From Flavobacterium daemonense (GTDB lineage: Bacteria > Bacteroidota > Bacteroidia > Flavobacteriales > Flavobacteriaceae): 64,000 bases of DNA. The notes below the pieces were generated by a model that did not search any database, had not been told where the DNA came from, and saw only the letters and a list, made by a program, of their open reading frames with translations. The position numbers and the translations under genes were made by a program. The DNA lies in NCBI RefSeq assembly GCF_007341385.1, contig NZ_VJYD01000015.1, positions 1 to 64,000 on the forward strand, given 5' to 3'. Position 1 is the first letter of the stretch. Each line of letters starts with the position of its first letter. Below, piece after piece: positions 1 through 64,000 of this stretch.

Positions 1-67
1 CAGTTTGCTCCGGAACTGGTGATCAATTTACACTGGAAAGTGGTGGTCAATTTGACCGGTTTTTCCA
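1..67. mobile_element. putative IS21-family terminal region (partial)
   Basis: Seen: two near-identical direct repeats, TGGTGATCAATTT at 17-29 and TGGTGGTCAATTT at 41-53, 24 bp apart. They are followed by a stretch ending in CA at 66-67. Immediately after this, homology to the PorE-like gene at 50199-52142 begins, in the middle of its TPR region. Known: IS21-family ends carry several short terminal repeats and finish in CA. Inference: this is the outer end of an IS21-type element whose transposase genes lie left of the window. It could instead be another rearrangement junction. Confidence 0.45.
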
Positions 68-137
68 GCTAGGCAATGCCTATTATTTTCAGGCTGATTA
101 TGCAGATGCAGTAAAATGGTATGGAGAGCTTTTTTTA

Positions 138-1823
138 ATGCCCGATGCCAAGGAAAGAGAATATTACTATCGCTATGCACAATCGTTGAAAGCTGTTCAA
201 AATTATGATAAAGCAGATGAGATGCTGAAAGAGTTTTATAAAAATAACGGCGGAGATAAAAGAGCGCTCTTGGCTTCAGAGGAAAAGAATTACTTAGAAG
301 TGATTAAGAAAAATTCTGGCCGATATACGATCGCTGATGCGGGAATCAATAGCAGTAGATCTGATTATGGAAGCGCCTTTTACGGTCAGAATATTGTTTT
401 CGCTTCGGCACGCGATAAAGGGCAATTAAATCCATGGAGTGGAGAATACTGTACTGATTTGTATATTTCAAATCTGAATAATGACGGTTCTGCCAGTAAG
501 CCGGTTAAATTTGGAGGGAAGATTAATACAAAATTCAATGAATCTACTCCTGTTTTTACAAAAGACGGAAAGACTGTATATTTTACTAGAAATAATTATA
601 TTGATGGTAAAACAGCAGTCGATAAAAATAAAATTACTTTACTGAAGCTTTATAAGGCGACTAAAGATGGTAAAAAATGGAAAGATATAAAAGAACTGCC
701 TTTTAATAGCAATGAATACAGTGTCGCACATCCCGCTTTGAGTCAAGATGAAAAAACATTGTATTTTGTGTCTAATATGCCAGGAACGCTGGGAGGTTCT
801 GATATATACAAAGCTAGTATCAACGGTGATGGCAGTTTTGGCACTCCTGTAAATTTAGGCCCAGAAATCAATACAGAGGGACGAGAGAGTTTTCCGTTTA
901 TAAGTGCAAAGAATGAATTATATTTTGCTTCTGATGGATACCCAGGTCTAGGAGGTCTAGATATTTTTGTTGCAAAACCGGACTCGAAAGGCGGTTTTGA
1001 AAAACCAATAAATGTAGGTGAACCTGTAAATAGTCCAGGTGACGACTTTGCTTTTTTAATTGATACAAGTACAAAAAATGGTTTTTTTAGTTCAAATAGA
1101 GATAATGGTGTGGGCAGCGATGATATTTATAAGCTTAAAGAAAACAAGGAAATTGCTGAGGAATGTATACAAAATATATATGGAAGAATTACCGATGAAC
1201 TTACTGGCAAACCAATAAGTGCTACAGTTGCTTTATACGATAGCAAAGGTGTGTTTGTACGGGATTTTCAGACAAAAAATGATGGTATGTATGATTTTGG
1301 AAAAGTGGATTGTAGTACATCATATAAGGTAAAAACTGAAAAAGAGGGATTTGATTCAACAGAAAAAACAGTTACCACAGGAAGTGAAACAGGGAAAAGT
1401 CTGATCGATTTGACAATAAAAGAGCAAAGACTAAATTTAGGTGGTGACCTCGCTAAAAATCTTGATATAAAAAATATCTATTTTGATTTGGACAAGTCTA
1501 ATATAAGACCAGATGCGGAAATTGAATTGGCAAAAATCGCTGAAGCAATGAGGGAAAACCCAGGTATAAAAATTGATATTCGCTCTCATACGGACTGTAG
1601 AAATAGTGCCGCATATAATATGGCGCTATCAGATAGAAGAGCGAAATCTACAATTGAATGGCTGGTAAAACAGGGAATTAGTAGGTCGCGTTTGACTGGA
1701 AGAGGTTATGGCGAATCACAATTATTAAATCATTGTGAGTGTGAGGGAAATGTTAAGTCTACTTGTACGGAAGTTGAACATCAAATGAATAGACGTTCAG
1801 AATTTATCATAACAAAACTTTAA
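138..1823 (+). CDS. 5'-truncated PorE-like OmpA-family protein (likely pseudogene)
   Basis: The architecture matches the intact paralogue at 50199-52142: the end of a TPR region, PD40/WD40-like beta-propeller repeats, a carboxypeptidase-regulatory-like domain, and a C-terminal OmpA peptidoglycan-binding domain (NIYFDLDKSNIRPDAEIE and IRSHTD motifs) in the last 110 residues. The first ATG is at 138, but the frame is open to the window edge and similarity to the paralogue (LGNAYYF, AVKWYGELF) reaches back only to about position 69. There it stops abruptly at a junction resembling an IS end. The signal peptide and first TPR, present in the paralogue, are missing, so the product would not be exported unless the IS supplies expression and a leader. 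PorE-type proteins anchor T9SS to peptidoglycan. The domain call is firm; whether the gene works is doubtful. Confidence 0.8.
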   Translation: MPDAKEREYYYRYAQSLKAVQNYDKADEMLKEFYKNNGGDKRALLASEEKNYLEVIKKNSGRYTIADAGINSSRSDYGSAFYGQNIVFASARDKGQLNPWSGEYCTDLYISNLNNDGSASKPVKFGGKINTKFNESTPVFTKDGKTVYFTRNNYIDGKTAVDKNKITLLKLYKATKDGKKWKDIKELPFNSNEYSVAHPALSQDEKTLYFVSNMPGTLGGSDIYKASINGDGSFGTPVNLGPEINTEGRESFPFISAKNELYFASDGYPGLGGLDIFVAKPDSKGGFEKPINVGEPVNSPGDDFAFLIDTSTKNGFFSSNRDNGVGSDDIYKLKENKEIAEECIQNIYGRITDELTGKPISATVALYDSKGVFVRDFQTKNDGMYDFGKVDCSTSYKVKTEKEGFDSTEKTVTTGSETGKSLIDLTIKEQRLNLGGDLAKNLDIKNIYFDLDKSNIRPDAEIELAKIAEAMRENPGIKIDIRSHTDCRNSAAYNMALSDRRAKSTIEWLVKQGISRSRLTGRGYGESQLLNHCECEGNVKSTCTEVEHQMNRRSEFIITKL

Positions 1824-2749
1824 ATGCTTGAGCACATTATTGTTTAGAAAGTTTTTTTGGTAGAAAATTGCAATTATTAAAATTATTTTGAAATAGTAAT
1901 TACTCAAATGTTTTGATTACTCTTAATTCTGAGAGTTTTGTTTTAAAAAAATGTAATTGTTAAATTTATAATTTGGGTTATTTCTTTTTATTGTTTTTTA
2001 TCCCGATTTTGTATTTTGCGATTTCTACCTAGTGACATTCTATACATAATGTGCTTTTTATTTAGTTTTATGCAATGAAACTGAATTCAATCGACGATTG
2101 AAAAGAAGTTAATTTTGGTATTTCATTTTGTCTAATAATTTTAATATGATTGTTTGTAATACGTTGGAAAGATTTTTGGTAAGCGATTACACGAAATCAA
2201 TTTGTAGACTAAATTAGAAGATTCGTAAAATTCATCATTTAGCTAATTGCTATATAGTTAATAGTTATATTTTTTTGAAAAAAAATACGACAAAAAAATA
2301 AAAAAGAAAAGCGTTTAGAAATATCTAGACGCTTTTCTTTTTTATTTTTTAAGTAGGATTATTTAAAAAGCTAATTGTATTTTATTAATACATGGAAGGA
2401 AGGTTTTTAAATGAACTAGCTATCAATTTATCCTCTCAGTTTACCATAGAATTAATCATTTTAGGAATTTTTTCAATATCACGTTTCAAATCAAAACATC
2501 TCTTTTTATTGTTAGATAGTAGAATTTGTACTACATCTACTAAGGAAATATGGCTACATGTATTTGATTGATAGCGTTTTATATTTGCAAAAAAAAATAT
2601 TTGATTAATATTTCGATTGAACGGAATAGCTTGTGAGATATTTATCTTATTAGAAAACTAATTTTTATTATAAAGATTCAGTACAAGATTCTTGTTTTCA
2701 GAAAAATAATCATAAAGATTCAAAGAATTTTATAAAACAATAAAAACAA
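1824..2749. other. long AT-rich intergenic region with a possible degraded reverse ORF
   Basis: No complete gene is recognised in these 926 bases. A strong hairpin terminator sits at 2301-2345, 480 bp beyond the OmpA gene, so an unrecognised short transcript could end there. On the minus strand a stretch from about 2660 to a stop at 2436-2438 stays open for roughly 70 codons without a start. It encodes a plausible-looking basic peptide (HISLVDVVQILLSNNKKRC and RDIEKIPKMINSMVN near its end). This may be a gene remnant left by mobile-element activity, but no family was recognised. Confidence 0.3.
2301..2345. terminator. bidirectional intrinsic terminator
   Basis: An 18-bp stem, interrupted only by a G-U pair, has arms at 2301-2318 and 2325-2342. 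It is flanked by A-rich sequence on the left and a T-run on the right, so it could act on both strands. It sits alone inside the 1824-2749 gap. Confidence 0.7.
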
Positions 2750-3619
2750 ATGATTTCAATGAAAGGTTTTAGGATTTTTAAATGCATTTGGCTATTGAGT
2801 TTGTTTTTTTCTATGACAGTCCAGTCACAAATAAAAATAGGCAACAACCCGACAAAAATTAGTACTAATGCTAATTTAGAAATAGAAGCGGTGAGTGGTG
2901 GTAAAATATCTGTTAGCAAGGATTTGGGCAAAATAACGATAAAGGATGGATCAGAGGGGTTGGGTAAAGTTCTAACTTCAGATTCCAACGGAGAAGCTAC
3001 TTGGATTGTACCAGCTGCCATAGTACAAAGCATGCCAGGGACCTCAGGGGTCCCAAAAATACCAGGTTCAGATACGCAGGGAGCGCCATCCGCTGGTACA
3101 ATTATCGTAACTAACGATTCAGGTGCATGGATTTATGATCCAACCGCACTTTCATGGACAAATATAAATAGTAAGGGTGACGGTATAAGTATTAATGCTT
3201 CCAATGGAGTGAAGCTTGCTGCGCAGACCGTTAAATTGGGAGGCGATCTTACCGAACCCACATCTATTAATTCTTCTGCAAATAATACTTTGGCAATTAG
3301 TGGCTTGCAAACAGGAAAAGTAACAGATGATCTGCTTGTTATTGATTCCGCTAGTGGAGTAATAAGAAAAATAAATTCAGCTGAATTTAACATAGGGACT
3401 AATATGGCAAAGCAAAATTTGATTGCAATCGCTGGGGAAAAAGTATTTTCTACGATATGGCCTATTGATTCATTAGATAAAATACAAGTTTATCGAAATG
3501 GAGCCGAGATTAATTTTACTGCAACAGAGGGAACTTCAAAAATAACATTGCAATTGCTTGCTGATACTAATGGAGGCTGTTTGGATGGTGATGAAATAAA
3601 AATTTATCAGTGGAAGTAA
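2750..3619 (+). CDS. exported surface protein with tail-fibre-like C-terminus
   Basis: 289 residues, unknown function. The N-terminus is a signal peptide ending near VQSQ; the ATG at 2759 (MKGFRIF) is as good a start as 2750. A motif LGKVLTSDSNGEATW near residues 73-87 recurs in the protein at 4610-5989 (LGKVLTSDANGLATW). The C-terminus has KIQVYRNGAEI and ends GDEIKIYQWK, closely resembling the end of the next gene (KVWVYRNGAKL, GDKIEVQYVK). Such endings resemble phage tail-fibre modules, and bacteroidetal surface proteins use related repetitive modules. First of four same-strand genes encoding exported repetitive proteins. Inferred role: cell-surface fibre or adhesin component. No T9SS sorting domain is evident. 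Confidence 0.6.
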   Translation: MISMKGFRIFKCIWLLSLFFSMTVQSQIKIGNNPTKISTNANLEIEAVSGGKISVSKDLGKITIKDGSEGLGKVLTSDSNGEATWIVPAAIVQSMPGTSGVPKIPGSDTQGAPSAGTIIVTNDSGAWIYDPTALSWTNINSKGDGISINASNGVKLAAQTVKLGGDLTEPTSINSSANNTLAISGLQTGKVTDDLLVIDSASGVIRKINSAEFNIGTNMAKQNLIAIAGEKVFSTIWPIDSLDKIQVYRNGAEINFTATEGTSKITLQLLADTNGGCLDGDEIKIYQWK

Positions 3620-3671
3620 ATTTCACCGAAAATCATTAATAATTAAATAAAATAATTTTAAATCAAAAACA

Positions 3672-4421
3672 ATGAAAAAAAATGTTACGTTCAAAAAAAG
3701 AGGTTTTAATGCAGTTTTAATGTTGTCGTTAGTTTTGGCAGGGTTTAGTGCGCATGCACAACAGACTACAGGTGATGTAGCCAAGCAAGCAGGAGCGAAA
3801 ATGGGAGATATCGGAGATGGTTCAACTACTAAACAAGGAGGTGCTATCCGAGTTATAGATAATAAAGGAACCATTAAATATTTACAAGTACAAAATGGTA
3901 TTACACAGATCACAAATACTGCTCCCAATGGAGGAATTGTTACTACTTGGCAATTAGGAGGTAAATTAACTGATAATACTTATATTGATGCTACTAATAA
4001 AGTGTTTGCATTGGATGGTATTAAACTGATCACTGCTGCAGATTTGGCTTCTACTGATGCTACGACTGGAACTGCACATGGAACTGGAACTGGTTTTACA
4101 CTTTTAGTTCGTGATGAAGCTACAGGAGAGACAAAGAAAATGTTGGCAACTGATTTGATGACATCTGGTCAAACAGTATTTACGGCAACTACAGGACAAA
4201 CAGCATTTGACGTAACTTCAGGGACACCTGCAATATCAGGTGTTCAAATACCTTTACCAACTTTCAGTAAAGTATGGGTATATAGAAATGGAGCAAAATT
4301 ACTTGCTGGTGTAGATTATAATATATCAGGAAGTACTGTTACAATTGTGCCAAATTCAACAGAACCAGAAGATTTTCAAATTTTTGCTGGTGACAAGATT
4401 GAGGTTCAGTACGTGAAATAA
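3672..4421 (+). CDS. exported surface protein with tail-fibre-like C-terminus
   Basis: 249 residues. The signal peptide (LSLVLAGFSAHAQ) is followed by a low-complexity Gly/Thr/Ala-rich body with the motif RVIDNKGTIKYL near residues 59-70, which recurs as RVIDNKGTVMYV at the start of the mature protein encoded at 4610-5989. The C-terminal 80 residues (VFTATTGQTAFDV, then VWVYRNGAKLLAGVDY, then GDKIEVQYVK) have the pattern of phage tail-fibre N-terminal-type modules. It lies 52 bp after the previous gene and is followed by a terminator-like hairpin. Function unknown; a surface-fibre role is inferred from the neighbours and composition. Confidence 0.6.
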   Translation: MKKNVTFKKRGFNAVLMLSLVLAGFSAHAQQTTGDVAKQAGAKMGDIGDGSTTKQGGAIRVIDNKGTIKYLQVQNGITQITNTAPNGGIVTTWQLGGKLTDNTYIDATNKVFALDGIKLITAADLASTDATTGTAHGTGTGFTLLVRDEATGETKKMLATDLMTSGQTVFTATTGQTAFDVTSGTPAISGVQIPLPTFSKVWVYRNGAKLLAGVDYNISGSTVTIVPNSTEPEDFQIFAGDKIEVQYVK

Positions 4422-4440
4422 TGCTGAAATTAATTTAGAC

Positions 4441-4487
4441 CCAAAATCACCTTGCGATATGAATTTAGGTTTGTTAGGTGGTTTTGG
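4441..4487 (+). terminator. terminator-like hairpin
   Basis: Arms CCAAAATCACCT (4441-4452) and AGGTGGTTTTGG (4476-4487) can pair over 12 bp with one G-U. The loop is 23 nt and the T-run after it is short. It lies 20 bp past the gene at 3672-4421 and may terminate or attenuate before the gene at 4610. Confidence 0.4.
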
Positions 4488-4609
4488 TTCTTCTAGGTTA
4501 TAAAATTTGTGGCTTTTTTTCAAAGACAGGAAATATTAAAACTAAATGCCATAACAATATAACATCGTAGATATGAAACCAAAAAATCAATATGTTAAGT
4601 ACAGAAAAA

Positions 4610-5989
4610 ATGATTAAACGTTTAATTTTATTGTTGTTATTCTCACTTTCTTTTGTCTCTTTTGCACAAAAGGGAGTGAGGGTAATTGATAATAAGGGGA
4701 CTGTAATGTATGTTGACCCTAGTAAATGGTTTCAGGCTGCAGGAAATTTATATAATAAAAATAAAAATGGAAATGTAGTAATAGGGTCAGACACGACGGC
4801 GCTTGCAGGGGCTCGACTGGTTGTTAATGGAGATGGGATATTACCACCATTGATGATGCAAAACGTACTTGTGGGATCTTCAAATGATCGATTGCTTACT
4901 TGGGACAGTTCTACTGGTGCAGTACGCAATGTGTCTGCAGGTAGCTTTGCTTGGTTAACTACCGGTAATAAAGGAATTAATGAAACAACAAATTTTTTAG
5001 GTACTACTGATGCTAATGATTTGTTGGTAAAAACCAATAGTACAGAGAGAATGCGCTTTACTTCAGGTGGCCAGTTGTTGGTAAATACATCAACATCTTT
5101 AACCGGCGGAGCTACTGCAAAACTACAAATCAATAATGGTACTACAGCGGGAGCCATTCAGATTGCTGATGGGACACAAGGTTTAGGGAAAGTACTTACT
5201 TCTGATGCAAATGGACTCGCTACTTGGGCTGTTGACACTAATTGGAAAACAATAGGCAATAAAGGTACTGATCCAGCAAATAATTTTTTAGGCACAACTG
5301 ATGCTCAGGATTTGGCAATAAGAACCAATAATACTGAAAAAATACGTGTAACATCAAATGGCAATGTAGGCATAGGGACAACTTCACCTACAGCTCCATT
5401 AGCATTTTCTAATACAGTGGGGCGAAAAATCTCATTGTGGAGTACTGGTGGCCCATCAGGTAATGATCATCAGTATTACGGATTGGGGATACTTTCAGGT
5501 TCACCTAATGCATTAGTCAATCAGATTGATGCGACAACTGCTAATTTTATATGGAGAGCTGCTACAAGCTCAACGACATCAAACGAATTGATGCGTCTTA
5601 CAGGTACTGGTAATATAGGTATTGGTACGACTGTGCCAGCAGAAAAACTTGATGTTAATGGTACTGTAAATGCTAATAATTATATTTCTCCTGTCCAAAC
5701 TGTAGTAGGTGGAACATGGGATTTAAGCAAAGGAGCAAATGCTAAATGGTCACTAGCAGCAGGTGCAAATACACTTAGCCTGACAAATATGAAAGCAGGT
5801 ATGTATGGTACTATTATAGTTACAAATACAGGAACAAGTACTATAACTTTTGGTGGAGGAGTCAATAAAGTGATTAACGGTGGCGGAGGTGTGGTTTCGC
5901 TTACTCCTATTGCTAATGCAGTTGATGTTCTTTCCTTTATGTATGATGGTTCCACTTTTTGGTGGACAGTAGGCAATAATTATAATTAA
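4610..5989 (+). CDS. exported repetitive surface protein
   Basis: 459 residues from the ATG at 4610. The upstream in-frame ATG at 4592 would add six polar residues before the hydrophobic signal (MIKRLILLLLFSLSFVSFAQ), so 4610 is preferred. The mature N-terminus begins with RVIDNKGTVMYV, shared with the preceding gene. The body holds at least two copies of a unit with NFLGTTDANDLLVKTN and NFLGTTDAQDLAIRTN, followed by MRFTSGGQLLVNTS or IRVTSNGNVGIGTTSP. GNVGIGTTSP and GNIGIGTTVP are typical of bacteroidetal tail-fibre-domain-type surface proteins. The motif LGKVLTSDANGLATW is shared with the first gene of the cluster. The Gly-rich C-terminus (GGGVNKVINGGGGVVSL) resembles a beta-sandwich end module. 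The next gene starts 11 bp downstream, so co-transcription is likely. Confidence 0.6.
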   Translation: MIKRLILLLLFSLSFVSFAQKGVRVIDNKGTVMYVDPSKWFQAAGNLYNKNKNGNVVIGSDTTALAGARLVVNGDGILPPLMMQNVLVGSSNDRLLTWDSSTGAVRNVSAGSFAWLTTGNKGINETTNFLGTTDANDLLVKTNSTERMRFTSGGQLLVNTSTSLTGGATAKLQINNGTTAGAIQIADGTQGLGKVLTSDANGLATWAVDTNWKTIGNKGTDPANNFLGTTDAQDLAIRTNNTEKIRVTSNGNVGIGTTSPTAPLAFSNTVGRKISLWSTGGPSGNDHQYYGLGILSGSPNALVNQIDATTANFIWRAATSSTTSNELMRLTGTGNIGIGTTVPAEKLDVNGTVNANNYISPVQTVVGGTWDLSKGANAKWSLAAGANTLSLTNMKAGMYGTIIVTNTGTSTITFGGGVNKVINGGGGVVSLTPIANAVDVLSFMYDGSTFWWTVGNNYN

Positions 5990-6000
5990 TTTATTTAAAA

Positions 6001-7389
6001 ATGAAAAGGTTATTCCAGAACTACAAGAAGTTTTTACTCTTTGTCCTACTGCTAATATCTAGAAATTACACTTATTCTCAAGCTGCCATACAACAATTTT
6101 GGATATTGAATCAATCACCCGAAACATTGATATGGGACAATAACGGATGGAATGGTCAAATTGATAACGGAAGTGGCAATTGGAATACCACAGAAACCAA
6201 CTGGACGGGAAACGGTGGAAAAATCAATACTAAATGGGTTTCTTGCAAAAATGCAGTTTTTGGGGGCAATCCAGGTGTTGCCGTTGCTGGTATCGTTACA
6301 CTTTTAAATGTTGTTTCAGTCAAAGGTTTGTATTTCAAGTCTGTATCTAATGGTAATTTTATATTAACAGGTTCTTCAATTAATTCCTGTTTCTCACCAA
6401 TGATTATCAGCACTGAAATAAATGCAACAATTGCTTCTCAGTTAACAGGTATTAATCCTATTTTAAAAACTGACGCTGGAACACTTACATTAACAGGGAA
6501 CAATACATATACAGGAAGTACAGTGGTCAATGGAGGTATTCTGCAATGTGGAGACGGCACCACAAATAATGGCTTAAGCGTCAATACAAGCAATATTAAC
6601 ATTAATTCAGGAAGTACATTATATCTTAATTATGCTACTGCTGTTAATTTAAGTTCAAGCAACTATGGACCTAAAATAACAGGAAATGGAATTTTAAGGC
6701 TTAATTCGGCACAGGCTGTCAACGGCACTGCCGATTGGGGAGGTGGCAGTACGGTTTTTGGATCGGGATTTACAGGTACCTTGCAGATAGATAACGGACG
6801 TATTGATGGTCAGGTTCCTGGATTGTCTGGAATAAAAAATATTGTCATCAATGAGAATGGTCAATTCATGGCCAGAACAGGTATATTTAGCCAAAATTTT
6901 AGCATAAATGGAAATGGTTGGGGAGAAACCAATTATACCGGAGCATTGAGAGCGGCTGGAAGTGCTTCGCCTATTTTTACTGGGACAATTACCTTGACTG
7001 GAGATGCTAATCTATTCATACAGAATTCGAATTCTAGTATGGAACTGCAGGGAAATATAATTACAAATGGCTACTCACTCGGAGGAATGATTGGCGGAAT
7101 CGGGGGTAATGGCGGAAAACTTATTTTAAATACTAAAAATAATGTAACTTTTGCAGGTATTTTGAGTAGCCAAGGCTCATTAACTTTAAATGGCTCTTCA
7201 ATAATAACTTTAACAGGCAATAATACATATTCGGGTGGTACAATAATTAATGCTGGTACCGCAGTTGCTGGGAATGTTAACGCTTTCGGAACTGGAACTA
7301 TTACCGTCAATTCTGGCGCTACAATAAGCAAAAATGGTTTTGCAATTGCTAATACTATAATAAATAATGGAGGAAGTGTCTTACCTTAG
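6001..7389 (+). CDS. exported protein with autotransporter-associated beta-strand repeats
   Basis: 462 residues with a signal peptide (FLLFVLLLISRNYTYSQ). Two clear passenger-associated transport repeats are visible: LTLTGNNTYTGSTVVNGG near residue 161 and ITLTGNNTYSGGTIINAG near residue 401. They are typical of right-handed beta-helix passenger proteins. No beta-barrel translocator and no recognisable T9SS C-terminal domain is present. The protein ends soon after a repeat (NNGGSVLP), so it may be shortened or depend on another export route. It starts 11 bp after the preceding gene and closes the surface-protein cluster. Inferred role: extracellular beta-helix or adhesin. Confidence 0.65.
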   Translation: MKRLFQNYKKFLLFVLLLISRNYTYSQAAIQQFWILNQSPETLIWDNNGWNGQIDNGSGNWNTTETNWTGNGGKINTKWVSCKNAVFGGNPGVAVAGIVTLLNVVSVKGLYFKSVSNGNFILTGSSINSCFSPMIISTEINATIASQLTGINPILKTDAGTLTLTGNNTYTGSTVVNGGILQCGDGTTNNGLSVNTSNININSGSTLYLNYATAVNLSSSNYGPKITGNGILRLNSAQAVNGTADWGGGSTVFGSGFTGTLQIDNGRIDGQVPGLSGIKNIVINENGQFMARTGIFSQNFSINGNGWGETNYTGALRAAGSASPIFTGTITLTGDANLFIQNSNSSMELQGNIITNGYSLGGMIGGIGGNGGKLILNTKNNVTFAGILSSQGSLTLNGSSIITLTGNNTYSGGTIINAGTAVAGNVNAFGTGTITVNSGATISKNGFAIANTIINNGGSVLP

Positions 7390-7507
7390 ACGTTTATAAA
7401 TAACTTCTAAGAATTAATATTGATATTTTATAAAACATTAAAACGATGATATAAAACAAAAATCAGAATGTTATCATACTTTTAAATTCAGATTGAAATG
7501 AAAAGTT

Positions 7508-8284
7508 ATGAGATCAATATGGACAGGTTCGGTGAGTTTTGGATTGATAAACATTCCGATAAAAATATTTTCGGCAGTGCAGGAAAGCAGTTTAGATATG
7601 GATATGCTCGACAAAAAAGATCATGCAAATATTAAGTTTAAACGTGTAAATGAGAATACAGGCAAAGAAGTCGATTTTGAAAATATCGTAAAAGGTTATA
7701 AAATAGATGATAAATATGTCGTTTTAGACGATTCAGATTTTGAAGCCGCCGATGCCATTAAAACTAAAACAATTGATATTGAGAGTTTTGTTCTTGAAAA
7801 TGAAATTCAAAGTATTTATTATGAGCAGCCTTATTATTTGGAACCCGATAAAGGAGCAATGAATGCGTATGGTTTGCTTCGTGATGCGCTTGAAGCATCG
7901 GGAAAAGTGGGTGTAACGCGTTTTGTTTTGCGAAATAAAGAAAGTCTAGCCATTTTAAAGCCATACAAAAATGTGATTGTTTTAAACAGAATCAGATTTG
8001 AACAGGAAATAAGAGCTACAGACGATTTAAAATTGCCACCAATTTCTAAAAAAGCAACCAAAGAAATGGACATGGCCGAAAAACTCATCGATCAGCTTAC
8101 TGAAAAATTTGACATTGCAGGTTTTAAAGACGAATATACAGCGAAACTTCTCGAGATCATTAAAAAGAAAGCAAAAGGAAAAGTCCAAAAAGCGGCTCCT
8201 AAAATGAAAGTGGTTCACAAGCAAAACGAAGATTTGATGGAGATGTTGAAAGCAAGTTTAGAGTCTAAGAAGAAATCTTCTTAG
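7508..8284 (+). CDS. ku: non-homologous end-joining protein Ku
   Basis: 258 residues, the usual size of a prokaryotic Ku. The N-terminus ([19 protein letters not shown]) is the family signature, followed by the Ku core barrel ([38 protein letters not shown]). A Lys-rich C-terminal tail ([16 protein letters not shown]) is typical of bacterial Ku extensions that contact DNA or LigD. Ku homodimers ring double-strand break ends and recruit the ligase LigD. Here ligD lies on the opposite strand, tail to tail, only 7 bp away, so the pair is convergent and must be transcribed separately. Confidence 0.95.
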
Positions 8285-8291
8285 TCTTTTT

Positions 8292-10847
8292 TTAATGTTG
8301 ATTTTCTTCCAGTTTCTTAATGATTCTTTTTATATCAGCTCCTTTTGAAAGTACAGGTTTCCACAAATCTCCTTTTTTCTCAAAACGCTTCAAAACATTT
8401 TTGATTGTAAACTGCGAGGGATGTAATTTTTCACTCACTTCATTCCATTCTAAAGGTGTTGAAACTGTTGCGCCTGTTTTTGGACGAACAGAATAAGGTG
8501 CCGCCAAAGTTTGCCCGCGCCGATTTTGAAGATAGTCGATATAAAGCCTACTATTTCTTTTTTTAATGCTTCTTTCTGTTGTGGTAATCTGAGGAATCCT
8601 GTTTTCTACTTCTTTAGCGATTAGTTCACCTAAAATTTTAATCGAATTGTAGTCGTATTTTGCGCCAAGCGGAATATAAATATGGAGTCCCGTTGCGCCT
8701 GAAGTCTTGCATAAACATTCGGTTTCTAATTCATCCATAACGTGTTTAACCGTGATGGCAGTTTCAACAGCAATAGCAAAATCTTCTTCTTTTGCAGGAT
8801 CTAAATCCATTACCAGCCAGTCAGGATTGTCGATATTTTTTATGGTCGAATTCCACGGATTCATTTCGATACAACCTAAATTTGCCATATATAATAGTGT
8901 TTCTTTGTCATTGCAAATAAGATAATCGATGTTTTCATTGTTTGATTCAGAGAATATTTTTTCGGTTTTCAGCCACGAAGGCGTTTTGTCGAGATCAATA
9001 TCTTTTTGATAAAAACTTGGCGACTCAATTCCGTTAGGGAAACGATTCATCGATTCTGGACGATTTTTCAAATAAGACAAAATCAACGGTGCAACTTCGT
9101 TGTAATACCGAACGATTTCTCCTTTCGTAATTCCATCAGCAGGATAATATATTTTGTTTTGATTGGTTAAATGAAGCACTCTTTTCCCAACTTTTAAATC
9201 ATAATCATTTTCTGTTTTATGTCCTTTTAATGCTTCCATTTCATTTTCTTTTTGGTTTTTCTTACTATTTGAAATCGAATTTCCTCCAAAAATTACTTCT
9301 TTCGGTTTTTTATCTATTCGTAGTCCCAAATAAACAGGATGCCTCAAATGATTATCTTCCGTCCATTCTGAATATTTGAGCTGGCATACTATATTAGGTT
9401 TGACCCACTGAATTTTGTCTCGCAATGACACTTTTTCTTTAAATGGTGATTTATCAATAAAATAAGGTTTAAGTTTGGAATAAAGTTCTTTTAAAATAGC
9501 TTCTGTAAATCCCGTGCCGCATTTTCCAATATATTGTAATGTGGCGCCATTGTACTGACCAAGCAGTATGGCACCAAAATATTTTCTCGAATTTTTTGGT
9601 TCTGTTATTCCAATGATGATAGCTTCTTCTTGGTTCGATAGTTTGATTTTCAGCCAATTTTTGCTTCGGTTGCCAATTGTGTACAAACTATCGGCTTTTT
9701 TGGCTATAATTCCTTCGCTTTTTTGCTTTCCTGCTTTTTCAAATTGCTTTATTCCGTCACCAATGGTATGTTCGGAATAAAAAATATTTTTGAAAGAATA
9801 TTTGTTGAATAAAAGTTTTAAAAGTTCTTTTCGGTCAAGTAGAGATAATTCCGTCAACAGATTTCCATCTAAATTCAATAAGTCAAAAACATAGTATTTT
9901 AGATTCCCAATTCCTGTTTTTAAATAGTTTTGAAGCAGTTGAAAATCGGCGCGTCCTTCTTCATTTTCTACCACAATTTCACCATCCAAAACTGCGATAT
10001 GATCCATTTTCTTCAATTCATCAGCAATTGGTTTGAAATTGGAAGTAAACGAAATTTGATTCCGACTTAATAATTCTACTTTATTACTGTTGATTATCGC
10101 AAGTGTACGATAACCATCATATTTGTTTTCAAAAATCCATTCGTCATTATCAAAAGGTTTTTCGGTGCTATTGGCAAGCATTGGTTTTATAAATTCAGCT
10201 GATGCTGTTTTTGGCTCAGTCTTTTTTTTTACAGATTTTTTCTCAGTTTCCTTTTCTGCTTGTGGCGTTATTTTTTTTGATTTGGATGCTAATTCTTCTA
10301 ATGTTCTTTTAGAAATAACCGATTTGTTTTTATCCAAAATATCTGCTTCGTTAGCATATTTATCGTGCTTTTTAATTAGAAGCCAAGCATTTTCTTGTTT
10401 TCCATGAAGTTTTACAAGAGAAAATTCGCCTTTGAGTTTTTTACCTTTTAAGATAAAACTCAAACGTCCCTTTTTTAAATCGGCAAGCAATTGTTTTTCA
10501 TCAGAATCTGTTTTTTCGTTGGAAGTATAAGTTCCATTGTCCCATACAATTACATTTCCCGCACCATAATTTCCTTCTGGAATTGTTCCTTCAAAATCTT
10601 TATAACTATAAGGATGATCCTCAACCATCATGGCAAGACGCTTGATTTCAGGATTTAAAGACGGTCCTTTTGGAACTGCCCAACTCTTAAGGACGCCATT
10701 CATTTCTAATCTAAAATCATAATGAAGATGCGATGCGGCATGTTTTTGAACTACAAAAATTAGTTCATTGACCGATTTTTGAATAGCTCCTTTTGGCTCG
10801 CGCGTCTGCTTGAAATCTCTCTTTTGATTGTATTTGGAAAGTGACAT
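8292..10847 (-). CDS. ligD: DNA ligase D (phosphoesterase-ligase-polymerase)
   Basis: 851 residues carrying all three LigD modules in the order PE-LIG-POL. The 3'-phosphoesterase is at about residues 25-165 (KHAASHLHYDFRLE, with His36, His42, Asp44, and His78 in the EDHPYSY stretch). The ATP-dependent ligase is at about 215-515 (ENKYDGYR with nucleotidyl-accepting Lys242; LDGEIVV; EGIIAKK). The primase-like polymerase is at about 550-840 (LVMDLDPAKEED with metal-binding Asp681 and Asp683; SGATGLHIYIP). A Lys-rich linker at about 180-215 separates PE from ligase. Together with Ku it repairs double-strand breaks by trimming, filling and sealing ends. It is convergent with ku and divergent from katG. 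Confidence 0.95.
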   Translation of the reverse strand: MSLSKYNQKRDFKQTREPKGAIQKSVNELIFVVQKHAASHLHYDFRLEMNGVLKSWAVPKGPSLNPEIKRLAMMVEDHPYSYKDFEGTIPEGNYGAGNVIVWDNGTYTSNEKTDSDEKQLLADLKKGRLSFILKGKKLKGEFSLVKLHGKQENAWLLIKKHDKYANEADILDKNKSVISKRTLEELASKSKKITPQAEKETEKKSVKKKTEPKTASAEFIKPMLANSTEKPFDNDEWIFENKYDGYRTLAIINSNKVELLSRNQISFTSNFKPIADELKKMDHIAVLDGEIVVENEEGRADFQLLQNYLKTGIGNLKYYVFDLLNLDGNLLTELSLLDRKELLKLLFNKYSFKNIFYSEHTIGDGIKQFEKAGKQKSEGIIAKKADSLYTIGNRSKNWLKIKLSNQEEAIIIGITEPKNSRKYFGAILLGQYNGATLQYIGKCGTGFTEAILKELYSKLKPYFIDKSPFKEKVSLRDKIQWVKPNIVCQLKYSEWTEDNHLRHPVYLGLRIDKKPKEVIFGGNSISNSKKNQKENEMEALKGHKTENDYDLKVGKRVLHLTNQNKIYYPADGITKGEIVRYYNEVAPLILSYLKNRPESMNRFPNGIESPSFYQKDIDLDKTPSWLKTEKIFSESNNENIDYLICNDKETLLYMANLGCIEMNPWNSTIKNIDNPDWLVMDLDPAKEEDFAIAVETAITVKHVMDELETECLCKTSGATGLHIYIPLGAKYDYNSIKILGELIAKEVENRIPQITTTERSIKKRNSRLYIDYLQNRRGQTLAAPYSVRPKTGATVSTPLEWNEVSEKLHPSQFTIKNVLKRFEKKGDLWKPVLSKGADIKRIIKKLEENQH

Positions 10848-11115
10848 ACTATTTTATTTTTTTGAAGAAACACAATTCTTAGTATCCAAATTTACTTTTG
10901 ACATTCCGTTTTTAAATTATAAGATTAAAATCACAAATTATATAATTGTCAGTAAAACAAATAGTTGAGAACAATTGCATTTGATATTTAAATTGAAATG
11001 ACATTCTGTAATAGATTTTGTTTATTACGTTACATAAATTTAATATTTAAACTTGGATCATCGTCTTTTTATTATTACTATTTTTATAGTAATGAATTGA
11101 TATTTAATAATATAG

Positions 11116-13410
<2,295 letters not shown>

Positions 13411-13427
13411 TTTTCTTTAAATAAAGC

Positions 13428-13457
13428 AAAAAAGCATCTGTAAAAAGATGCTTTTTT
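13428..13457 (+). terminator. intrinsic terminator after katG
   Basis: A 12-bp perfect stem has arms AAAAAAGCATCT (13428-13439) and AGATGCTTTTTT (13446-13457). It begins 17 bp after the katG stop, and its left arm gives a T-run on the minus strand. It can therefore also serve the minus-strand gene ending at 13474. Confidence 0.85.
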
Positions 13458-13473
13458 GTTGAATTTATTTCTG

Positions 13474-14424
13474 TTATTCTCGGATAGAGGTTTTGTCCTC
13501 CAAGGTCATTTTTGCAATTTCATCTTTTCTTTTAAAAGAAACTCCTTTATGCGTTTTGATATAATTTAATAAGTCAGAAGTTGTTTTGACTAATTGCGGC
13601 GTACCTCCAATTCTATCATGAAAACTTATAGACATTTGCCTGCGCTTAAATTCACTTTCTGCATAAAGCTGGTCAAATTCGGCTTTCGCCTGATTGAAAA
13701 ATTGGTCAGATGAAAAGTTTTTGCCTTCAATCAAAACAATATCATTGCATCGAATAGTGTAGGGAACAACGACAAAATCTTTTTTATTGGCTTGAATTAT
13801 AAAAGGTTCGTCTCTGCTTAAATCATCAATATGATAAGTAAAACCTAATTCTTGCAGGATTTTAATCGTATTCTCACCCCGTCTAAGCCAATTAGCATTA
13901 TAACCAACAGGAGTAAAACCGGTTACATTTTTTATCGCATCAGCACCATCTTTAATAAACTTTTTTTCGTCTTCATAAGACATTGCGTACTCCGAACTCC
14001 AGTTCATTCCGTGCGCCGCCGCTTCGTGTCCGCGTTGCACAATTTCTTTTGCAAGAGCAGGATTTTTTAAAACCGCAGAGCCCACCATGTGCGATGTGAT
14101 TTTAATTCCGTGTTTGTCCCAGTTGTCGAGCATTCTCGGGATCCCCTCTTTATAGCCATATTGATACCAAGTTTCGGCAGGCAAATCACGATATCCTTTT
14201 GGCATGTTTTGAGGAAACGGACTTTCTGCATTTTCAGGTTGCCCGCCCGCTTCAAATTGCATCGAAACAGAAACGACTAATCTTGAGCCGTCTGACCATT
14301 TATTTTGTGGTTCTAATTCCATTTTCTCTTTTTTAATAGGATTTGAAAATGCATCAACAGGATTTGCCATTACTGCTGCGCTCGTTAAGCCGGCCATTTT
14401 TATGAAATTTCTTCTTGTTGTCAT
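13474..14424 (-). CDS. Tat-exported polysaccharide deacetylase-family protein (PuuE-like)
   Basis: 316 residues. A twin-arginine leader (MTTRRNFIKMAGLTSAAVMA) predicts export in folded form. The body is a NodB-type deacetylase fold of the PuuE/allantoinase-like branch: SVSMQFEAGGQPENAESPF near the start, the HMVGSAV strand, RGHEAAAHGMNWSSEY around the conserved His, and GYNANWLRRGENTIKIL. This branch acts on small amide or ureide substrates as well as on glycans, so a sugar substrate should not be assumed. It is the most downstream gene of a minus-strand hydrolase cluster, separated from the next member by a 225-bp gap holding a palindromic repeat. Confidence 0.8.
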   Translation of the reverse strand: MTTRRNFIKMAGLTSAAVMANPVDAFSNPIKKEKMELEPQNKWSDGSRLVVSVSMQFEAGGQPENAESPFPQNMPKGYRDLPAETWYQYGYKEGIPRMLDNWDKHGIKITSHMVGSAVLKNPALAKEIVQRGHEAAAHGMNWSSEYAMSYEDEKKFIKDGADAIKNVTGFTPVGYNANWLRRGENTIKILQELGFTYHIDDLSRDEPFIIQANKKDFVVVPYTIRCNDIVLIEGKNFSSDQFFNQAKAEFDQLYAESEFKRRQMSISFHDRIGGTPQLVKTTSDLLNYIKTHKGVSFKRKDEIAKMTLEDKTSIRE

Positions 14425-14480
14425 TGTGTGAATGTTTTAATTATTTACTAAAACAATAGATTTGATTGGAAATAGTTTTA

Positions 14481-14613
14481 AACACATAGAAACATAGATT
14501 TTATTTTTCTTGCGAAAGAATATTGAAAGAAACTAGTTTACAACACATAGCTATGTTTGTTTAAACAAGTGAAACGCCTTTATAGACAAAGCAAAACTAT
14601 GTTTCTATGTGTT
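14481..14613. repeat. palindromic intergenic repeat, family A copy 1
   Basis: The 17-mer AACACATAGAAACATAG (14481-14497) is answered by its exact reverse complement at 14597-14613. Between them is a self-complementary AACACATAG-CTATGTTT (14542-14558) and the word GAAACTAGTTT. The same arrangement occurs at 19818-19929 in another gap of the same gene cluster, which points to a dispersed element or a shared processing signal. Confidence 0.75.
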
Positions 14614-14649
14614 AGAAGAAAAAATACCTAACTGGTTATTTTTTTCAAT

Positions 14650-15336
14650 TTAATGCTTCACCATTCCACGCGCATATTGAATTCCAATTCCGTAAGAACC
14701 GCCATATTGCTGCATTAAATCAGTCACTGCTTTGTACGTTTCTTGTCGTGCCCAATCGCGTTGAAGCTCTAATAAATATTGTACCGAAGTCATTGGTTTT
14801 GCACCTGCCTGAATCATTCTCGCAATTGCCATATCATGAGCTTCTTTCGAGACATCACCACAAGCATCCGTAATAACATAAACTTCATAACCTTCTGAAA
14901 GTGCAGAAAGTGCAGGGCCAACAATGCAAACACTCGTCCATAAACCTGCAAGAACAATTCTCTTTTTTCCTTTTCCAGTAATTGCTTTATAGGCATTTAC
15001 ATCTTCCCAAGTATTCATTGAGGTTCGATCTATGTAAGTATTTAAATCAGGATAAAATTGCATTACTTCTGGAAAAACCGGGCCACTGAATGATTTTTCA
15101 GCAACTGTTGTAACCACTGTAGGCACATTGAAAATCTTTGAGGCTCCGCTGATAACAGCAACATTAGTTCGCAAATGATCCATCGGAATGCTGTTAGTAG
15201 CAAAAGCCATTTGTCCTTCAAAATCAATTAGTACCAAAGTATGATTGGTTGGATTAATCAATCCAGGCGAAGGTTTTTGTCCTGACGCCAAAAGCGATCC
15301 ATAAAAACAGACAAGTAATAAAATAGAATTTTTCAT
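14650..15336 (-). CDS. exported isochorismatase-family cysteine hydrolase (YcaC-like)
   Basis: 228 residues with a signal peptide (LLLVCFYGSLLASGQ), unusual because most family members are cytoplasmic. The catalytic Asp is Asp38 (LVLIDFEGQM) and the nucleophile is Cys137 (GLWTSVCIVGPAL). The expected catalytic Lys is not obvious; by eye its place is near Arg104 (YIDRTSMN), which would need an alignment to settle. Family members hydrolyse amides or related small molecules; YcaC itself is of unknown substrate. It starts 24 bp beyond the end of the alginate-export porin gene, so the two are probably co-transcribed. Confidence 0.8.
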   Translation of the reverse strand: MKNSILLLVCFYGSLLASGQKPSPGLINPTNHTLVLIDFEGQMAFATNSIPMDHLRTNVAVISGASKIFNVPTVVTTVAEKSFSGPVFPEVMQFYPDLNTYIDRTSMNTWEDVNAYKAITGKGKKRIVLAGLWTSVCIVGPALSALSEGYEVYVITDACGDVSKEAHDMAIARMIQAGAKPMTSVQYLLELQRDWARQETYKAVTDLMQQYGGSYGIGIQYARGMVKH

Positions 15337-15360
15337 AATTTCTTTGTATTTATAATTATT

Positions 15361-16728
15361 TTAAAATTTCAGTTGCATGGTAACGCCCGTAAAAAACATA
15401 TTTTTACCCGTTCCAGCAGCTTTTAGAAAATCTCCTGCTTTGAACCAAGTGGCCTCAACTCTAAAATACAGATATTGATTTGGCGTATAAATAATTTCGC
15501 TTTCGAGTTGTTTACCAATTTCTTTTGCAGTGGTCGAATCGCCGGGATAGATCATAATAGTGTTTGGACCATAAATTCCATCTTCGCTGCTGTATCTCCA
15601 AAACATATCATAATCAATAACCCAGTCTATATTTTTTGCCAAGTCAAGGCTGATGGACGGATGAAAATCAACTAAATTCGAAGGTCCGATAACAGAAGCT
15701 AATCCAAAATAAGCGCCTCTGGGAAACAGTGGATTAAAGGTGTTCAAATTAGTATCGCCTTTGGTTTTGTCACCGCTGATCAATTCCACTTTAAACCCAA
15801 ATTCTGGATGTAAAACAACAGAAGTAAATCGATAGCCCGTATTCAAAGAAACCGTCCAAGCTTTTATGTCTTTTGAATCAATATCTCCAAACTGATAAAC
15901 GGCTTCCGCATCATAGCGCCATTCATCATATTTTCCCCAAATTCGTGTTCCAACAGAATGGCGAAGCTCTTTACCAGTTGCATCGTCAAATTTGGCGTTT
16001 GCTCTTTCATATCCTAAATAATAAAGATCGATATTCTTGAGTGCTGGAATTTTATTGATGACAAAATAGCTTCCCCAAAACTGTCTTTTTTTATTCGAAT
16101 AATCATCAAAAATCCCATCTTGAGCAACTACATAATGGCTGTAGAATAAGTCGGTTCTGTAATTTTTGAAAGCAAAAATGGCTTTGGCCGCATCAAATGA
16201 TTGGCGATTGTTTGGTCCATCGCGCACGGCAACCAAACGTTGTGATCCATAACTTAATTCTTGTCTTCCGACTCTAAAAAGCAACTGCTTGTTTTTTTCT
16301 GAAAACAGATTAACATCAATAAATCCCTGATGCACTTCAAGCGGATTATTATCTACTGGACTCGGGTCAATTCTACCGTTGGCATTACTGCTTTGAAGCT
16401 GTACAAAAGCTCGAAAGTATTTGCTGTAATGAAAATCGGCATGAAGCAGCAAACGGCTTAAGATGTAGCCATCAGGATCTTGAGGATCGTCTCCCCACTT
16501 TTCATTTTTGGCATAGAAATATTGATACCTGACTTCTCCTCCAAAACTCAAATACGTTTTCCCCGAGGAGGAGAGCGGCAGATATTTCATGGTTTTATAC
16601 CAATTTTTTTTGACAGTATCTTTTTGCAGAACCTCATAATTTTCATCAAATCGCAATGGTTTAAAATCGGGATACGACTGCGCTTGAAGATTCATACAAA
16701 TAAGAAACAATAGAATTATTTTTTTCAT
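15361..16728 (-). CDS. alginate-export-family outer-membrane porin
   Basis: 455 residues. A short signal peptide (MKKIILLFLICMNLQAQ) is followed by a predicted beta-barrel of alternating aromatic strands: TYLSFGGEVRYQYFYAKNEKW, LLLHADFHYSKYFRAFVQLQ, VGRQELSYGSQRL with VAVRDGPNNRQSFD. These features match the AlgE-like alginate export family. The barrel ends in an aromatic-containing strand (VTMQLKF), as outer-membrane proteins do. In Bacteroidota such porins often sit in catabolic operons with no alginate genes. Here the neighbours are exported hydrolases, suggesting an uptake channel for their substrate or product. Tight spacing (3 bp to the MBL gene upstream, 24 bp to the isochorismatase downstream) supports an operon. 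Confidence 0.8.
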   Translation of the reverse strand: MKKIILLFLICMNLQAQSYPDFKPLRFDENYEVLQKDTVKKNWYKTMKYLPLSSSGKTYLSFGGEVRYQYFYAKNEKWGDDPQDPDGYILSRLLLHADFHYSKYFRAFVQLQSSNANGRIDPSPVDNNPLEVHQGFIDVNLFSEKNKQLLFRVGRQELSYGSQRLVAVRDGPNNRQSFDAAKAIFAFKNYRTDLFYSHYVVAQDGIFDDYSNKKRQFWGSYFVINKIPALKNIDLYYLGYERANAKFDDATGKELRHSVGTRIWGKYDEWRYDAEAVYQFGDIDSKDIKAWTVSLNTGYRFTSVVLHPEFGFKVELISGDKTKGDTNLNTFNPLFPRGAYFGLASVIGPSNLVDFHPSISLDLAKNIDWVIDYDMFWRYSSEDGIYGPNTIMIYPGDSTTAKEIGKQLESEIIYTPNQYLYFRVEATWFKAGDFLKAAGTGKNMFFTGVTMQLKF

Positions 16729-16731
16729 GGC

Positions 16732-17754
16732 TTATTGGCCTAAACTGTTTTTCTTAATATCGTTGTAAGCGTTCGGAATATTGAAATTGTAATGCAGCCA
16801 GTTAAAAAGCACATAGCCTTTATCAAATTCTTTCATCGTTACAGTAGCTTTTACTTGTTCTAATGTTTGACCTTTTTTAACGGCATCTTCCACATTTTTC
16901 TTCAAAGCATTTACATAATCAATGGTGTATTTGATGCCTTTTTTGTTAGTAATTCTACCATGGCCGGGAACTACGACATCATTGTCGCCGATCATGTCAT
17001 AAATTTTTTGAAGATTACGAACAGGCTCCAAAAAATAACCATCAAATAGCCAAGGAATCGCTGGACTTTCGGCAATAAAGGGGTTTCCCGCCCACAGTAC
17101 ATTTTTGTCTGAATCTTTAAGAAAGACAAACAAATCTGCTGGTGACTGCGCTGTCCCAACATTTATTATTTCGACAATTTTGCCACTGCCCAAATCCAAT
17201 TTTAAACTTTGATTTACTGCAATGGTAATATCAGCAGGACGATTTACACTTTGTTCGATGCCGCGGTCTTTGCCAAAAAGCATAATCATGAATTGCTTGA
17301 TTCCTTCATAATTTTTAGCGAGATTCTCTTTGCAGAATTCATTTTGGATTAAAATGGTTTCTTTTGGAAGCAAATAATTTCCAAAACAATGATCGCCGTG
17401 ATCGCTCGTGTTTACAGCGTAAATAATTGGTTTTGGCGTAACAGAACGAATTAATTTATACAACTGATCATACAATCTTTTGCTCAACATGGTTTCGATC
17501 AATAAAACACCTTTTTCACCCACGATAAATCCCGCAGAAGTGGCTTGCGGAATTCCTTTTGTGGTTTCGGTTTCGGTGGTTGAAGGCGAAACGGCATAAA
17601 CATTATCTGAAATTTTATGCAATTGCAAAGTCACTTTATTGGCATCCCAAATTGGAACTTCGGGTGGCATAGGAAATTGTGCATAAGTACTTTGTGTCGA
17701 AAAAAAAGCGATCAAAAAAAGTACTGGAATTAAAATTGATTTATGATTTTTCAT
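16732..17754 (-). CDS. exported metallo-beta-lactamase-fold hydrolase
   Basis: 340 residues with a signal peptide ending at STYAQ. The MBL fold is recognised from VYAVSPSTTE, GFIVGEKGVLLIETML, the metal-site region AVNTSDHGDHCFGN (residues 113-126) and VVVPGHGRITN near residue 260. In the canonical HxHxDH motif the first His is Ser117 here (SDHGDH: His119, Asp121, His122 kept), so metal binding may be altered. Substrate unknown; relatives include lactonases, sulfatases and beta-lactamases. It lies 3 bp from the porin gene downstream in an apparent operon. Confidence 0.8.
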   Translation of the reverse strand: MKNHKSILIPVLFLIAFFSTQSTYAQFPMPPEVPIWDANKVTLQLHKISDNVYAVSPSTTETETTKGIPQATSAGFIVGEKGVLLIETMLSKRLYDQLYKLIRSVTPKPIIYAVNTSDHGDHCFGNYLLPKETILIQNEFCKENLAKNYEGIKQFMIMLFGKDRGIEQSVNRPADITIAVNQSLKLDLGSGKIVEIINVGTAQSPADLFVFLKDSDKNVLWAGNPFIAESPAIPWLFDGYFLEPVRNLQKIYDMIGDNDVVVPGHGRITNKKGIKYTIDYVNALKKNVEDAVKKGQTLEQVKATVTMKEFDKGYVLFNWLHYNFNIPNAYNDIKKNSLGQ

Positions 17755-17843
17755 GGTTAATGTTTTTTATGAATGTTCAATTTTTTATTAGAAGCAAGAG
17801 CATTTGGCATTTTTGGATTCATGGTTCCTGCTCTCCGCTATAT

Positions 17844-17872
17844 CTTTGCTTTTATAAAGAATAAAAGCAAAG
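17844..17872. repeat. hairpin repeat in operon gap
   Basis: Perfect 11-bp arms CTTTGCTTTTA (17844-17854) and TAAAAGCAAAG (17862-17872) sit in a 261-bp gap between the MBL and amidohydrolase genes. The flanking words (GGATACCGCTTCGATCAGGG following) look like a dispersed intergenic element of this genus. It has no adjacent T-run, so it is probably not a plain terminator. Confidence 0.5.
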
Positions 17873-18015
17873 GATACCGCTTCGATCAGGGCTAGAGGGA
17901 GATAAACCACTTTTATGTAATCATCTCAATGAAGCATAAAAAAATCCGTTCAAACCCGCGTCTTCGCGAAAGTGAATCCGTGTCATCTGTGTGCCATTCT
18001 CACAGCTATTACCAT

Positions 18016-19779
18016 TTATTTCTGATAGCCACCAAAATGTTTTACAGGAGACCAATCCGGAATCACCTCAGGAATTTCTGGGCTCAACGCTTTATATTCC
18101 GCGGAAGCGTAAACAATTTTGCCATTCACAATCGTCAAAACCGACTCGATTTTTCGAATGTCATCTGGTTTTAGCGTAAAATAATCATCAGATAAAATTG
18201 CCATATCGGCATACATTCCTTTGATTAATTTTCCTTTGTCTTTCTCTTCGCCCGAAAACCAAGCGCTTCCAGAAGTGTACAATTGCAAAGCCGTGAACTT
18301 ATCCAAAACCTGATCTTTTGGCCAAAACTGCATACCGCCAATTGTTTTTCCAGTCAATAACCAATGCAATGACATCCAAGGGTTAAAGGTCGAAATTCGT
18401 GTCGCATCAGTTCCAGCTCCAACCGGAATTCCGAGTTCGAGCATTTTTTTAATTGGAGGCAATTGTGTTTTTGGCGCGCCATATAATTTGTTGTACAATT
18501 CGCCTTGATAATACATTCGGAATTGCACCGCAATACCGCCACCTAATTTTTTAACTCGTTGAAGTTCAGAAGGTGTAATGGTCTCGGCATGATCAAAAAA
18601 CCAACGCAATCCGTTAAACGGAATTTCTTTGTTTACTTTTTCAAAAACATTCAACATTCTGTCAATAGATTCGCCGTAAGTAGCATGAAGTCTAAAAGGC
18701 CATCTGTTTTTTACTAAAAGCCGAATTATAGGTTCTAAATCAGTTTCCATTTCATCTGATAAAACAATTCTCGGTTCCAAGAAATTTTCAAAATCAGCCG
18801 CTGAAGCTACGATGTTTTCTCCCGCACCTTCTTCAACATAACCATTTGCAACAATCAGATTGTCATTTTTATTGACTTGTGTTGTGGCAACCCATTTCTC
18901 ATAATCTTGAAGTTCTTTGCCTTTTTGCTGTGCAAATAAATAATATGAAATACGAAGACTCAATTTATTTTGCTTCGCCAATTCCAATGAGGTCACATAA
19001 TCAGCAGGGAAGTTCTGGCTTCCGCCAGCGGCATCAATAATGCTGGTAAGTCCAAAACGATTAAGCTCATGATTGTACTGTATAGAGCTATTGACGCGTT
19101 CTTCAGGACTTAATTTTGTGGTAAGTCCCATTGTCATGTAAATCGCTTTTGGGGTTTCTTTGGCGTACATCAAACCTGTCAAATTTCCGTTGGCATCTTG
19201 TTCCAAGACACTTCCTTCGTATTTGGTATCTTTTGTATAACCCAAAACTTCAATTCCTTTTTTGTTTAAAAAAGCTTTTCCGTACAAATAGGTTATAAAT
19301 ACAGGTTTGTCAGGAACTGCAGCATTGATTTCGTCAATTGTGGGTTGTCTTTTTTCTTCAAATTGAAATTCATTCCAGCCGCCAATCACTTTAATCCAAA
19401 CACCATCTGGCGTTCTTGCGGCTTGCTCTTTTAGCATTTCCATGGCGCGTTTCAAGGTTTTTACACCGTCCCAGCGGAGTTCAGCATTATAATTCAAACC
19501 TTCGCGAATGACATGCATATGGCTGTCGTTTAGCCCCGGAATTACCGTTTTTCCTTTGGCATCTATTAATTTTGTCGCTGAAGATTTATAAGCAGAAAGA
19601 ATGTTTTTTTCGGTTCCAATGTCCAGAATAATTCCGTCTTTCATTGCAATTGCTTGAACAAATTCGCCTTGTTTTTGCATGGTTGCAATTTTTCCGTTGT
19701 AGATAATTAAATCTGCTTTTTGCTGGGCTTGAGATAACAAGCCCGCAGAAAGCAATAGAATTAATAATAATTTTTTCAT
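18016..19779 (-). CDS. exported YtcJ-type metal-dependent amidohydrolase
   Basis: 587 residues, full length for the Amidohydro_3/YtcJ family. A signal peptide (MKKLLLILLLSAGLLSQAQ) precedes the domain. The TIM-barrel metal ligands are visible: His87 and His89 in GLNDSHMHV, His in RLHATYGES and FFDHAETIT, and the catalytic Asp in VGAGTDATRIS. N- and C-terminal beta segments (ADLIIYNGKIATM and DMAILSDDYF) form the composite sandwich of the superfamily. The family hydrolyses amides, often cyclic or N-substituted; the substrate here is unknown. It is part of the minus-strand hydrolase cluster, although repeat-bearing gaps on both sides could divide the transcript. Confidence 0.88.
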   Translation of the reverse strand: MKKLLLILLLSAGLLSQAQQKADLIIYNGKIATMQKQGEFVQAIAMKDGIILDIGTEKNILSAYKSSATKLIDAKGKTVIPGLNDSHMHVIREGLNYNAELRWDGVKTLKRAMEMLKEQAARTPDGVWIKVIGGWNEFQFEEKRQPTIDEINAAVPDKPVFITYLYGKAFLNKKGIEVLGYTKDTKYEGSVLEQDANGNLTGLMYAKETPKAIYMTMGLTTKLSPEERVNSSIQYNHELNRFGLTSIIDAAGGSQNFPADYVTSLELAKQNKLSLRISYYLFAQQKGKELQDYEKWVATTQVNKNDNLIVANGYVEEGAGENIVASAADFENFLEPRIVLSDEMETDLEPIIRLLVKNRWPFRLHATYGESIDRMLNVFEKVNKEIPFNGLRWFFDHAETITPSELQRVKKLGGGIAVQFRMYYQGELYNKLYGAPKTQLPPIKKMLELGIPVGAGTDATRISTFNPWMSLHWLLTGKTIGGMQFWPKDQVLDKFTALQLYTSGSAWFSGEEKDKGKLIKGMYADMAILSDDYFTLKPDDIRKIESVLTIVNGKIVYASAEYKALSPEIPEVIPDWSPVKHFGGYQK

Positions 19780-19817
19780 GATTTTAGTTATTTAATTCGT
19801 TGAGGTAATTATTTTTC

Positions 19818-19929
19818 AACACAGAGAAATATAGTTTTGTAAAAACTTAAAAAAGCATTTTACTATGTGTTAGAAACTAGTTTCTTATTAAGCACTTTTC
19901 CATGAATAAAATCTATGTTTCTATGTGTT
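19818..19929. repeat. palindromic intergenic repeat, family A copy 2
   Basis: The left arm AACACAGAGAAATATAG (19818-19834) differs from copy 1 at a few bases. A middle CTATGTGTT is at 19863-19871, the word GAAACTAGTTT follows it, and the right arm CTATGTTTCTATGTGTT (19913-19929) is identical to that of copy 1. It fills the gap between the amidohydrolase and epoxide-hydrolase-like genes. Confidence 0.7.
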
Positions 19930-19951
19930 GAATAATACACCAACGAGTTAT

Positions 19952-20971
19952 TTATTTAGCCAAGAAAAAGGCTAGTAAATCTTTTTGAACTTGTGCTGTA
20001 TTTTCTTGAACCAACCAGTGTCCTGATCCTGCAATTTTAGATTCAGATACATTTTCGGCTACTAATTTGGAATGATCTTTTAAGAATGCAGCCGCAAAAT
20101 ATTCGCCACCCATTGCTAATAATGGCATTTTTAGTTTTTTCTTCGCAAAAATTACATTGTCTTTTCCGTCTTGCTCAAATGCGCCAAACCATTTAAAAGC
20201 TGCTGTTGTACCGCCTTCAACCGCATACGCTCTAATAAATTCTGCTGATTCTTCGGCCGTAAAAGGATCTTTTACATGTCCTACAACTGGCCAGAAATTA
20301 GTCAAGAATTCTTTTTCTTTTCCTTTTACAATATCTCCGGAAGCTGGCCAAGCAAAAAATCCAAACCACCACGCAGATCCTTTTACATTAGACCAAACAG
20401 GCTCGATTCCAGGCAAAAGCGCATCCATCAAGGCAACTTTTTTAACTTCGTTTCCGTATTGAGCGGCATACGCGTAAGCAACCATAAGTCCGATGTCGTG
20501 TCCTGCCAAATTGATATTCGAATAACCTAGTTTTTTTACCAGTTCGTGAATATCTGATGCCATTGTTTTTTTGTCGTAGCCGCCTTCTGGTTTGTCTGAT
20601 TCGCCAACGCCTCTTAAATCAGGAGCGATTACGGTGAAATGTTTAGAAAGTTCTGGCAATAAGCGATTCCACATATACCAGTTTTGGCCAAAACCGTGAA
20701 CTAAAACCAATGGATCTCCTTTGCCGCCAATAACGTAGTGAATTTTGATTCCGTTGACTTCGGCCGTGGCATGTTTAAAATTTGCTGGCGGATTTGCTGG
20801 AGCAACCTGTACCGTTTCTGCCGATTCGGCTGGTTGAGCTTCTGTAGCGGGCATTTCTTCTGCTTTTTTATTGCAGGAAATTAAAGTCAATATTAAAATT
20901 GCGGCAGTAAAAAATTGTACTGATTTTGTTTTAAAATTGAATAAGAAGGTGTTTACTGAATTCGTTTTCAT
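19952..20971 (-). CDS. lipoprotein alpha/beta hydrolase, epoxide-hydrolase type (Cif-like)
   Basis: 339 residues. A long signal ending in the lipobox LISC predicts a lipid anchor. After an Ala/Glu/Pro-rich linker the fold begins at about residue 65. LVHGFGQNWYMWNRLLPEL carries the HGFG oxyanion element, and the nucleophile is Asp in LAGHDIGLMVAYAYA, so the family is epoxide hydrolase or haloalkane/fluoroacetate dehalogenase rather than Ser esterase. The catalytic His is in GSGHWLVQE. The overall pattern (APDLRGVGESDKPEGGYD) resembles the Cif-type epoxide hydrolases. Likely acts in the periplasm or at the outer membrane on a reactive small molecule. Confidence 0.85.
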   Translation of the reverse strand: MKTNSVNTFLFNFKTKSVQFFTAAILILTLISCNKKAEEMPATEAQPAESAETVQVAPANPPANFKHATAEVNGIKIHYVIGGKGDPLVLVHGFGQNWYMWNRLLPELSKHFTVIAPDLRGVGESDKPEGGYDKKTMASDIHELVKKLGYSNINLAGHDIGLMVAYAYAAQYGNEVKKVALMDALLPGIEPVWSNVKGSAWWFGFFAWPASGDIVKGKEKEFLTNFWPVVGHVKDPFTAEESAEFIRAYAVEGGTTAAFKWFGAFEQDGKDNVIFAKKKLKMPLLAMGGEYFAAAFLKDHSKLVAENVSESKIAGSGHWLVQENTAQVQKDLLAFFLAK

Positions 20972-21011
20972 GATTAAAATTTTTTAGAAGTGGTTAATAA
21001 ATAATTGGTTA

Positions 21012-21809
21012 TTATGAATTTTCTGGAGGCAGTGCGGCAATCCATTCTTGTATGTAAACTGCGATTTCCTGCCATCCGGGTTGATTCAATACAAAGTGAT
21101 TTCGATCTGGAAAAACCTTAAAAGTGGTGATCGAATTTTTGTCTGAATATTTTTTATAGTTCGAGTAATTGAGAGATTCGGGAATCGTATGATCGATCGA
21201 TCCGGCAATGAACAATAAAGGTTTATGAGGTGCCTTAAAATCTACTTTTGCGACTGAAGTGATGGTGTCGCGAACAATCAATTTAGATTCTGGAATTGCC
21301 GATTCACAATAGGCTTTTTCCTGCCATTCTTCGGGCATTCCGTTTGTAAAAGCATATTGCCATTGACTAAAACTCATCAAAAATGTTTTTTTAGTCGAAG
21401 TGAAAAATCCAAGCGGACCCCAGCCTGCTTTTAAGAAAGAAAATTTAAAAGTCATTATTCCTTGAGGAGGAACTGAATGTATCGCAATTGCTGCCGACGC
21501 CAGATTGCGCTGTAAAAGTATTTGTGCCGTAAGACCGCCAATTGAATGCCCGATAATGATAGGTTTTTGAGGCAGATTCTTAGCGATATTTTCAAAATAT
21601 TCGATTAATTGCGATAATCGAAAACTGGCAACTTGAGGATCAGGATGACGCTCACGTAAAAGTTCAACTGGAGCATCTTTGTAAGGCCACGCTGGTGCAA
21701 GGGTTTTGAATCCTTTGTTTTCAAAAAATAGTTTCCATTCGTCCCAGCATTTATTACTCACAAAAGCGCCTGTAATAAAAAGAATCGTAGTAGGGGTTTC
21801 GGTTAGCAT
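21012..21809 (-). CDS. alpha/beta hydrolase (serine type)
   Basis: 265 residues, no signal peptide, so cytoplasmic. Nucleophile Ser in IIGHSIGGLTAQILL, acid Asp in IAGSIDHTIPES, and His in DRNHFVLNQPGW. The N-terminus TILFITGAFVSNKCWDEW is the usual first strand of the fold. Substrate unknown. It is the first (promoter-proximal) gene of the minus-strand hydrolase cluster, 40 bp from the lipoprotein hydrolase. Upstream lie a TTTCGT-N6-ACGAAA inverted repeat and the heptamer array that separates it from the response-regulator gene. Confidence 0.8.
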   Translation of the reverse strand: MLTETPTTILFITGAFVSNKCWDEWKLFFENKGFKTLAPAWPYKDAPVELLRERHPDPQVASFRLSQLIEYFENIAKNLPQKPIIIGHSIGGLTAQILLQRNLASAAIAIHSVPPQGIMTFKFSFLKAGWGPLGFFTSTKKTFLMSFSQWQYAFTNGMPEEWQEKAYCESAIPESKLIVRDTITSVAKVDFKAPHKPLLFIAGSIDHTIPESLNYSNYKKYSDKNSITTFKVFPDRNHFVLNQPGWQEIAVYIQEWIAALPPENS

Positions 21810-21918
21810 AATACACGTTTTAATGTTATGCCAAACTGTAAACTAAAACCGAACCTAATATGTAACTAATTGATTTTTAAATGATTAAATGTTTTATACT
21901 GATTTTCAGCAGACTATA

Positions 21919-21936
21919 TTTCGTCGTAAAACGAAA
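21919..21936. promoter_or_regulatory. inverted repeat, possible regulator site upstream of hydrolase operon
   Basis: TTTCGT-CGTAAA-ACGAAA is 110 bp upstream of the hydrolase start at 21809. It shares the core ATAT-(TT)-CGTCG with the perfect palindrome upstream of the histidine-kinase gene (25949-25964). A shared binding site for the two-component regulator or another factor is inferred; no sigma54 -24/-12 element was found nearby by eye. Confidence 0.35.
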
Positions 21937-21961
21937 ATGAAGCAACTGAATGTCGTTTTTT

Positions 21962-22175
21962 TATGGTTTATGGTTGATGGTTGGTGGTTGATGGTTGATG
22001 GTTGATGGTTGATGGTTGGTGGTTGGTGGTTGGTGGTTAGTGGTTTATGGTTTATGGTTTATGGTTTATGGTTTATGGTTGGTAGTTGATAGTTGATAGT
22101 TGATAGTTGATAGTTGATAGTTGATAGGTGGTAGTTGATAGGTGGAAGTTGATAGGTGGTAGTTGATGGTTGATT
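21962..22175. repeat. degenerate heptamer tandem array (TGGTTGA-type)
   Basis: About 30 tandem 7-bp units run in blocks: TGGTTGA and TGGTTGG first, then TGGTTTA, then TAGTTGA, and finally mixed TAGGTGG units. A shorter inverted array lies at 22245-22294. The blocks of identical variants look like slippage or unequal-exchange expansion. The array is noncoding, between the response-regulator stop and the downstream hydrolase promoter. Confidence 0.9.
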
Positions 22176-22244
22176 GCGAAACGTTAATTATTAAAAATTT
22201 TTAAAGCGATTTTAAAGCGCTTTTCATCACGCCTTTTATGCAAT

Positions 22245-22294
22245 TCACCATTAACCACCAACCACCAACTATCAACCATCAACCATCAACCATT
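22245..22294. repeat. inverted partner of the heptamer array
   Basis: Units CCACCAA, CTATCAA and CCATCAA are the reverse complement of the array at 21962-22175 and run up to the response-regulator stop codon at 22296. RNA from the minus strand could fold these arms into a long hairpin around a loop of about 70 nt, which may act as a terminator between regulator and operon. Confidence 0.8.
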
Positions 22295-22295
22295 A

Positions 22296-24245
22296 TCAAA
22301 AATGACTTCTCTTGATGCCGAGTTTTTGCATTCTTGATGCCAATGTAGTAGGAGGCAGACCGAGTATTTCGGAAGCACCGCCGGCACCTCTGATTCTGCC
22401 GTTGCATTTTTCTAGAACATTGATAATGTGTTCTCGCTCGTTTTCCTGAATGGTTTTAAAATACCATTCGTTTGAAGTATTGATAATTTTTATTTCATCA
22501 AAAGTAGGAAGCGGAATATGCTCGATCGTTGCTGTTTTGGCTAAAAGAATACTTCTTTCAATAAGATTTTCAAGTTCGCGAATATTTCCCGGCCATTGAT
22601 AAGCCAAAAGACTTTTTAAGGCAGTTTCGGATATTTCGGTTACATGTTTTCCCGTTTTAGCACTATAGACAGCAATAAAATGACGAGCAAGAAGTCCAAT
22701 ATCTTCTTTGCGCTCTCGCAATGGAGGCAATTGGATCGGAAAAACATTTAAACGATAATATAAATCAAGCCTAAAACGGCCATCGGCAACTTCTTTTTCT
22801 AGATTGCAGTTCGTTGCGGCAATGATTCTGACATTTACTTTTATGGGAAGATTTCCGCCAACTCTTTCAATTTCTTTTTCCTGAATGGCACGAAGCAGTT
22901 TTGCCTGCATTTCGAGAGGCATATCGCCAATTTCATCTAAAAATAAAGTACCGTTATTGGCTTGTTCAAATTTGCCTATTCGCTTTTCTATTGCGCCAGT
23001 AAAAGCTCCTTTTTCGTGTCCAAATAATTCCGATTCGATAAGGCTTGGTGGCAACGCCGAACAATTGATTTTTACGAAAGGGCCATTTTTTCTGCCCGAT
23101 AGTTGCTGAATACTGTTGGCAATACTTTCTTTTCCTGTACCGCTTTCACCCGTAATCAAAACAGTGGTATCAGCCGGAGCGACTTGTACAATGTGATCGA
23201 ACAATTTTAAAAGTATCGGACTTTTGCCTACAATAGATTCAAATCCTGATGTTTTTGCATTTTTTCCCGCACTATGATTTGTTGCAGCAGTATTTTTTTG
23301 ATCTAAATTTTTATCCGCACGAATTAAATTTTCAATAGCATAAATTAAAGGTTCTTGAAGTCTTTCGCATAGCTTCAAATGATTTTTGTCGTAATTGATT
23401 GATTGTCTGCTGAAAAAAGACAAATAAAGTCCGCCGTTTTCATGTATTGACAACGGAACAGGAAGCATTAAATTTGACTTCATATTCATCGAATTGGCAA
23501 TCATTTTTTTGATTGGCGTTTTGTCGCAAATTTTCACAAAGTCGTTATCGTTATAAAAAGTAGCTTCAGTTTCTACTTTGCTTTTATTTCGCAATTCATT
23601 GATTTCCGATTCTTTTAAAGCCGTAATATTCTGCAATTCTTCAATTCCTATTTTTTGATATTCCTGCAAACCTGTTCTAGCGTATCCTAAAACTCTATTA
23701 GACAATTTATTATCAATGTAAAAAACCGCCATTACAAGATCAAAAGAAATAAGAGATTGCAAAGAGGTAATAATGTTAAGAACACGATCATCCCAAGTGC
23801 CGCTTTTTTTGACGATGGATTTTAATTGTTTTTGAAACAAAAGTTCTTTCCTGATCGATGATTCGATTCCGTGTTGTTGATGATATTCGGCAATTTCAAT
23901 CGTAACTAATAGATCTTTTTCGCGAAAAGGCTTTACCAAAAATCCATACGGATGCGTTAATTTAGCCTTATTAAGAACCTCTTCATTTGAATTTGCCGAA
24001 AGATAAATAAAAGGAATATTGTCTTCTTTAAGTATTTCTGCCAAGTCAATTCCGGTTTCTTTTCCTAAAAGAAAAATATCAACAAGAACCAGTTCGGGTT
24101 TTTCCTGAGCAATGTAATATTTAGCGTCTGAAACAGATCGGGCCATTCCAGTTATAGAATGCCCTGCTTTTTTTAGCATTAATCGTAAATGATTTGCTTC
24201 TACAAACTGATCTTCAACAATGAGGATTTTTAGTGGTTTTGCCAT
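22296..24245 (-). CDS. sigma54-dependent response regulator (NtrC family)
   Basis: 649 residues. The receiver domain is at 1-120 (acidic Glu11 and Asp12, phospho-acceptor Asp56 in LVLVDIFLL, Lys106 in LVKPF). A GAF-like sensory region spans about 150-310. The AAA+ domain is at about 335-570, with Walker A GESGTGKE at 367-374, the sigma54-contacting GAFTGA at 414-419, and Walker [11 protein letters not shown] Fis-type HTH closes the C-terminus ([22 protein letters not shown]). The intact GAFTGA predicts true sigma54 activation. The kinase gene lies 14 bp upstream, so the pair forms one two-component system. The adjacent downstream hydrolase operon is the obvious candidate target. A GAF-like module in a response regulator suggests a second input besides phosphorylation. 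Confidence 0.93.
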
Positions 24246-24259
24246 TTTATAGAATTAAA

Positions 24260-25870
24260 TTAATCAAGATTATTTTCGTTAATAGTAAATTCCAAAGTTA
24301 TTTTGGTACCGTTTGAATTCGTTATCAAAAACTTTCCTTCAATATCGGCCGCGAGGCCATGCATTAGTTTTACGCCCAATGACGGATTGTTGTAGGGATC
24401 AAAATCGGGTGGAAGCCCAATGCCGTTGTCCCGAATTATTAAAATATATTTGTTGCCGTCATTTTTTTTAAGCGAAATATTGATGATGCCTTTCTCCTGA
24501 TTTTCAAAAGCATATTTGATTGAATTGGTGACCGCTTCATTAAAAATTAGTCCAATGGGAACCGAATGCGATAAAGGAAGATTAAAACTGTCAATGTCCA
24601 GAACAAACCGAATATTGCTTCGTATTTCATAAAAATCCTTTAAATATTCGGTTAATTCGAAAATGTACGAAGGCATATCGATTATCGACAAATTCTCAGA
24701 TTGATATAATTTTTGATGAATTAGTGACATCGCCTGAATTCTGTTCTGACTGTTGTTGATTGCCAAAACTGCTTCTTCGGTTTTTAAAAATTCAACTTGG
24801 CTCGCCAATAAACCAACAACCATATGAAGATTGTTTTTTACTCTGTGGTGAATTTCCCGCAAGAGCCATTCTTTTTCAACCACAAGATTTTGAAGGGTAG
24901 TATTCTTTTTATTGATTTCGTTTTGTTGGGTTTCGAGTACCTTGTTTGTTTTCTTTTTGAACATGAAACTTTTGTAAAGCAAGCCCAAAATAATAAGCAA
25001 AAGCACTACAAACGTGATCATGGAATTGCGCAAAAACACTTCATTTTTAAGTTTGCTTTGCTGTAAAAGCGTTTTGTTTTTCAATCGGATTATATCTCGA
25101 TTTCTTTTTTCTGCTTCATAAATAATATTCAGCCTTGAGGAAATTGGGTAAATGGCGCTTTCTTTAAGATTTGCTGCTTTATAAAAAAATATGGCTTTTT
25201 TGAGGTAATGCAAAGAGCGGTTAAAATCGGAGTACGAAAAATACAATTCACTGATTTCTCGATAGCAGTCACCAATTCTTTTATTATTTCCTGATTTTTC
25301 GAAAAAAGTTGCTGCTTGAAAAATAGGAACCAATCGTTCGGGTATTGGTGCAAGAGTCCTCATTTTTTCAGACCAAATCATAACCCAAGATTCTCCCAAA
25401 TCATCAAGTTCATCAGTATTTGTCAATAATCCAATCGCTTTTTTTGCACAAATGCTAATCATCGGATTATTATTTTTTAGCTGATAAAGCATGGAAAGCT
25501 GCAGGTAACATTTTCCGGCGTAAATATTAGAATGAAGAAATTGGCTTAACCGAAGTGCTTCGTTCGCATAATAAAATGCTTTTTCTAGTGTTTCGGGATT
25601 GTTGAAAGAAGCTTCATACCAGTCGCTTAATTTCAAAAGTGTTTTTATTTTGTCAATATTTTCATCTAATCCTTTTAGCATTTTTTCAGCAATCAGTACT
25701 TGCTGATCGCTGTAGGGCATTTCTTGTTCGCCTTTATTTTCAAGGCTGAGCAGATTTTCTTCCGCCATTTCAGATTGGTTTTCTTTTCTGAAAGGCGTCA
25801 AGGCGTTTAAATCTCCAAGCGTGAATAAAACAAGGAGCAGCAAAAGTACTTTTGATTGAGTAGAGAACAT
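24260..25870 (-). CDS. TPR-containing HisKA_2 sensor histidine kinase
   Basis: 536 residues. An N-terminal signal or TM segment (LLLLVLFTLGD) is followed by an extracytoplasmic alpha-helical TPR-like region (about 60-255), a TM helix at about 284-300 (ITFVVLLLIILGLLY), a coiled coil, then the HisKA_2 phospho-acceptor motif LREIHHRVKNNLHM (His341/342). The ATPase domain has IFNEAVTNSIKYAF as N-box and IRDNGIGLPPDFD as G1-box. It phosphorylates the response regulator encoded 14 bp downstream. TPR sensor regions in this phylum may bind proteins or peptides; the signal is unknown. Confidence 0.92.
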   Translation of the reverse strand: MFSTQSKVLLLLLVLFTLGDLNALTPFRKENQSEMAEENLLSLENKGEQEMPYSDQQVLIAEKMLKGLDENIDKIKTLLKLSDWYEASFNNPETLEKAFYYANEALRLSQFLHSNIYAGKCYLQLSMLYQLKNNNPMISICAKKAIGLLTNTDELDDLGESWVMIWSEKMRTLAPIPERLVPIFQAATFFEKSGNNKRIGDCYREISELYFSYSDFNRSLHYLKKAIFFYKAANLKESAIYPISSRLNIIYEAEKRNRDIIRLKNKTLLQQSKLKNEVFLRNSMITFVVLLLIILGLLYKSFMFKKKTNKVLETQQNEINKKNTTLQNLVVEKEWLLREIHHRVKNNLHMVVGLLASQVEFLKTEEAVLAINNSQNRIQAMSLIHQKLYQSENLSIIDMPSYIFELTEYLKDFYEIRSNIRFVLDIDSFNLPLSHSVPIGLIFNEAVTNSIKYAFENQEKGIINISLKKNDGNKYILIIRDNGIGLPPDFDPYNNPSLGVKLMHGLAADIEGKFLITNSNGTKITLEFTINENNLD

Positions 25871-25948
25871 TTTTCGTCGAATTAAACTGGCTCTACGAAG
25901 GTATTGATAATTATGTACTTAACTTTGAAATATTGCAAATTTGATTAC

Positions 25949-25964
25949 CGACGATATATCGTCG
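25949..25964. promoter_or_regulatory. perfect 16-bp palindrome upstream of the kinase-regulator operon
   Basis: CGACGATATATCGTCG is exactly self-complementary. It lies 79 bp upstream of the kinase start, in the 132-bp gap to the AraC gene. A related half-site (TTTTCGTCGAATT) lies at about 25871-25884 just before the kinase ATG, and a further CGTCG inverted repeat precedes the hydrolase operon at 21919. Autoregulation is inferred. Confidence 0.45.
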
Positions 25965-26002
25965 AAATAGCAGATAAAAATCAAAATTAATGCAAGTTTA
26001 TC

Positions 26003-26914
26003 CTATACAATATAAGACGATTTTGATTGCGGTGAAAATCGATACTGCAATGGCGATATTTTCATGTGTTTTTTAAAAAGACGCGAAAAATAGTAAGGAT
26101 CATCATATCCTAATTCGGCAGCAATGACTTTTACTTTGACTTCTGAAGTAATTAGAAGCAAACAAGCCTGCTGTAATTTTAAATGAATGAAATAATCTAA
26201 AGGCGCCATTCCGGTGCTTTTTTTGAAAACGAGCGAAAAATGAGATGGCGATAAATTATTAATAAGCGCCAAATCTTCTAAAGTGATTTTTCCGCCAATG
26301 TTTTTTCTCATATATGAAATCGTATTGCTGATGGAGTCAATTTCCTCTTGTTTTTTTTCGTTGATGTTTACGTCGGGATACAAAAAAGAAGAAACGAAAT
26401 CGTACAAAGATAAATTTGCCTTTGTGATGTTTTCTTTTCCATAACCCATTTCAAGATTATGGTACATGTCGTTCCAAAGCTTTAGTCCTTTTTCGTTGTA
26501 GTCTATTTGGCGCGGACCATCAAACAAACCAATATTGAAACTTTTGTTGAAAAGGTCTATATCGCGACTGCCAAAATGCACCCAATATATTGTCCAAGGA
26601 TCATTTTCGTCTGCTCCGTAAAGTATATGTTCATTGGTTGCAGGAATTATAAAAAATTGATTTGGCCTAACCTCAAAGCGAGTGCCGTTTACACAATGCC
26701 AGCCTTTTCCGCGCACGCAGTAAATTAAAATATTGTCGGCGCATCCTTTTTTGCGTTCTCTGTAATGATAGGTGGCCTTAGGGAAATATCCCATATGGGT
26801 AATATACAAATAACTTAATACAGGATTTTCTTCAATTGCTTTTTTCCAAATATTATTGGGTAATGAAATTAGTTTTTCACCCCGAAAACCTTCTCGCTGT
26901 TTAAAAGCCTCCAT
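26003..26914 (-). CDS. AraC-family transcriptional regulator
   Basis: 303 residues. An N-terminal cupin effector domain of the arabinose-binding type (VRGKGWHCVNGTRFEVRPNQFFIIPA, about 65-95) is followed by two C-terminal HTH motifs (ITLEDLALINNLSPSHFSLVFKKSTGMAPLDY and IAAELGYDDPYYFSRLFKKHMKISPLQYR segments). Such regulators usually respond to a sugar or related ligand. The gene is co-directional with the kinase-regulator pair but has its own 132-bp downstream gap. Two direct repeats spaced 21 bp lie upstream at 27071-27100 and are plausible AraC sites. The ligand is unknown. Confidence 0.92.
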   Translation of the reverse strand: MEAFKQREGFRGEKLISLPNNIWKKAIEENPVLSYLYITHMGYFPKATYHYRERKKGCADNILIYCVRGKGWHCVNGTRFEVRPNQFFIIPATNEHILYGADENDPWTIYWVHFGSRDIDLFNKSFNIGLFDGPRQIDYNEKGLKLWNDMYHNLEMGYGKENITKANLSLYDFVSSFLYPDVNINEKKQEEIDSISNTISYMRKNIGGKITLEDLALINNLSPSHFSLVFKKSTGMAPLDYFIHLKLQQACLLLITSEVKVKVIAAELGYDDPYYFSRLFKKHMKISPLQYRFSPQSKSSYIV

Positions 26915-27419
26915 GATAATTTAGTGTAAACAAAAAAACATATTAACTTCATTTTTATTTTGTCTCAATAATGAGATAATCCATTTTAATAATTTGACAA
27001 GCCATCTCTACTAATTTTATAGGCTTATAAAAGTATTTTATCTGCAAGTTTGTAATGCAATAATAAGAAGATTGTCCATCATAATAATAAAATTGTCCAT
27101 TTATTTTAAGTTACGAATAAAATAGATTTGCTTTTAACAAATGTTTAAGTTTTGTTGATTTACCAAAATTTAACCATTTAATTAAGATTAATTCTATTTT
27201 AGAAAATAGCTTAAACTTAAAGTGTTGATTTTTAGTTTTTTATAAGATAACAAAAGTAGTAAATAAAAAAAACAAGAAGAACTATGGAGAGAAAAAAATA
27301 TTTTTAAAGGTTAATCAAAAAACATCCAAAATTTTAGTATTAATAATAAAAATTAAAAAATGTAAGAAGATATTGCTGCCAAATCTACAATAAACTAACA
27401 ACCAACTTAACTAACCCCT
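26915..27419. other. divergent intergenic region between araC-type gene and BstXI-like gene
   Basis: 505 bases, AT-rich, no ORF of note. It contains paired direct repeats at 27071-27100 and long A/T tracts nearer the plus-strand gene. No clear TAnnTTTG promoter was recognised for either gene. Confidence 0.5.
27071..27100. promoter_or_regulatory. two direct repeats 21 bp apart, possible AraC-type operator
   Basis: ATTGTCCAT occurs at 27071-27079 and again at 27092-27100, start to start 21 bp, i.e. two DNA helical turns. That is the geometry of AraC-family half-sites. The pair is about 157 bp upstream of the AraC-type gene start at 26914. Confidence 0.4.
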
Positions 27420-28400
27420 ATGGCAAAAAGACTACCTAAACTACCCCCTTTACTGCAAAGTAAAATTTACAAAACGGGACAAACTAGAAGCGCGAATGAT
27501 GATGTGATTTTTCAAAACAGAGCCAACAGAAATGGTACGGTTTTGATTCCTTTCGATTCCATTGACTTATTTGATGTTTCGGTTTTAACTTCTCAAAAAT
27601 TTGAAAGCGGTTTTATCGTTGTCATCAGTCCTGAGGATTATTACTCAAATCCTGATGTACAAATTATTATGAAAACCAAGAAACTTAAACTTGGTGTCAA
27701 TGCCATTTTGCATTATGAAAATAGAGCGCAATGGAATGAATTTAATCCTTATAAAAACAAGCTATCTGTAGCCGAAAAAAGAACAACTCCCATTGATGGA
27801 CATTTTGTGGCCAGAATATTGCCAACGGCAAAAGATGAAGAAAAAATTATTCTTGGTTTTAATACCAGCAGCTGCAAAGGCGCTGGAATTAGAGTTGCAG
27901 AATATGCTTCGCTTCATACCATAAAATCTTGCCACTTGCAATTAGAATATTTGTTCTGGCTTTGTCATGATTCTAAGGAAGTTGCACTTAACGCCGGTAT
28001 GACAGAAAGTGAGATCGAAAACCGTATGACGGCTATTACTGCGTCCTGCAATAATCAAAAATTATCCAACAATGACCGGCTTTACAAAACACGCATTATC
28101 GACAATGCTAAAAACACAATTTGCCCGCTTTGTTTAAAAAAGTTAAGTGCTGAGGCTTTTCTCATCAACTTTTTTGAATCTTCTGAAAAATCAGATTCTG
28201 AGAAAGACATCAGCCAGATAAACCTTTTTTACATTAATCAGCTAAAAACCGGAGAGTTCAATCATTCTCCTTACAATTTGGCTTGGGGACATCAAAACTG
28301 TAACATGATTTGTAAAGAAACGGGGGTAATCGAAACTATTAAATGGATGAAAGAAGTGGTCGTAAATACCATTATTTTCAATAAGGATTCATCTAATTAA
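27420..28400 (+). CDS. BstXI-like restriction endonuclease with HNH-type zinc site
   Basis: 326 residues. The N-terminal part (KLPPLLQSKIYKTGQTR, then FQNRANRNGTVLIPFDSID) resembles what is remembered of BstXI-family restriction enzymes; this is recognition from memory, not a search. The C-terminal part has a treble-clef/HNH signature: CPLC at about residue 239, and about 50 residues later FNHSPYNLAWGHQNCN with the H-N-H order and a second Cys. BstXI itself cuts CCAN6TGG. No DNA methyltransferase gene is adjacent (neighbours are AraC and MFS genes), so self-protection must be elsewhere or the protein has another role. HNH nuclease assignment is better supported than the exact subfamily. Confidence 0.6.
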   Translation: MAKRLPKLPPLLQSKIYKTGQTRSANDDVIFQNRANRNGTVLIPFDSIDLFDVSVLTSQKFESGFIVVISPEDYYSNPDVQIIMKTKKLKLGVNAILHYENRAQWNEFNPYKNKLSVAEKRTTPIDGHFVARILPTAKDEEKIILGFNTSSCKGAGIRVAEYASLHTIKSCHLQLEYLFWLCHDSKEVALNAGMTESEIENRMTAITASCNNQKLSNNDRLYKTRIIDNAKNTICPLCLKKLSAEAFLINFFESSEKSDSEKDISQINLFYINQLKTGEFNHSPYNLAWGHQNCNMICKETGVIETIKWMKEVVVNTIIFNKDSSN

Positions 28401-28642
28401 TCATGTTTAAAGGATTTTTCTTGAGGACTATTTTGAATAAAAATATTGTTCTCTGAAAAAACATATTAAATCCGTAAAACAACAAAATCTACTTAATTCA
28501 AAAAAAGCTGTTTGCATCAAAAAGCAAGTGTAATCATTTGCTTGAATTATTGATAGCAGGCTTTTTTGCACACTCTCTTTTTGACTTGTTTTAAAAAGAG
28601 GCACCAAAAAAATAAAAAAAATTCACCAAAAAAACAGAAAAA

Positions 28643-29911
28643 ATGATAAGCGACATAAGAAAAAAATACATCGAAAATTATAGCGGTTTTCCAAAAGAAA
28701 TTTGGATTTTGACATTGATCACCTTCATAAACAGAACCGGAACAATGGTAATTCCGTTTCTTTCAAAATATATGAGAGAGAACCTGCATTTTGAATACAA
28801 TCAAATTGGCTGGGTAATGGTTTGTTTTGGAGTTGGTTCGTTTATAGGAACGTGGCTGAGCGGGGTTTTGTCTGACCGAATCGGGTTTTATAAAGTAATG
28901 ATTGGAAGCCTTTTTGGCAGCGGAATCGTCTTTTTTATGCTGCAGTATATAACATCATTTGAAGGCTTTTGTTTTTCAATTTTGCTATTAACAACCATTG
29001 CCGATATGTTTAGGCCAGCAATGTTAGTTTCTTTAAATACTTATACACGTAAAGAGAACAAAACAAGAGCACTGGCTTTAGTAAGAGCAGCAACGAGCCT
29101 TGGGTTTTTATTTGGTCCACCTTTAGGAGGTCTAATAATTGTTCTGGTAGGTTATAAATATCTTTTTTATGTAGATGCGGCTACGTGTATTTTGGCAGTT
29201 ATCGTTTTTGTCATTTTGGTTAAAGAAAGAAAATTGCCATTTAAACTGAAAAAAAACAATATCGGCGTAGACAAATATGCCATATTAAAAGACAAAGCTT
29301 TTTTAACTCACATGTTTATTTCGCTGATAACAGGAATCATGTATTTTCAAGTTTTTACAACTTTGACGCTGTACCACAGAGAACAATTTAATTTATCTGA
29401 AGTAAACAGTGGTTTGATTTTGAGTTTCAGCGGTATTTTGACATTGTTGTTTGAATTGCCAATTGTGAATTATGTAGAAAAAAACCGAATCAATAAGCTG
29501 AATGTCATAATGGTTGGTTTAGGATTTATGGTGCTTAGCTACATTCTTTTGTTGACAAATGATAAATGGTACGGAATATTGTACATAATGATGTTTTTCA
29601 TGACGCTTGGCGTAATGCTGACTTTTCCTTTTGCGAATTCATTTGCCATGACCAGATCACACAATAATCAAGAGGGAAGATACATGTCTGTATTTACAAT
29701 GAGTTTTAGTCTTGCGCATATATTAAGCGCAAAAACAGGTTTAGAGATTGTGACTTATGCGAGTTACAGAGCCGATTTTATTTTTATGAGTATGATTGGC
29801 GTATTGGCCATCACATTATGTTATTGGCTAGTTAAAACCGTTGAGAAAGAATCAATTGAGACAAAAATAAAAATAGTGCAATCTATATTTGTCGATAAAA
29901 AGAAAAAATAA
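28643..29911 (+). CDS. MFS transporter
   Basis: 422 residues with about 12 hydrophobic segments. The loop 2-3 motif GVLSDRIGFYKV corresponds to MFS motif A, and VRAATSLGFLFGPPLGGLI in helix 5 corresponds to the antiporter motif C (GxxxGPPxGG). This pattern suggests a drug or metabolite/H+ antiporter of the inner membrane; substrate not identifiable. It follows the BstXI-like gene by 242 bp and precedes the exported Ppx-like gene by 91 bp, so no firm operon is claimed. Confidence 0.88.
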   Translation: MISDIRKKYIENYSGFPKEIWILTLITFINRTGTMVIPFLSKYMRENLHFEYNQIGWVMVCFGVGSFIGTWLSGVLSDRIGFYKVMIGSLFGSGIVFFMLQYITSFEGFCFSILLLTTIADMFRPAMLVSLNTYTRKENKTRALALVRAATSLGFLFGPPLGGLIIVLVGYKYLFYVDAATCILAVIVFVILVKERKLPFKLKKNNIGVDKYAILKDKAFLTHMFISLITGIMYFQVFTTLTLYHREQFNLSEVNSGLILSFSGILTLLFELPIVNYVEKNRINKLNVIMVGLGFMVLSYILLLTNDKWYGILYIMMFFMTLGVMLTFPFANSFAMTRSHNNQEGRYMSVFTMSFSLAHILSAKTGLEIVTYASYRADFIFMSMIGVLAITLCYWLVKTVEKESIETKIKIVQSIFVDKKKK

Positions 29912-30002
29912 GTCTGCTTTGCGCGAAAATGAGTTTTCCAACTCCTTTTCAATGTTTGAATAAAATGAGCTGTTCCTATTACTAATAAAAACACCATTTA
30001 CT

Positions 30003-31079
30003 ATGAAAAAAAATAATGCGTTAAAAGCCATAATTATTTTTGTTTTTTTAATTCCTTCAGCCTTGTTTTCGCAAGAAATTTTTGGCGGAATTGAAATAGG
30101 GAGCAAGGGGGTAAAAATGTCGGTAATAAATGTCCAGAATATTAAAAGAGGAAAATACGATGTAGTTGATTTTTGGACAGAAAATGTCGCTGTCGCAAAA
30201 GGAATAGCTATAAACGGAAAATTAGCGGATGCTGATATTGAAAATGCCTTTAATGTTGCTGCAAAAAATTACACCAAGCTGGTCAAAGAATATAAAGTCG
30301 AAGAAAAAAACATATTTATTGTCGTTTCTTCTGGAGTTGGAATGGCCGAAAATGTTGATGTTCTGCTTCAAAAATTGCGTGTCTTTACAAACATTGATAT
30401 CGCAATTATTTCTTCTGAAATTGAAGCGAAATTATTGCTCAAAGGCTGTATTCCGCCAAAAGAATATGCAGATTCTGTAATTCTTGATATTGGCGGCGGA
30501 AACACAAAAGGCGGTTATGTTGAAGAATTCAATAACGATGATATTTTAATATTTTATCCTTTGACATTAGATTTGGGCACAGTAACTTTTACCGAGAAAA
30601 TAAACAAAAAAGCCAAAACCAATACGATTAATGAATATAATGAATTGCTCTTTAACGCTTTGCCCGAATTAAGAGAACAAACAGATCGTTTGTACAAGCA
30701 AAGTCCAAAAGTTTTTAGCAAAGATAAAATCTACATGTCGGGAGGCGCTGTTTGGGCATTTTATACTTTATATAAAGGAAAAAGCGCAACAGAAAACTTT
30801 AGTCCATTTGAAGTCAAGGAAGTGGCAGAATATAATAATATGATCAAAACTGATTATGCAAAATTTGAAGCCATGGCAGCACAAGACAAAGATGTTGAAA
30901 AGGTTTTAAAAACATATTCGCAAAAACATTTAATTACTGCAAATTCAATTTTACTGACTTTGTTGGAGAAAATCCCAAACGTAAGATCCAAAAAGATCTA
31001 TTTTACAAAACAAGGTCAAATGGCTTGGCTGCTGTCCTATATTGCAGATTCTGCGAAAAGAGTGAGGAATATAAAATAA
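30003..31079 (+). CDS. exported Ppx/GppA-like (ASKHA-fold) protein
   Basis: 358 residues. A clear signal peptide (ALKAIIIFVFLIPSALFSQ) is directly followed by an actin/Hsp70-type nucleotide fold. The phosphate-1 loop is FGGIEIGSKGVKMSVINV, phosphate-2 is SVILDIGGGNTKGGYV (about residues 159-174), and IYMSGGAVWAFYT is the adenosine-like motif. These match exopolyphosphatase/GppA proteins, although the catalytic Glu after phosphate-1 was not assigned. Export is odd because the periplasm lacks ATP and GTP; polyphosphate or a purely structural role is possible. An intrinsic terminator follows at once, so it is last in its transcript. Confidence 0.65.
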   Translation: MKKNNALKAIIIFVFLIPSALFSQEIFGGIEIGSKGVKMSVINVQNIKRGKYDVVDFWTENVAVAKGIAINGKLADADIENAFNVAAKNYTKLVKEYKVEEKNIFIVVSSGVGMAENVDVLLQKLRVFTNIDIAIISSEIEAKLLLKGCIPPKEYADSVILDIGGGNTKGGYVEEFNNDDILIFYPLTLDLGTVTFTEKINKKAKTNTINEYNELLFNALPELREQTDRLYKQSPKVFSKDKIYMSGGAVWAFYTLYKGKSATENFSPFEVKEVAEYNNMIKTDYAKFEAMAAQDKDVEKVLKTYSQKHLITANSILLTLLEKIPNVRSKKIYFTKQGQMAWLLSYIADSAKRVRNIK

Positions 31080-31082
31080 GAT

Positions 31083-31112
31083 AAGGCTGTCGTAAATGAC
31101 AGCCTTTTTTTT
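31083..31112 (+). terminator. intrinsic terminator
   Basis: Arms AAGGCTGTC (31083-31091) and GACAGCCTT (31098-31106) have a 6-nt loop and are followed by a T-run. It starts 4 bp after the stop of the Ppx-like gene. Confidence 0.9.
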
Positions 31113-31180
31113 GTGCTTAAATTAATCACAAAGTATTTTCAAAATTTAAAACTTTGACAATGAAGTAATCGCGAAGTATT

Positions 31181-31490
31181 GTCATTTCGACCGGAGGGAG
31201 ACTCGAGCGATAGCGACTGGCGAAGCAAATCTTCGCGAGAAACTCTACAAAGATTGGCGACAATCTATTGAGAACTGTTTTTTTGTCATTTCGACCGGAG
31301 GGAGAAATCTTAACGAGAAACTCTACAAAGATTGGCGACAATTTATTGAGAACTGTTTTTTTGTCATTTCGACCGGAGGGAGAAATCACACTAGAATTTC
31401 CGCAAAGAAAATCGCCAATCTTTGTAGAGTTTCGAGTGTGATTTGCTTCGCCAGTCGCTATCGCTCGAGTCTCCCTCCGGTCGAAATGAC
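31181..31490. repeat. composite palindromic repeat element, family B
   Basis: The outer 50 bp arms (31181-31230 and 31441-31490) are exact reverse complements, starting GTCATTTCGACCGGAGGGAG. Inside, that 20-mer recurs at 31285 and 31363, each followed by a nearly identical stretch of about 80-100 bp (ACTCTACAAAGATTGGCGAC), and an inverted copy of the inner stretch lies at 31411-31440. A shorter relative is at 63613-63737. It is a noncoding intergenic element; the open frame across it on the minus strand is a by-product of the repeat. Confidence 0.92.
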
Positions 31491-31531
31491 AAAAAGAAGT
31501 CAACTCATTAGTTTTTAGTCTTAATGAAAAA

Positions 31532-31558
31532 AAAACCAGCTCTAAAAGAGCTGGTTTT
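31532..31558 (-). terminator. intrinsic terminator for the beta-helix gene
   Basis: Perfect 12-bp arms AAAACCAGCTCT (31532-31543) and AGAGCTGGTTTT (31547-31558). A long A-run on the plus strand gives the T-run for minus-strand transcription. It lies 12 bp past the end of the gene at 31570-32841. Confidence 0.85.
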
Positions 31559-31569
31559 GTAAAACAGTA

Positions 31570-32841
31570 TCAATCAAACTTTTTAATTCTAAAATCTGGT
31601 TTTCTTCTCAGTGATGAACTGGCAAATAATTCATCGTTTTTAAGTTTTACAAACTCGATTCCGAATTGTTTTCCCTGATACCAATTACTTATAAAAGAAT
31701 TGGTGTCGGTATTTTGAGTTGTTCCAATAATTTTGGTATCGTTAATAAGCAAATCTTTTAGCATTATTTTCTCTAAGTATTCATCAGAAATCGTCACAGT
31801 GTCCGAAAATATGATGAGGTGGCTAAATCCAGATATTACTGAATTAGTCAATGTCAGAAAAGTGTTTTCACGAATTAATATTGCTTCGTGTTTAAGACCT
31901 TCAGTTTCTGTTCCAATATCCTCCGTATGCATCATTGTGATATTTGTAGCATTTACTCGGGTCATTTCTTTTTTACTGTCTAAAACTTCACCTTTTCTAG
32001 TATCGACCGTTTCCATTTCAAAACATCTCGATCCGTAACTATCTGATAGAAACGGACTTCTTATGGCAATACTATTAGATAAATTGCATTGAACACCTTG
32101 CGTAAAATCAAAATCATCATCGGCAGATCGCATTGATACTAAATTAGCTGCGTTTACATAACCTCCATAAAACTGAAAAGAATCATCATCGCAAGATGTG
32201 ACCTGAATATATTCTAGTTTTGTTTTGCTCCCAACTCCCGCCAGAGATAGTCCATTAAGAGGCTTATTAGCAGTTGTTTTTTTTCCAGAAAACTCAATTC
32301 TTACATATTTTAAAATTCCAGAATCGCTCTCTTTGTTATCGCCGCCATACATTGCTTTTTGCGGGTCAAGATCGAACTCTAAAGTACCAATGCCGCCGGT
32401 TTTATTTATTGGCGCATCTCCTAAAAGAATAATACCGCCCCAGTCACCAGCATTTCTATCTCCCGTAGCTTTATTGGAAGTAAAAACGATTGGATCAGTT
32501 TCGGTACCTTCAGCATTGATTTTTGCCCCTTTTGTAATGACCAATGTCGTCAGCGTGTCAGTATCGCATCGTATCAATGTGCCTGGCTGAATGGTTAAGG
32601 TTGCATTTGGAGCAACATAAACGGTACCGACTAATACATAAACATTTTCTTTTTTTAAGGTCATGTTTGCGGTAATCGTACCGGTTATTATTATAGAAGC
32701 TTCATTGTAGCTGGTCGTTTTTGGATTAAAATTTGTCCACATGTTCAACCAGTTAGTGTCACCATTAATACCTTTAATGTTTTGTCCTTCAGTCACTATT
32801 GTGAAAGTAAAAAATACAAGTAACAGTAAATTCTTTCTCAT
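31570..32841 (-). CDS. exported right-handed beta-helix protein
   Basis: 423 residues with a signal peptide ending near VTEGQ. The sequence shows the start signature of a large bacteroidetal family: ITGTITANMTLKKENVYVLVG, PNATLTIQPGTLIRCD, ITKGAKINAEGTETDPIVFTSN, then GDWGGIILLGDAPIN. This is followed by parallel beta-helix rungs (LKYVRIEFSG, LEYIQVTSCDDDSFQFYGG, DDDFDFTQG). The family is sometimes mislabelled multidrug transporter; it has no membrane segments here. Function unknown, presumably extracytoplasmic. No T9SS sorting domain was seen; the C-terminus (RRKPDFRIKKFD) is instead the usual family end. Confidence 0.7.
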   Translation of the reverse strand: MRKNLLLLVFFTFTIVTEGQNIKGINGDTNWLNMWTNFNPKTTSYNEASIIITGTITANMTLKKENVYVLVGTVYVAPNATLTIQPGTLIRCDTDTLTTLVITKGAKINAEGTETDPIVFTSNKATGDRNAGDWGGIILLGDAPINKTGGIGTLEFDLDPQKAMYGGDNKESDSGILKYVRIEFSGKKTTANKPLNGLSLAGVGSKTKLEYIQVTSCDDDSFQFYGGYVNAANLVSMRSADDDFDFTQGVQCNLSNSIAIRSPFLSDSYGSRCFEMETVDTRKGEVLDSKKEMTRVNATNITMMHTEDIGTETEGLKHEAILIRENTFLTLTNSVISGFSHLIIFSDTVTISDEYLEKIMLKDLLINDTKIIGTTQNTDTNSFISNWYQGKQFGIEFVKLKNDELFASSSLRRKPDFRIKKFD

Positions 32842-32920
32842 AACTTCTTATTTTAATGTTAGTATTAAAAGAAAAAAGGCCAACCAGTAAATAGTCAGCC
32901 ATTTTTCAATTTTCAATCAA

Positions 32921-33298
32921 TTATAATTTAGAAGCGATTTCTTTTTTATACTTGTTAAGAATTGCTTTGGTCATTCCTAAATTTGCTTTAGTAGAATCTA
33001 CTGCGAGATAAATCATGTATAGGTTATTCTCTGAGATATCAATAATGTGAATTTGAGACGTCAAGGTGATCATAATGTCTGAAACAACTTGATTTTTAAG
33101 TCCTAATGCGCTTACCGCATTCATTTTTGCTTTTACAACTTCAAGGTTAAAAGCTGATGCTAATTCTGGATCAAAATCTGCAAGTGCTGAAAGTGAAAAG
33201 TAAGACATTCCACTTTGAATTTCTGCAATTGAAACTGCGATGAATCCTGGTACATTTTTTTCTAAATCGTCTCCGAATTGTTTTAAAAAATCTGACAT
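32921..33298 (-). CDS. small roadblock/LC7-like protein
   Basis: 125 residues, no signal peptide. The predicted alternation of strands and helices (GFIAVSIAEIQSGMSYFSL, then EVVKAKMNAVSALG, then IMITLTSQIHIIDISENNLYMIYLAVD, and a final helix TKAILNKYKKEIASKL) fits the roadblock/LC7 longin-like fold. Bacterial roadblock proteins usually regulate small GTPases; no GTPase gene is adjacent. It is 79 bp upstream of the beta-helix gene on the same strand. The fold assignment is by eye and moderate. Confidence 0.5.
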   Translation of the reverse strand: MSDFLKQFGDDLEKNVPGFIAVSIAEIQSGMSYFSLSALADFDPELASAFNLEVVKAKMNAVSALGLKNQVVSDIMITLTSQIHIIDISENNLYMIYLAVDSTKANLGMTKAILNKYKKEIASKL

Positions 33299-33937
33299 AA
33301 TTTGGGTATATTAAATTGGTTATTAATTTGTTTTTGTTCAACATCATTGTTGACATTGCAAATATATTTTGAAAAAGATTTTGAGCTCTTTTCTCTTGAA
33401 ATTGATTTTCTTTTTTTTTCTCATTTTTTTTTGAGTTTTCTTTTTTTTTGAAATCTACTTTTACGAAAATACTGACAATGAGATTGTTATGATTTTTATT
33501 TTTGTAACCATTTAGTGGTAGTTTTTCAGAATATTTTAAAAAACGAGGTTTTTGGGTTAATTATCAGATAATGAGGTGTTTATATTTTATTTTTTTTACC
33601 ATCAAATGGTGGCGAAATTCTGATTTTTGTCTTTTGATTTTCTATAAGTGCTTATTTTATTGTGTATTGGAAATTGTGTTTTGTTTTTTTAACCTCCTAA
33701 TGGTTTTATTTTATCTAAAAAAGTGGCCAAAATATGCGATATGTTGAAAATAGTGCGCTAAGCAAGTATTTTTACGTGAGAAATCACTTCATAACAGAGA
33801 TCGTTTTTATAAAAACGAGATGGAAAAAGTGCAAAATTGAAGTGTCGAAAAAAAAGAATAGTTTTTAAAACAAAAAAGGAACGGTTTTTTTAAACCATTC
33901 CTTTTCTATTTTTACATTAAATTTTGAAAAATATCGC
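33299..33937. other. long AT-rich intergenic region with three spaced imperfect palindromes
   Basis: No gene is recognised. Three similar imperfect palindromes, each preceded by a T-tract, occur at 33506 (AACCATTTAGTGGT), 33597 (TACCATCAAATGGTGG) and 33691 (AACCTCCTAATGGTT), about 91-94 bp apart. A terminator hairpin closes the region at 33872-33904. Confidence 0.45.
33872..33904. terminator. bidirectional terminator
   Basis: Arms around AAAGGAACGGTTT and AAACCATTCCTTT pair with a single mismatch, with A-rich and T-rich flanks. It lies about 35 bp beyond the end of the minus-strand lipoprotein gene at 33938. Confidence 0.65.
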
Positions 33938-34957
33938 TTAATTTTTTTCGAAATAAAGATAATTGGTATTGCTATTTACATCACGCAATCTTATTAAGGA
34001 ATTGTTGAATTCAAACAATTTCCAGTTATCGTTCAATTTTTTTAGTAAATCTGAATTGAAGTTCAGCTGAACTTCCCTAACGCCGTTTTGTAATTTCGTA
34101 TCCCATTGGCCAGTTTCAGAAGAAGCGCCTTTAGAAGCAATTACCGTTTTATCACTTTTAAATGTAAACGAATAACCGGCATAAGAAGCCGTTTTATCTG
34201 AGTCAGCGTAATAATAAGGTATTTGCCAAGAACCGTTTGTAATTGTATTTGTAAAATCAAGCGTTACAATATTATTTTCGGGACAATAATCAATGGCATA
34301 TTTTATGGCATTTTCAAAATCTAAATTGCTGGTAATCGATTTTGTCTGATTATTATAATCCACGATAGAAATTGGATATTGCAGCGAAATATATTGACTG
34401 CCGGTCAAATCTTTTATAAAATTAAAAAATGCCTTGTCACTCGTGATTGATGTAGAACTTGCAGCTTGACTGGCGCTGTTGTAAATATTTATAGTAATAG
34501 GATAATTGATATTTAATCCGTTGATTTTAGATAAAAGATCAGGATACTGATTCCAATAATTGATTAAAGAATTAAAATCGGATTCATTTGGGATTACTTT
34601 TTCAATATAATTATAGTAAACCATTGTTACCGGAAAATTTATTTTCACAACATCGTCGTCGCTATTGCTGGCATTGATATTATCGATTACTTTTTGATAA
34701 TCGGCTGGCGAATTAACCGCAATTTGCGTATTGTTGACCGTAACCGTATATGGAGGTTTTATAGTACAATAAGTAGATCCGTCGATTACATTGTCTTCGA
34801 CTGTTTGAACCATTGCAACCCTTTGAAGATAAGAGGTTAGCGGAGAAGCATTTGTAACTGTTCCTTGTGTAGTATTGACTTGCTCATCCATTTCATTTTG
34901 ACAAGACAACAAGAAAAACAAAACTGCAATTGATAAATATTTTTTTAAAGGGAACAT
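33938..34957 (-). CDS. repeat lipoprotein of unknown function
   Basis: 339 residues with a lipobox (FFLLSCQNE). The body holds about four degenerate repeats of 45-50 residues with the pattern NFPVTMVYYN, NYPITINIYN, QYPISIVDYN followed by an (I/S)-x-S-x-x-DF segment (ESDFNSLINY, SDKAFFNFIKD, NLDFENAIKY). The C-terminal 90 residues (YSFTFKSDKTVIASKGASS, then VQLNFNSDLLKKLNDNWKL) resemble a small beta domain often found ending bacteroidetal lipoproteins. It is divergent from the ECF sigma gene across a 195-bp region, so it could belong to that regulon. Function not known. Confidence 0.6.
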   Translation of the reverse strand: MFPLKKYLSIAVLFFLLSCQNEMDEQVNTTQGTVTNASPLTSYLQRVAMVQTVEDNVIDGSTYCTIKPPYTVTVNNTQIAVNSPADYQKVIDNINASNSDDDVVKINFPVTMVYYNYIEKVIPNESDFNSLINYWNQYPDLLSKINGLNINYPITINIYNSASQAASSTSITSDKAFFNFIKDLTGSQYISLQYPISIVDYNNQTKSITSNLDFENAIKYAIDYCPENNIVTLDFTNTITNGSWQIPYYYADSDKTASYAGYSFTFKSDKTVIASKGASSETGQWDTKLQNGVREVQLNFNSDLLKKLNDNWKLFEFNNSLIRLRDVNSNTNYLYFEKN

Positions 34958-35099
34958 ATTTATATTTTTACAAAGATAATAAAATTTAAGAAGCTGTTTT
35001 TTAATAAATTGTCATCCATTATTTCGGTTTTATTTTTTCAATCTCAAATGATTGCGTGAAATAGACCTTTCTGTTTTTATAAAACAATCAGCTTTGATT

Positions 35100-35108
35100 T
35101 TACCCTAC
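35100..35108 (-). promoter_or_regulatory. TTACCCTAC word upstream of ECF sigma gene
   Basis: This is the reverse complement of GTAGGGTAA, which occurs after the sigma gene (35671) and upstream of the redox cluster (39221). It lies 44 bp before the sigma start, facing the divergent lipoprotein gene. An ECF-controlled element is inferred from recurrence only. Confidence 0.35.
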
Positions 35109-35152
35109 TTAAAATAAAAACAAATACATTTACATTGTAAATTGAAAATCGA

Positions 35153-35668
35153 ATGCCAGCCAAAAACGAATCAAATACTTGCGACGAAATCATTTTTTCG
35201 TCTTTCTTCAAAAGTCAGATAAAAGCACTTCGGAATTTTCTTTTTTACAAATATGGCAATATGGAGCAAGCCGAAGATTTAGCCCAGGAAGCTTTTGTAA
35301 AACTTTGGAAAAACTGCGCGTCAGTTCCATTAGAAAAAGCAAAATCATTTATTTATACCGTTGCAAATAACAGCAGCCTCAATGAAATTGCGCATCAAAA
35401 AGTGGTTTTGAGATATGAGAAAAACTTCACGGGCCTTGATAAAACAAATGAAAGTCCTGAATATATCTTAGAAGAAAAACAATTTCAGGCGAAACTTTTG
35501 AAAGCCATTGAAAATTTGAACGAAAAACAGCGCATTGCATTCTTGATGCATCGAATTGACGGAAAAAAATACAGCGAAATAGCATTAGATTTAAATATTA
35601 GCGTAAAGGCAGTTGAAAAACGCATTCATTTGGCTTTATTGAGTTTACGCAAAGAAATTGATTTGTAA
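35153..35668 (+). CDS. ECF RNA polymerase sigma factor (FecI-like)
   Basis: 171 residues. Region 2 is seen in YKYGNMEQAEDLAQEAFVKLWKN segments (about residues 35-60) and region 4 in NEKQRIAFLMHRIDGKKYSEIA followed by ISVKAVEKRIHLALLSLRK. It is followed by a FecR anti-sigma gene and a TonB-dependent transducer gene, the standard cell-surface signalling trio. It should direct transcription of the trio and perhaps of nearby targets when the receptor binds its ligand. Gap to fecR is 50 bp and contains a GTAGGGTAA word. Confidence 0.93.
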   Translation: MPAKNESNTCDEIIFSSFFKSQIKALRNFLFYKYGNMEQAEDLAQEAFVKLWKNCASVPLEKAKSFIYTVANNSSLNEIAHQKVVLRYEKNFTGLDKTNESPEYILEEKQFQAKLLKAIENLNEKQRIAFLMHRIDGKKYSEIALDLNISVKAVEKRIHLALLSLRKEIDL

Positions 35669-35670
35669 AA

Positions 35671-35679
35671 GTAGGGTAA
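35671..35679 (+). promoter_or_regulatory. GTAGGGTAA word between sigma and anti-sigma genes
   Basis: Identical to the word at 39221-39229 and the complement of that at 35100-35108. It starts 2 bp after the sigma stop codon and 48 bp before the fecR start. It may be part of an ECF promoter or an RNA element. Confidence 0.35.
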
Positions 35680-35718
35680 ACCCTGTTCCAGTTGTTTTAA
35701 TAAAATAATAGCAGTACA

Positions 35719-36618
35719 ATGAAAAAAAATCACTTATTAGCCAAATGGCTCAGCAACGATTTATCTGAAGATGAATTAGCTGCATTTGAGGCAAGCCCCG
35801 ATTTTGAAAAATACCAGAAAATAAAAGAGTATACTGCTCATTTAGAAGTAGATGATTTTGAAGAAAATAATATGCTGGCGAACATTCTTAAACAGGAAAA
35901 AGAAGCGCCAAAAGTGATTCCGTTATACAAAAAATGGATGTTTCGAGCTGCAGCAATATTTGTTTTGGCTTTGGGAATTACCTTTGCCATGAAATTTTTC
36001 ATGCCACAAACACAAACGGCAAATTTTGGCGAAAAAACCTCTTTTTCATTACCTGATAATTCTGAAGTTGTACTGAATTCAGGTTCTGAGATAAATTATA
36101 AAAAATGGAATTGGGATCACAACAGACATTTGGAATTAAAAGGAGAAGCTTACTTTAGAGTTGCCAAAGGTCGAAAATTTGAGGTTCAGACCAATCTCGG
36201 GAAAGTGACGGTTCTAGGTACGCAATTTAATGTCAAAGCCAGAAAAAATAGATTTGATGTCGTTTGTTACGAAGGACGTGTGAAAGTAAATTATGATAAT
36301 TTCCAAATTTTATTGACGCACGGACAAAGTGTAACTTTCGAAAACGGAAAACAAGCCAGAACGACTACAAATTCGGTTAAACCAGAATGGATTGACAATC
36401 AGATATGTTTTTCTAAAGAAAATATCAGAAGTATTCTAGATGAAGTTGAAAGGCAATATAATATCAAAATCGAATTAAATACAAAAGATACAACTTCCTT
36501 GTTTACAGGAAAATTACCCGCTAATGACTTAAATATTGCTTTGCAGATTATTAGTACGACCTATCATTTGGAGGCTAAAAAAGTTTCCGGAAATAAAGTA
36601 ATTTTTGACGAAAAATAA
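35719..36618 (+). CDS. FecR-family anti-sigma factor
   Basis: 299 residues. The cytoplasmic N-terminus (LLAKWLSNDLSEDELAAFEAS) binds the sigma factor. One TM helix at about 75-93 (MFRAAAIFVLALGITFAMKFF) leads to the periplasmic FecR domain (FGEKTSFSLPDNSEVVLNSGS, LELKGEAYFRVAKGRKFEV, TVLGTQFNVKAR) and a C-terminal STN-like/DUF4974 domain (ENIRSILDEVERQYNIKIEL). It transduces the receptor signal to the sigma factor. Its stop codon TAA directly abuts the ATG of the receptor gene, indicating co-translation. Confidence 0.95.
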   Translation: MKKNHLLAKWLSNDLSEDELAAFEASPDFEKYQKIKEYTAHLEVDDFEENNMLANILKQEKEAPKVIPLYKKWMFRAAAIFVLALGITFAMKFFMPQTQTANFGEKTSFSLPDNSEVVLNSGSEINYKKWNWDHNRHLELKGEAYFRVAKGRKFEVQTNLGKVTVLGTQFNVKARKNRFDVVCYEGRVKVNYDNFQILLTHGQSVTFENGKQARTTTNSVKPEWIDNQICFSKENIRSILDEVERQYNIKIELNTKDTTSLFTGKLPANDLNIALQIISTTYHLEAKKVSGNKVIFDEK

Positions 36619-39150
36619 ATGTTGCTCCCCAAACAATTTCATTTTTTGTTTTGTGTATTTTTCTTCGTTCTCGGCATTTCTGCTCAGGACAAGGAAGAGG
36701 CTGTGCCATTGAAAAACATCTTAATTGAAATTGAAAAGCAGCATCAAGTAAGCTTTAATTACATTGAAGAAAATGTTGCCGGAATTAAAATAATACCTCC
36801 AAAACAATCAATTTCACTTGAACAAAAACTGGAATATCTTTCTAAAAAAACGAATTTGTCATTTGAAAATATCGGAAACAAATTCAATATTTATAAAAAA
36901 GATAAGGAATCACCAATAGTTTGCGGCTACGTTTTTTCGAGCGCTGATAATAATCCAATTAATGGAGCAAATATCAGTTTGAACAGCAAACAGCAAATTG
37001 CAACAAATTCGAATGGTTACTTTGAATTTAAAAAAGAAGAGGCAAATGCGTTTGTGATTACGCATATCGGATTCATAAGCAAGAAAATCACAGTTAGCAA
37101 TTCGGACTCAAAAAATTGTCTCAAAATCTTGTTGGAACCTGAAATTACGGAACTAGCAGAAATTAAAACCAATGCGATTTTAGCTTCGGGAATTTCAAAA
37201 AACAAAGACGGATCATTTGAAATTAAGCCTAAGAAATTCGGAATTCTGCCAGGCCTTATCGAACCAGATGCGTTGCAAGCCATGCAGCAAATTCCTGGAG
37301 TTAATAGTATTGACGAAAGTGTTTCGAGCATCAACGTGCGCGGCGGTACGCATGATCAGAATTTATTTTTGTGGAACGGAATTCGAATGTACCAAACGGG
37401 ACATTTTTTTGGTTTAATATCGGTTTTCAATCCGAATTTGGCACATACTATTTCTATTTATAAAAACGGAAGTTCTGCGTTTTATGGCGAAAGTGTTTCA
37501 AGCGTAGTTTCGATTTCTTCAACTCCAGAAACGGCTGAGAAAAATACATTCAGCGCCGGAATAAACATGATTAATGCCGATGTTTATGGGAAATACAATC
37601 TTTCGAAAAAAAGCTATATCGAAATTTCTGCACGAAAATCAATTACTGATTTCGTAGAAACGCCAACGTACAAAGAATATTTCGACAAAATTTTCCAGAA
37701 CACAACAATCACCGATTTTTCGCAAAGCCAAAACGTAGATTATCGAAGCGATAAAAAATTCGGTTTTTATGATGCGACGCTAAAATTTGGTCAAAAAATA
37801 GGGGAGAAAGATGTTCTGGTTTTAGATTTAATTACGATAAAAGATAATTTGGAAGTCTTTCAAAGTGCCGCTGGAAACAACATCTATAGGTCAGAAAACA
37901 ATGTTTTGCGCCAACAAAATTATGGCGGAAATTTATCGTGGAAACGAAATTGGAACAGTTTTAATACTACGAAAATTAATGTTTACACATCGGCTTATGA
38001 ACTTTTGGCAAACCAGAAAACAACTAATGATAATCAAATCGTCATTCAGGAAAATACGGTCAATAATAACGGAATCAATTTAGAGAACGATCATATTATA
38101 AGCCCAAAATTTAGTTTTAATGATGGTTATCAGTTCAATGAAATTGGTATTACGAATCTGGAAGACGTAACAAATCCTGATTTTTATCGCAAAGTAAAAG
38201 ATGTACTTAGAACGCACGCTTTAATTTTGGAAGGAAAATACAATGACACGATTTCTCGAGTATATTTCAAGGCCGGAACACGAGTGAATTACATTGAAAA
38301 ATTCAAGAAATTTATTGTCGAACCCCGAATTCAGTTGAGTTACGGCTTTAATAAAAATCTGAATTTAGAATTGCTTGGCGAATTAAAAAGCCAAAACTCA
38401 CAACAAATTATTGATTTGCAGAAAGATTATTTCGGGATCGAAAAAAGACGTTGGATTGTTGCCAATAATACCACAATTCCGATTCAGAAGAGCAAGCAAT
38501 TATCTTTGAATTTGTTCTATAGAAAGAATGACTGGCTGTTGGATGTAGAGAATTTTTATAAAAAAGTAACCGGAATTACGACTTCCAGCCAAGGTTTTCA
38601 GAACCAATTAGAGTTTGTCAAAACAACAGGCGATTATGAAATTTGGGGAACAGAGATTTTGGTTCAAAAAAGAATGAATCATTTTTTGACATGGTTGAGC
38701 TATACCTACAACCATAATAATTATCATTTTCCAAATTACGAATACCCAATTTTTCCCAACAACTTTGAGTTGATGCATACGGTTTCGTGGGCGGGAATGT
38801 TTGAAAAAAATAATTTCAAAATTGCCTTGGGAACAAAATTGTCTTCTGGACGACCTAATACATCACCCAATACTTCTCAAATTGATGCTTCAAACCCTGT
38901 TTTGGTGTATAACAGACCAAACAGCACCAACTTGGATATTTTTTCGCAAGTCAATCTTTCTTCCACTTATAAATGGGAAACTTCAAAAGGAATTCAATAT
39001 AAATTAGGAATTTCGATCCTGAATATTTTAAACAGGAGAAATGAAATTGGCGAATATTATAGAATAAGTTCGTTGACGAACTCTATTGAAGAAGTTGAAA
39101 CTTCTGCCCTGCAACGCACTCCAAACTTGAGTTTTAGAGTTTCATTTTAA
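36619..39150 (+). CDS. TonB-dependent receptor/transducer
   Basis: 843 residues. A signal peptide is followed by an STN signalling domain (about 25-95: ILIEIEKQHQVSFNYIEE, LEYLSKKTNLSFE), a carboxypeptidase-regulatory-like domain (about 100-175: VCGYVFSSADNNPINGANIS), the plug (about 200-300: LQAMQQIPGVNSIDE, SINVRGGTHDQNLFLWNG) and a beta-barrel ending with a C-terminal Phe (LSFRVSF). The STN domain shows it signals to the FecR protein encoded immediately upstream. No SusD gene follows, so it is not a glycan SusC/D pair. The ligand is unknown; siderophores, metals or small organics are possible. Confidence 0.95.
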   Translation: MLLPKQFHFLFCVFFFVLGISAQDKEEAVPLKNILIEIEKQHQVSFNYIEENVAGIKIIPPKQSISLEQKLEYLSKKTNLSFENIGNKFNIYKKDKESPIVCGYVFSSADNNPINGANISLNSKQQIATNSNGYFEFKKEEANAFVITHIGFISKKITVSNSDSKNCLKILLEPEITELAEIKTNAILASGISKNKDGSFEIKPKKFGILPGLIEPDALQAMQQIPGVNSIDESVSSINVRGGTHDQNLFLWNGIRMYQTGHFFGLISVFNPNLAHTISIYKNGSSAFYGESVSSVVSISSTPETAEKNTFSAGINMINADVYGKYNLSKKSYIEISARKSITDFVETPTYKEYFDKIFQNTTITDFSQSQNVDYRSDKKFGFYDATLKFGQKIGEKDVLVLDLITIKDNLEVFQSAAGNNIYRSENNVLRQQNYGGNLSWKRNWNSFNTTKINVYTSAYELLANQKTTNDNQIVIQENTVNNNGINLENDHIISPKFSFNDGYQFNEIGITNLEDVTNPDFYRKVKDVLRTHALILEGKYNDTISRVYFKAGTRVNYIEKFKKFIVEPRIQLSYGFNKNLNLELLGELKSQNSQQIIDLQKDYFGIEKRRWIVANNTTIPIQKSKQLSLNLFYRKNDWLLDVENFYKKVTGITTSSQGFQNQLEFVKTTGDYEIWGTEILVQKRMNHFLTWLSYTYNHNNYHFPNYEYPIFPNNFELMHTVSWAGMFEKNNFKIALGTKLSSGRPNTSPNTSQIDASNPVLVYNRPNSTNLDIFSQVNLSSTYKWETSKGIQYKLGISILNILNRRNEIGEYYRISSLTNSIEEVETSALQRTPNLSFRVSF

Positions 39151-39160
39151 TTCTTTCCGC

Positions 39161-39200
39161 ACAGGATTCCCATAAATTCTGTCTTTCATTTATTTTTTTT
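39161..39200 (+). terminator. possible terminator after receptor gene
   Basis: ACAGGATT (39161-39168) pairs with AATTCTGT (39175-39182) with one G-U and a 6-nt loop. It is followed by a T-rich tract to about 39200. Confidence 0.4.
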
Positions 39201-39220
39201 TCAAAAAATAAAATTCTTAG

Positions 39221-39229
39221 GTAGGGTAA
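39221..39229 (+). promoter_or_regulatory. GTAGGGTAA word upstream of redox-like cluster
   Basis: Third occurrence of this word, 212 bp before the lipoprotein gene at 39441. Its placement after the receptor terminator and before the next cluster suggests the downstream genes may share the ECF control. Confidence 0.35.
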
Positions 39230-39440
39230 TCTGCAATAAGGCTGTTTTACTATTGAATCCTATCAAAAGAATAAAAATGATACGCTTAAAAAACTCGTAT
39301 GACAGTTCATAACAATAGCTGAAAAGTTATTGAACGAAATGCTCATAAAAAAATCAAGTTGACTTCTTGATTGCAAAATGCTTTACAATTTCTGTACAGC
39401 AATCTCCATCTTTTTAAATTATTAATCTAATTAAAAAACT

Positions 39441-40349
39441 ATGAAATTAAAACAATTTACATTCGCTTTAGCTGCGTTTTCGGCAGCGTTATTTTTCTCT
39501 GGTTGCAGTAGTGATAATGGTGACAGCACAACGACACCACCTCCAGTTCAAGAAAATAAAATAGAAGTTTCTCTTTCTACAAGCGCGACATTGGGTTCTT
39601 ATCTTTCTGATAAATCTGGGCGATCTTTGTATTTTTTCGCAACCGATTCAAAAGGACAATCATCTTGTACTGGTGGCTGTGAAGCGTTATGGCCTGTTTT
39701 TTTTGTAGATAATTTGACTGCAGATAAATTAGGCGCAGGATTGACATTGTCTGATTTTGCATCAATCACTACTCCGTCAGGTAAAAAACAATTGACTTAT
39801 AAAGGTTGGCCGTTGTACTACTATGCGCCAGTATCTGCAGGTGACGGATATGGCGGTGGAGGTGTCAACACACCAGAAGCTGCGGGTCAAACAGCGGGCG
39901 ACGGAATTGACGGCACTTGGTTTATTGCAAAACCAGATTATTCTATTATGATTGTAAGAAGCCAGCTTGTGGGTCATGACGGCAAAAACTACAAATCAGA
40001 TTATACCGTTGGCGATGGTGTAACTACTTATTTTACTGATGGCAAAGGACTGACTTTGTACACATTTAAAAATGATAATTTCAAGAAAAACAATTTTACA
40101 TTGGCCGATTTTTCTAACAATGGCGTATGGCCAATTTATGAAACAGATAAAATTGTGGTTCCCTCAATTCTTGACAAATCGAAATTTAGTTCGATTACTG
40201 TATTTGGAAAAGTGCAGCTGACTTATAATGGCTGGCCGTTGTATTATTTCGGTCAAGATGCTGGTGTTCGCGGTGCTAATAAAGGAATCAGTTTCCCGAG
40301 TCCTGGAGTTTGGCCGGTACCTGTAAAAGATATTCCGCTAGCAATTTAA
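39441..40349 (+). CDS. lipoprotein with secreted repeats (Lipoprotein_15/COG4315 type)
   Basis: 302 residues, lipobox FFSGCSSDN. The body carries the repeat of PF03640-type secreted lipoproteins: YLSDKSGRSLYFFATDSKG with CTGGCEALWPVFF, then KKQLTYKGWPLYYYAP, then YFTDGKGLTLYTFKNDN with GVWPIYE, then KVQLTYNGWPLYYFGQD. Two Cys in SCTGGCEALWP match the conserved pair of the family. Function of the family is not established, though it recurs beside envelope redox proteins. First gene of a five-gene plus-strand cluster ending with YceI; gap of 55 bp to the next gene. Confidence 0.82.
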   Translation: MKLKQFTFALAAFSAALFFSGCSSDNGDSTTTPPPVQENKIEVSLSTSATLGSYLSDKSGRSLYFFATDSKGQSSCTGGCEALWPVFFVDNLTADKLGAGLTLSDFASITTPSGKKQLTYKGWPLYYYAPVSAGDGYGGGGVNTPEAAGQTAGDGIDGTWFIAKPDYSIMIVRSQLVGHDGKNYKSDYTVGDGVTTYFTDGKGLTLYTFKNDNFKKNNFTLADFSNNGVWPIYETDKIVVPSILDKSKFSSITVFGKVQLTYNGWPLYYFGQDAGVRGANKGISFPSPGVWPVPVKDIPLAI

Positions 40350-40404
40350 GCTGAATTTTAAGTATAAAAATTGATAAATCCTGATTTTAAAAAAGCACAG
40401 AAAA

Positions 40405-40800
40405 ATGAGTAAAAAAATCAAACTAATTATTTTGATAGTGGCTGTATTTGCCTTAGCGGGAGTCATCTCCTATAATTATATAATGCATGGCGGCGAACGG
40501 GATTTGGCAGCAGAAAAAACAGATTTCTCGGTTACTTCTGCATTTATAACATCTGAATTTCTGGGAGATATTGACGCTGCAAACAAAAAATATCTTGAAA
40601 ATGCCGTCGCCATAAAAGGAAAAATTACTGCCCTGAACGGGAAAGAAGTAATTCTGGACGAAGCCATTATCTGCAGTTTTAAGAATCAGGATTTATCAAT
40701 AAAAAAAGGACAAACAGTTACTGTAAAAGGCCGAATTGTGGGTTATGATGATTTGATGGGAGAGTTGAAATTAGACCAATGTTTTATAATCAAAAATTAA
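40405..40800 (+). CDS. membrane-anchored OB-fold (tRNA_anti-like) protein
   Basis: 131 residues. An N-terminal TM anchor (LIILIVAVFALAGVISYNYI, about 7-26) precedes an OB-fold of the tRNA_anti-like type (VAIKGKITALNGKEVILD, VTVKGRIVGYDDLMGELKLD). Despite the name, members of this family are extracytoplasmic and of unknown role. The gene ends 4 bp before the DUF5777 barrel gene, so these are surely one transcript. Confidence 0.72.
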   Translation: MSKKIKLIILIVAVFALAGVISYNYIMHGGERDLAAEKTDFSVTSAFITSEFLGDIDAANKKYLENAVAIKGKITALNGKEVILDEAIICSFKNQDLSIKKGQTVTVKGRIVGYDDLMGELKLDQCFIIKN

Positions 40801-40804
40801 TTAA

Positions 40805-41668
40805 ATGAACGTAAAATTATTTTTATCCTCACTATTTTTTCTTTTGGCTTTGAGTCAGGCTTCGGCGCAGGATGATTTACTGAAGCAATTGGATTCGATT
40901 AAACCAAAAGAAAAACAGGCAGAAACATTAGGTTTCAAAGGACTCCAGATTTGCAACATGCAATCGACAAAAGTAACTGCCAAAGGCGAATGGTATGTTT
41001 TGATTTCGCATCGTTTTGGTGATTTGACACAAGGTTTTAATAATTTTTTCGGATTGGATGATGCTTACACCAAATTAGGCGCCATTTACGGAGCAACAGA
41101 TTGGCTGTCAATTGGAGCATCAAGACAAACCAATAATAAAATTTATGAACTGACGGCAAAATACAGATTGAAAAATCAGGAAGCTGATGGTTTTCCGGTT
41201 TCGATTGTGGGATATAATACAATGGATATCAATACTAATTTGAGTACAGACCAATATCCATATTTAGAATTCAATAATCGTTTGGCTTATACAACACAAT
41301 TGCTAATTTCAAGAAAGTTTTCGGATAAGATTACGCTTGAATTTGCGCCTATTTACATTCATAAAAATTTGTATGATGAAACAACTGAAAGGAAAGATCA
41401 ATTTGTTGTAGGACTTGGAGGAAGATACAAATTGACAAAAAGGATGAGTATGAACCTTGAATACGCACCTCGAATTGATGCACCCGAAAATGATGTGTAC
41501 CATAATTTGCTTTCGCTAGGATTGGATATTGATACCGGCGGCCATATTTTCCAGATGGTATTCTCAAATTGTCAAACGATGAACGATGTTTATGTATTCT
41601 CTAATGCCACCGGAAAATGGAATGGAGGAAGCCTTTATTTCGGATTTAATTTATATAGGGTTTTTTAA
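40805..41668 (+). CDS. DUF5777-family beta-barrel protein
   Basis: 287 residues. A signal peptide (LFLSSLFFLLALSQASAQ) is followed by an outer-membrane-like barrel with the family landmarks VTAKGEWYVLISHRFGDL, NNFFGLDDAYTKLGAIYGATDWLSIG and a final Phe (LYFGFNLYRVF). Family function is unknown; it commonly travels with cytochrome c and YceI genes in Bacteroidota. Gap to the next gene is 17 bp. Confidence 0.75.
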   Translation: MNVKLFLSSLFFLLALSQASAQDDLLKQLDSIKPKEKQAETLGFKGLQICNMQSTKVTAKGEWYVLISHRFGDLTQGFNNFFGLDDAYTKLGAIYGATDWLSIGASRQTNNKIYELTAKYRLKNQEADGFPVSIVGYNTMDINTNLSTDQYPYLEFNNRLAYTTQLLISRKFSDKITLEFAPIYIHKNLYDETTERKDQFVVGLGGRYKLTKRMSMNLEYAPRIDAPENDVYHNLLSLGLDIDTGGHIFQMVFSNCQTMNDVYVFSNATGKWNGGSLYFGFNLYRVF

Positions 41669-41685
41669 AATTAATACCATATTCG

Positions 41686-42030
41686 ATGAAAAAAATAAAA
41701 ATATTTTTAATCGCAGTGTTCAGTGTATTTATAGTTTCTTGTGAATCAAATACCTATAGCGAAATAAGTGCGCCAGCTGTAAATCCAACTTATGTGGCAA
41801 ATGTAGAACCCATTATAAGACATAATTGTTTGAGTTGCCATTTTGGAACCAATCAGTCCCCAAATTTAGAAACCTACGATGGCGTTAAAAATGCCTGCCT
41901 TAATACCAATTTAATTTGCCGAATTGAGTCGGAATCCTGCGGTGAAAGAATGCCTTTGGGCGGACGTCTCGCGCAAAGCGATATTGATTTGATAAAGCTT
42001 TGGACAACGGAAGGATTTGTAAAAGAATAA
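41686..42030 (+). CDS. c-type heme lipoprotein
   Basis: 114 residues with a lipobox (FIVSCES). One heme-c attachment motif is present: CLSCH in EPIIRHNCLSCHFG. A candidate axial Met is in GERMPLGGRL. Two further Cys (NACLNTNLIC) may form a disulfide. The size and layout match small cytochrome-c-like domains of the planctomycete type found in envelope electron transfer. It is 17 bp after the DUF5777 gene and 10 bp before the YceI gene, so it is inside a tight operon. Confidence 0.8.
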   Translation: MKKIKIFLIAVFSVFIVSCESNTYSEISAPAVNPTYVANVEPIIRHNCLSCHFGTNQSPNLETYDGVKNACLNTNLICRIESESCGERMPLGGRLAQSDIDLIKLWTTEGFVKE

Positions 42031-42040
42031 ACCAAAAATC

Positions 42041-42583
42041 ATGAAAAAGATAATAGTTTTACTAGTATTTATTTTTTTGGGAAATACCATTTTTGCCCAA
42101 AAAATGATGACCCGAACCGGACAAATAAAATTTGAAGCTTCTGTACCTTCTTTTGATCCTGTTGCGGCTGTAAATAATTCGGTTTCGGCAATTCTTGATG
42201 AATCGAATGGCGAATTTGCGGTTTTGGCTTTAGTGAAAGCATTCAAATTTAAAATTCCTTTGATGGAAGAACATTTCAATGAAAATTATATGGAATCTTC
42301 GGTTTATCCAAAGGCAACTTTCAAGGGGAAAATTTTAAATTTTGATGCTTCGAAAACAAGTGCTTCTAAAAAATACGATTTAGAAGGAGATTTGACAATT
42401 CACGGTGTCACCAAAAAAATTAAAACCAAAATAGATGTAGCACCTAAGGATGGGAAATTATATGTTTCAGGCGATTTTGTGGTTAAAAATCAGGATTTTA
42501 ATATCAAAATACCAAGTCTTGTAAAAAGCAAAGTCTCTGAAGATGTTGCAATTAGTTTTGATTTGGTTCTTGATGAAAAATAA
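42041..42583 (+). CDS. YceI-family lipocalin-like protein
   Basis: 180 residues with a signal peptide (IIVLLVFIFLGNTIFAQ). It has the YceI pattern: GQIKFEASVPSFDPVAAV, HFNENYMESSVYPKATFKG, and the DLTIHGVTKKIKT strand pair. YceI proteins bind isoprenoid lipids such as quinones in an extended barrel. As last gene of the cluster with a heme lipoprotein, a role in handling a lipophilic electron carrier is a reasonable inference. A strong terminator follows. Confidence 0.9.
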   Translation: MKKIIVLLVFIFLGNTIFAQKMMTRTGQIKFEASVPSFDPVAAVNNSVSAILDESNGEFAVLALVKAFKFKIPLMEEHFNENYMESSVYPKATFKGKILNFDASKTSASKKYDLEGDLTIHGVTKKIKTKIDVAPKDGKLYVSGDFVVKNQDFNIKIPSLVKSKVSEDVAISFDLVLDEK

Positions 42584-42612
42584 AAAAGAAAACATTTAAA
42601 ATATTTGCCCCC

Positions 42613-42657
42613 AAAAAGAAAGCTTTTCTAATACAGTAGAAAAGCTTTCTTTTTTTT
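42613..42657 (+). terminator. intrinsic terminator closing the redox-like cluster
   Basis: An 18-bp stem (42613-42630 with 42637-42654) is followed by a T-run. It lies 30 bp after the yceI-type stop. Confidence 0.9.
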
Positions 42658-42758
42658 ACGGAAAATATAAAGGCGTCGTTTTTAATTGAAACATGATTTC
42701 AGCGCATTTTAATACATTTCTTCGTATTTTAGTGTTGAAAAGATAAAATGCGACTCCT

Positions 42759-44444
42759 ATGATTTTACATGCTAAGCGTTTGTTTCCGTATTTATTGCTG
42801 ATGATGTTATTGTTGCTAAAGCCAGATGTTGTCGCCGCACAACTATTAGGCGGTGATAAAAAGACAACTGAGGAACCCGTAAAAATTCCGGATGATTCTT
42901 TAGGAAGAAGAACACCGCAAGGAACAGTCAACGGATTTATAAAAGCCATAGGTGAGCAGAATTATTTGCGTGCCAGCCAGTATTTTGTGCTCAGCAAGCG
43001 CTCGTATCGCAAAAAAGCCGAAAGAATTCGTATTGCCAAGATTTTTCAGCAATTATTGGACCAAGGAGGAACTTTTTCGCCATCATCAATTATAAGCAGC
43101 AAAGAAATAGGGCGTACAGATGATGATCTTTCGACAGGTGTTGATCTCGTTGGAAGCATATCTACAAACAAAACAGCCATTCAACTTTATTTAGAAAATC
43201 AGTCAGATGACAGCCAACCAGCATTATGGCTTTTTTCTTCCGAAACGATTGATGCGATTGTTTCAGCCGATCTTACAGGAGAAAAAACTTTTTTAGACAA
43301 AGTATTGCCAACGGTTTTAAAAGAAAGGAAATTTGGAAACGTTCCAATAGGACATTGGGCAGTGGTTGTAGTCATGACCGTAATATCTTATTTGCTTTCT
43401 CGATTACTGATTTTTCTATTGGCCTTTGCCATACAAAAAATTTGGAAAAAAGCGAATAGCGAAAATGGAGAGGCAATTATGAACGCGCTTGCGTTGCCGG
43501 TTCATATGTATCTTACTGTCGTTTTATTTGTTGCTTTTACACAGCGCATGGGGATTTCGATAGTGGTTCGCCAGCGCTTCAGCATCATTATCATTACAAT
43601 CGGAATTATAGCGTTTTTGATTTTGCTGTGGAGAATGACCGATTTTGTAAGCGTCTTTGTAAGCAGACGAATGAGTAGTAACGGTCGAGTTTCGGCGGTT
43701 TCGGCAATATTATTTTTAAGCCGAACCACAAAAGCAGCAATTGTTGTTATCGGAATTATTGCCATACTTGGCATCATAGGCGTAGATGTTACTGCCGGAC
43801 TCGCTGCATTGGGAATTGGAGGTATTGCGCTTGCTTTAGGAGCACAAAAAACCATTGAAAATTTTGTAGGAAGTGTCAGTCTAATCGCCGATCAGCCGTT
43901 GCGAGTGGGCGATTATTGCCGAGTTGATGATATTAAAGGAACGGTAGAATCTATAGGAATGCGTTCTACGACGTTGCGTACGTCTGCCCGAACAATCGTG
44001 ACGATTCCGAATGGACAATTGTCAGCTAGTAAAATTGAAAATTTTGCACACCGTGACCGATTTTTATTTAATCCGATTTTTACTTTTAGAAGAGAAACCA
44101 CTTCGGCTCAAATGCGTTTTCTATTGAAGGAATTCCGAGCTTTATTGAATTCGTATTCGTCAGTTAAAAATTCTCCTATTATAGTAAGATTTACAGCCAT
44201 TACAGCAGATGTTTTAAAAATTGAAATTACCGCCTATATTGAAGCAGAAAATGTCGAAAAATCACAAGAAGTACAAGAAGATATATTGTTGAAAATGATG
44301 GATTTAATTGAGAGTAGTGGCACATTTTTAGCGCCATCACAAACGGTTTATGTGACCAGTGAAGCTCCATCTGCATCAAATCAAAAAACAGCAAAAGAAC
44401 CAAAAAAAGTCATTAAAAAACAGAATGATGAGAATGAAAATTAA
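42759..44444 (+). CDS. mechanosensitive ion channel (MscS family)
   Basis: 561 residues. An N-terminal signal peptide (LLLMMLLLLKPDVVAAQ) and a periplasmic domain of about 150 residues (GRRTPQGTVNGFIKAIGEQNY) are followed by several TM helices. The MscS pore region is clear: AALGIGGIALALGAQKTIENFVGSVSLI, with the Gly/Ala-packed TM3, then the cytoplasmic beta domain VGDYCRVDDIKGTVESIGMRSTTLRT. The C-terminal tail is Lys-rich. It protects against hypo-osmotic shock. A 175-bp gap with a terminator separates it from yceI. Confidence 0.92.
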   Translation: MILHAKRLFPYLLLMMLLLLKPDVVAAQLLGGDKKTTEEPVKIPDDSLGRRTPQGTVNGFIKAIGEQNYLRASQYFVLSKRSYRKKAERIRIAKIFQQLLDQGGTFSPSSIISSKEIGRTDDDLSTGVDLVGSISTNKTAIQLYLENQSDDSQPALWLFSSETIDAIVSADLTGEKTFLDKVLPTVLKERKFGNVPIGHWAVVVVMTVISYLLSRLLIFLLAFAIQKIWKKANSENGEAIMNALALPVHMYLTVVLFVAFTQRMGISIVVRQRFSIIIITIGIIAFLILLWRMTDFVSVFVSRRMSSNGRVSAVSAILFLSRTTKAAIVVIGIIAILGIIGVDVTAGLAALGIGGIALALGAQKTIENFVGSVSLIADQPLRVGDYCRVDDIKGTVESIGMRSTTLRTSARTIVTIPNGQLSASKIENFAHRDRFLFNPIFTFRRETTSAQMRFLLKEFRALLNSYSSVKNSPIIVRFTAITADVLKIEITAYIEAENVEKSQEVQEDILLKMMDLIESSGTFLAPSQTVYVTSEAPSASNQKTAKEPKKVIKKQNDENEN

Positions 44445-44517
44445 TCATTCAAAATTTAAAATATAATATTTACTTTTATTTGCTGATTTGAATAGACTAT
44501 TAATACCATAAAATACC

Positions 44518-45459
44518 ATGAATTCTGAAAACCAAAAAATTGAAATAAACCGACGCAGATTTTTACAAACCACCGCAGCAGCAGGAATTTATTTAGGCGT
44601 GTTTGGCATGCCTAATTTATTCGGAAATGTTTTGTCTGATAAAAATGCTACAGGAATTCCAGATGTTAAACTGAACAACGGACTAAAAATGCCGATGCTC
44701 GGTTTTGGAACTTACGGACTTAGAGGCGATGTTTGCCAGGAATCTGTAGCGACTGCGTTAACAGAAGGCTATCGTCTTGTTGATACTGCAAAAATATACG
44801 GAAATGAAGAAGCTGTAGGCAAGGGGATAAAGCAGAGCGGCGTTAACAGAAAAGAACTTTTTGTTACCTCAAAACTTTGGGTTGATGACGCAGGTTATGA
44901 AAACACTAAAAAAGGTTTTGAAGAAACATTGACAAAATTAGGACTTGATTATCTGGATTTATACCTTATTCACCGCCCGAGAGGGGATGTAAAAGGATCT
45001 TGGAAAGCAATGGAAGAACTTTACAAAGCCGGAAAGATTAAAGCAATTGGAATAAGCAATTTCGATTCAAAACAAATGGCTGATCTTTTGTCTTATGCTG
45101 AGGTAAAACCTGCTGTTAATCAGATTGAGACACATGCTTTTTATCAAGAAATACAAGCCTATAATGAGCTAAAACAACATCATATACAGATGGAAGCGTG
45201 GGCGCCATTTGCAGAAGGTCGCAACGGACTTTTTACAAACGAAGTTCTTGCCAAAATTGCCAAAAAGCATAATAAAACAGTTGCTCAAGTAAATTTAAGA
45301 TGGCATTTTCAGCGTGGCATTGTTGCTATTCCGAGATCTTCGCAAAAAGCACACATTGTTGAAAATCTAAATATCTTCGATTTCAAATTGGATCATGACG
45401 AAATGAGCGCAATTGAAAAACTCGACTTGAATAAAACTCAGTTTCCAGAATGGAGTTAA
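44518..45459 (+). CDS. Tat-exported aldo/keto reductase
   Basis: 313 residues. A twin-arginine-type leader (NRRRFLQTTAAAGIYLG) is followed by a complete AKR barrel with the tetrad Asp89 (LVDTAK), Tyr94 (IYGNEEA), Lys119 (FVTSKLW) and His152 (YLIHRPRG), plus the cofactor motif GIVAIPRSSQKAHIVENL. Reductases of this family use NADPH, which is absent outside the cytoplasm unless cofactor is loaded before folded Tat export. Substrate unknown. It starts 73 bp after the MscS gene. Confidence 0.93.
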   Translation: MNSENQKIEINRRRFLQTTAAAGIYLGVFGMPNLFGNVLSDKNATGIPDVKLNNGLKMPMLGFGTYGLRGDVCQESVATALTEGYRLVDTAKIYGNEEAVGKGIKQSGVNRKELFVTSKLWVDDAGYENTKKGFEETLTKLGLDYLDLYLIHRPRGDVKGSWKAMEELYKAGKIKAIGISNFDSKQMADLLSYAEVKPAVNQIETHAFYQEIQAYNELKQHHIQMEAWAPFAEGRNGLFTNEVLAKIAKKHNKTVAQVNLRWHFQRGIVAIPRSSQKAHIVENLNIFDFKLDHDEMSAIEKLDLNKTQFPEWS

Positions 45460-45480
45460 GAGTTTTCGCTTCTTAAAAAG

Positions 45481-45517
45481 TTGCGCAAAAGTCTCTGACT
45501 TTGCGCAATTTTTTTGT
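45481..45517 (+). terminator. terminator hairpin, repeat family C copy 1
   Basis: TTGCGCAAA pairs with TTTGCGCAA around AGTCTCTGAC, followed by a T-run, 21 bp after the aldo/keto reductase stop. The same hairpin word occurs at 60377-60411 after the giant adhesin gene and inverted at 45541-45578. Confidence 0.8.
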
Positions 45518-45540
45518 TTTAAATTGGAGATTTGTAGAAT

Positions 45541-45578
45541 GACGCAAAGTCGGAGACATTTGCGTAGCGCATTTGCGG
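45541..45578. repeat. repeat family C, inverted copy
   Basis: GACGCAAAGTCGGAGACATT and the following TGCGTAGCGC are the reverse complement of the family C word GCGCAAATGTCTCTGAC. This second copy lies 24 bp from copy 1 in opposite orientation, so the two can also pair with each other. Confidence 0.6.
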
Positions 45579-45637
45579 AACACTATAAGGAGAGGGGAAG
45601 CATAAACTGAAACAACAAGATATAGACCGGCATAAAC

Positions 45638-45976
45638 ATGAAAAATATAGTTCTATTGGCAGGATTTCTGATTATATTCACTTCTTGTAGTAAAAATATT
45701 TATGGAAAATACAATACGAGTTATTCAAAAGATAAAAGTGCTTTTTTTCAAATAATTTTAAATTCTGACGCTACTTTTGAAAAGACAGAAATTCATACAA
45801 TAAGTATTTTTTCTAAAGGGAATTATGTAAAAAAAGGTAATCAAATTATTTGTTTTTTAGATTCCACAGAAAATGGTTTTCCTGCAGACACACTTACATT
45901 TAAAATAAAAAGAAATAAACTTTATTTTACCAAAGATGGAATTGTAAAGACAAATTTTTATTTAAAGAAAGAATAA
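45638..45976 (+). CDS. small lipoprotein of unknown function
   Basis: 112 residues with a lipobox (IIFTSCSKN). The rest is a predicted small beta-sandwich or lipocalin-like fold (GKYNTSYSKDKSAFFQIIL, NSDATFEKTEIH, KGNYVKKGNQIICFL, KIKRNKLYFTKDGIV), as in many bacteroidetal lipoproteins of unknown role. It stands alone between a repeat-rich gap and a convergent regulator gene. Confidence 0.65.
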   Translation: MKNIVLLAGFLIIFTSCSKNIYGKYNTSYSKDKSAFFQIILNSDATFEKTEIHTISIFSKGNYVKKGNQIICFLDSTENGFPADTLTFKIKRNKLYFTKDGIVKTNFYLKKE

Positions 45977-46002
45977 ATATATCTCCGCACTAGAAAGAGT
46001 TA

Positions 46003-46046
46003 CAAAAAAAAACTGCGCAATTCTGAAAGCTTTCGGAATTGTGCAG
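46003..46046 (-). terminator. intrinsic terminator for the XRE gene
   Basis: CTGCGCAATTC and GAATTGTGCAG form a stem around an internally pairing GAAAGCTTTC (46013-46046). The plus-strand A-run at 46003-46012 supplies the T-run for minus-strand transcription from the gene ending at 46068. Confidence 0.8.
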
Positions 46047-46067
46047 CACATTTAGATATTTATTTTT

Positions 46068-46637
46068 TTACTTCTCTGATTTAAACAAAACTTTTCCATA
46101 AAATAGTACGCCAAAATAAATCAAGATACAGGAAAAAATCCATGTTGTAAATCCTGTAGCGCAGGCACCGCGAAAACCTTGAGCATATAATATTGTAACA
46201 AGATAAATTACCCAACCAACTCCGAATTTAAAAATTCGTTCGGTTGCTTTCATTTTTTGAGTATAATAAAAGATCGAAAACGGAATAAAAAAGCTCAATA
46301 AAACTGCTCCAAATTTGCTGTTGATTGTAGCTTCAAGTGGCGCGGTCAAAAAAACGATGCTTAGCGTTATTGCAAAATTTAAAATAATTAAAAAGATTCC
46401 GTTGATCAGTAAAGCGCCGATTCTATTATTTTGTGCCGATTTGTCTACATTTTGTAAATCTGTTTTATCAAGTTGAAGCACATCACAAATAAGATCTAAA
46501 GTTTTTCCTCTAGGAACATTATTGCTGTTTTCAATTCGCTGAATTGTTCTCAAATTGACTTTGGATAATTCTGCAAGTTCTTCTTGAGTGTAGCCTTTTA
46601 ATTTTCTTGTCTCGCAAATTTTTTTACCTAGATTCAT
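46068..46637 (-). CDS. membrane-anchored XRE-family transcriptional regulator
   Basis: 189 residues. Residues 1-62 are an XRE HTH (ICETRKLKGYTQEELAELS, then VNLRTIQRIENSNNVPRGKT). The remainder has about four hydrophobic helices (IGALLINGIFLIILNFAI, FGAVLLSFFIPFSIFYYT, WVIYLVTILYAQG, WIFSCILIYFGVLFYG), so the protein is membrane-bound. One-component membrane XRE proteins are common in Flavobacteria and their signals are unknown. Single gene with a terminator. Confidence 0.85.
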   Translation of the reverse strand: MNLGKKICETRKLKGYTQEELAELSKVNLRTIQRIENSNNVPRGKTLDLICDVLQLDKTDLQNVDKSAQNNRIGALLINGIFLIILNFAITLSIVFLTAPLEATINSKFGAVLLSFFIPFSIFYYTQKMKATERIFKFGVGWVIYLVTILYAQGFRGACATGFTTWIFSCILIYFGVLFYGKVLFKSEK

Positions 46638-46841
46638 AGTTTCTATTTTTTTATTGGCTTCAAAATTATTTTAAAAAGCAGCTTTTGGTAGCGGTTTTCT
46701 TGTGACATTTCTACGACATTTGATAAAGTCGCTAATATAAAATTAATTTTCAGCTTCAAGAAGCGTATTAAAGTAAAGCTGTTTTGAAATGACCTACTAT
46801 TTAAATTTAATTTTAAAGTTAGTTCCTTTTGGCACAAATAA

Positions 46842-46887
46842 AAAACTCCAATGCGTTATTAGCGTTTAATAACCGCATCGGAGTTTT
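46842..46887 (-). terminator. intrinsic terminator for the PL14-like gene
   Basis: AAAACTCC-ATGCG and CGCAT-GGAGTTTT arms with inner TTATT/AATAA pairing span 46842-46887. It ends 28 bp beyond the minus-strand gene at 46916. Confidence 0.8.
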
Positions 46888-46915
46888 GATTTTTAGTATT
46901 CTGATTTACATCAAT

Positions 46916-47713
46916 TTATTTGGCATCCCATGAAGCACTAGGGTAGTAAATAGAACTTGTGACCGGCGCAGTCCAGTAATCTTGGCTTCCGCCTCGGAAA
47001 GTATGTAAGCAAACAGCATTTACATTTCGTTTAGAATCGTTGGTTACCCAGCGAATTTTTTCATTCAATATTTCCGTGCCATTTACATAATATTTGACAT
47101 AACCGTCTGTATTTGAACCCGTATTTAGCTTAACGGATATTTGGCAGTTATAAGTTACGCCTTCCTGAATATAATATTTTTTTCCGAAATCATTTCCATA
47201 TTGACCCGGCTGATCTCTGTAATAAACATAAGGTTGCAAGTAAGCGCCACTGCCTTTTGCTGTATTGGAGCCATTTGGGCAATACCACATAAATCTGGCG
47301 CTACCACCGTTGCCGTCCCATCCTGGGTCGCCGCCAGTGTTTTGATCGCCAATTAATATTCCGTAACCGCATTTACCGCCTCGGCTCCAATAAAATCCAG
47401 AATTAAATTTCATTTGAAACCAAACCGTATAAACGCCGGTTGACCAAACTCCGAAAGAGGTACACAAACCACCCGGACATGATAAAGTGTTGGTTTGCAA
47501 GGTAATCGTTCTTGCTCCGGCGCTTCCTGCGGCGGCGGCGGCGGCAGCAAGAGCTTCTTTTTTAGTGTTTTGTTGCGTCTCTTTGTTAACGCTTGCTGTA
47601 ACGTCTTCTTTGTTAGTGCTTTGCGCTATATTCAAATCTTGTTCCTTTTCGCAGGAGTTAAATACTAAAGCTGCAATAAACAGCAAACTGGTAACTTTTA
47701 ATGATTTTCTCAT
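46916..47713 (-). CDS. lipoprotein with PL14-like polysaccharide lyase fold
   Basis: 265 residues, lipobox VFNSCEKE. After a Lys/Gln/Asn-rich linker and a poly-Ala run (about residues 55-62) comes a beta-jelly-roll with the PL14 (vAL-1-type) pattern: VWFQMKFNSGFYWSRGGKC, GWDGNGGSARFMWYC, YVYYRDQPGQYGNDF, ISVKLNTGSNTDGYVKYYV with NGTEIL, and a closing CLHTFRGGSQDYW. PL14 enzymes cleave alginate or glucuronan. Cell-surface placement through the lipid anchor would suit degradation of environmental uronates. No other alginate lyase genes lie nearby. Assignment is by pattern and moderately sure. Confidence 0.6.
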   Translation of the reverse strand: MRKSLKVTSLLFIAALVFNSCEKEQDLNIAQSTNKEDVTASVNKETQQNTKKEALAAAAAAAGSAGARTITLQTNTLSCPGGLCTSFGVWSTGVYTVWFQMKFNSGFYWSRGGKCGYGILIGDQNTGGDPGWDGNGGSARFMWYCPNGSNTAKGSGAYLQPYVYYRDQPGQYGNDFGKKYYIQEGVTYNCQISVKLNTGSNTDGYVKYYVNGTEILNEKIRWVTNDSKRNVNAVCLHTFRGGSQDYWTAPVTSSIYYPSASWDAK

Positions 47714-48035
47714 TTTTTAAAGATTTAGGTTAGAAAATAATAGATAGTAATTACAATGTTGATAATGAGATAGAAAGCTGTTTTCTAATTCTCAAAAGTG
47801 GTTTCCATTGTAACTGGTAATTGTGTTACAAAGTTGATTAATAAGAAGTTACAAATGGAGTAAAAAAGTACGATTTTAGGTACATAAAAATATTGATTAA
47901 GTATTTTTCTGTCTTTTTTTAAGGTTTTAAAAGGAATATTTCTAAAACAATTGCAAATAATTGATTTTCAATTAAATATTGTATTTGGTTTTCTGTTTCC
48001 AAAAAATTCAGGACGAAAAGTCATCGAATAAAAAA

Positions 48036-48066
48036 TTGATTTATGAAATTACAGTTTGTATTTTTG
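48036..48066 (+). promoter_or_regulatory. Bacteroidota-type promoter of the RNA methyltransferase gene
   Basis: TTG (48036-48038), a 20-bp spacer, then TATTTTTG (48059-48066) fit the phylum consensus TTTG-N19-21-TAnnTTTG. The expected transcription start falls within a few bases of the ATG at 48072, giving a very short or absent leader. Confidence 0.65.
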
Positions 48067-48071
48067 CCGCT

Positions 48072-48530
48072 ATGAATGATAATTTTATAAATGAATATTT
48101 CGGCATCGGAATCCAGAATGGTAAAACTCCTGAAAACTTAGGTGTTTTGTGGCGTTCGGCTCAAAACTTAGGTGCTACTTTTATATTTACGATTGGAAAC
48201 CGATATGCTAAACAAGCGTGTGATACGCATGACGCCGTAAAGGCAATTCCGTATTTTCATTACGATACTTTTGAGGCTTTTTTTGAAAATTTACCGAAAG
48301 GTGCGCGATTAGTCGGAGTTGAATTATCTGATAATGCAACCGACCTCGAAACTTTTGAACACCCAAGACGTTGCGTTTATGTACTGGGAGCAGAAGATCA
48401 TGGCTTGTCAAAAAAGGTTATGGAAAAATGCCATCATTTAGTGAAATTTAAATCTGAAAAAAGTTTGAATGTCGCTGTGGCTGGAACTATTGTTATGTAC
48501 GATAGAAATTTAGCTAAACCTAGATCTTAA
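48072..48530 (+). CDS. SPOUT-family RNA methyltransferase (TrmH-like)
   Basis: 152 residues from ATG 48072. An in-frame ATG at 47979 would add 31 residues but lies upstream of the promoter, so 48072 is chosen. SPOUT motifs: NPKTPENLG-type motif 1 (GIGIQNGKTPENLGVLWRSA), RCVYVLGAEDHGLS as motif 2, and SLNVAVAGTIVMYD as motif 3, which together form the trefoil-knot AdoMet site. Such enzymes 2'-O-methylate tRNA or rRNA; the exact target is not evident from sequence. Single gene; the following 745 bp is noncoding. Confidence 0.9.
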   Translation: MNDNFINEYFGIGIQNGKTPENLGVLWRSAQNLGATFIFTIGNRYAKQACDTHDAVKAIPYFHYDTFEAFFENLPKGARLVGVELSDNATDLETFEHPRRCVYVLGAEDHGLSKKVMEKCHHLVKFKSEKSLNVAVAGTIVMYDRNLAKPRS

Positions 48531-49275
48531 AATAAAACCATTTTTTGCTTGATTACAATTGACTGCTATTCCTGTGCAGTAAAGAAAATTGGCAAGTTTA
48601 ATGCTTGTTTTTTAGTTAGAATTTATCTTCTGTAAGATTTTGGTGAAAAAAAATCAAAAAACTCGATTTGGTGTTATTTATGTTAAAGTGCGAAAAAAAT
48701 AACACTAAAGTATTGATTATCAATATAATTTGTTTTAGTTTTGTAAGAGGTTTAATACTATTATTAATGTTTGCAAGGTTTCATTTTCAGAAACATTACT
48801 TAATAGTATGATTGAGCGAGTAGGTTGACTACTCAAATTTTAAATCTTAAGAGATTTTAAAATTATCTTCTTTGAATCTTTAATGCAGACTGTTAATTGG
48901 TTCTCATTGTAAAAGAAATGATATGAGAACTATTGTTGCTTGTTTTATCTGATCAATGATAAACTCAATCGGTTTGTCATCAATTTTTGGCCCCACCTTT
49001 TTTAAGTCATTAAGTACTTAATAGAGTTTAAAATTCTTTATTAGCCAAACCAATTGAAGCCTTTTGATAAAGTGTTGATTCACTTTATATTTTCCAAACC
49101 GGATAGTACACTCCTAAAATTTTATTATTTCTCTTTGTTCTAGTCTATAAGATTCCAATAAAGCTATTGGAACTGATTTGACTTATCAAACATGTATTCT
49201 ATTGATTTTGTTGAAGAGCGTTAGTTCTTATGACTAATTCGTCATGCCTTAATGTTAAATTTAAAAATTTGAAAG
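48531..49275. other. long upstream region of the T9SS adhesin operon
   Basis: 745 bases without a recognisable gene. It holds several small inverted repeats: GTGTTATTT/AAATAACAC at 48671-48705, GTTCTCAT/ATGAGAAC at 48900-48930, and TTCCAATA-AAGC-TATTGGAA at 49153-49172, 104 bp before the PorP/SprF start. These could be operators or RNA structures controlling the secretion operon. No clear promoter was fixed by eye. Confidence 0.45.
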
Positions 49276-50187
49276 ATGAGGAAAAAACTACTTTTTTACA
49301 TATTTCTATTTGGTTTTTGCGGTAGTTATGCACAGCAAGATGCGCAGTATACGCAATATATGTATAATACCATAAACATAAATCCGGCTTATGCTGGATC
49401 CCGTGGCGTGCTGAGTGTTTTTGCATTGCATCGTGATCAATGGGTAGGATTAGATGGTGCACCAAAAACCAACACAATTTCTGTAAACACTCCGATAAAC
49501 AATAGCAATATTGGACTTGGCGCGTCTTTGGTCAACGACAAAATCGGACCAACAAACGAAAATGAGTTTTCTGTCGATTTGTCCTATACTATTCCCACTT
49601 CAGAAACATGGAAACTTTCTTTTGGAATAAAAGGTTCAGTTGACATTTTTAATCTTGATGCCAGCAAACTGAATCCCGAAAGCCAAAGCGATCCTCAATT
49701 TCAAAATCTAAACAGTGATGTTTCTCCAAATGTTGGAGCAGGTATTTATTGGCACTCAGACCGCGCCTATATTGGATTCTCCGTACCTAATTTCATTCAG
49801 ACCAACAGATATGACGACAATGATGTAGCAATTTATAAAGACAAAATAAACTACTACTTGATGGGCGGTTATGTTTTTAATTTTTCCCAAGAAATTAAAT
49901 TTAAACCTGCACTCTTGACAAAAATGGTTGAAGGAGCACCGCTTCAGGTCGATGTATCGGCTAATTTTTTATTCTTCGAAAAATTAACACTCGGAGTTGC
50001 CTATCGTTGGGACGCTGCCGTGAGTGCGATGGCTGGATTTCAAATCACAGATGGATTATATGTTGGCTATGGATACGATCAAGAAACCACCCAATTAAGG
50101 AACTATAATTCTGGTTCGCATGAAATATTTCTGCGATATGAATTCTTCATAAACAATGGCAAAATCACAACTCCTCGTTTCTTCTAA
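49276..50187 (+). CDS. PorP/SprF-family T9SS membrane protein
   Basis: 303 residues. A signal peptide (LLFYIFLFGFCGSYAQQ) is followed by the family start QDAQYTQYMYNTININPAYAG, the GVLSVFALHRDQWVGLDGAPKTNT strand pair and the GLGASLVNDKIGPTNENE motif. It forms an outer-membrane barrel that assists type IX secretion and surface attachment of a partner adhesin, as SprF does for SprB in gliding. The first gene of a triad: 11 bp to the OmpA gene, and 55 bp from that to the adhesin, all plus strand. Confidence 0.95.
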   Translation: MRKKLLFYIFLFGFCGSYAQQDAQYTQYMYNTININPAYAGSRGVLSVFALHRDQWVGLDGAPKTNTISVNTPINNSNIGLGASLVNDKIGPTNENEFSVDLSYTIPTSETWKLSFGIKGSVDIFNLDASKLNPESQSDPQFQNLNSDVSPNVGAGIYWHSDRAYIGFSVPNFIQTNRYDDNDVAIYKDKINYYLMGGYVFNFSQEIKFKPALLTKMVEGAPLQVDVSANFLFFEKLTLGVAYRWDAAVSAMAGFQITDGLYVGYGYDQETTQLRNYNSGSHEIFLRYEFFINNGKITTPRFF

Positions 50188-50198
50188 AAAAAAGTATC

Positions 50199-52142
50199 AT
50201 GAAAAACTATACACTACTTTTCCTTACAGTTGTAAGTACTTTTTCTTTTGGCAGTTATGCGCAGCAAGCCAAAGTAAATTCCGGAGATAAAAAATATGAT
50301 AATTACGCCTACGTCGATGCGATAAAAACATATGAAAAGGTAGCCAATAAAGGTTACAAATCTGAGGATATGTTTAAAAAACTAGGAAACTCCTATTATT
50401 TTAATTCCGATTTCGCAGGTGCCGCAAAATGGTACGGCGAGTTGTTTGCAATGAATACCGCTGTTGAACCCGAATATTATTACAGATATGCACAATCACT
50501 AAAATCAATAGGCGAGGCTGACAAAGCAAATAAGCTTATGGATGATTTTTATCTTAAATCAAAAAATGACAACAGAGGCAAACTTTATAAAGACGATGTC
50601 AATTATTTAGATGTAATAAAATCAAATTCGGGAAGATATAAAATTGAAGATGCTGGGGTAAACAGCAAATATTCAGACTATGGATCATTTGTTTACAACA
50701 ACAAGCTTTATTTTGCTTCTGCCAGAGATACCGGAAATTTTACACAACGAAAACATAAATGGACTGGTGAATATTTTACGAATATTTACAATGCAGATCT
50801 TGACCCTGAAACCGGAAAATCAACAAAAGTAAATAAGTTTAAATCTGCGATTAATACAAAATTTCACGAAGCTTCTCCCGTTTTTACGCGTGATGGAAAA
50901 ACAGTTTATTTCACTAGAAATAATTACCTCAACGGAAAAAAAGGAAAAGACGAGAACAAAACTACTTTCATAAAAATCTATAAAGCCACGTTAGATAAAG
51001 ATAATAAATGGTCAAATATTACTGAACTTCCTTTTAACAGCAATACATACAGTGTAGCTCATCCTGCCTTAAGTCCAGATGAAAAAACACTTTATTTTGC
51101 TTCTGATATGCCGGGCACAATCGGGCAATCTGATTTGTATAAAGTAAGCATAAATTCTAATGGTGGCTACGGAACGCCAGAAAATCTTGGCAATATAATC
51201 AATACAGAAGGAAAAGAAACATTCCCGTATGTAACAAGTGAAAATGAAATTTATTTTTCATCAGACGGTCATCCCGGCCTGGGAGGTTTGGATGTTTTTG
51301 TTGCCAATATTGATTCAGATGGTAAAATAAGCAATATCCAAAATTTAGGATCCGATGTTAATTCTCCCAAAGATGATTTTGCCTACATCATTAATCCTGC
51401 GACCCGAAAAGGATATTTTAGTTCGAATAAAGACGGCGGTCATGGTTCTGATGACATCTACAGTTTCTTAGAAACCAGAAGACTCAATTGTATTCAAGAA
51501 CTTGATGGGGTTATTACCGATGTGCAAACGGGAGCTGTTCTGCAGGGAGCTAAAGTTACTTTGTTTGATGATAAAATGGCGGTTAAAAATACTGTGCTTT
51601 CAGACAATTCAGGAAATTATTCTTTTTCTGTTGAATGCGGGAAATCGTATCAAGTTAGAGCTGAAAAAGAGGATTATGAAACGAAAGAAGTTTCTGTAAC
51701 CATTCCAAAAATTACCGGAAAAACCAGCTTGCCAATTGCTTTAGATAGAGGTGTTTGCCGAGTAACTGTTGGTGATGATCTAGGAGTTTGTTTTGGTATA
51801 AAAATGATCTACTTTGATTTGGATAAATCCAATATCAGAACCGAAGCGGCTATCGATTTAGAAAAAATATTGGCGGTATTAAATGAGTATCCTAATATGA
51901 AACTTGATATTCGTTCACATACCGATAGTAGAGCATCACATCAATACAACGAAGCTTTATCTGACCGAAGAGCAAAATCAACAATTAATTGGCTGATTAA
52001 AAATGGCGTAAAAGCCGACCGCTTGACTGGAAAAGGATACGGAGAGACACAACTTGTCAATAAATGTTCAGATGGGGTTCAATGTACCGAAGAAGAACAT
52101 CAAGCCAATAGACGAAGTGAGTTTATAATTACTGCTTTGTAA
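50199..52142 (+). CDS. PorE-like OmpA-family protein (intact)
   Basis: 647 residues. A signal peptide (LLFLTVVSTFSFGSYAQQ) is followed by TPR repeats (about 25-130: YDNYAYVDAIKTYEKVANKG, LGNSYYFNSDFAGAAKWYGE), PD40/WD40-type propeller blades (about 150-420: SPVFTRDGKTVYFTRNN, HPALSPDEKTLYFASDMPG), a carboxypeptidase-regulatory-like domain (about 425-510: LDGVITDVQTGAVLQGAKVT) and a C-terminal OmpA domain (MIYFDLDKSNIRTEAAIDLE, IRSHTDSRAS). PorE-type proteins tether the T9SS to peptidoglycan. Partner of the adjacent PorP/SprF and adhesin. The truncated gene at 138-1823 is a close paralogue. Confidence 0.93.
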   Translation: MKNYTLLFLTVVSTFSFGSYAQQAKVNSGDKKYDNYAYVDAIKTYEKVANKGYKSEDMFKKLGNSYYFNSDFAGAAKWYGELFAMNTAVEPEYYYRYAQSLKSIGEADKANKLMDDFYLKSKNDNRGKLYKDDVNYLDVIKSNSGRYKIEDAGVNSKYSDYGSFVYNNKLYFASARDTGNFTQRKHKWTGEYFTNIYNADLDPETGKSTKVNKFKSAINTKFHEASPVFTRDGKTVYFTRNNYLNGKKGKDENKTTFIKIYKATLDKDNKWSNITELPFNSNTYSVAHPALSPDEKTLYFASDMPGTIGQSDLYKVSINSNGGYGTPENLGNIINTEGKETFPYVTSENEIYFSSDGHPGLGGLDVFVANIDSDGKISNIQNLGSDVNSPKDDFAYIINPATRKGYFSSNKDGGHGSDDIYSFLETRRLNCIQELDGVITDVQTGAVLQGAKVTLFDDKMAVKNTVLSDNSGNYSFSVECGKSYQVRAEKEDYETKEVSVTIPKITGKTSLPIALDRGVCRVTVGDDLGVCFGIKMIYFDLDKSNIRTEAAIDLEKILAVLNEYPNMKLDIRSHTDSRASHQYNEALSDRRAKSTINWLIKNGVKADRLTGKGYGETQLVNKCSDGVQCTEEEHQANRRSEFIITAL

Positions 52143-52197
52143 TTCTGGCTTCAACTTATCTGAAAGAAAAAATATAGCACACTAAAATTTATCGATA

Positions 52198-55100
52198 ATG
52201 AAAAATACAGTTAAAATCTTATTAGTATTTATTACAGTGTTTTTAATAACAAGTGTATCTGCTCAAACGAATTACAGTTTTTCAATTGCTGATATTTTAA
52301 GTTCAATGCCAAATGGAAAAAGAATGCCTGATGGAACAATTGTAAAAGCGCAGCTTATCACGACAGGAAGTGCAACACATTCTACAGGCGCTGCCGGTTC
52401 AGGAACTCCTGGGCCAGATATTGGAGGACTGTTCACAGGAATTACGCTTCCGGCTTATGTTGGAGACAAAACTCCGACAAATTTCACCAAAATTCAAATG
52501 GCAAATACCCAAAATGCCGATAATGGAGTGGGAAATAATTGCACAAATAGTATTGGTTTTAGAATTTATTTCAGCCGACCAATTTCCAGCATCAATTTTC
52601 TTGCTTTGGACATTGATGGGGTGCATGGAACACCAAATGGAAATGCTGAATGGGTTGCTTTTTTTGGTTATGATGGCAATACGTATGTTCCGTATATCAT
52701 TAGCGGCCCCACAACACAGCTTACAAACCAATCAATCAATACTTCTGCGGCAGGTCATAGTTGGAGAACTTTAGTAAGCAATTCAATTGGAGCAACAGCG
52801 GCGGCGGCTTTGCCTAATGCGATGACAATTAGAAGACAAACAACTAGTGGAGGATCTGGTACTCCTGATGATCTAAACCATCAGGTTTTGTTTACGCCAC
52901 CATCATCAACTACCAAAGTAACTGATTTCTTTTTGATGACAGGAATTTGGAGTGTTACCGGTCAAGCCAATGTCCAAGCATCAGGCTTAAGTCCGATAGT
53001 AATTACGATTAGTTCAGATTTTGGAGATGCACCAGACAGTTATAAAACATTGCTAGCTTCTGGCGGACCATCTCACGGCGTTGTTGGAACACTTATTTTA
53101 GGAGATACTAATTACACAGAGCCCGATGGTTCACCATCTGTATTAGCAGACGCTTCTGTTGATGATGATGGAATACAGACCATTCCGCCTTTGACAAACA
53201 ACGGACAATTAATCAGTAGTTATACAGTTGCTACAACTTTTCATAATAATACAGGACTGCCAGCAAATTATGTGGCTTGGATTGACTGGAATAATGACGG
53301 CGTATTTCAGGCTTCAGAAGGTACTACAGCAACAACGCCGGCAGGAACATTGTCAGGAAGCGTTAATCTTACTTGGAACAATGTTACTTTGACCAATACA
53401 GCAGGTCATGCAAGAACTTATTTAAGAGTAAGAACAACCACAGAAGCCATTACCACTTCGGATACTGGCGGCGCATTCATGGATGGTGAAGTTGAAGATT
53501 ATGCAATTGGACTTCCAGCTGCTACGCCAGATGTGGCTTGTTTCAATGTAGGAAGTCCTTCGGGGGCAATAAATATTTTGTCCAATGACACTACTGGAAA
53601 TACGATTGTTCCTTCAACGTTAAGTTTGGTAAATCCGGGAACGGGAACAAATATTATTACTGACGGACAAGGGGATATTGTTTCAATAACTATTCCGGGA
53701 GAAGGAGTTTGGGAAGTGAACTCTGCTGGTCAAGTTACCTTTGAACCACAATCCAGCAGTGTAATAGCACCAACTCCAATGGCATATAACGGCAGAGATG
53801 CTGATGGGAATATTTCAAATAATGCATTAATTACATTGACTGCTGCAAGCATACCAGTCGATACAACAATTGCGTCTCAAGGATGTTCTCCAACCACGCT
53901 GACAGCAACTGCGAGCGTTCCTAGTGGTCAGTCTGTAGTTTGGTATGATGCCGCGACTGCTGGAAATATTGTAGCATCTCCAACACTAAGCACAGTAGGA
54001 ACCGTAACGTATTATGCACAGGGAAATAATGGTAGTTGCACAACTTCTGTGCGAACTCCGGTAACATTGACCATAACAGCGCCTCCAAATGCTGGAAATT
54101 TATCGGGAACGCAAAATATTTGCCAAGGAACAACAACAACTTTTAGTTCCGATGGCGCTGCAGGAGGTACTTGGTCAAGCCTTGATACTACCATAGCATC
54201 TGTTGACAGTGGTGGCGTCATTACAGGATTATTGCCGGGTACAACATTTATAACGTATACCGTTAGTGGAACAGGAGGTTGTGCCGATGCATCGGCTACA
54301 AGATCAATTACGATTGAAGATGCGGCTGAATCGGGTACGATATCAGGAAATCAAGATATTTGTGTTAGCGGTACTTCTGCATTAACTTCGAGCGGAACTC
54401 CTGGCGGATTATGGGAAAGTGAAGATCCAACTATTGCGACTGTTGATGTGAATGGTGTGGTGACTGGTGTTGCACGTGGTACAACAAATATAAAATACAC
54501 CATAATACAAACGGGAAGTTGTCCAGTCATACCTTCTGTTTATTCTGTAAATATTATTCAAGCTAATCCGGGGACTTTATCAGGAAAACAGAATTTATGT
54601 ATTGGAGATACAACCCTTTTTACTACTGATGGCGACCCGGGCGGACTTTGGAGTTCAGATTTTCCTGGTATTGCCACTGTAGATGCAAATGGGGTAATTA
54701 CTGGTAATGGACCGGGAAATGCAACAATTACCTATACTATAACTGGCTTGAGTGGCTGTCCATCAGCTGCAACAACAAGATTAATTACTGTAAATGTTAA
54801 TGCCTCTGCGACCGCATCTGATATTACAGGTGCAGACAGTGAAGTCTGTCCCGGCGATAGTACTACGCTAACGGTAAGTACATTAACTATCGGTATTCCT
54901 ACCTTTACATGGTATGCTGATCAAAACAGTACGACAGCAATTAATACTGGTACAACGTATACTGTTTCCCCAGTCTCAACTACAACGTATTATGTCAGTG
55001 TAAAAGGTAATAATGTCTGTGAGAATGAGCCGAATTTTAGAAAACCCATTACAGTAACAATAAATTCTTTAGGACTTGATTCTGATATACTAAGTACAGA

Positions 55101-58100
55101 CGCAACAATATGCGCTGGTTCTTCCGCAGCACTAGCAGTTTCATCAACTACTGTGACCACGCCCGTTTTTAGATGGTATGCTGATCAAACAAGTGCTACA
55201 CTTCTCTTCACTGGAGATACTTATACTGTTTCTCCCGCCGTAACAACAACCTATTACGTAAGTGTAAGCGGGGACGGAGTCTGTGAAAATGCTATAAATA
55301 CTAGAAAAGCAGTAACTGTGACTGTAAATACGCTGGCTTTGGACTCGGATATCGCTGTTGCGGATGATGAAATTTGCGCAGGATCTTCGGTAGTTCTTTC
55401 TGCTTCAACAACTACAGTTACAACACCAATATTTAAATGGTACGCCGATCAAACAACTACTACAGCGCTCAGCACAGGAGATACTTTTACTGTTTCCCCA
55501 ACCTCAACGACCACGTATTATGTAAGCGTAAGCGGTGACGGTGTTTGTGAGAATGCCGTCAATACAAGAAAAGCAGTGACTGTAAATGTTGATCCTCTAG
55601 CAGTTGTTTCAGATATCACGGCAACAGATACTACAACTTGTCCAGGCGAGGCATCAGTTCTTTCTGCTTCATCAGCAACCGTCACTTCGCCAATTTTCAG
55701 ATGGTATGCAGATCAAACGACGACAGCAATATTAAACATCGGAGACACTTACACGGTATCTCCAACAGTAACTACAATTTATTATTTAAGTGTGAGCGGA
55801 GACAATGCTTGTGAAAATGCGCCAAATACAAGAAAGCCGGTAACCGTTTCGATGAATCCTTTGGCAACGGCCGCAGATATAGATGCTGCTGATCAGACCA
55901 TTTGTTCAGGAGACGTCGCAGTCTTGACCGCTTCATCAACAATCAGTAATCCTGAATTTTTTTGGTATGCAGATCAAGTTTCTGCCGATCCGCTATCCAT
56001 TGGAGCTGTATTTGATCCTTCGCCACAAACTACAACGACGTATTATGTTAGTGTGAGAGGAACTAATATTTGTGATAATGCCATCAATACCAGAAAAGCG
56101 GTTGTAGTAAATGTCAACAGATTAGGTTTAGATTCTGATATTACTGCTTCAGATGCTGTAATTTGCGAGGGGTCATCGACTACGCTTACAGCTTCAGCTA
56201 CTGGAATAACAAATCCAGTTTTCAGATGGTATGCAGATCAGACAAGTACCACGATATTAAATACAGCAGATACTTATACTGTAACACCTGCAACAACGAC
56301 AACGTATTACGTCAGCGTAAGCGGTGATGGTGTCTGCGAGAATGCCATCAACACCAGAAAACCTGTCGTGGTTACTGTAAATAGATTAGGTTTGGATGCT
56401 GATATTACGGCTTCAGATGCTGTAATCTGTGCGGGTTCATCGACTTCGCTTACAGCTTCAACAACTATTACAACACCAATTTTCAGATGGTATGCAGATC
56501 AGACAACGACTACAGCGTTATTTACAGGAGATACTTATACTGTAACACCTGCAACAACGACAACATATTATATTAGCGTAAGCGGCGATAGCGTCTGTGA
56601 AAACGCGATCAACACTAGAAAAGCGGTCGTGGTGACTGTCAATAGATTAGGTTTGGATGCTGATATTACGGCTTCAGATGCTGTAATTTGCGCGGGTTCA
56701 TCGACTTCGCTTACAGCTTCAACAACTATTACAACACCAATTTTCAGATGGTATGCAGATCAGACAACGACTACAGCGTTATTTACAGGAGATACTTATA
56801 CTGTAACACCTGCAGCAACGACAACGTATTATGTCAGCGTAAGCGGCGATGGTGTCTGTGAAAATGCCATTAATACCAGAAAAGCGGTTGCAGTTACTGT
56901 GAATAGACTAGGTTTGGATGCTGATATCACGGCTTCAGATGCATTAATTTGTGCGGGTTCATCAGCTTCGCTTACAGCTTCAACAACTATTACAACACCA
57001 GTTTTCAGATGGTATGCTGATCAGACAACGACTACAGCACTCTTTACAGGAGATACTTATAACGTAACTCCTGCAGCAACGACAACGTATTATGTCAGCG
57101 TAAGCGGTGACGGAGTCTGCGAGAATGCCATCAACACCAGAAAACCTGTCGTGGTTACTGTAAATAGATTAGGATTGGATGCTGATATCACGGCTTCAGA
57201 TGCTGTAATCTGTGCGGGTTCATCGACTTCGCTTACAGCTTCAACAACTATTACAACACCAATTTTCAGATGGTATGCAGATCAGACAACGACTACAGCG
57301 TTATTTACAGGAGATACTTACACTGTAACTCCGGCAACAACAACAACGTATTACGTCAGCGTAAGCGGCGATGGAGTTTGTGAAAACGCCATCAATACTA
57401 GAAAAGCGGTTGTGGTTACTGTGAATAGATTAGGTTTGGATGCTGATATCACGGCTTCAGATGCTGTAATTTGTGCGGGTTCATCGACTGCTCTTACAGC
57501 TTCAACAACTGGAATAACAAATCCAGTTTTCAGATGGTATGCTGATCAGGCAACAACTACGGCGCTCTTTACAGGAGATACTTTTAGCGTAACTCCGGCA
57601 ACAACGACAACGTATTATGTCAGCGTAAGCGGTGATGGAGTTTGTGAAAATGCTATCAATACCAGAAAACCTGTCGTGGTTACTGTAAATAGATTAGGTT
57701 TGGATGCTGATATCACAGCTTCAGATGCTGTAATTTGTGCGGGTTCATCAGCTTCGCTTACAGCTTCAACAACTATTACAACACCAGTTTTCAGATGGTA
57801 TGCTGATCAGGCAACGACTACAGCACTCTTTACAGGAGATACTTATAACGTAACTCCTGCAACAACGACAACGTATTATGTCAGCGTAAGCGGTGATGGC
57901 GTCTGCGAGAATGCCATCAACACCAGAAAATCTGTCGTGGTTACTGTAAATAGATTAGGCTTGGATGCTGATATCACGGCTTCAGATGCTGTAATCTGTG
58001 CAGGTTCATCGACTACGCTTACAGCTTCAACTACTGGAATAACAACACCAGTTTTCCGATGGTACGCGGATCAGACAACAACTACAGCACTCTTTACTGG

Positions 58101-60324
58101 AGATACTTACACTGTAACTCCGGCAACAACGACAACGTATTACGTCAGCGTAAGCGGTGATGGAGTTTGCGAAAATGCGATCAACACTAGAAAACCTGTC
58201 GTGGTTACTGTAAATAGATTAGGTTTGGATGCTGATATTACGGCTTCAGATGCTGTAATTTGCGCGGGTTCATCGACTTCGCTTACAGCTTCAACAACTA
58301 TTACAACACCAATTTTCAGATGGTATGCAGATCAGACAACGACTACAGCGTTATTTACAGGAGATACTTATACTGTAACACCTGCAACAACGACAACCTA
58401 TTATGTCAGCGTAAGCGGCGACGGAGTCTGCGAAAACGCGATCAACACCAGAAAAGCGGTTGTGGCAACAGTCAATCCATTGGCTTTGGCTTCTGATATT
58501 TCAGTAACTACTTCAAATGCTTCGTTATGTACTGGAGGTAGTGCATCAATAACAGCTACAAGTGCTATTAGTAATCCTATTTTTAAATGGTACCAAGATG
58601 CTAATTTATCTGTTTTGCTTTACACGGGTTCTACCTTTGTAACGCCTGCTATAACTGCAAATACATCTTATTATGTTACAGTGCAAAATAATGCTGTCTG
58701 TGAAAATAGTATTGGAAATGCGTTAAAAGTTGATCTAACCGTTATTTTATGTTCTGATATTGCTTTGAAAAAATCGGTGAGCAATATGTCGCCTTTTGTT
58801 GGTGATCAGGTTGATTTTACAATAACCGTAAGTAATCTTGGTCCAAATAATGCTACCGGTGTGCGTGCAAATGATGTATTGCCATCGGGTTATACTTTTA
58901 TCAGTGCAAACAATGGCGGAGTATTGTCTGGAAACACAATTACTTGGCCAGTGTTTATTGTTTCGGTTAATAATCCTGTTTCGTTGACTTACAAGGTCAG
59001 AGTGAACACATCGACCGGAACTGCGAACGAATACAAAAATATTGCGCAAATAATAGCTTCGGATAATTTTGATCCAAATTCAACTCCAAATAACAATGAT
59101 CCGACAGAAAATGATCAAGACAGCATTATTTTGACTCCGATTGTACCGCAACCTTCCATTTTGTTATATAAAGATGCTTCATTTTCAGGTACTAATGACA
59201 GCAACGGAAATGGTCTTACTGATGTAAATGAAACAATTACATACACATTTACAGTACAAAATACTGGAAATATTAGATTAGAAAATGTAACGATTAATGA
59301 TCAGTTTTTAGGCATTACCAATTTATCCGTTACGCCGAATGCATTAGATCCTGGGCAGACAGGCAAAGCTCAGTTAACTTATACAATAAAGGAATCAGAT
59401 TTTGAGAAAGGTGTGATTTACAATAGCGCGATTGCTCAAGGAAACACGCCACCAACTCCAGATAATCCGGGAGGTACTACTGTTACCGATACTTCTGAAG
59501 ACCCAACAAATCCTGTTAAGCCGGGTGATGAGTATTATGATCCAAATTGCCCGACTTGCACCGTAGTTCCATTGCCAAATATTCCAAAAATTGCGATTGT
59601 CAAGGAAATCTTTTCATTTAGCGGAGACTTTAATAATGCAAAAGTGGGCGATGTAGTAAATTATCTTTTTACGGTCAGTAATATCGGAAATACTCGTTTA
59701 AGTAATGTAAAAGTAACTGATCCACTTCCTGGATTGTCAACGCCTGCTCTTGATCCCGTAGATTCGGGCAATAAAACAGGAGATCTTAATTCAAATGGAT
59801 ATTTAGACACAAATGAGAAATGGCTATACAGAGCTCAGTACATTATCACTTCAGATGATTTAGCAAAAGGTCAAGTTGTCAATCAGGCTTTAGCCGAAGC
59901 GAAAGGACCTCCAACACCAGTAAATCCTAATGGGGAAGATGTGAGTGACTTGTCAGACAAATCGTCTCCTACAAATCAGGACAACGATCCAACAGTACTT
60001 GATATAGTGGGTTGCCAAGTAGTTGTTCATAATGCATTTTCGCCAAATGGAGACAGCATAAATGATAGGTTTAAAATTGATGGTATTGAATGTTATCCAA
60101 AAAATACGGTTGAAATTTATAATCGATGGGGTGTAATTGTTTTTCATACCGATGGATACAATAATGAAAGCAATGCTTTTGAAGGCTACTCAAATGGAAG
60201 GGCAGTAGTTAATCAAAGCAAAGGACTTCCAACGGGTACTTACTATTATATTCTCAGATATCAAAATTCAGATCAAAAAGAAGTAACAACGGCTGGCTAT
60301 CTTTATTTAAGCATGAATCAGTAA
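52198..60324 (+). CDS. giant T9SS type B adhesin with tandem Ig-like repeats
   Basis: 2708 residues. A signal peptide (ILLVFITVFLITSVSAQ) leads to an N-terminal domain (about 25-270), a GEVED domain (about 274-440: FGDAPDSYKTL, WIDWNNDGVFQASEG), Big2-type domains (about 550-870: IATVDANGVVTG-like motifs), 15 Ig-like repeats (about 873-2187; consensus ITASDAVICAGSS, then FRWYADQTTTTALFTGD, then TTTYYVSVSGDGVCENAINT), three DUF11-type domains (about 2190-2600), and a C-terminal CHU_C type B sorting domain (HNAFSPNGDSINDRFKI, EIYNRWGVIVF, GLPTGTYYYILRY). It is exported by T9SS and held on the surface with the help of the PorP/SprF encoded upstream. A gliding or attachment adhesin is inferred. 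Confidence 0.95.
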   Translation: MKNTVKILLVFITVFLITSVSAQTNYSFSIADILSSMPNGKRMPDGTIVKAQLITTGSATHSTGAAGSGTPGPDIGGLFTGITLPAYVGDKTPTNFTKIQMANTQNADNGVGNNCTNSIGFRIYFSRPISSINFLALDIDGVHGTPNGNAEWVAFFGYDGNTYVPYIISGPTTQLTNQSINTSAAGHSWRTLVSNSIGATAAAALPNAMTIRRQTTSGGSGTPDDLNHQVLFTPPSSTTKVTDFFLMTGIWSVTGQANVQASGLSPIVITISSDFGDAPDSYKTLLASGGPSHGVVGTLILGDTNYTEPDGSPSVLADASVDDDGIQTIPPLTNNGQLISSYTVATTFHNNTGLPANYVAWIDWNNDGVFQASEGTTATTPAGTLSGSVNLTWNNVTLTNTAGHARTYLRVRTTTEAITTSDTGGAFMDGEVEDYAIGLPAATPDVACFNVGSPSGAINILSNDTTGNTIVPSTLSLVNPGTGTNIITDGQGDIVSITIPGEGVWEVNSAGQVTFEPQSSSVIAPTPMAYNGRDADGNISNNALITLTAASIPVDTTIASQGCSPTTLTATASVPSGQSVVWYDAATAGNIVASPTLSTVGTVTYYAQGNNGSCTTSVRTPVTLTITAPPNAGNLSGTQNICQGTTTTFSSDGAAGGTWSSLDTTIASVDSGGVITGLLPGTTFITYTVSGTGGCADASATRSITIEDAAESGTISGNQDICVSGTSALTSSGTPGGLWESEDPTIATVDVNGVVTGVARGTTNIKYTIIQTGSCPVIPSVYSVNIIQANPGTLSGKQNLCIGDTTLFTTDGDPGGLWSSDFPGIATVDANGVITGNGPGNATITYTITGLSGCPSAATTRLITVNVNASATASDITGADSEVCPGDSTTLTVSTLTIGIPTFTWYADQNSTTAINTGTTYTVSPVSTTTYYVSVKGNNVCENEPNFRKPITVTINSLGLDSDILSTDATICAGSSAALAVSSTTVTTPVFRWYADQTSATLLFTGDTYTVSPAVTTTYYVSVSGDGVCENAINTRKAVTVTVNTLALDSDIAVADDEICAGSSVVLSASTTTVTTPIFKWYADQTTTTALSTGDTFTVSPTSTTTYYVSVSGDGVCENAVNTRKAVTVNVDPLAVVSDITATDTTTCPGEASVLSASSATVTSPIFRWYADQTTTAILNIGDTYTVSPTVTTIYYLSVSGDNACENAPNTRKPVTVSMNPLATAADIDAADQTICSGDVAVLTASSTISNPEFFWYADQVSADPLSIGAVFDPSPQTTTTYYVSVRGTNICDNAINTRKAVVVNVNRLGLDSDITASDAVICEGSSTTLTASATGITNPVFRWYADQTSTTILNTADTYTVTPATTTTYYVSVSGDGVCENAINTRKPVVVTVNRLGLDADITASDAVICAGSSTSLTASTTITTPIFRWYADQTTTTALFTGDTYTVTPATTTTYYISVSGDSVCENAINTRKAVVVTVNRLGLDADITASDAVICAGSSTSLTASTTITTPIFRWYADQTTTTALFTGDTYTVTPAATTTYYVSVSGDGVCENAINTRKAVAVTVNRLGLDADITASDALICAGSSASLTASTTITTPVFRWYADQTTTTALFTGDTYNVTPAATTTYYVSVSGDGVCENAINTRKPVVVTVNRLGLDADITASDAVICAGSSTSLTASTTITTPIFRWYADQTTTTALFTGDTYTVTPATTTTYYVSVSGDGVCENAINTRKAVVVTVNRLGLDADITASDAVICAGSSTALTASTTGITNPVFRWYADQATTTALFTGDTFSVTPATTTTYYVSVSGDGVCENAINTRKPVVVTVNRLGLDADITASDAVICAGSSASLTASTTITTPVFRWYADQATTTALFTGDTYNVTPATTTTYYVSVSGDGVCENAINTRKSVVVTVNRLGLDADITASDAVICAGSSTTLTASTTGITTPVFRWYADQTTTTALFTGDTYTVTPATTTTYYVSVSGDGVCENAINTRKPVVVTVNRLGLDADITASDAVICAGSSTSLTASTTITTPIFRWYADQTTTTALFTGDTYTVTPATTTTYYVSVSGDGVCENAINTRKAVVATVNPLALASDISVTTSNASLCTGGSASITATSAISNPIFKWYQDANLSVLLYTGSTFVTPAITANTSYYVTVQNNAVCENSIGNALKVDLTVILCSDIALKKSVSNMSPFVGDQVDFTITVSNLGPNNATGVRANDVLPSGYTFISANNGGVLSGNTITWPVFIVSVNNPVSLTYKVRVNTSTGTANEYKNIAQIIASDNFDPNSTPNNNDPTENDQDSIILTPIVPQPSILLYKDASFSGTNDSNGNGLTDVNETITYTFTVQNTGNIRLENVTINDQFLGITNLSVTPNALDPGQTGKAQLTYTIKESDFEKGVIYNSAIAQGNTPPTPDNPGGTTVTDTSEDPTNPVKPGDEYYDPNCPTCTVVPLPNIPKIAIVKEIFSFSGDFNNAKVGDVVNYLFTVSNIGNTRLSNVKVTDPLPGLSTPALDPVDSGNKTGDLNSNGYLDTNEKWLYRAQYIITSDDLAKGQVVNQALAEAKGPPTPVNPNGEDVSDLSDKSSPTNQDNDPTVLDIVGCQVVVHNAFSPNGDSINDRFKIDGIECYPKNTVEIYNRWGVIVFHTDGYNNESNAFEGYSNGRAVVNQSKGLPTGTYYYILRYQNSDQKEVTTAGYLYLSMNQ
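54814..58758 (+). repeat. 15-unit tandem repeat encoding Ig-like domains
   Basis: Units are about 260-270 bp (86-88 codons). Units 1-5 and 15 are diverged, while units 6-14 (about 56140-58490) are almost identical at DNA level, differing mainly in a two-codon insertion (TGITNP versus TITTP) and single bases. This indicates recent in-frame duplication or gene conversion and makes copy number likely to vary between strains. Correct assembly would need long reads. Confidence 0.95.
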
Positions 60325-60376
60325 TTTTTGCGATGAGGTGGTGTGTCCCGCTCCACAAAGAGTTCCCATAAAAAGC

Positions 60377-60411
60377 TGCGCAAATGTCTCTGACTTTGCG
60401 CAATTTTTTTT
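60377..60411 (+). terminator. terminator hairpin, repeat family C copy 2
   Basis: TGCGCAAA and TTTGCGCA form the stem around TGTCTCTGAC, followed by a T-run, 53 bp after the adhesin stop. A second short hairpin AAAAAGCC/GGCTTTTT (60427-60454) follows and overlaps the end of the next minus-strand gene. Confidence 0.8.
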
Positions 60412-60452
60412 GTCTTTCAGAAACTGAAAAAGCCTCAAAAGTCTCTGGCTTT

Positions 60453-60926
60453 TTATTGTTTCTTATTCTTAAGTTCGACTTTAAAGTTACCCCAGTAAGG
60501 ATTATCTGCCATTTGTGAATGACCGATTACTATGACGTGATTTCCTTTTTGGGTAAGCTGCATTTTCAAGTCCTTCCCAAAAGGGCCATCTGAGGAATTA
60601 TCTGGAAAAATAATTTGATTGAAACGGATATTTCCATTGTTCGTAGCTAGTATTATCTTAGCTTCTAATGTTCCTAAACTTTCATTTTTAAATTTGACAA
60701 ACACTCGCGGATGAACAGAATCTAATAGACCTTCGGCTGTATTTAGATTATTATCATCTTTGAAATTCATAAAGATAGTGTCGTCTATTTGCTTGTTTTC
60801 CGCTCGTTCTTTTTTGACTACAATTGTGTCTGGAATAACCGAATTGGTTTTATTTTCTTTTTGCTTTTCTTTTTGTTGGCAGGAAAAAAAGAAAGTAAAT
60901 AGTATTAGGAACATGGCATTTTTCAT
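60453..60926 (-). CDS. lipoprotein of unknown function
   Basis: 157 residues, lipobox FTFFFSCQQKE. A long Lys/Glu/Asn-rich linker (about 18-50) precedes a predicted beta-sandwich of roughly 100 residues (VHPRVFVKFKNESLGTLEAKI, IRFNQIIFPDNSSDGPF, GNHVIVIGHSQMADNPYWGN). No family recognised; the strand pattern is that of a small carbohydrate- or surface-associated module. Single gene convergent with the adhesin operon. Confidence 0.65.
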   Translation of the reverse strand: MKNAMFLILFTFFFSCQQKEKQKENKTNSVIPDTIVVKKERAENKQIDDTIFMNFKDDNNLNTAEGLLDSVHPRVFVKFKNESLGTLEAKIILATNNGNIRFNQIIFPDNSSDGPFGKDLKMQLTQKGNHVIVIGHSQMADNPYWGNFKVELKNKKQ

Positions 60927-61096
60927 AATCTAGATTTTTAGTTGAGTATCTCAAATTTAGGTTTTTATCAAAGCATTTTTTATTAAAATAAGCCTTAGAT
61001 TTTACATAATTCAGGTATTGATTAAATTACGAATTCCAAAGTAATGTTTTTATATTGAATGAATTAGAAATTATGAGGTCGATTATTAATGAACAT

Positions 61097-61143
61097 AAAA
61101 CAGCAAAAGACACTAATTATGAATTAATGCCTTTTGCTGTTTT
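61097..61143 (-). terminator. possible terminator for the dioxygenase gene
   Basis: Perfect 13-bp arms AAAACAGCAAAAG (61097-61109) and CTTTTGCTGTTTT (61131-61143) lie 55 bp beyond the minus-strand gene end at 61199. The T-run is short and the loop is 21 nt. Confidence 0.5.
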
Positions 61144-61198
61144 TAAGCGTTCCCTTCGTCTAAACTCAGAATTTAATAATCTGAAATCTACTGTTTTT

Positions 61199-62137
61199 TT
61201 AGTTTATTTTCACCAAATGCGCTTCAATTGCTGCTCTATCAGCTTCATATTGTGCAGGAAGTTTCAAGTTTTTACCTAATTCTTCTAAGCTTTCATCTAC
61301 TGTAAAACCTGGGTTGTCGGTTGCAATTTCAAACAATACGCCTCCTGGTTCTCTAAAATAAAGAGAATGGAAATAATTTCTGTCGATTTGCGGTGTAATA
61401 GACAATCCGTAATCTTCGATTTTTTCTCTGAATTTCATCAAAATTTCATCATTTGGAACACGGAAAGCTACGTGATGAACAGTTCCGTTTGCATTTAAAC
61501 CGCGTTTTTCCTCTGGTAATTCTACCAAGTCAACGATGGCAGCATTTTCGACAGCATCTGTTGCATAACGGTAACGATTTACTTCTTGATCGATTAATTT
61601 ATAGCCAAATATTTCTGTTAAGATTGCAGCAGTTGGTTTGATATTGTTTAAAGTCAAAGTGATATTATGAAAACCTTTTGTAGCCACATCTGCTTTTACT
61701 TCGTCGGTTTCCCAAGCTTTTCTGTTATCGCCTGTTTTAGATTCGATCAACTCTAATTTTAGTCCGTCTGGATCTAAGAAAGTCAAGTATTTTTCTCCAA
61801 ACTTTTCAGCAGGTTTATTATAAATTATATTGTACTGCTCAAAACGTTTTTGCCAAAAGTCAAGGCTGCCTTTCGGAACAGAATAACCAATTTCAGTTGC
61901 CATTCCAGCACCTTTTCTTCCTTGTTGAATTCCAGCTCCCCAAGGGAAAAATGTCAAAATTGTTCCAGCGCTTCCTACTTCGTCGCCAAAGTAAAAATGA
62001 TAGGTTCCGGGATCATCAAAATTTACCGTTTTTTTGATAAATCTTAATCCTAAAACTTTTGAATAAAAGTCAAAATTACGTTTAGCGTCGCCTGCGATTG
62101 CAGTAATATGATGTAAGCCTAATATTTTATTTTCCAT
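61199..62137 (-). CDS. ring-cleaving dioxygenase, VOC family (MhqO/MhqA-like)
   Basis: 312 residues with two VOC modules. Metal ligands are in LGLHHITAIAG (His9 or His10), VHHVAFRVPN and GVLFEIATD (Glu). N-terminal AGDAKRNFDFYSKVLGLRF and the closing FREPGGVLFEIATDNPGF are typical of the hydroquinone-specific extradiol dioxygenases MhqO/LinE-type. It would open the ring of hydroquinones or catechols using iron or another divalent metal. Nearby at 62885-63505 is an MhqD-like hydrolase, the usual genetic companion in quinone-stress regulons. A 397-bp gap separates them, so they are not clearly one transcript. Confidence 0.9.
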   Translation of the reverse strand: MENKILGLHHITAIAGDAKRNFDFYSKVLGLRFIKKTVNFDDPGTYHFYFGDEVGSAGTILTFFPWGAGIQQGRKGAGMATEIGYSVPKGSLDFWQKRFEQYNIIYNKPAEKFGEKYLTFLDPDGLKLELIESKTGDNRKAWETDEVKADVATKGFHNITLTLNNIKPTAAILTEIFGYKLIDQEVNRYRYATDAVENAAIVDLVELPEEKRGLNANGTVHHVAFRVPNDEILMKFREKIEDYGLSITPQIDRNYFHSLYFREPGGVLFEIATDNPGFTVDESLEELGKNLKLPAQYEADRAAIEAHLVKIN

Positions 62138-62534
62138 GGTTGTTTTTATATTAAATTGTTATTGATTTTCTTATACAAATTTACGTCCGTTATGCTTCTG
62201 CATCGATTAACCTAGATTAAGAAATAAAACAAGGTGCGTTTTGGAACTTTTACGCTATAACCAAAGAATGTTCCGTTTTAGTTAAAGGCTTTGTTTTAAG
62301 AAAGTCAATTTGGTTTTTACATGATTTATCGTGATTTATTGATATGAAAATGGCATAATTAGAAAGTCCACAAAGAACTAAAAAAGTTTTTCACGCAGAT
62401 TTAAAAAGATTTGAGCAGATTTGAATCTATATTATAAAAGAAAACTTAGCGTCTTCATGGAAAATACTTCGTGAAATTATATTTTCAGCATTTTCATAAT
62501 CAAAAAAAATTAGTGGAAATTAGTGGCAAAAAAA
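62138..62534. other. intergenic region between dioxygenase and cupin genes
   Basis: 397 bases without a gene. It includes flavobacterial intergenic words (CACGCAGATTTAAAAAGATT and similar at about 62392-62420) that recur in degenerate form at about 63547-63580 near the hydrolase start. Promoter of the dioxygenase gene is expected at its right-hand side, but no clear consensus was seen. Confidence 0.4.
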
Positions 62535-62885
62535 TTATAGTTTTATGAATATCGATTTTCGAAGTTTTGGCTCGATATTTTTGGTTTTATGGCCTTTTCC
62601 GATAGTGTCTTCAACCAACAGAATAGAACCAGTTGGGAATGTTCTTTTTTCTCCCATTGAAGTTTCGATTTCTACGCCACCATCAAGTAAAACAATATAC
62701 TGACGGTTTGGCGCATTATGATAATCGTAATCGTAAGACGGACTAACTTCTCTGAAAACAATAGATTTCACCGGTTCATCATCAGATAAAAATCCGATAT
62801 CGCCATTGTTTTTCAACGGAACTTGAAAATCTTCAAAATGACTTTCACCGTTTGAATCGCTGTAAACGCGAGTTATGGTAATCAT
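62535..62885 (-). CDS. small cupin-fold protein
   Basis: 116 residues, no signal peptide. A double-stranded beta-helix is apparent: SESHFEDF-like start, then IVFREVSPSYDYDYHNAPNRQYIVLLDGGVEIET segments, GEKRTFPTGSILLVEDTIGKGH. His residues in YHNAPNRQ and GKGHKTK sit where cupin metal ligands usually are. Function unknown. Its ATG overlaps the stop of the upstream hydrolase gene by one base (TAATG), implying translational coupling and a shared pathway. Confidence 0.7.
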   Translation of the reverse strand: MITITRVYSDSNGESHFEDFQVPLKNNGDIGFLSDDEPVKSIVFREVSPSYDYDYHNAPNRQYIVLLDGGVEIETSMGEKRTFPTGSILLVEDTIGKGHKTKNIEPKLRKSIFIKL

Positions 62886-63505
62886 TATCTTTTATTGAAA
62901 ATTAAGGCATTTGCACAATCGACTTCATCCTGACTAATAGTATGTCCCATGTTTGGATAGATTTTTTTAGTAACATCAGCACCCATTTTTGTCATAAGTG
63001 TTTCAGTATCATTTACTCTTTCTACAGGAACGTGAAAATCAGGATCGCTTGTTCCAATAAAGACTGGCGTATTTTCAAAGTTTCCTGAATAGTGATTTTC
63101 ATATACCTTGTCGCCAATTAATCCACCTGTGAATGCTACGATTCCGCCGTATTTTGCAGCATTTCGGGTCGTAAATTCCAAAGCGAGACAAGCACCTTGA
63201 GAAAATCCCAAGAAATAAATATTTTCTTTTTCAATTCCATTTTGCTGAACAGCCACCACCACTTGATGAATTGCCTCTAATGACTTTGAGAATGAAGGCT
63301 CGTTTTCGTTCAGCGGAACTAAAAACGAATACGGATACCAAGTTCTGTTTTCCGCTTCAGGCGCAACCAAAGCAAAATCGTCAACCCTAAGATGTTTTGC
63401 AATTGAGAGGATATCATGAGCACTTGCACCGCGACCATGAATCATAATTAAGGCTTTTTTTGCTTCGTTTAATGGTATTCCGTCTGTCAATATTTTTGTA
63501 TTCAT
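62885..63505 (-). CDS. MhqD-like alpha/beta hydrolase (carboxylesterase type)
   Basis: 206 residues, cytoplasmic. First strand IMIHGRGASAHDILSIA, nucleophile Ser in YFLGFSQGACLALEF, acid Asp in TSDPDFHVP, His in NMGHTISQ. This matches the phospholipase/carboxylesterase family whose member MhqD belongs with MhqO in quinone detoxification. It probably hydrolyses ring-cleavage or quinone-derived products. The downstream cupin gene overlaps its stop by one base. Confidence 0.85.
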   Translation of the reverse strand: MNTKILTDGIPLNEAKKALIMIHGRGASAHDILSIAKHLRVDDFALVAPEAENRTWYPYSFLVPLNENEPSFSKSLEAIHQVVVAVQQNGIEKENIYFLGFSQGACLALEFTTRNAAKYGGIVAFTGGLIGDKVYENHYSGNFENTPVFIGTSDPDFHVPVERVNDTETLMTKMGADVTKKIYPNMGHTISQDEVDCANALIFNKR

Positions 63506-63612
63506 ACAATTGTGTTTTTAATTATTAGTTAGAGGAAGTGATTTTTCACGTAGATTTTAAGACATCTTTGCAGATTAAATTTTTTATATTTCAAGTAATA
63601 AACCACAATCTT

Positions 63613-63737
63613 GTCATTTCGACGGAGGAGAAATCTTCGCAAGGAGCTCGACAAAGATTGTTTTATCGTTACGGAGTTACTCTTGAAGATTTACTTCGCC
63701 TGTTCGCTATCGCTCGAGTCTCCTCCGTCGAAATGAC
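63613..63737. repeat. palindromic repeat element, family B short copy
   Basis: Starts GTCATTTCGACGGAGGA and ends with its exact 17-bp reverse complement. Inner words (GACAAAGATTG, CGCTATCGCTCGAGTCTCC) match the larger element at 31181-31490. It differs by lacking CC/GG doublets in the arms, so it is a diverged or subfamily copy. Noncoding; located between the hydrolase and acetyltransferase genes. Confidence 0.85.
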
Positions 63738-63768
63738 AAACTTTGGGAATATACTTTATCAGACTTGA

Positions 63769-64000
63769 TTACTTCTTCCAAATATCTTCATATTCATCTG
63801 GATGTCTTTTGAATTGTGCGTGAACATACGGACAAAGCGGTAGAACTTTCAAATTATTGGCGCGAACATAAGATACCATTTCTTCCAAAAGTTTCTTTGC
63901 ATAGCCTTTTCCTTCACCTTCTGGTTCAACTCCTGTGTGGTAAACCGTTAGCAAATCGGGTTGGATGCTTACTGTCATTTCTCCTAATTTTTTATCATCG
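63769..64000 (-). CDS. GNAT-family N-acetyltransferase (C-terminal part; start beyond window)
   Basis: The frame is open through the right window edge (DDKKLGE precedes Met at 63978), so the internal Met is not the start. The segment shows the acetyl-CoA loop GVEPEGEGKGYAKKLLEEMV and the end CPYVHAQFKRHPDEYED, which are typical of the short Acetyltransf_CG/YidJ-type GNAT proteins of about 90-100 residues. Substrate unknown. Confidence 0.85.
   Translation of the reverse strand, partial: DDKKLGEMTVSIQPDLLTVYHTGVEPEGEGKGYAKKLLEEMVSYVRANNLKVLPLCPYVHAQFKRHPDEYEDIWKK

Follow-up and report, generated by a model that had tools for sequence, protein, structure and literature searches.

Gene content of the locus

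The window, a stretch of 64,000 nucleotides from Flavobacterium daemonense, holds five open reading frames at 39441-42583, all on the + strand and separated by intergenic gaps of 55, 4, 17 and 10 bp (Table 1). The sequence-only reading had described a compact five-gene cluster with gaps of 4-55 bp closed by one terminator, and the reading frames, the gaps and a strong hairpin were all found. The hairpin folds with -21.3 kcal/mol (z -5.6), a value equalled by 0 of 200 shuffles, and is absent from the list of a simple terminator scan. Upstream, genes for an ECF sigma factor, a FecR anti-sigma factor and a TonB-dependent receptor (TBDT) form one cluster, which is conserved in 15 loci. The sigma factor was recognised with a profile built up from one relative, L106, and this relative scores above the Pfam sigma-70 cut-offs. 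The divergent lipoprotein belongs to no Pfam or PHROG family.

Table 1 Predicted features of the locus, with positions in the window
Feature	Position	Strand	Details	Basis
Divergent lipoprotein	33938..34957	-	339 aa; predicted ECF regulon member	homologues and upstream site
ECF promoter-like site	35079..35108	-	GTAGGGTAA-N13-TGTTTTAT, 0 mismatches, facing divergent lipoprotein gene	
ECF sigma factor	35153..35668	+		profile match, 186 bits
ECF promoter-like site	35671..35700	+	1 mismatch (last base A), between sigma gene and fecR	
FecR anti-sigma factor	35719..36618	+		PF04773, 68.5 bits; PF16344, 40.6 bits
TonB-dependent receptor	36619..39150	+	CarboxypepD_reg-like and Plug domains	Pfam
ECF promoter-like site	39221..39250	+	GTAGGGTAATCTGCAATAAGGCTGTTTTAC, 0 mismatches, facing five-gene unit	
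Secreted-repeat lipoprotein (PF03640)	39441..40349	+	lipobox FSGC, C76-x3-C80	Pfam
Membrane-anchored OB-fold protein (PF12869, tRNA_anti-like)	40405..40800	+		Pfam; anchor read by eye
DUF5777 beta-barrel (PF19089)	40805..41668	+	287 aa	Pfam
Monoheme c-type cytochrome lipoprotein	41686..42030	+	CLSCH and distal MP	motif reading, family alignment
YceI lipocalin-like protein	42041..42583	+	signal peptide	Pfam PF04264; signal peptide by eye
Intrinsic terminator hairpin	42613..42654	+	18-bp stem, then T tract	folding

Family assignments of the unit are mostly clear. The DUF5777 protein matches positions 1-247 of the 247-position PF19089 profile with 288.8 bits (cut-off 23.1), and the genome was found to hold a single copy. 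The secreted-repeat lipoprotein matches PF03640 (Lipoprotein_15) in 3 stretches with 94.3 bits (cut-off 24.4) and is the only gene of that family found in the genome, the OB-fold protein matches PF12869 with 30.4 bits (cut-off 23.5), and the YceI protein, encoded by one of 6 YceI genes in the genome, matches PF04264 with 61.9 bits (cut-off 23.7). Against PDB sequences, the YceI protein finds three YceI entries, with a weak match to 5ixh (E 3.6e-4), which is BcnA according to excerpts of PMC9113575, while the secreted-repeat lipoprotein has one match (E 0.91) and no credible relative there. AlphaFold2 models of the DUF5777 protein (8 sequences) and of the secreted-repeat lipoprotein (7 sequences) have a mean pLDDT of 42 and 33, respectively, too low for a fold search or a structural claim.

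The cytochrome, whose N-terminus places C19 in a lipobox-like context, matches nothing in Pfam above the cut-off (best PccH, 14.8 bits). Compared alone with PDB sequences it finds cytochrome c6 (E 0.1), and a profile of its family gives weak matches to single-heme and other c-type cytochromes. Within the family the motif is constant: C-x2-4-CH occurs in 143 of 143 members collected from the loci and the window with no prior filtering. The heme motif is kept through three spacings, CX2CH (116), CX4CH (42) and CX3CH (3). W106 is kept in 100% and M89 in 97% of the 119 shorter members that were aligned. Two heme-copper oxidase genes and a gene for cytochrome c assembly are also present in the genome. 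From the conserved ligands and the assembly gene we infer that the CLSCH motif is heme-loaded. In excerpts of PMC5080379, the consensus of surface-exported lipoproteins (LES) of F. johnsoniae is given as SDDFE, a polar and then acidic residues at +2 to +6; CSSDNGD of the secreted-repeat lipoprotein and CESNTYSE of the cytochrome match it only in part. As there is no clear match to the surface-export signal, the claim of a surface-exposed cytochrome was dropped.

Conserved partners of DUF5777 across Bacteroidota

Of 395 Bacteroidota genomes sampled, 153 hold DUF5777. For the neighbourhood counts we used 104 of 140 DUF5777 genes, namely those flanked on each side by more than 3 kb, leaving out L008, a copy of the window; they lie in 102 stretches, of which L056 and L092 hold two each. 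Within 5 kb of these genes, a small redox carrier is found 101 times, YceI 95 times and both 92 times, counts that are not independent because the genes are best-scoring matches and some share one genome. YceI is missing from 9 of the 104 neighbourhoods and a recognised carrier from 3, so YceI cannot be called the most constant of the DUF5777 partners. The genes occur in 46 different orders and remain tightly packed, with a median of 9 bp over the 348 neighbour gaps around all 140 genes. Homologues of the cytochrome, YceI and OB-fold proteins number 143, 132 and 59 in the 1178 kb lying within 5 kb of DUF5777, versus 0, 1 and 0 in the remaining 472 kb of the loci and the window. The sequence-only reading had proposed a functional unit and named co-occurrence elsewhere as its own refutation test; this test was run, and the claim came through it. 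At the level of gene content, the comparison shows a unit that is conserved across Bacteroidota and consists of the predicted DUF5777 barrel, YceI and a small exported carrier of electrons.

The carrier slot is usually filled by a monoheme cytochrome c, and by a Rieske protein or a cupredoxin in other lineages. Specifically, 91 of the 104 DUF5777 genes have a cytochrome, 8 a Rieske protein (6 of them without cytochrome) and 4 a cupredoxin without cytochrome. One representative of each replacement carrier passes Pfam (Rieske, 38.3 bits; Copper-bind, 43.6 bits). The cupredoxin ligand set H...C-x2-H...M is kept in 7/7 proteins, and the Rieske motif C-x-H...C-x2-H in 8/9, the second spacing being longer in L087. 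On the tree of the 104 DUF5777 proteins, the cytochrome label needs 6 changes and the Rieske label 5, of which 4 are forced by well-supported branches in each case, and the proteins with the cupredoxin label form one clade. Because these unrelated carriers share one slot, an electron-transfer role, which had been suggested for the cluster, now appears likely; this replacement is the best evidence for it.

The other two genes of the unit are less constant. The OB-fold gene lies near 43 of the 104 DUF5777 genes, and more often near those with a cytochrome (42/91) than near the others (1/13; Fisher p 0.013), an association with the heme carrier that, uncorrected for kinship, is no more than a hint; among 59 homologues of this protein, C90 is kept in 81% and C126 in 63%. 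The secreted-repeat lipoprotein, previously taken as a member of the cluster, is indeed present here, but lies near only 12 of the 104 genes, in 11 distinct stretches, since L056 holds two DUF5777 genes and its lipoprotein is therefore counted twice. It is best described as an accessory member of the predicted regulon. Additionally, cupredoxins occur as T9SS-sorted neighbours of DUF5777 genes. DOMON neighbours were collected with a profile seeded with the DOMON part alone, as a whole DOMON-T9SS protein pulled in cupredoxins (L128, L134); their representative scores 30.8 bits, slightly below the Pfam cut-off of 32.7. The tail of a lipoprotein in L056 is cupredoxin-like by its ligand motif, and Pfam reports no cupredoxin there.

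As for the barrel itself, H69 and H247 are each found in 139 of 140 proteins, both being missing from the same one, and are candidate catalytic or cofactor residues. The C-x2-4-CH heme motif occurs in none of the DUF5777 reading frames that were read. A literature search yielded, in the partial texts it covered, no mention of DUF5777 and nothing on its gene set.

A common promoter motif in Flavobacterium

The motif GTAGGGTAA-N13-TGTTTTAY, allowing 0-1 mismatch, has 3 sites in the 4.75 Mb genome, all in this cluster, and the reversed control has 0. With 2 mismatches the genome has 5 sites and the reversed control has 4, and weight is therefore given to the closer matches alone. A looser pattern gives 2 further matches in the window and 6 more across 1.32 Mb from the other loci. 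All three sites recur in 15/15 TBDT-bearing loci (at most 2 mismatches, spacer of 12-16 bases), and a homologue of the divergent lipoprotein is found in the same 15/15 loci and in 7/7 further ones. In L146 the lipoprotein gene has been relocated and keeps its own promoter-like site; in L048 and L147-L150 the lipoprotein gene and the unit of OB-fold, DUF5777, cytochrome and YceI genes each have one. These motif matches show that the unit and the neighbouring ECF/FecR/TonB-receptor system have a predicted promoter motif in common in Flavobacterium. The adjacent ECF system, earlier named as a possible regulator, thus probably controls the five-gene unit, the common motif being conserved in relatives. 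The five genes stand as the cluster that had been delimited, and the predicted regulon is wider, spanning 33938-42583. The receptor lies near 15 of the 104 DUF5777 genes, all from Flavobacterium, and the system is missing from the Flavobacterium loci L040, L043, L047, L049 and L050; among the loci compared, this probable ECF-FecR-receptor control of DUF5777 units was seen only in this genus.

A proposed envelope redox module

Because the five-gene unit and the sigma system have a promoter motif in common and the core of the unit recurs across the phylum, the locus probably encodes an unstudied envelope electron-transfer system. Our preferred reading, to which we give a probability of about one half, is an inducible redox module that moves electrons between the periplasm and the outer membrane or cell surface. 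On this reading, the TonB-dependent receptor would detect a ligand or state and FecR would pass the signal on, freeing the sigma factor to transcribe fecR and the receptor gene together with the five-gene unit and the gene of the divergent lipoprotein. Electrons would pass between the small lipoprotein carrier, here the monoheme cytochrome c, and the DUF5777 barrel, in which the histidine pair may make up a site for a cofactor, a metal or a substrate, and YceI would give or take an isoprenoid such as menaquinone. The outer partners would be accessory proteins, some of them surface-sorted; in this locus the secreted-repeat lipoprotein would take that part, and in other loci T9SS-sorted cupredoxins or DOMON-like proteins would. 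The net result would be one-electron traffic between the periplasm and the outer membrane or surface. YceI proteins bind other lipids as well, and quinone handling by the unit is a mere possibility suggested by analogy with YceI proteins elsewhere.

A possible but less favoured explanation is envelope antioxidant defence or quinone maintenance, in which a YceI-borne isoprenoid quinone would quench lipid peroxyl radicals, the small carrier would re-reduce it and DUF5777 would act as a channel for hydrophobic ligands. Ankyrin-repeat proteins, which are linked to oxidative stress, lie near 16 of the 140 DUF5777 genes. The model would be BcnA-LcoA of Burkholderia cenocepacia, where, in excerpts of PMC9113575, a YceI-family lipocalin genetically linked to a cytochrome b561 gene protects against lipid peroxidation; both systems link a YceI-family protein genetically to a heme protein, with an envelope redox role that is a proposed one here. 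In contrast, cytochrome b561 was not found among the window proteins scanned with Pfam, and the DUF5777 unit has a barrel and a monoheme c, Rieske or cupredoxin carrier. Moreover, YceI is missing from the DUF5777 neighbourhoods more often than the carrier is, and the probable control by a TonB receptor and its sigma factor in Flavobacterium would be an odd trigger for a response to peroxidation.

ECF-FecR-TBDT control typically goes with iron-carrier uptake, and its probable presence here, the cupredoxins, which occur as T9SS-sorted neighbours as well as in the carrier slot, and the near-invariant H69 and H247, which could bind metal, would suit a role in metal handling. The barrel and carrier would then oxidise or import Fe(II) or Cu(I), and the receptor would sense a metal complex. 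The precedent is Cyc2, in which a porin and a one-heme cytochrome form a single chain (excerpts of PMC8406198); it resembles the unit as proposed here in that a single c-type heme works with an outer-membrane barrel. However, the DUF5777 unit consists of separate genes with a smaller barrel protein and an exchangeable carrier. The Cyc2 fused chain, with cytochrome and porin, has at least 365 aa, while the DUF5777 protein of the window has 287 aa and its family lacks the heme motif in the reading frames read. The Cyc2 motif AXPXFAR[Q/K][T/Y] upstream of CXXCH (same excerpts) was not seen by eye in the window cytochrome, which reads YVANVEPIIRHNCLSCH. A 2Fe-2S carrier is also ill-suited to copper handling, and we regard this explanation as improbable. 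That the genes are neighbours through common regulation only, with no joint redox path, would accord with the 46 gene orders and the frequent absence of the OB-fold and secreted-repeat genes, but is very improbable, as phylum-wide adjacency despite rearrangement, together with carrier replacement, is hard to explain without a common function.

The envelope redox module can also be set against other known designs. Cbp2D of Cellvibrio japonicus combines, in excerpts of PMC8981238, a YceI/X158 domain with two single-heme c domains for electron transfer; unlike the DUF5777 unit, it is a single secreted protein of several domains, among them a carbohydrate-binding module, a role in the service of LPMOs has been proposed for it, and the excerpts mention no barrel. 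MtrAB-type conduits share the idea of a barrel plus an electron carrier, but use a multiheme chain and a 26-strand porin (excerpts of PMC8406198), whereas here one heme is predicted beside a small barrel protein. A bolder and rather doubtful extension is that the unit represents a new class of outer-membrane electron conduit spread through Bacteroidota, which in Flavobacterium would be turned on by an ECF sigma factor of its own. In it, a small barrel with the histidine pair H69/H247 as its site would take up interchangeable one-electron carriers as plug-ins (cytochrome c, Rieske or cupredoxin), YceI would link it to the isoprenoid pool, and accessory surface redox proteins would connect it to outside partners.

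To our knowledge, outer-membrane electron transfer has been little studied in Bacteroidota. DUF5777, a family absent from the literature that we found, gains a likely redox role and a constant set of partners, and Flavobacterium gains a defined predicted regulon with an exact promoter motif; all of this is testable in laboratory strains of the genus. If the barrel truly conducts electrons, its design would be far simpler than that of multiheme conduits.

Conservation of the five-gene unit

The five nearest DUF5777 relatives found are encoded by named Flavobacterium, at 86–91% identity. The sequence-only reading had described a tight cluster of five ORFs closed by a single terminator, and both features hold: the ORFs are real, their intergenic gaps are 55, 4, 17, and 10 bp, and the unit is closed by a strong hairpin that a T tract follows. 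Pfam names four of the five proteins; the remaining one is a lipoprotein that carries CLSCH and a distal MP. The genes for an ECF sigma factor, FecR, and a TonB-dependent receptor lie 5' of the unit on the same strand. Elsewhere in the window, an ORF-like stretch of repeated SPSGRNDKKTVLN...LSPIFVEFL units probably represents a repeat element and not a gene.

Features of the predicted control region and surroundings of the unit
Feature	Position	Strand	Remark
Repeat stretch	31126-31503	-	
Divergent lipoprotein, 339 aa	33938-34957	-	without Pfam or PHROG match
Promoter-like site	35079-35108	-	precedes divergent 339-aa lipoprotein gene
Promoter-like site	35671-35700	+	precedes fecR-TonB-dependent receptor genes
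Promoter-like site	39221-39250	+	precedes five-gene unit
Terminator	42613-42654		

DUF5777 is present in 181/296 genomes of the order and 153/395 of the phylum, two samples that partly overlap. We read 140 DUF5777 genes (the window's counted, its copy L008 excluded), which are the best-scoring places, several per genome in some cases, so that the counts are not independent. Neighbours were sought within 5 kb of the 104 genes with more than 3 kb on both sides. The sequence comparison reveals a conserved unit, bearing out the core of the grouping first proposed: a cytochrome gene lies near 91/104 and a YceI gene near 95/104, with the membrane-anchored OB-fold (OB) gene near 43/104 and the secreted-repeat lipoprotein near 12/104 (11 distinct stretches). 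Beyond 5 kb (472 kb, same models), we found no cytochrome, one YceI, and no OB gene. The 104 neighbourhoods display 46 different gene orders, and the spacing of same-strand neighbours (348 gaps, all 140 genes) has a median of 9 bp, with 89% below 60 bp. Since the window's own genome (G000, 4.75 Mb) contains six YceI genes and one DUF5777 gene, chance adjacency of the two would be rare (~1% by simple arithmetic). Additionally, CHRD-domain protein genes, assigned from one representative (L004) scanned with Pfam, lie 3' of the module in some relatives (L001-L005, L035, L146).

The DUF5777 barrel and the carrier slot

Residues Phe71, Gly280, and Phe281 are invariant in all 140 DUF5777 proteins; His69 and His247 are each present in 139/140, Gln125, Arg285, Lys119, Arg107, and others in at least 94%, and His186 in 122/140. 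The sole protein lacking His69 also lacks His247; this divergent second copy in L056 is also without a carrier by the neighbour count. His69 and His247 form a putative paired site within the barrel, which the AlphaFold2 model of DUF5777 is too poor to locate.

In other lineages, the cytochrome is replaced in its position by a different small redox protein, whose export signal was read by eye. Rieske proteins lie near 8/104 DUF5777 genes, six of them without a cytochrome, and a cupredoxin without a cytochrome lies near 4/104. One representative of each type passed the Pfam cut-off, and full ligand motifs are found in 8/9 Rieske proteins and 7/7 cupredoxins of all loci. When the 104 barrels are placed on a maximum-likelihood tree, six changes of the cytochrome label are required (at least four forced by well-supported branches) and five of the Rieske label (four forced), and the cupredoxins form a single clade. 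No recognised carrier was found within 5 kb of three of the 104 genes (L095, L129, and one of the two L056 copies). A role of the unit in moving electrons is supported most strongly by this exchange of unrelated electron carriers in one slot.

The heme motif is retained in 143/143 cytochrome-family members found, with spacings (161 motifs) of CX2CH in 116, CX4CH in 42, and CX3CH in 3; the CX4CH cytochromes (L011, L012, L028, L033, L068, L070, L093, and others) may need special maturation. Three same-family relatives (L021, L027, L035) contain a cupredoxin gene between OB and DUF5777 with the cytochrome alongside, and the two cupredoxins scanned (L021, L035) possess a T9SS sorting domain above the Pfam cut-off. 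DOMON-like T9SS proteins lie near 10/104 DUF5777 genes. The secreted-repeat lipoprotein of L056 contains cupredoxin ligands in its C-terminal stretch, in which Pfam reported no cupredoxin.

Promoter motif and regulators

A block conserved about 70 bases 3' of the receptor gene, GTAGGGTAA-N13-TGTTTTAY, is shared by 15/15 receptor-bearing loci including the window. With at most one mismatch it occurs at three sites in the entire genome, against none for the reversed control pattern; with two mismatches, there are five sites versus four for the control. All three sites are present in 15/15 loci with this receptor when two mismatches and a 12-16 base spacer are allowed, a looser pattern that yields two further hits in the window and six across the other loci (1.32 Mb), compared with 0-1 in each of 10 window shuffles. 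Among seven extra receptor-bearing loci (L145-L151), chosen mostly for additional sites, six have three sites at ≤1 mismatch, and L151 lacks the site before the divergent gene. The 339-aa divergent lipoprotein is kept beside the sigma factor in the 15/15 loci and in 7/7 further ones. In L146, the secreted-repeat lipoprotein gene is on the opposite strand with its own site, and L048 and L147-L150 have separate sites for this gene and the OB-DUF5777-cytochrome-YceI unit. Position and conservation suggest that the neighbouring sigma factor reads the motif.

Across the genus (≤1 mismatch), 70/150 genomes have at least one site, versus 16 for the reversed control, and at least 20 have three sites in one cluster among the matches listed. 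Many other hits read TGTCTTAY and resemble sites for different sigma factors; divergent GTAGGGTAA-N13-TGTCTTAY pairs about 700 bp apart (e.g. G646:C9:173173 and 173881; G658:C15:26787 and 27515) probably belong to a related but different ECF system. In one genome only (G715), a perfect copy outside the cluster (L144, ~6027, -) precedes a gene named by eye as GTP cyclohydrolase II-like (riboflavin pathway).

The receptor system (TonB receptor near 15/104 DUF5777 genes) is confined to Flavobacterium in this count, and was not found at the Flavobacterium loci L040, L043, L047, L049, and L050. An ECF sigma gene lies within 5 kb of 23/104, a limit outside which the window's own falls. In other lineages, the 5 kb around DUF5777 contain either another type of ECF neighbour or a regulator of the Crp/Fnr type, or lack both. 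An ECF sigma gene and a gene for a ~430-aa protein adjoin the module in L106, L119, L128, L134, L137, and others. The ~430-aa protein, found near 15/104, has an N-terminus that looks anti-sigma-like by eye and matches an OMP barrel weakly, below the cut-off; this sensor of other lineages differs from the FecR-receptor pair. A Crp/Fnr-type gene is directly 5' of DUF5777 in 14/140 (L020, L025, L029, L031, L034, L037, L057-L063, L065), many of these loci with ankyrin-repeat and DOMON-T9SS genes 3'.

Proposed mechanism and known systems

The unit is most likely an inducible envelope redox module under receptor/FecR/sigma control. The receptor, FecR, and the sigma factor would switch it on. The comparisons show the unit itself, the exchange of carriers, and the common motif. 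From these we infer an electron path, a quinone role, and a crossing of the outer membrane: electrons would pass either way between the small lipoprotein carrier and the barrel, YceI would handle an isoprenoid, and surface proteins would serve as outer partners.

Cbp2D (PMC8981238) joins YceI with monoheme cytochromes, a precedent for the pairing in the unit, and the BcnA-LcoA antioxidant system (PMC9113575) pairs YceI with a cytochrome, there b561. Identity with Cyc2 (PMC8406198) was rejected: cytochrome and barrel are two distinct proteins in the unit, and the cytochrome of the window lacks the Cyc2 motif. The non-subscription literature searched contained no mention of DUF5777 and no functional account of the gene set or the secreted-repeat family. 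The component families are already known; within that literature, their combination into one assembly, whose carrier can be exchanged and which has an ECF regulon of its own, seems not to have been described.
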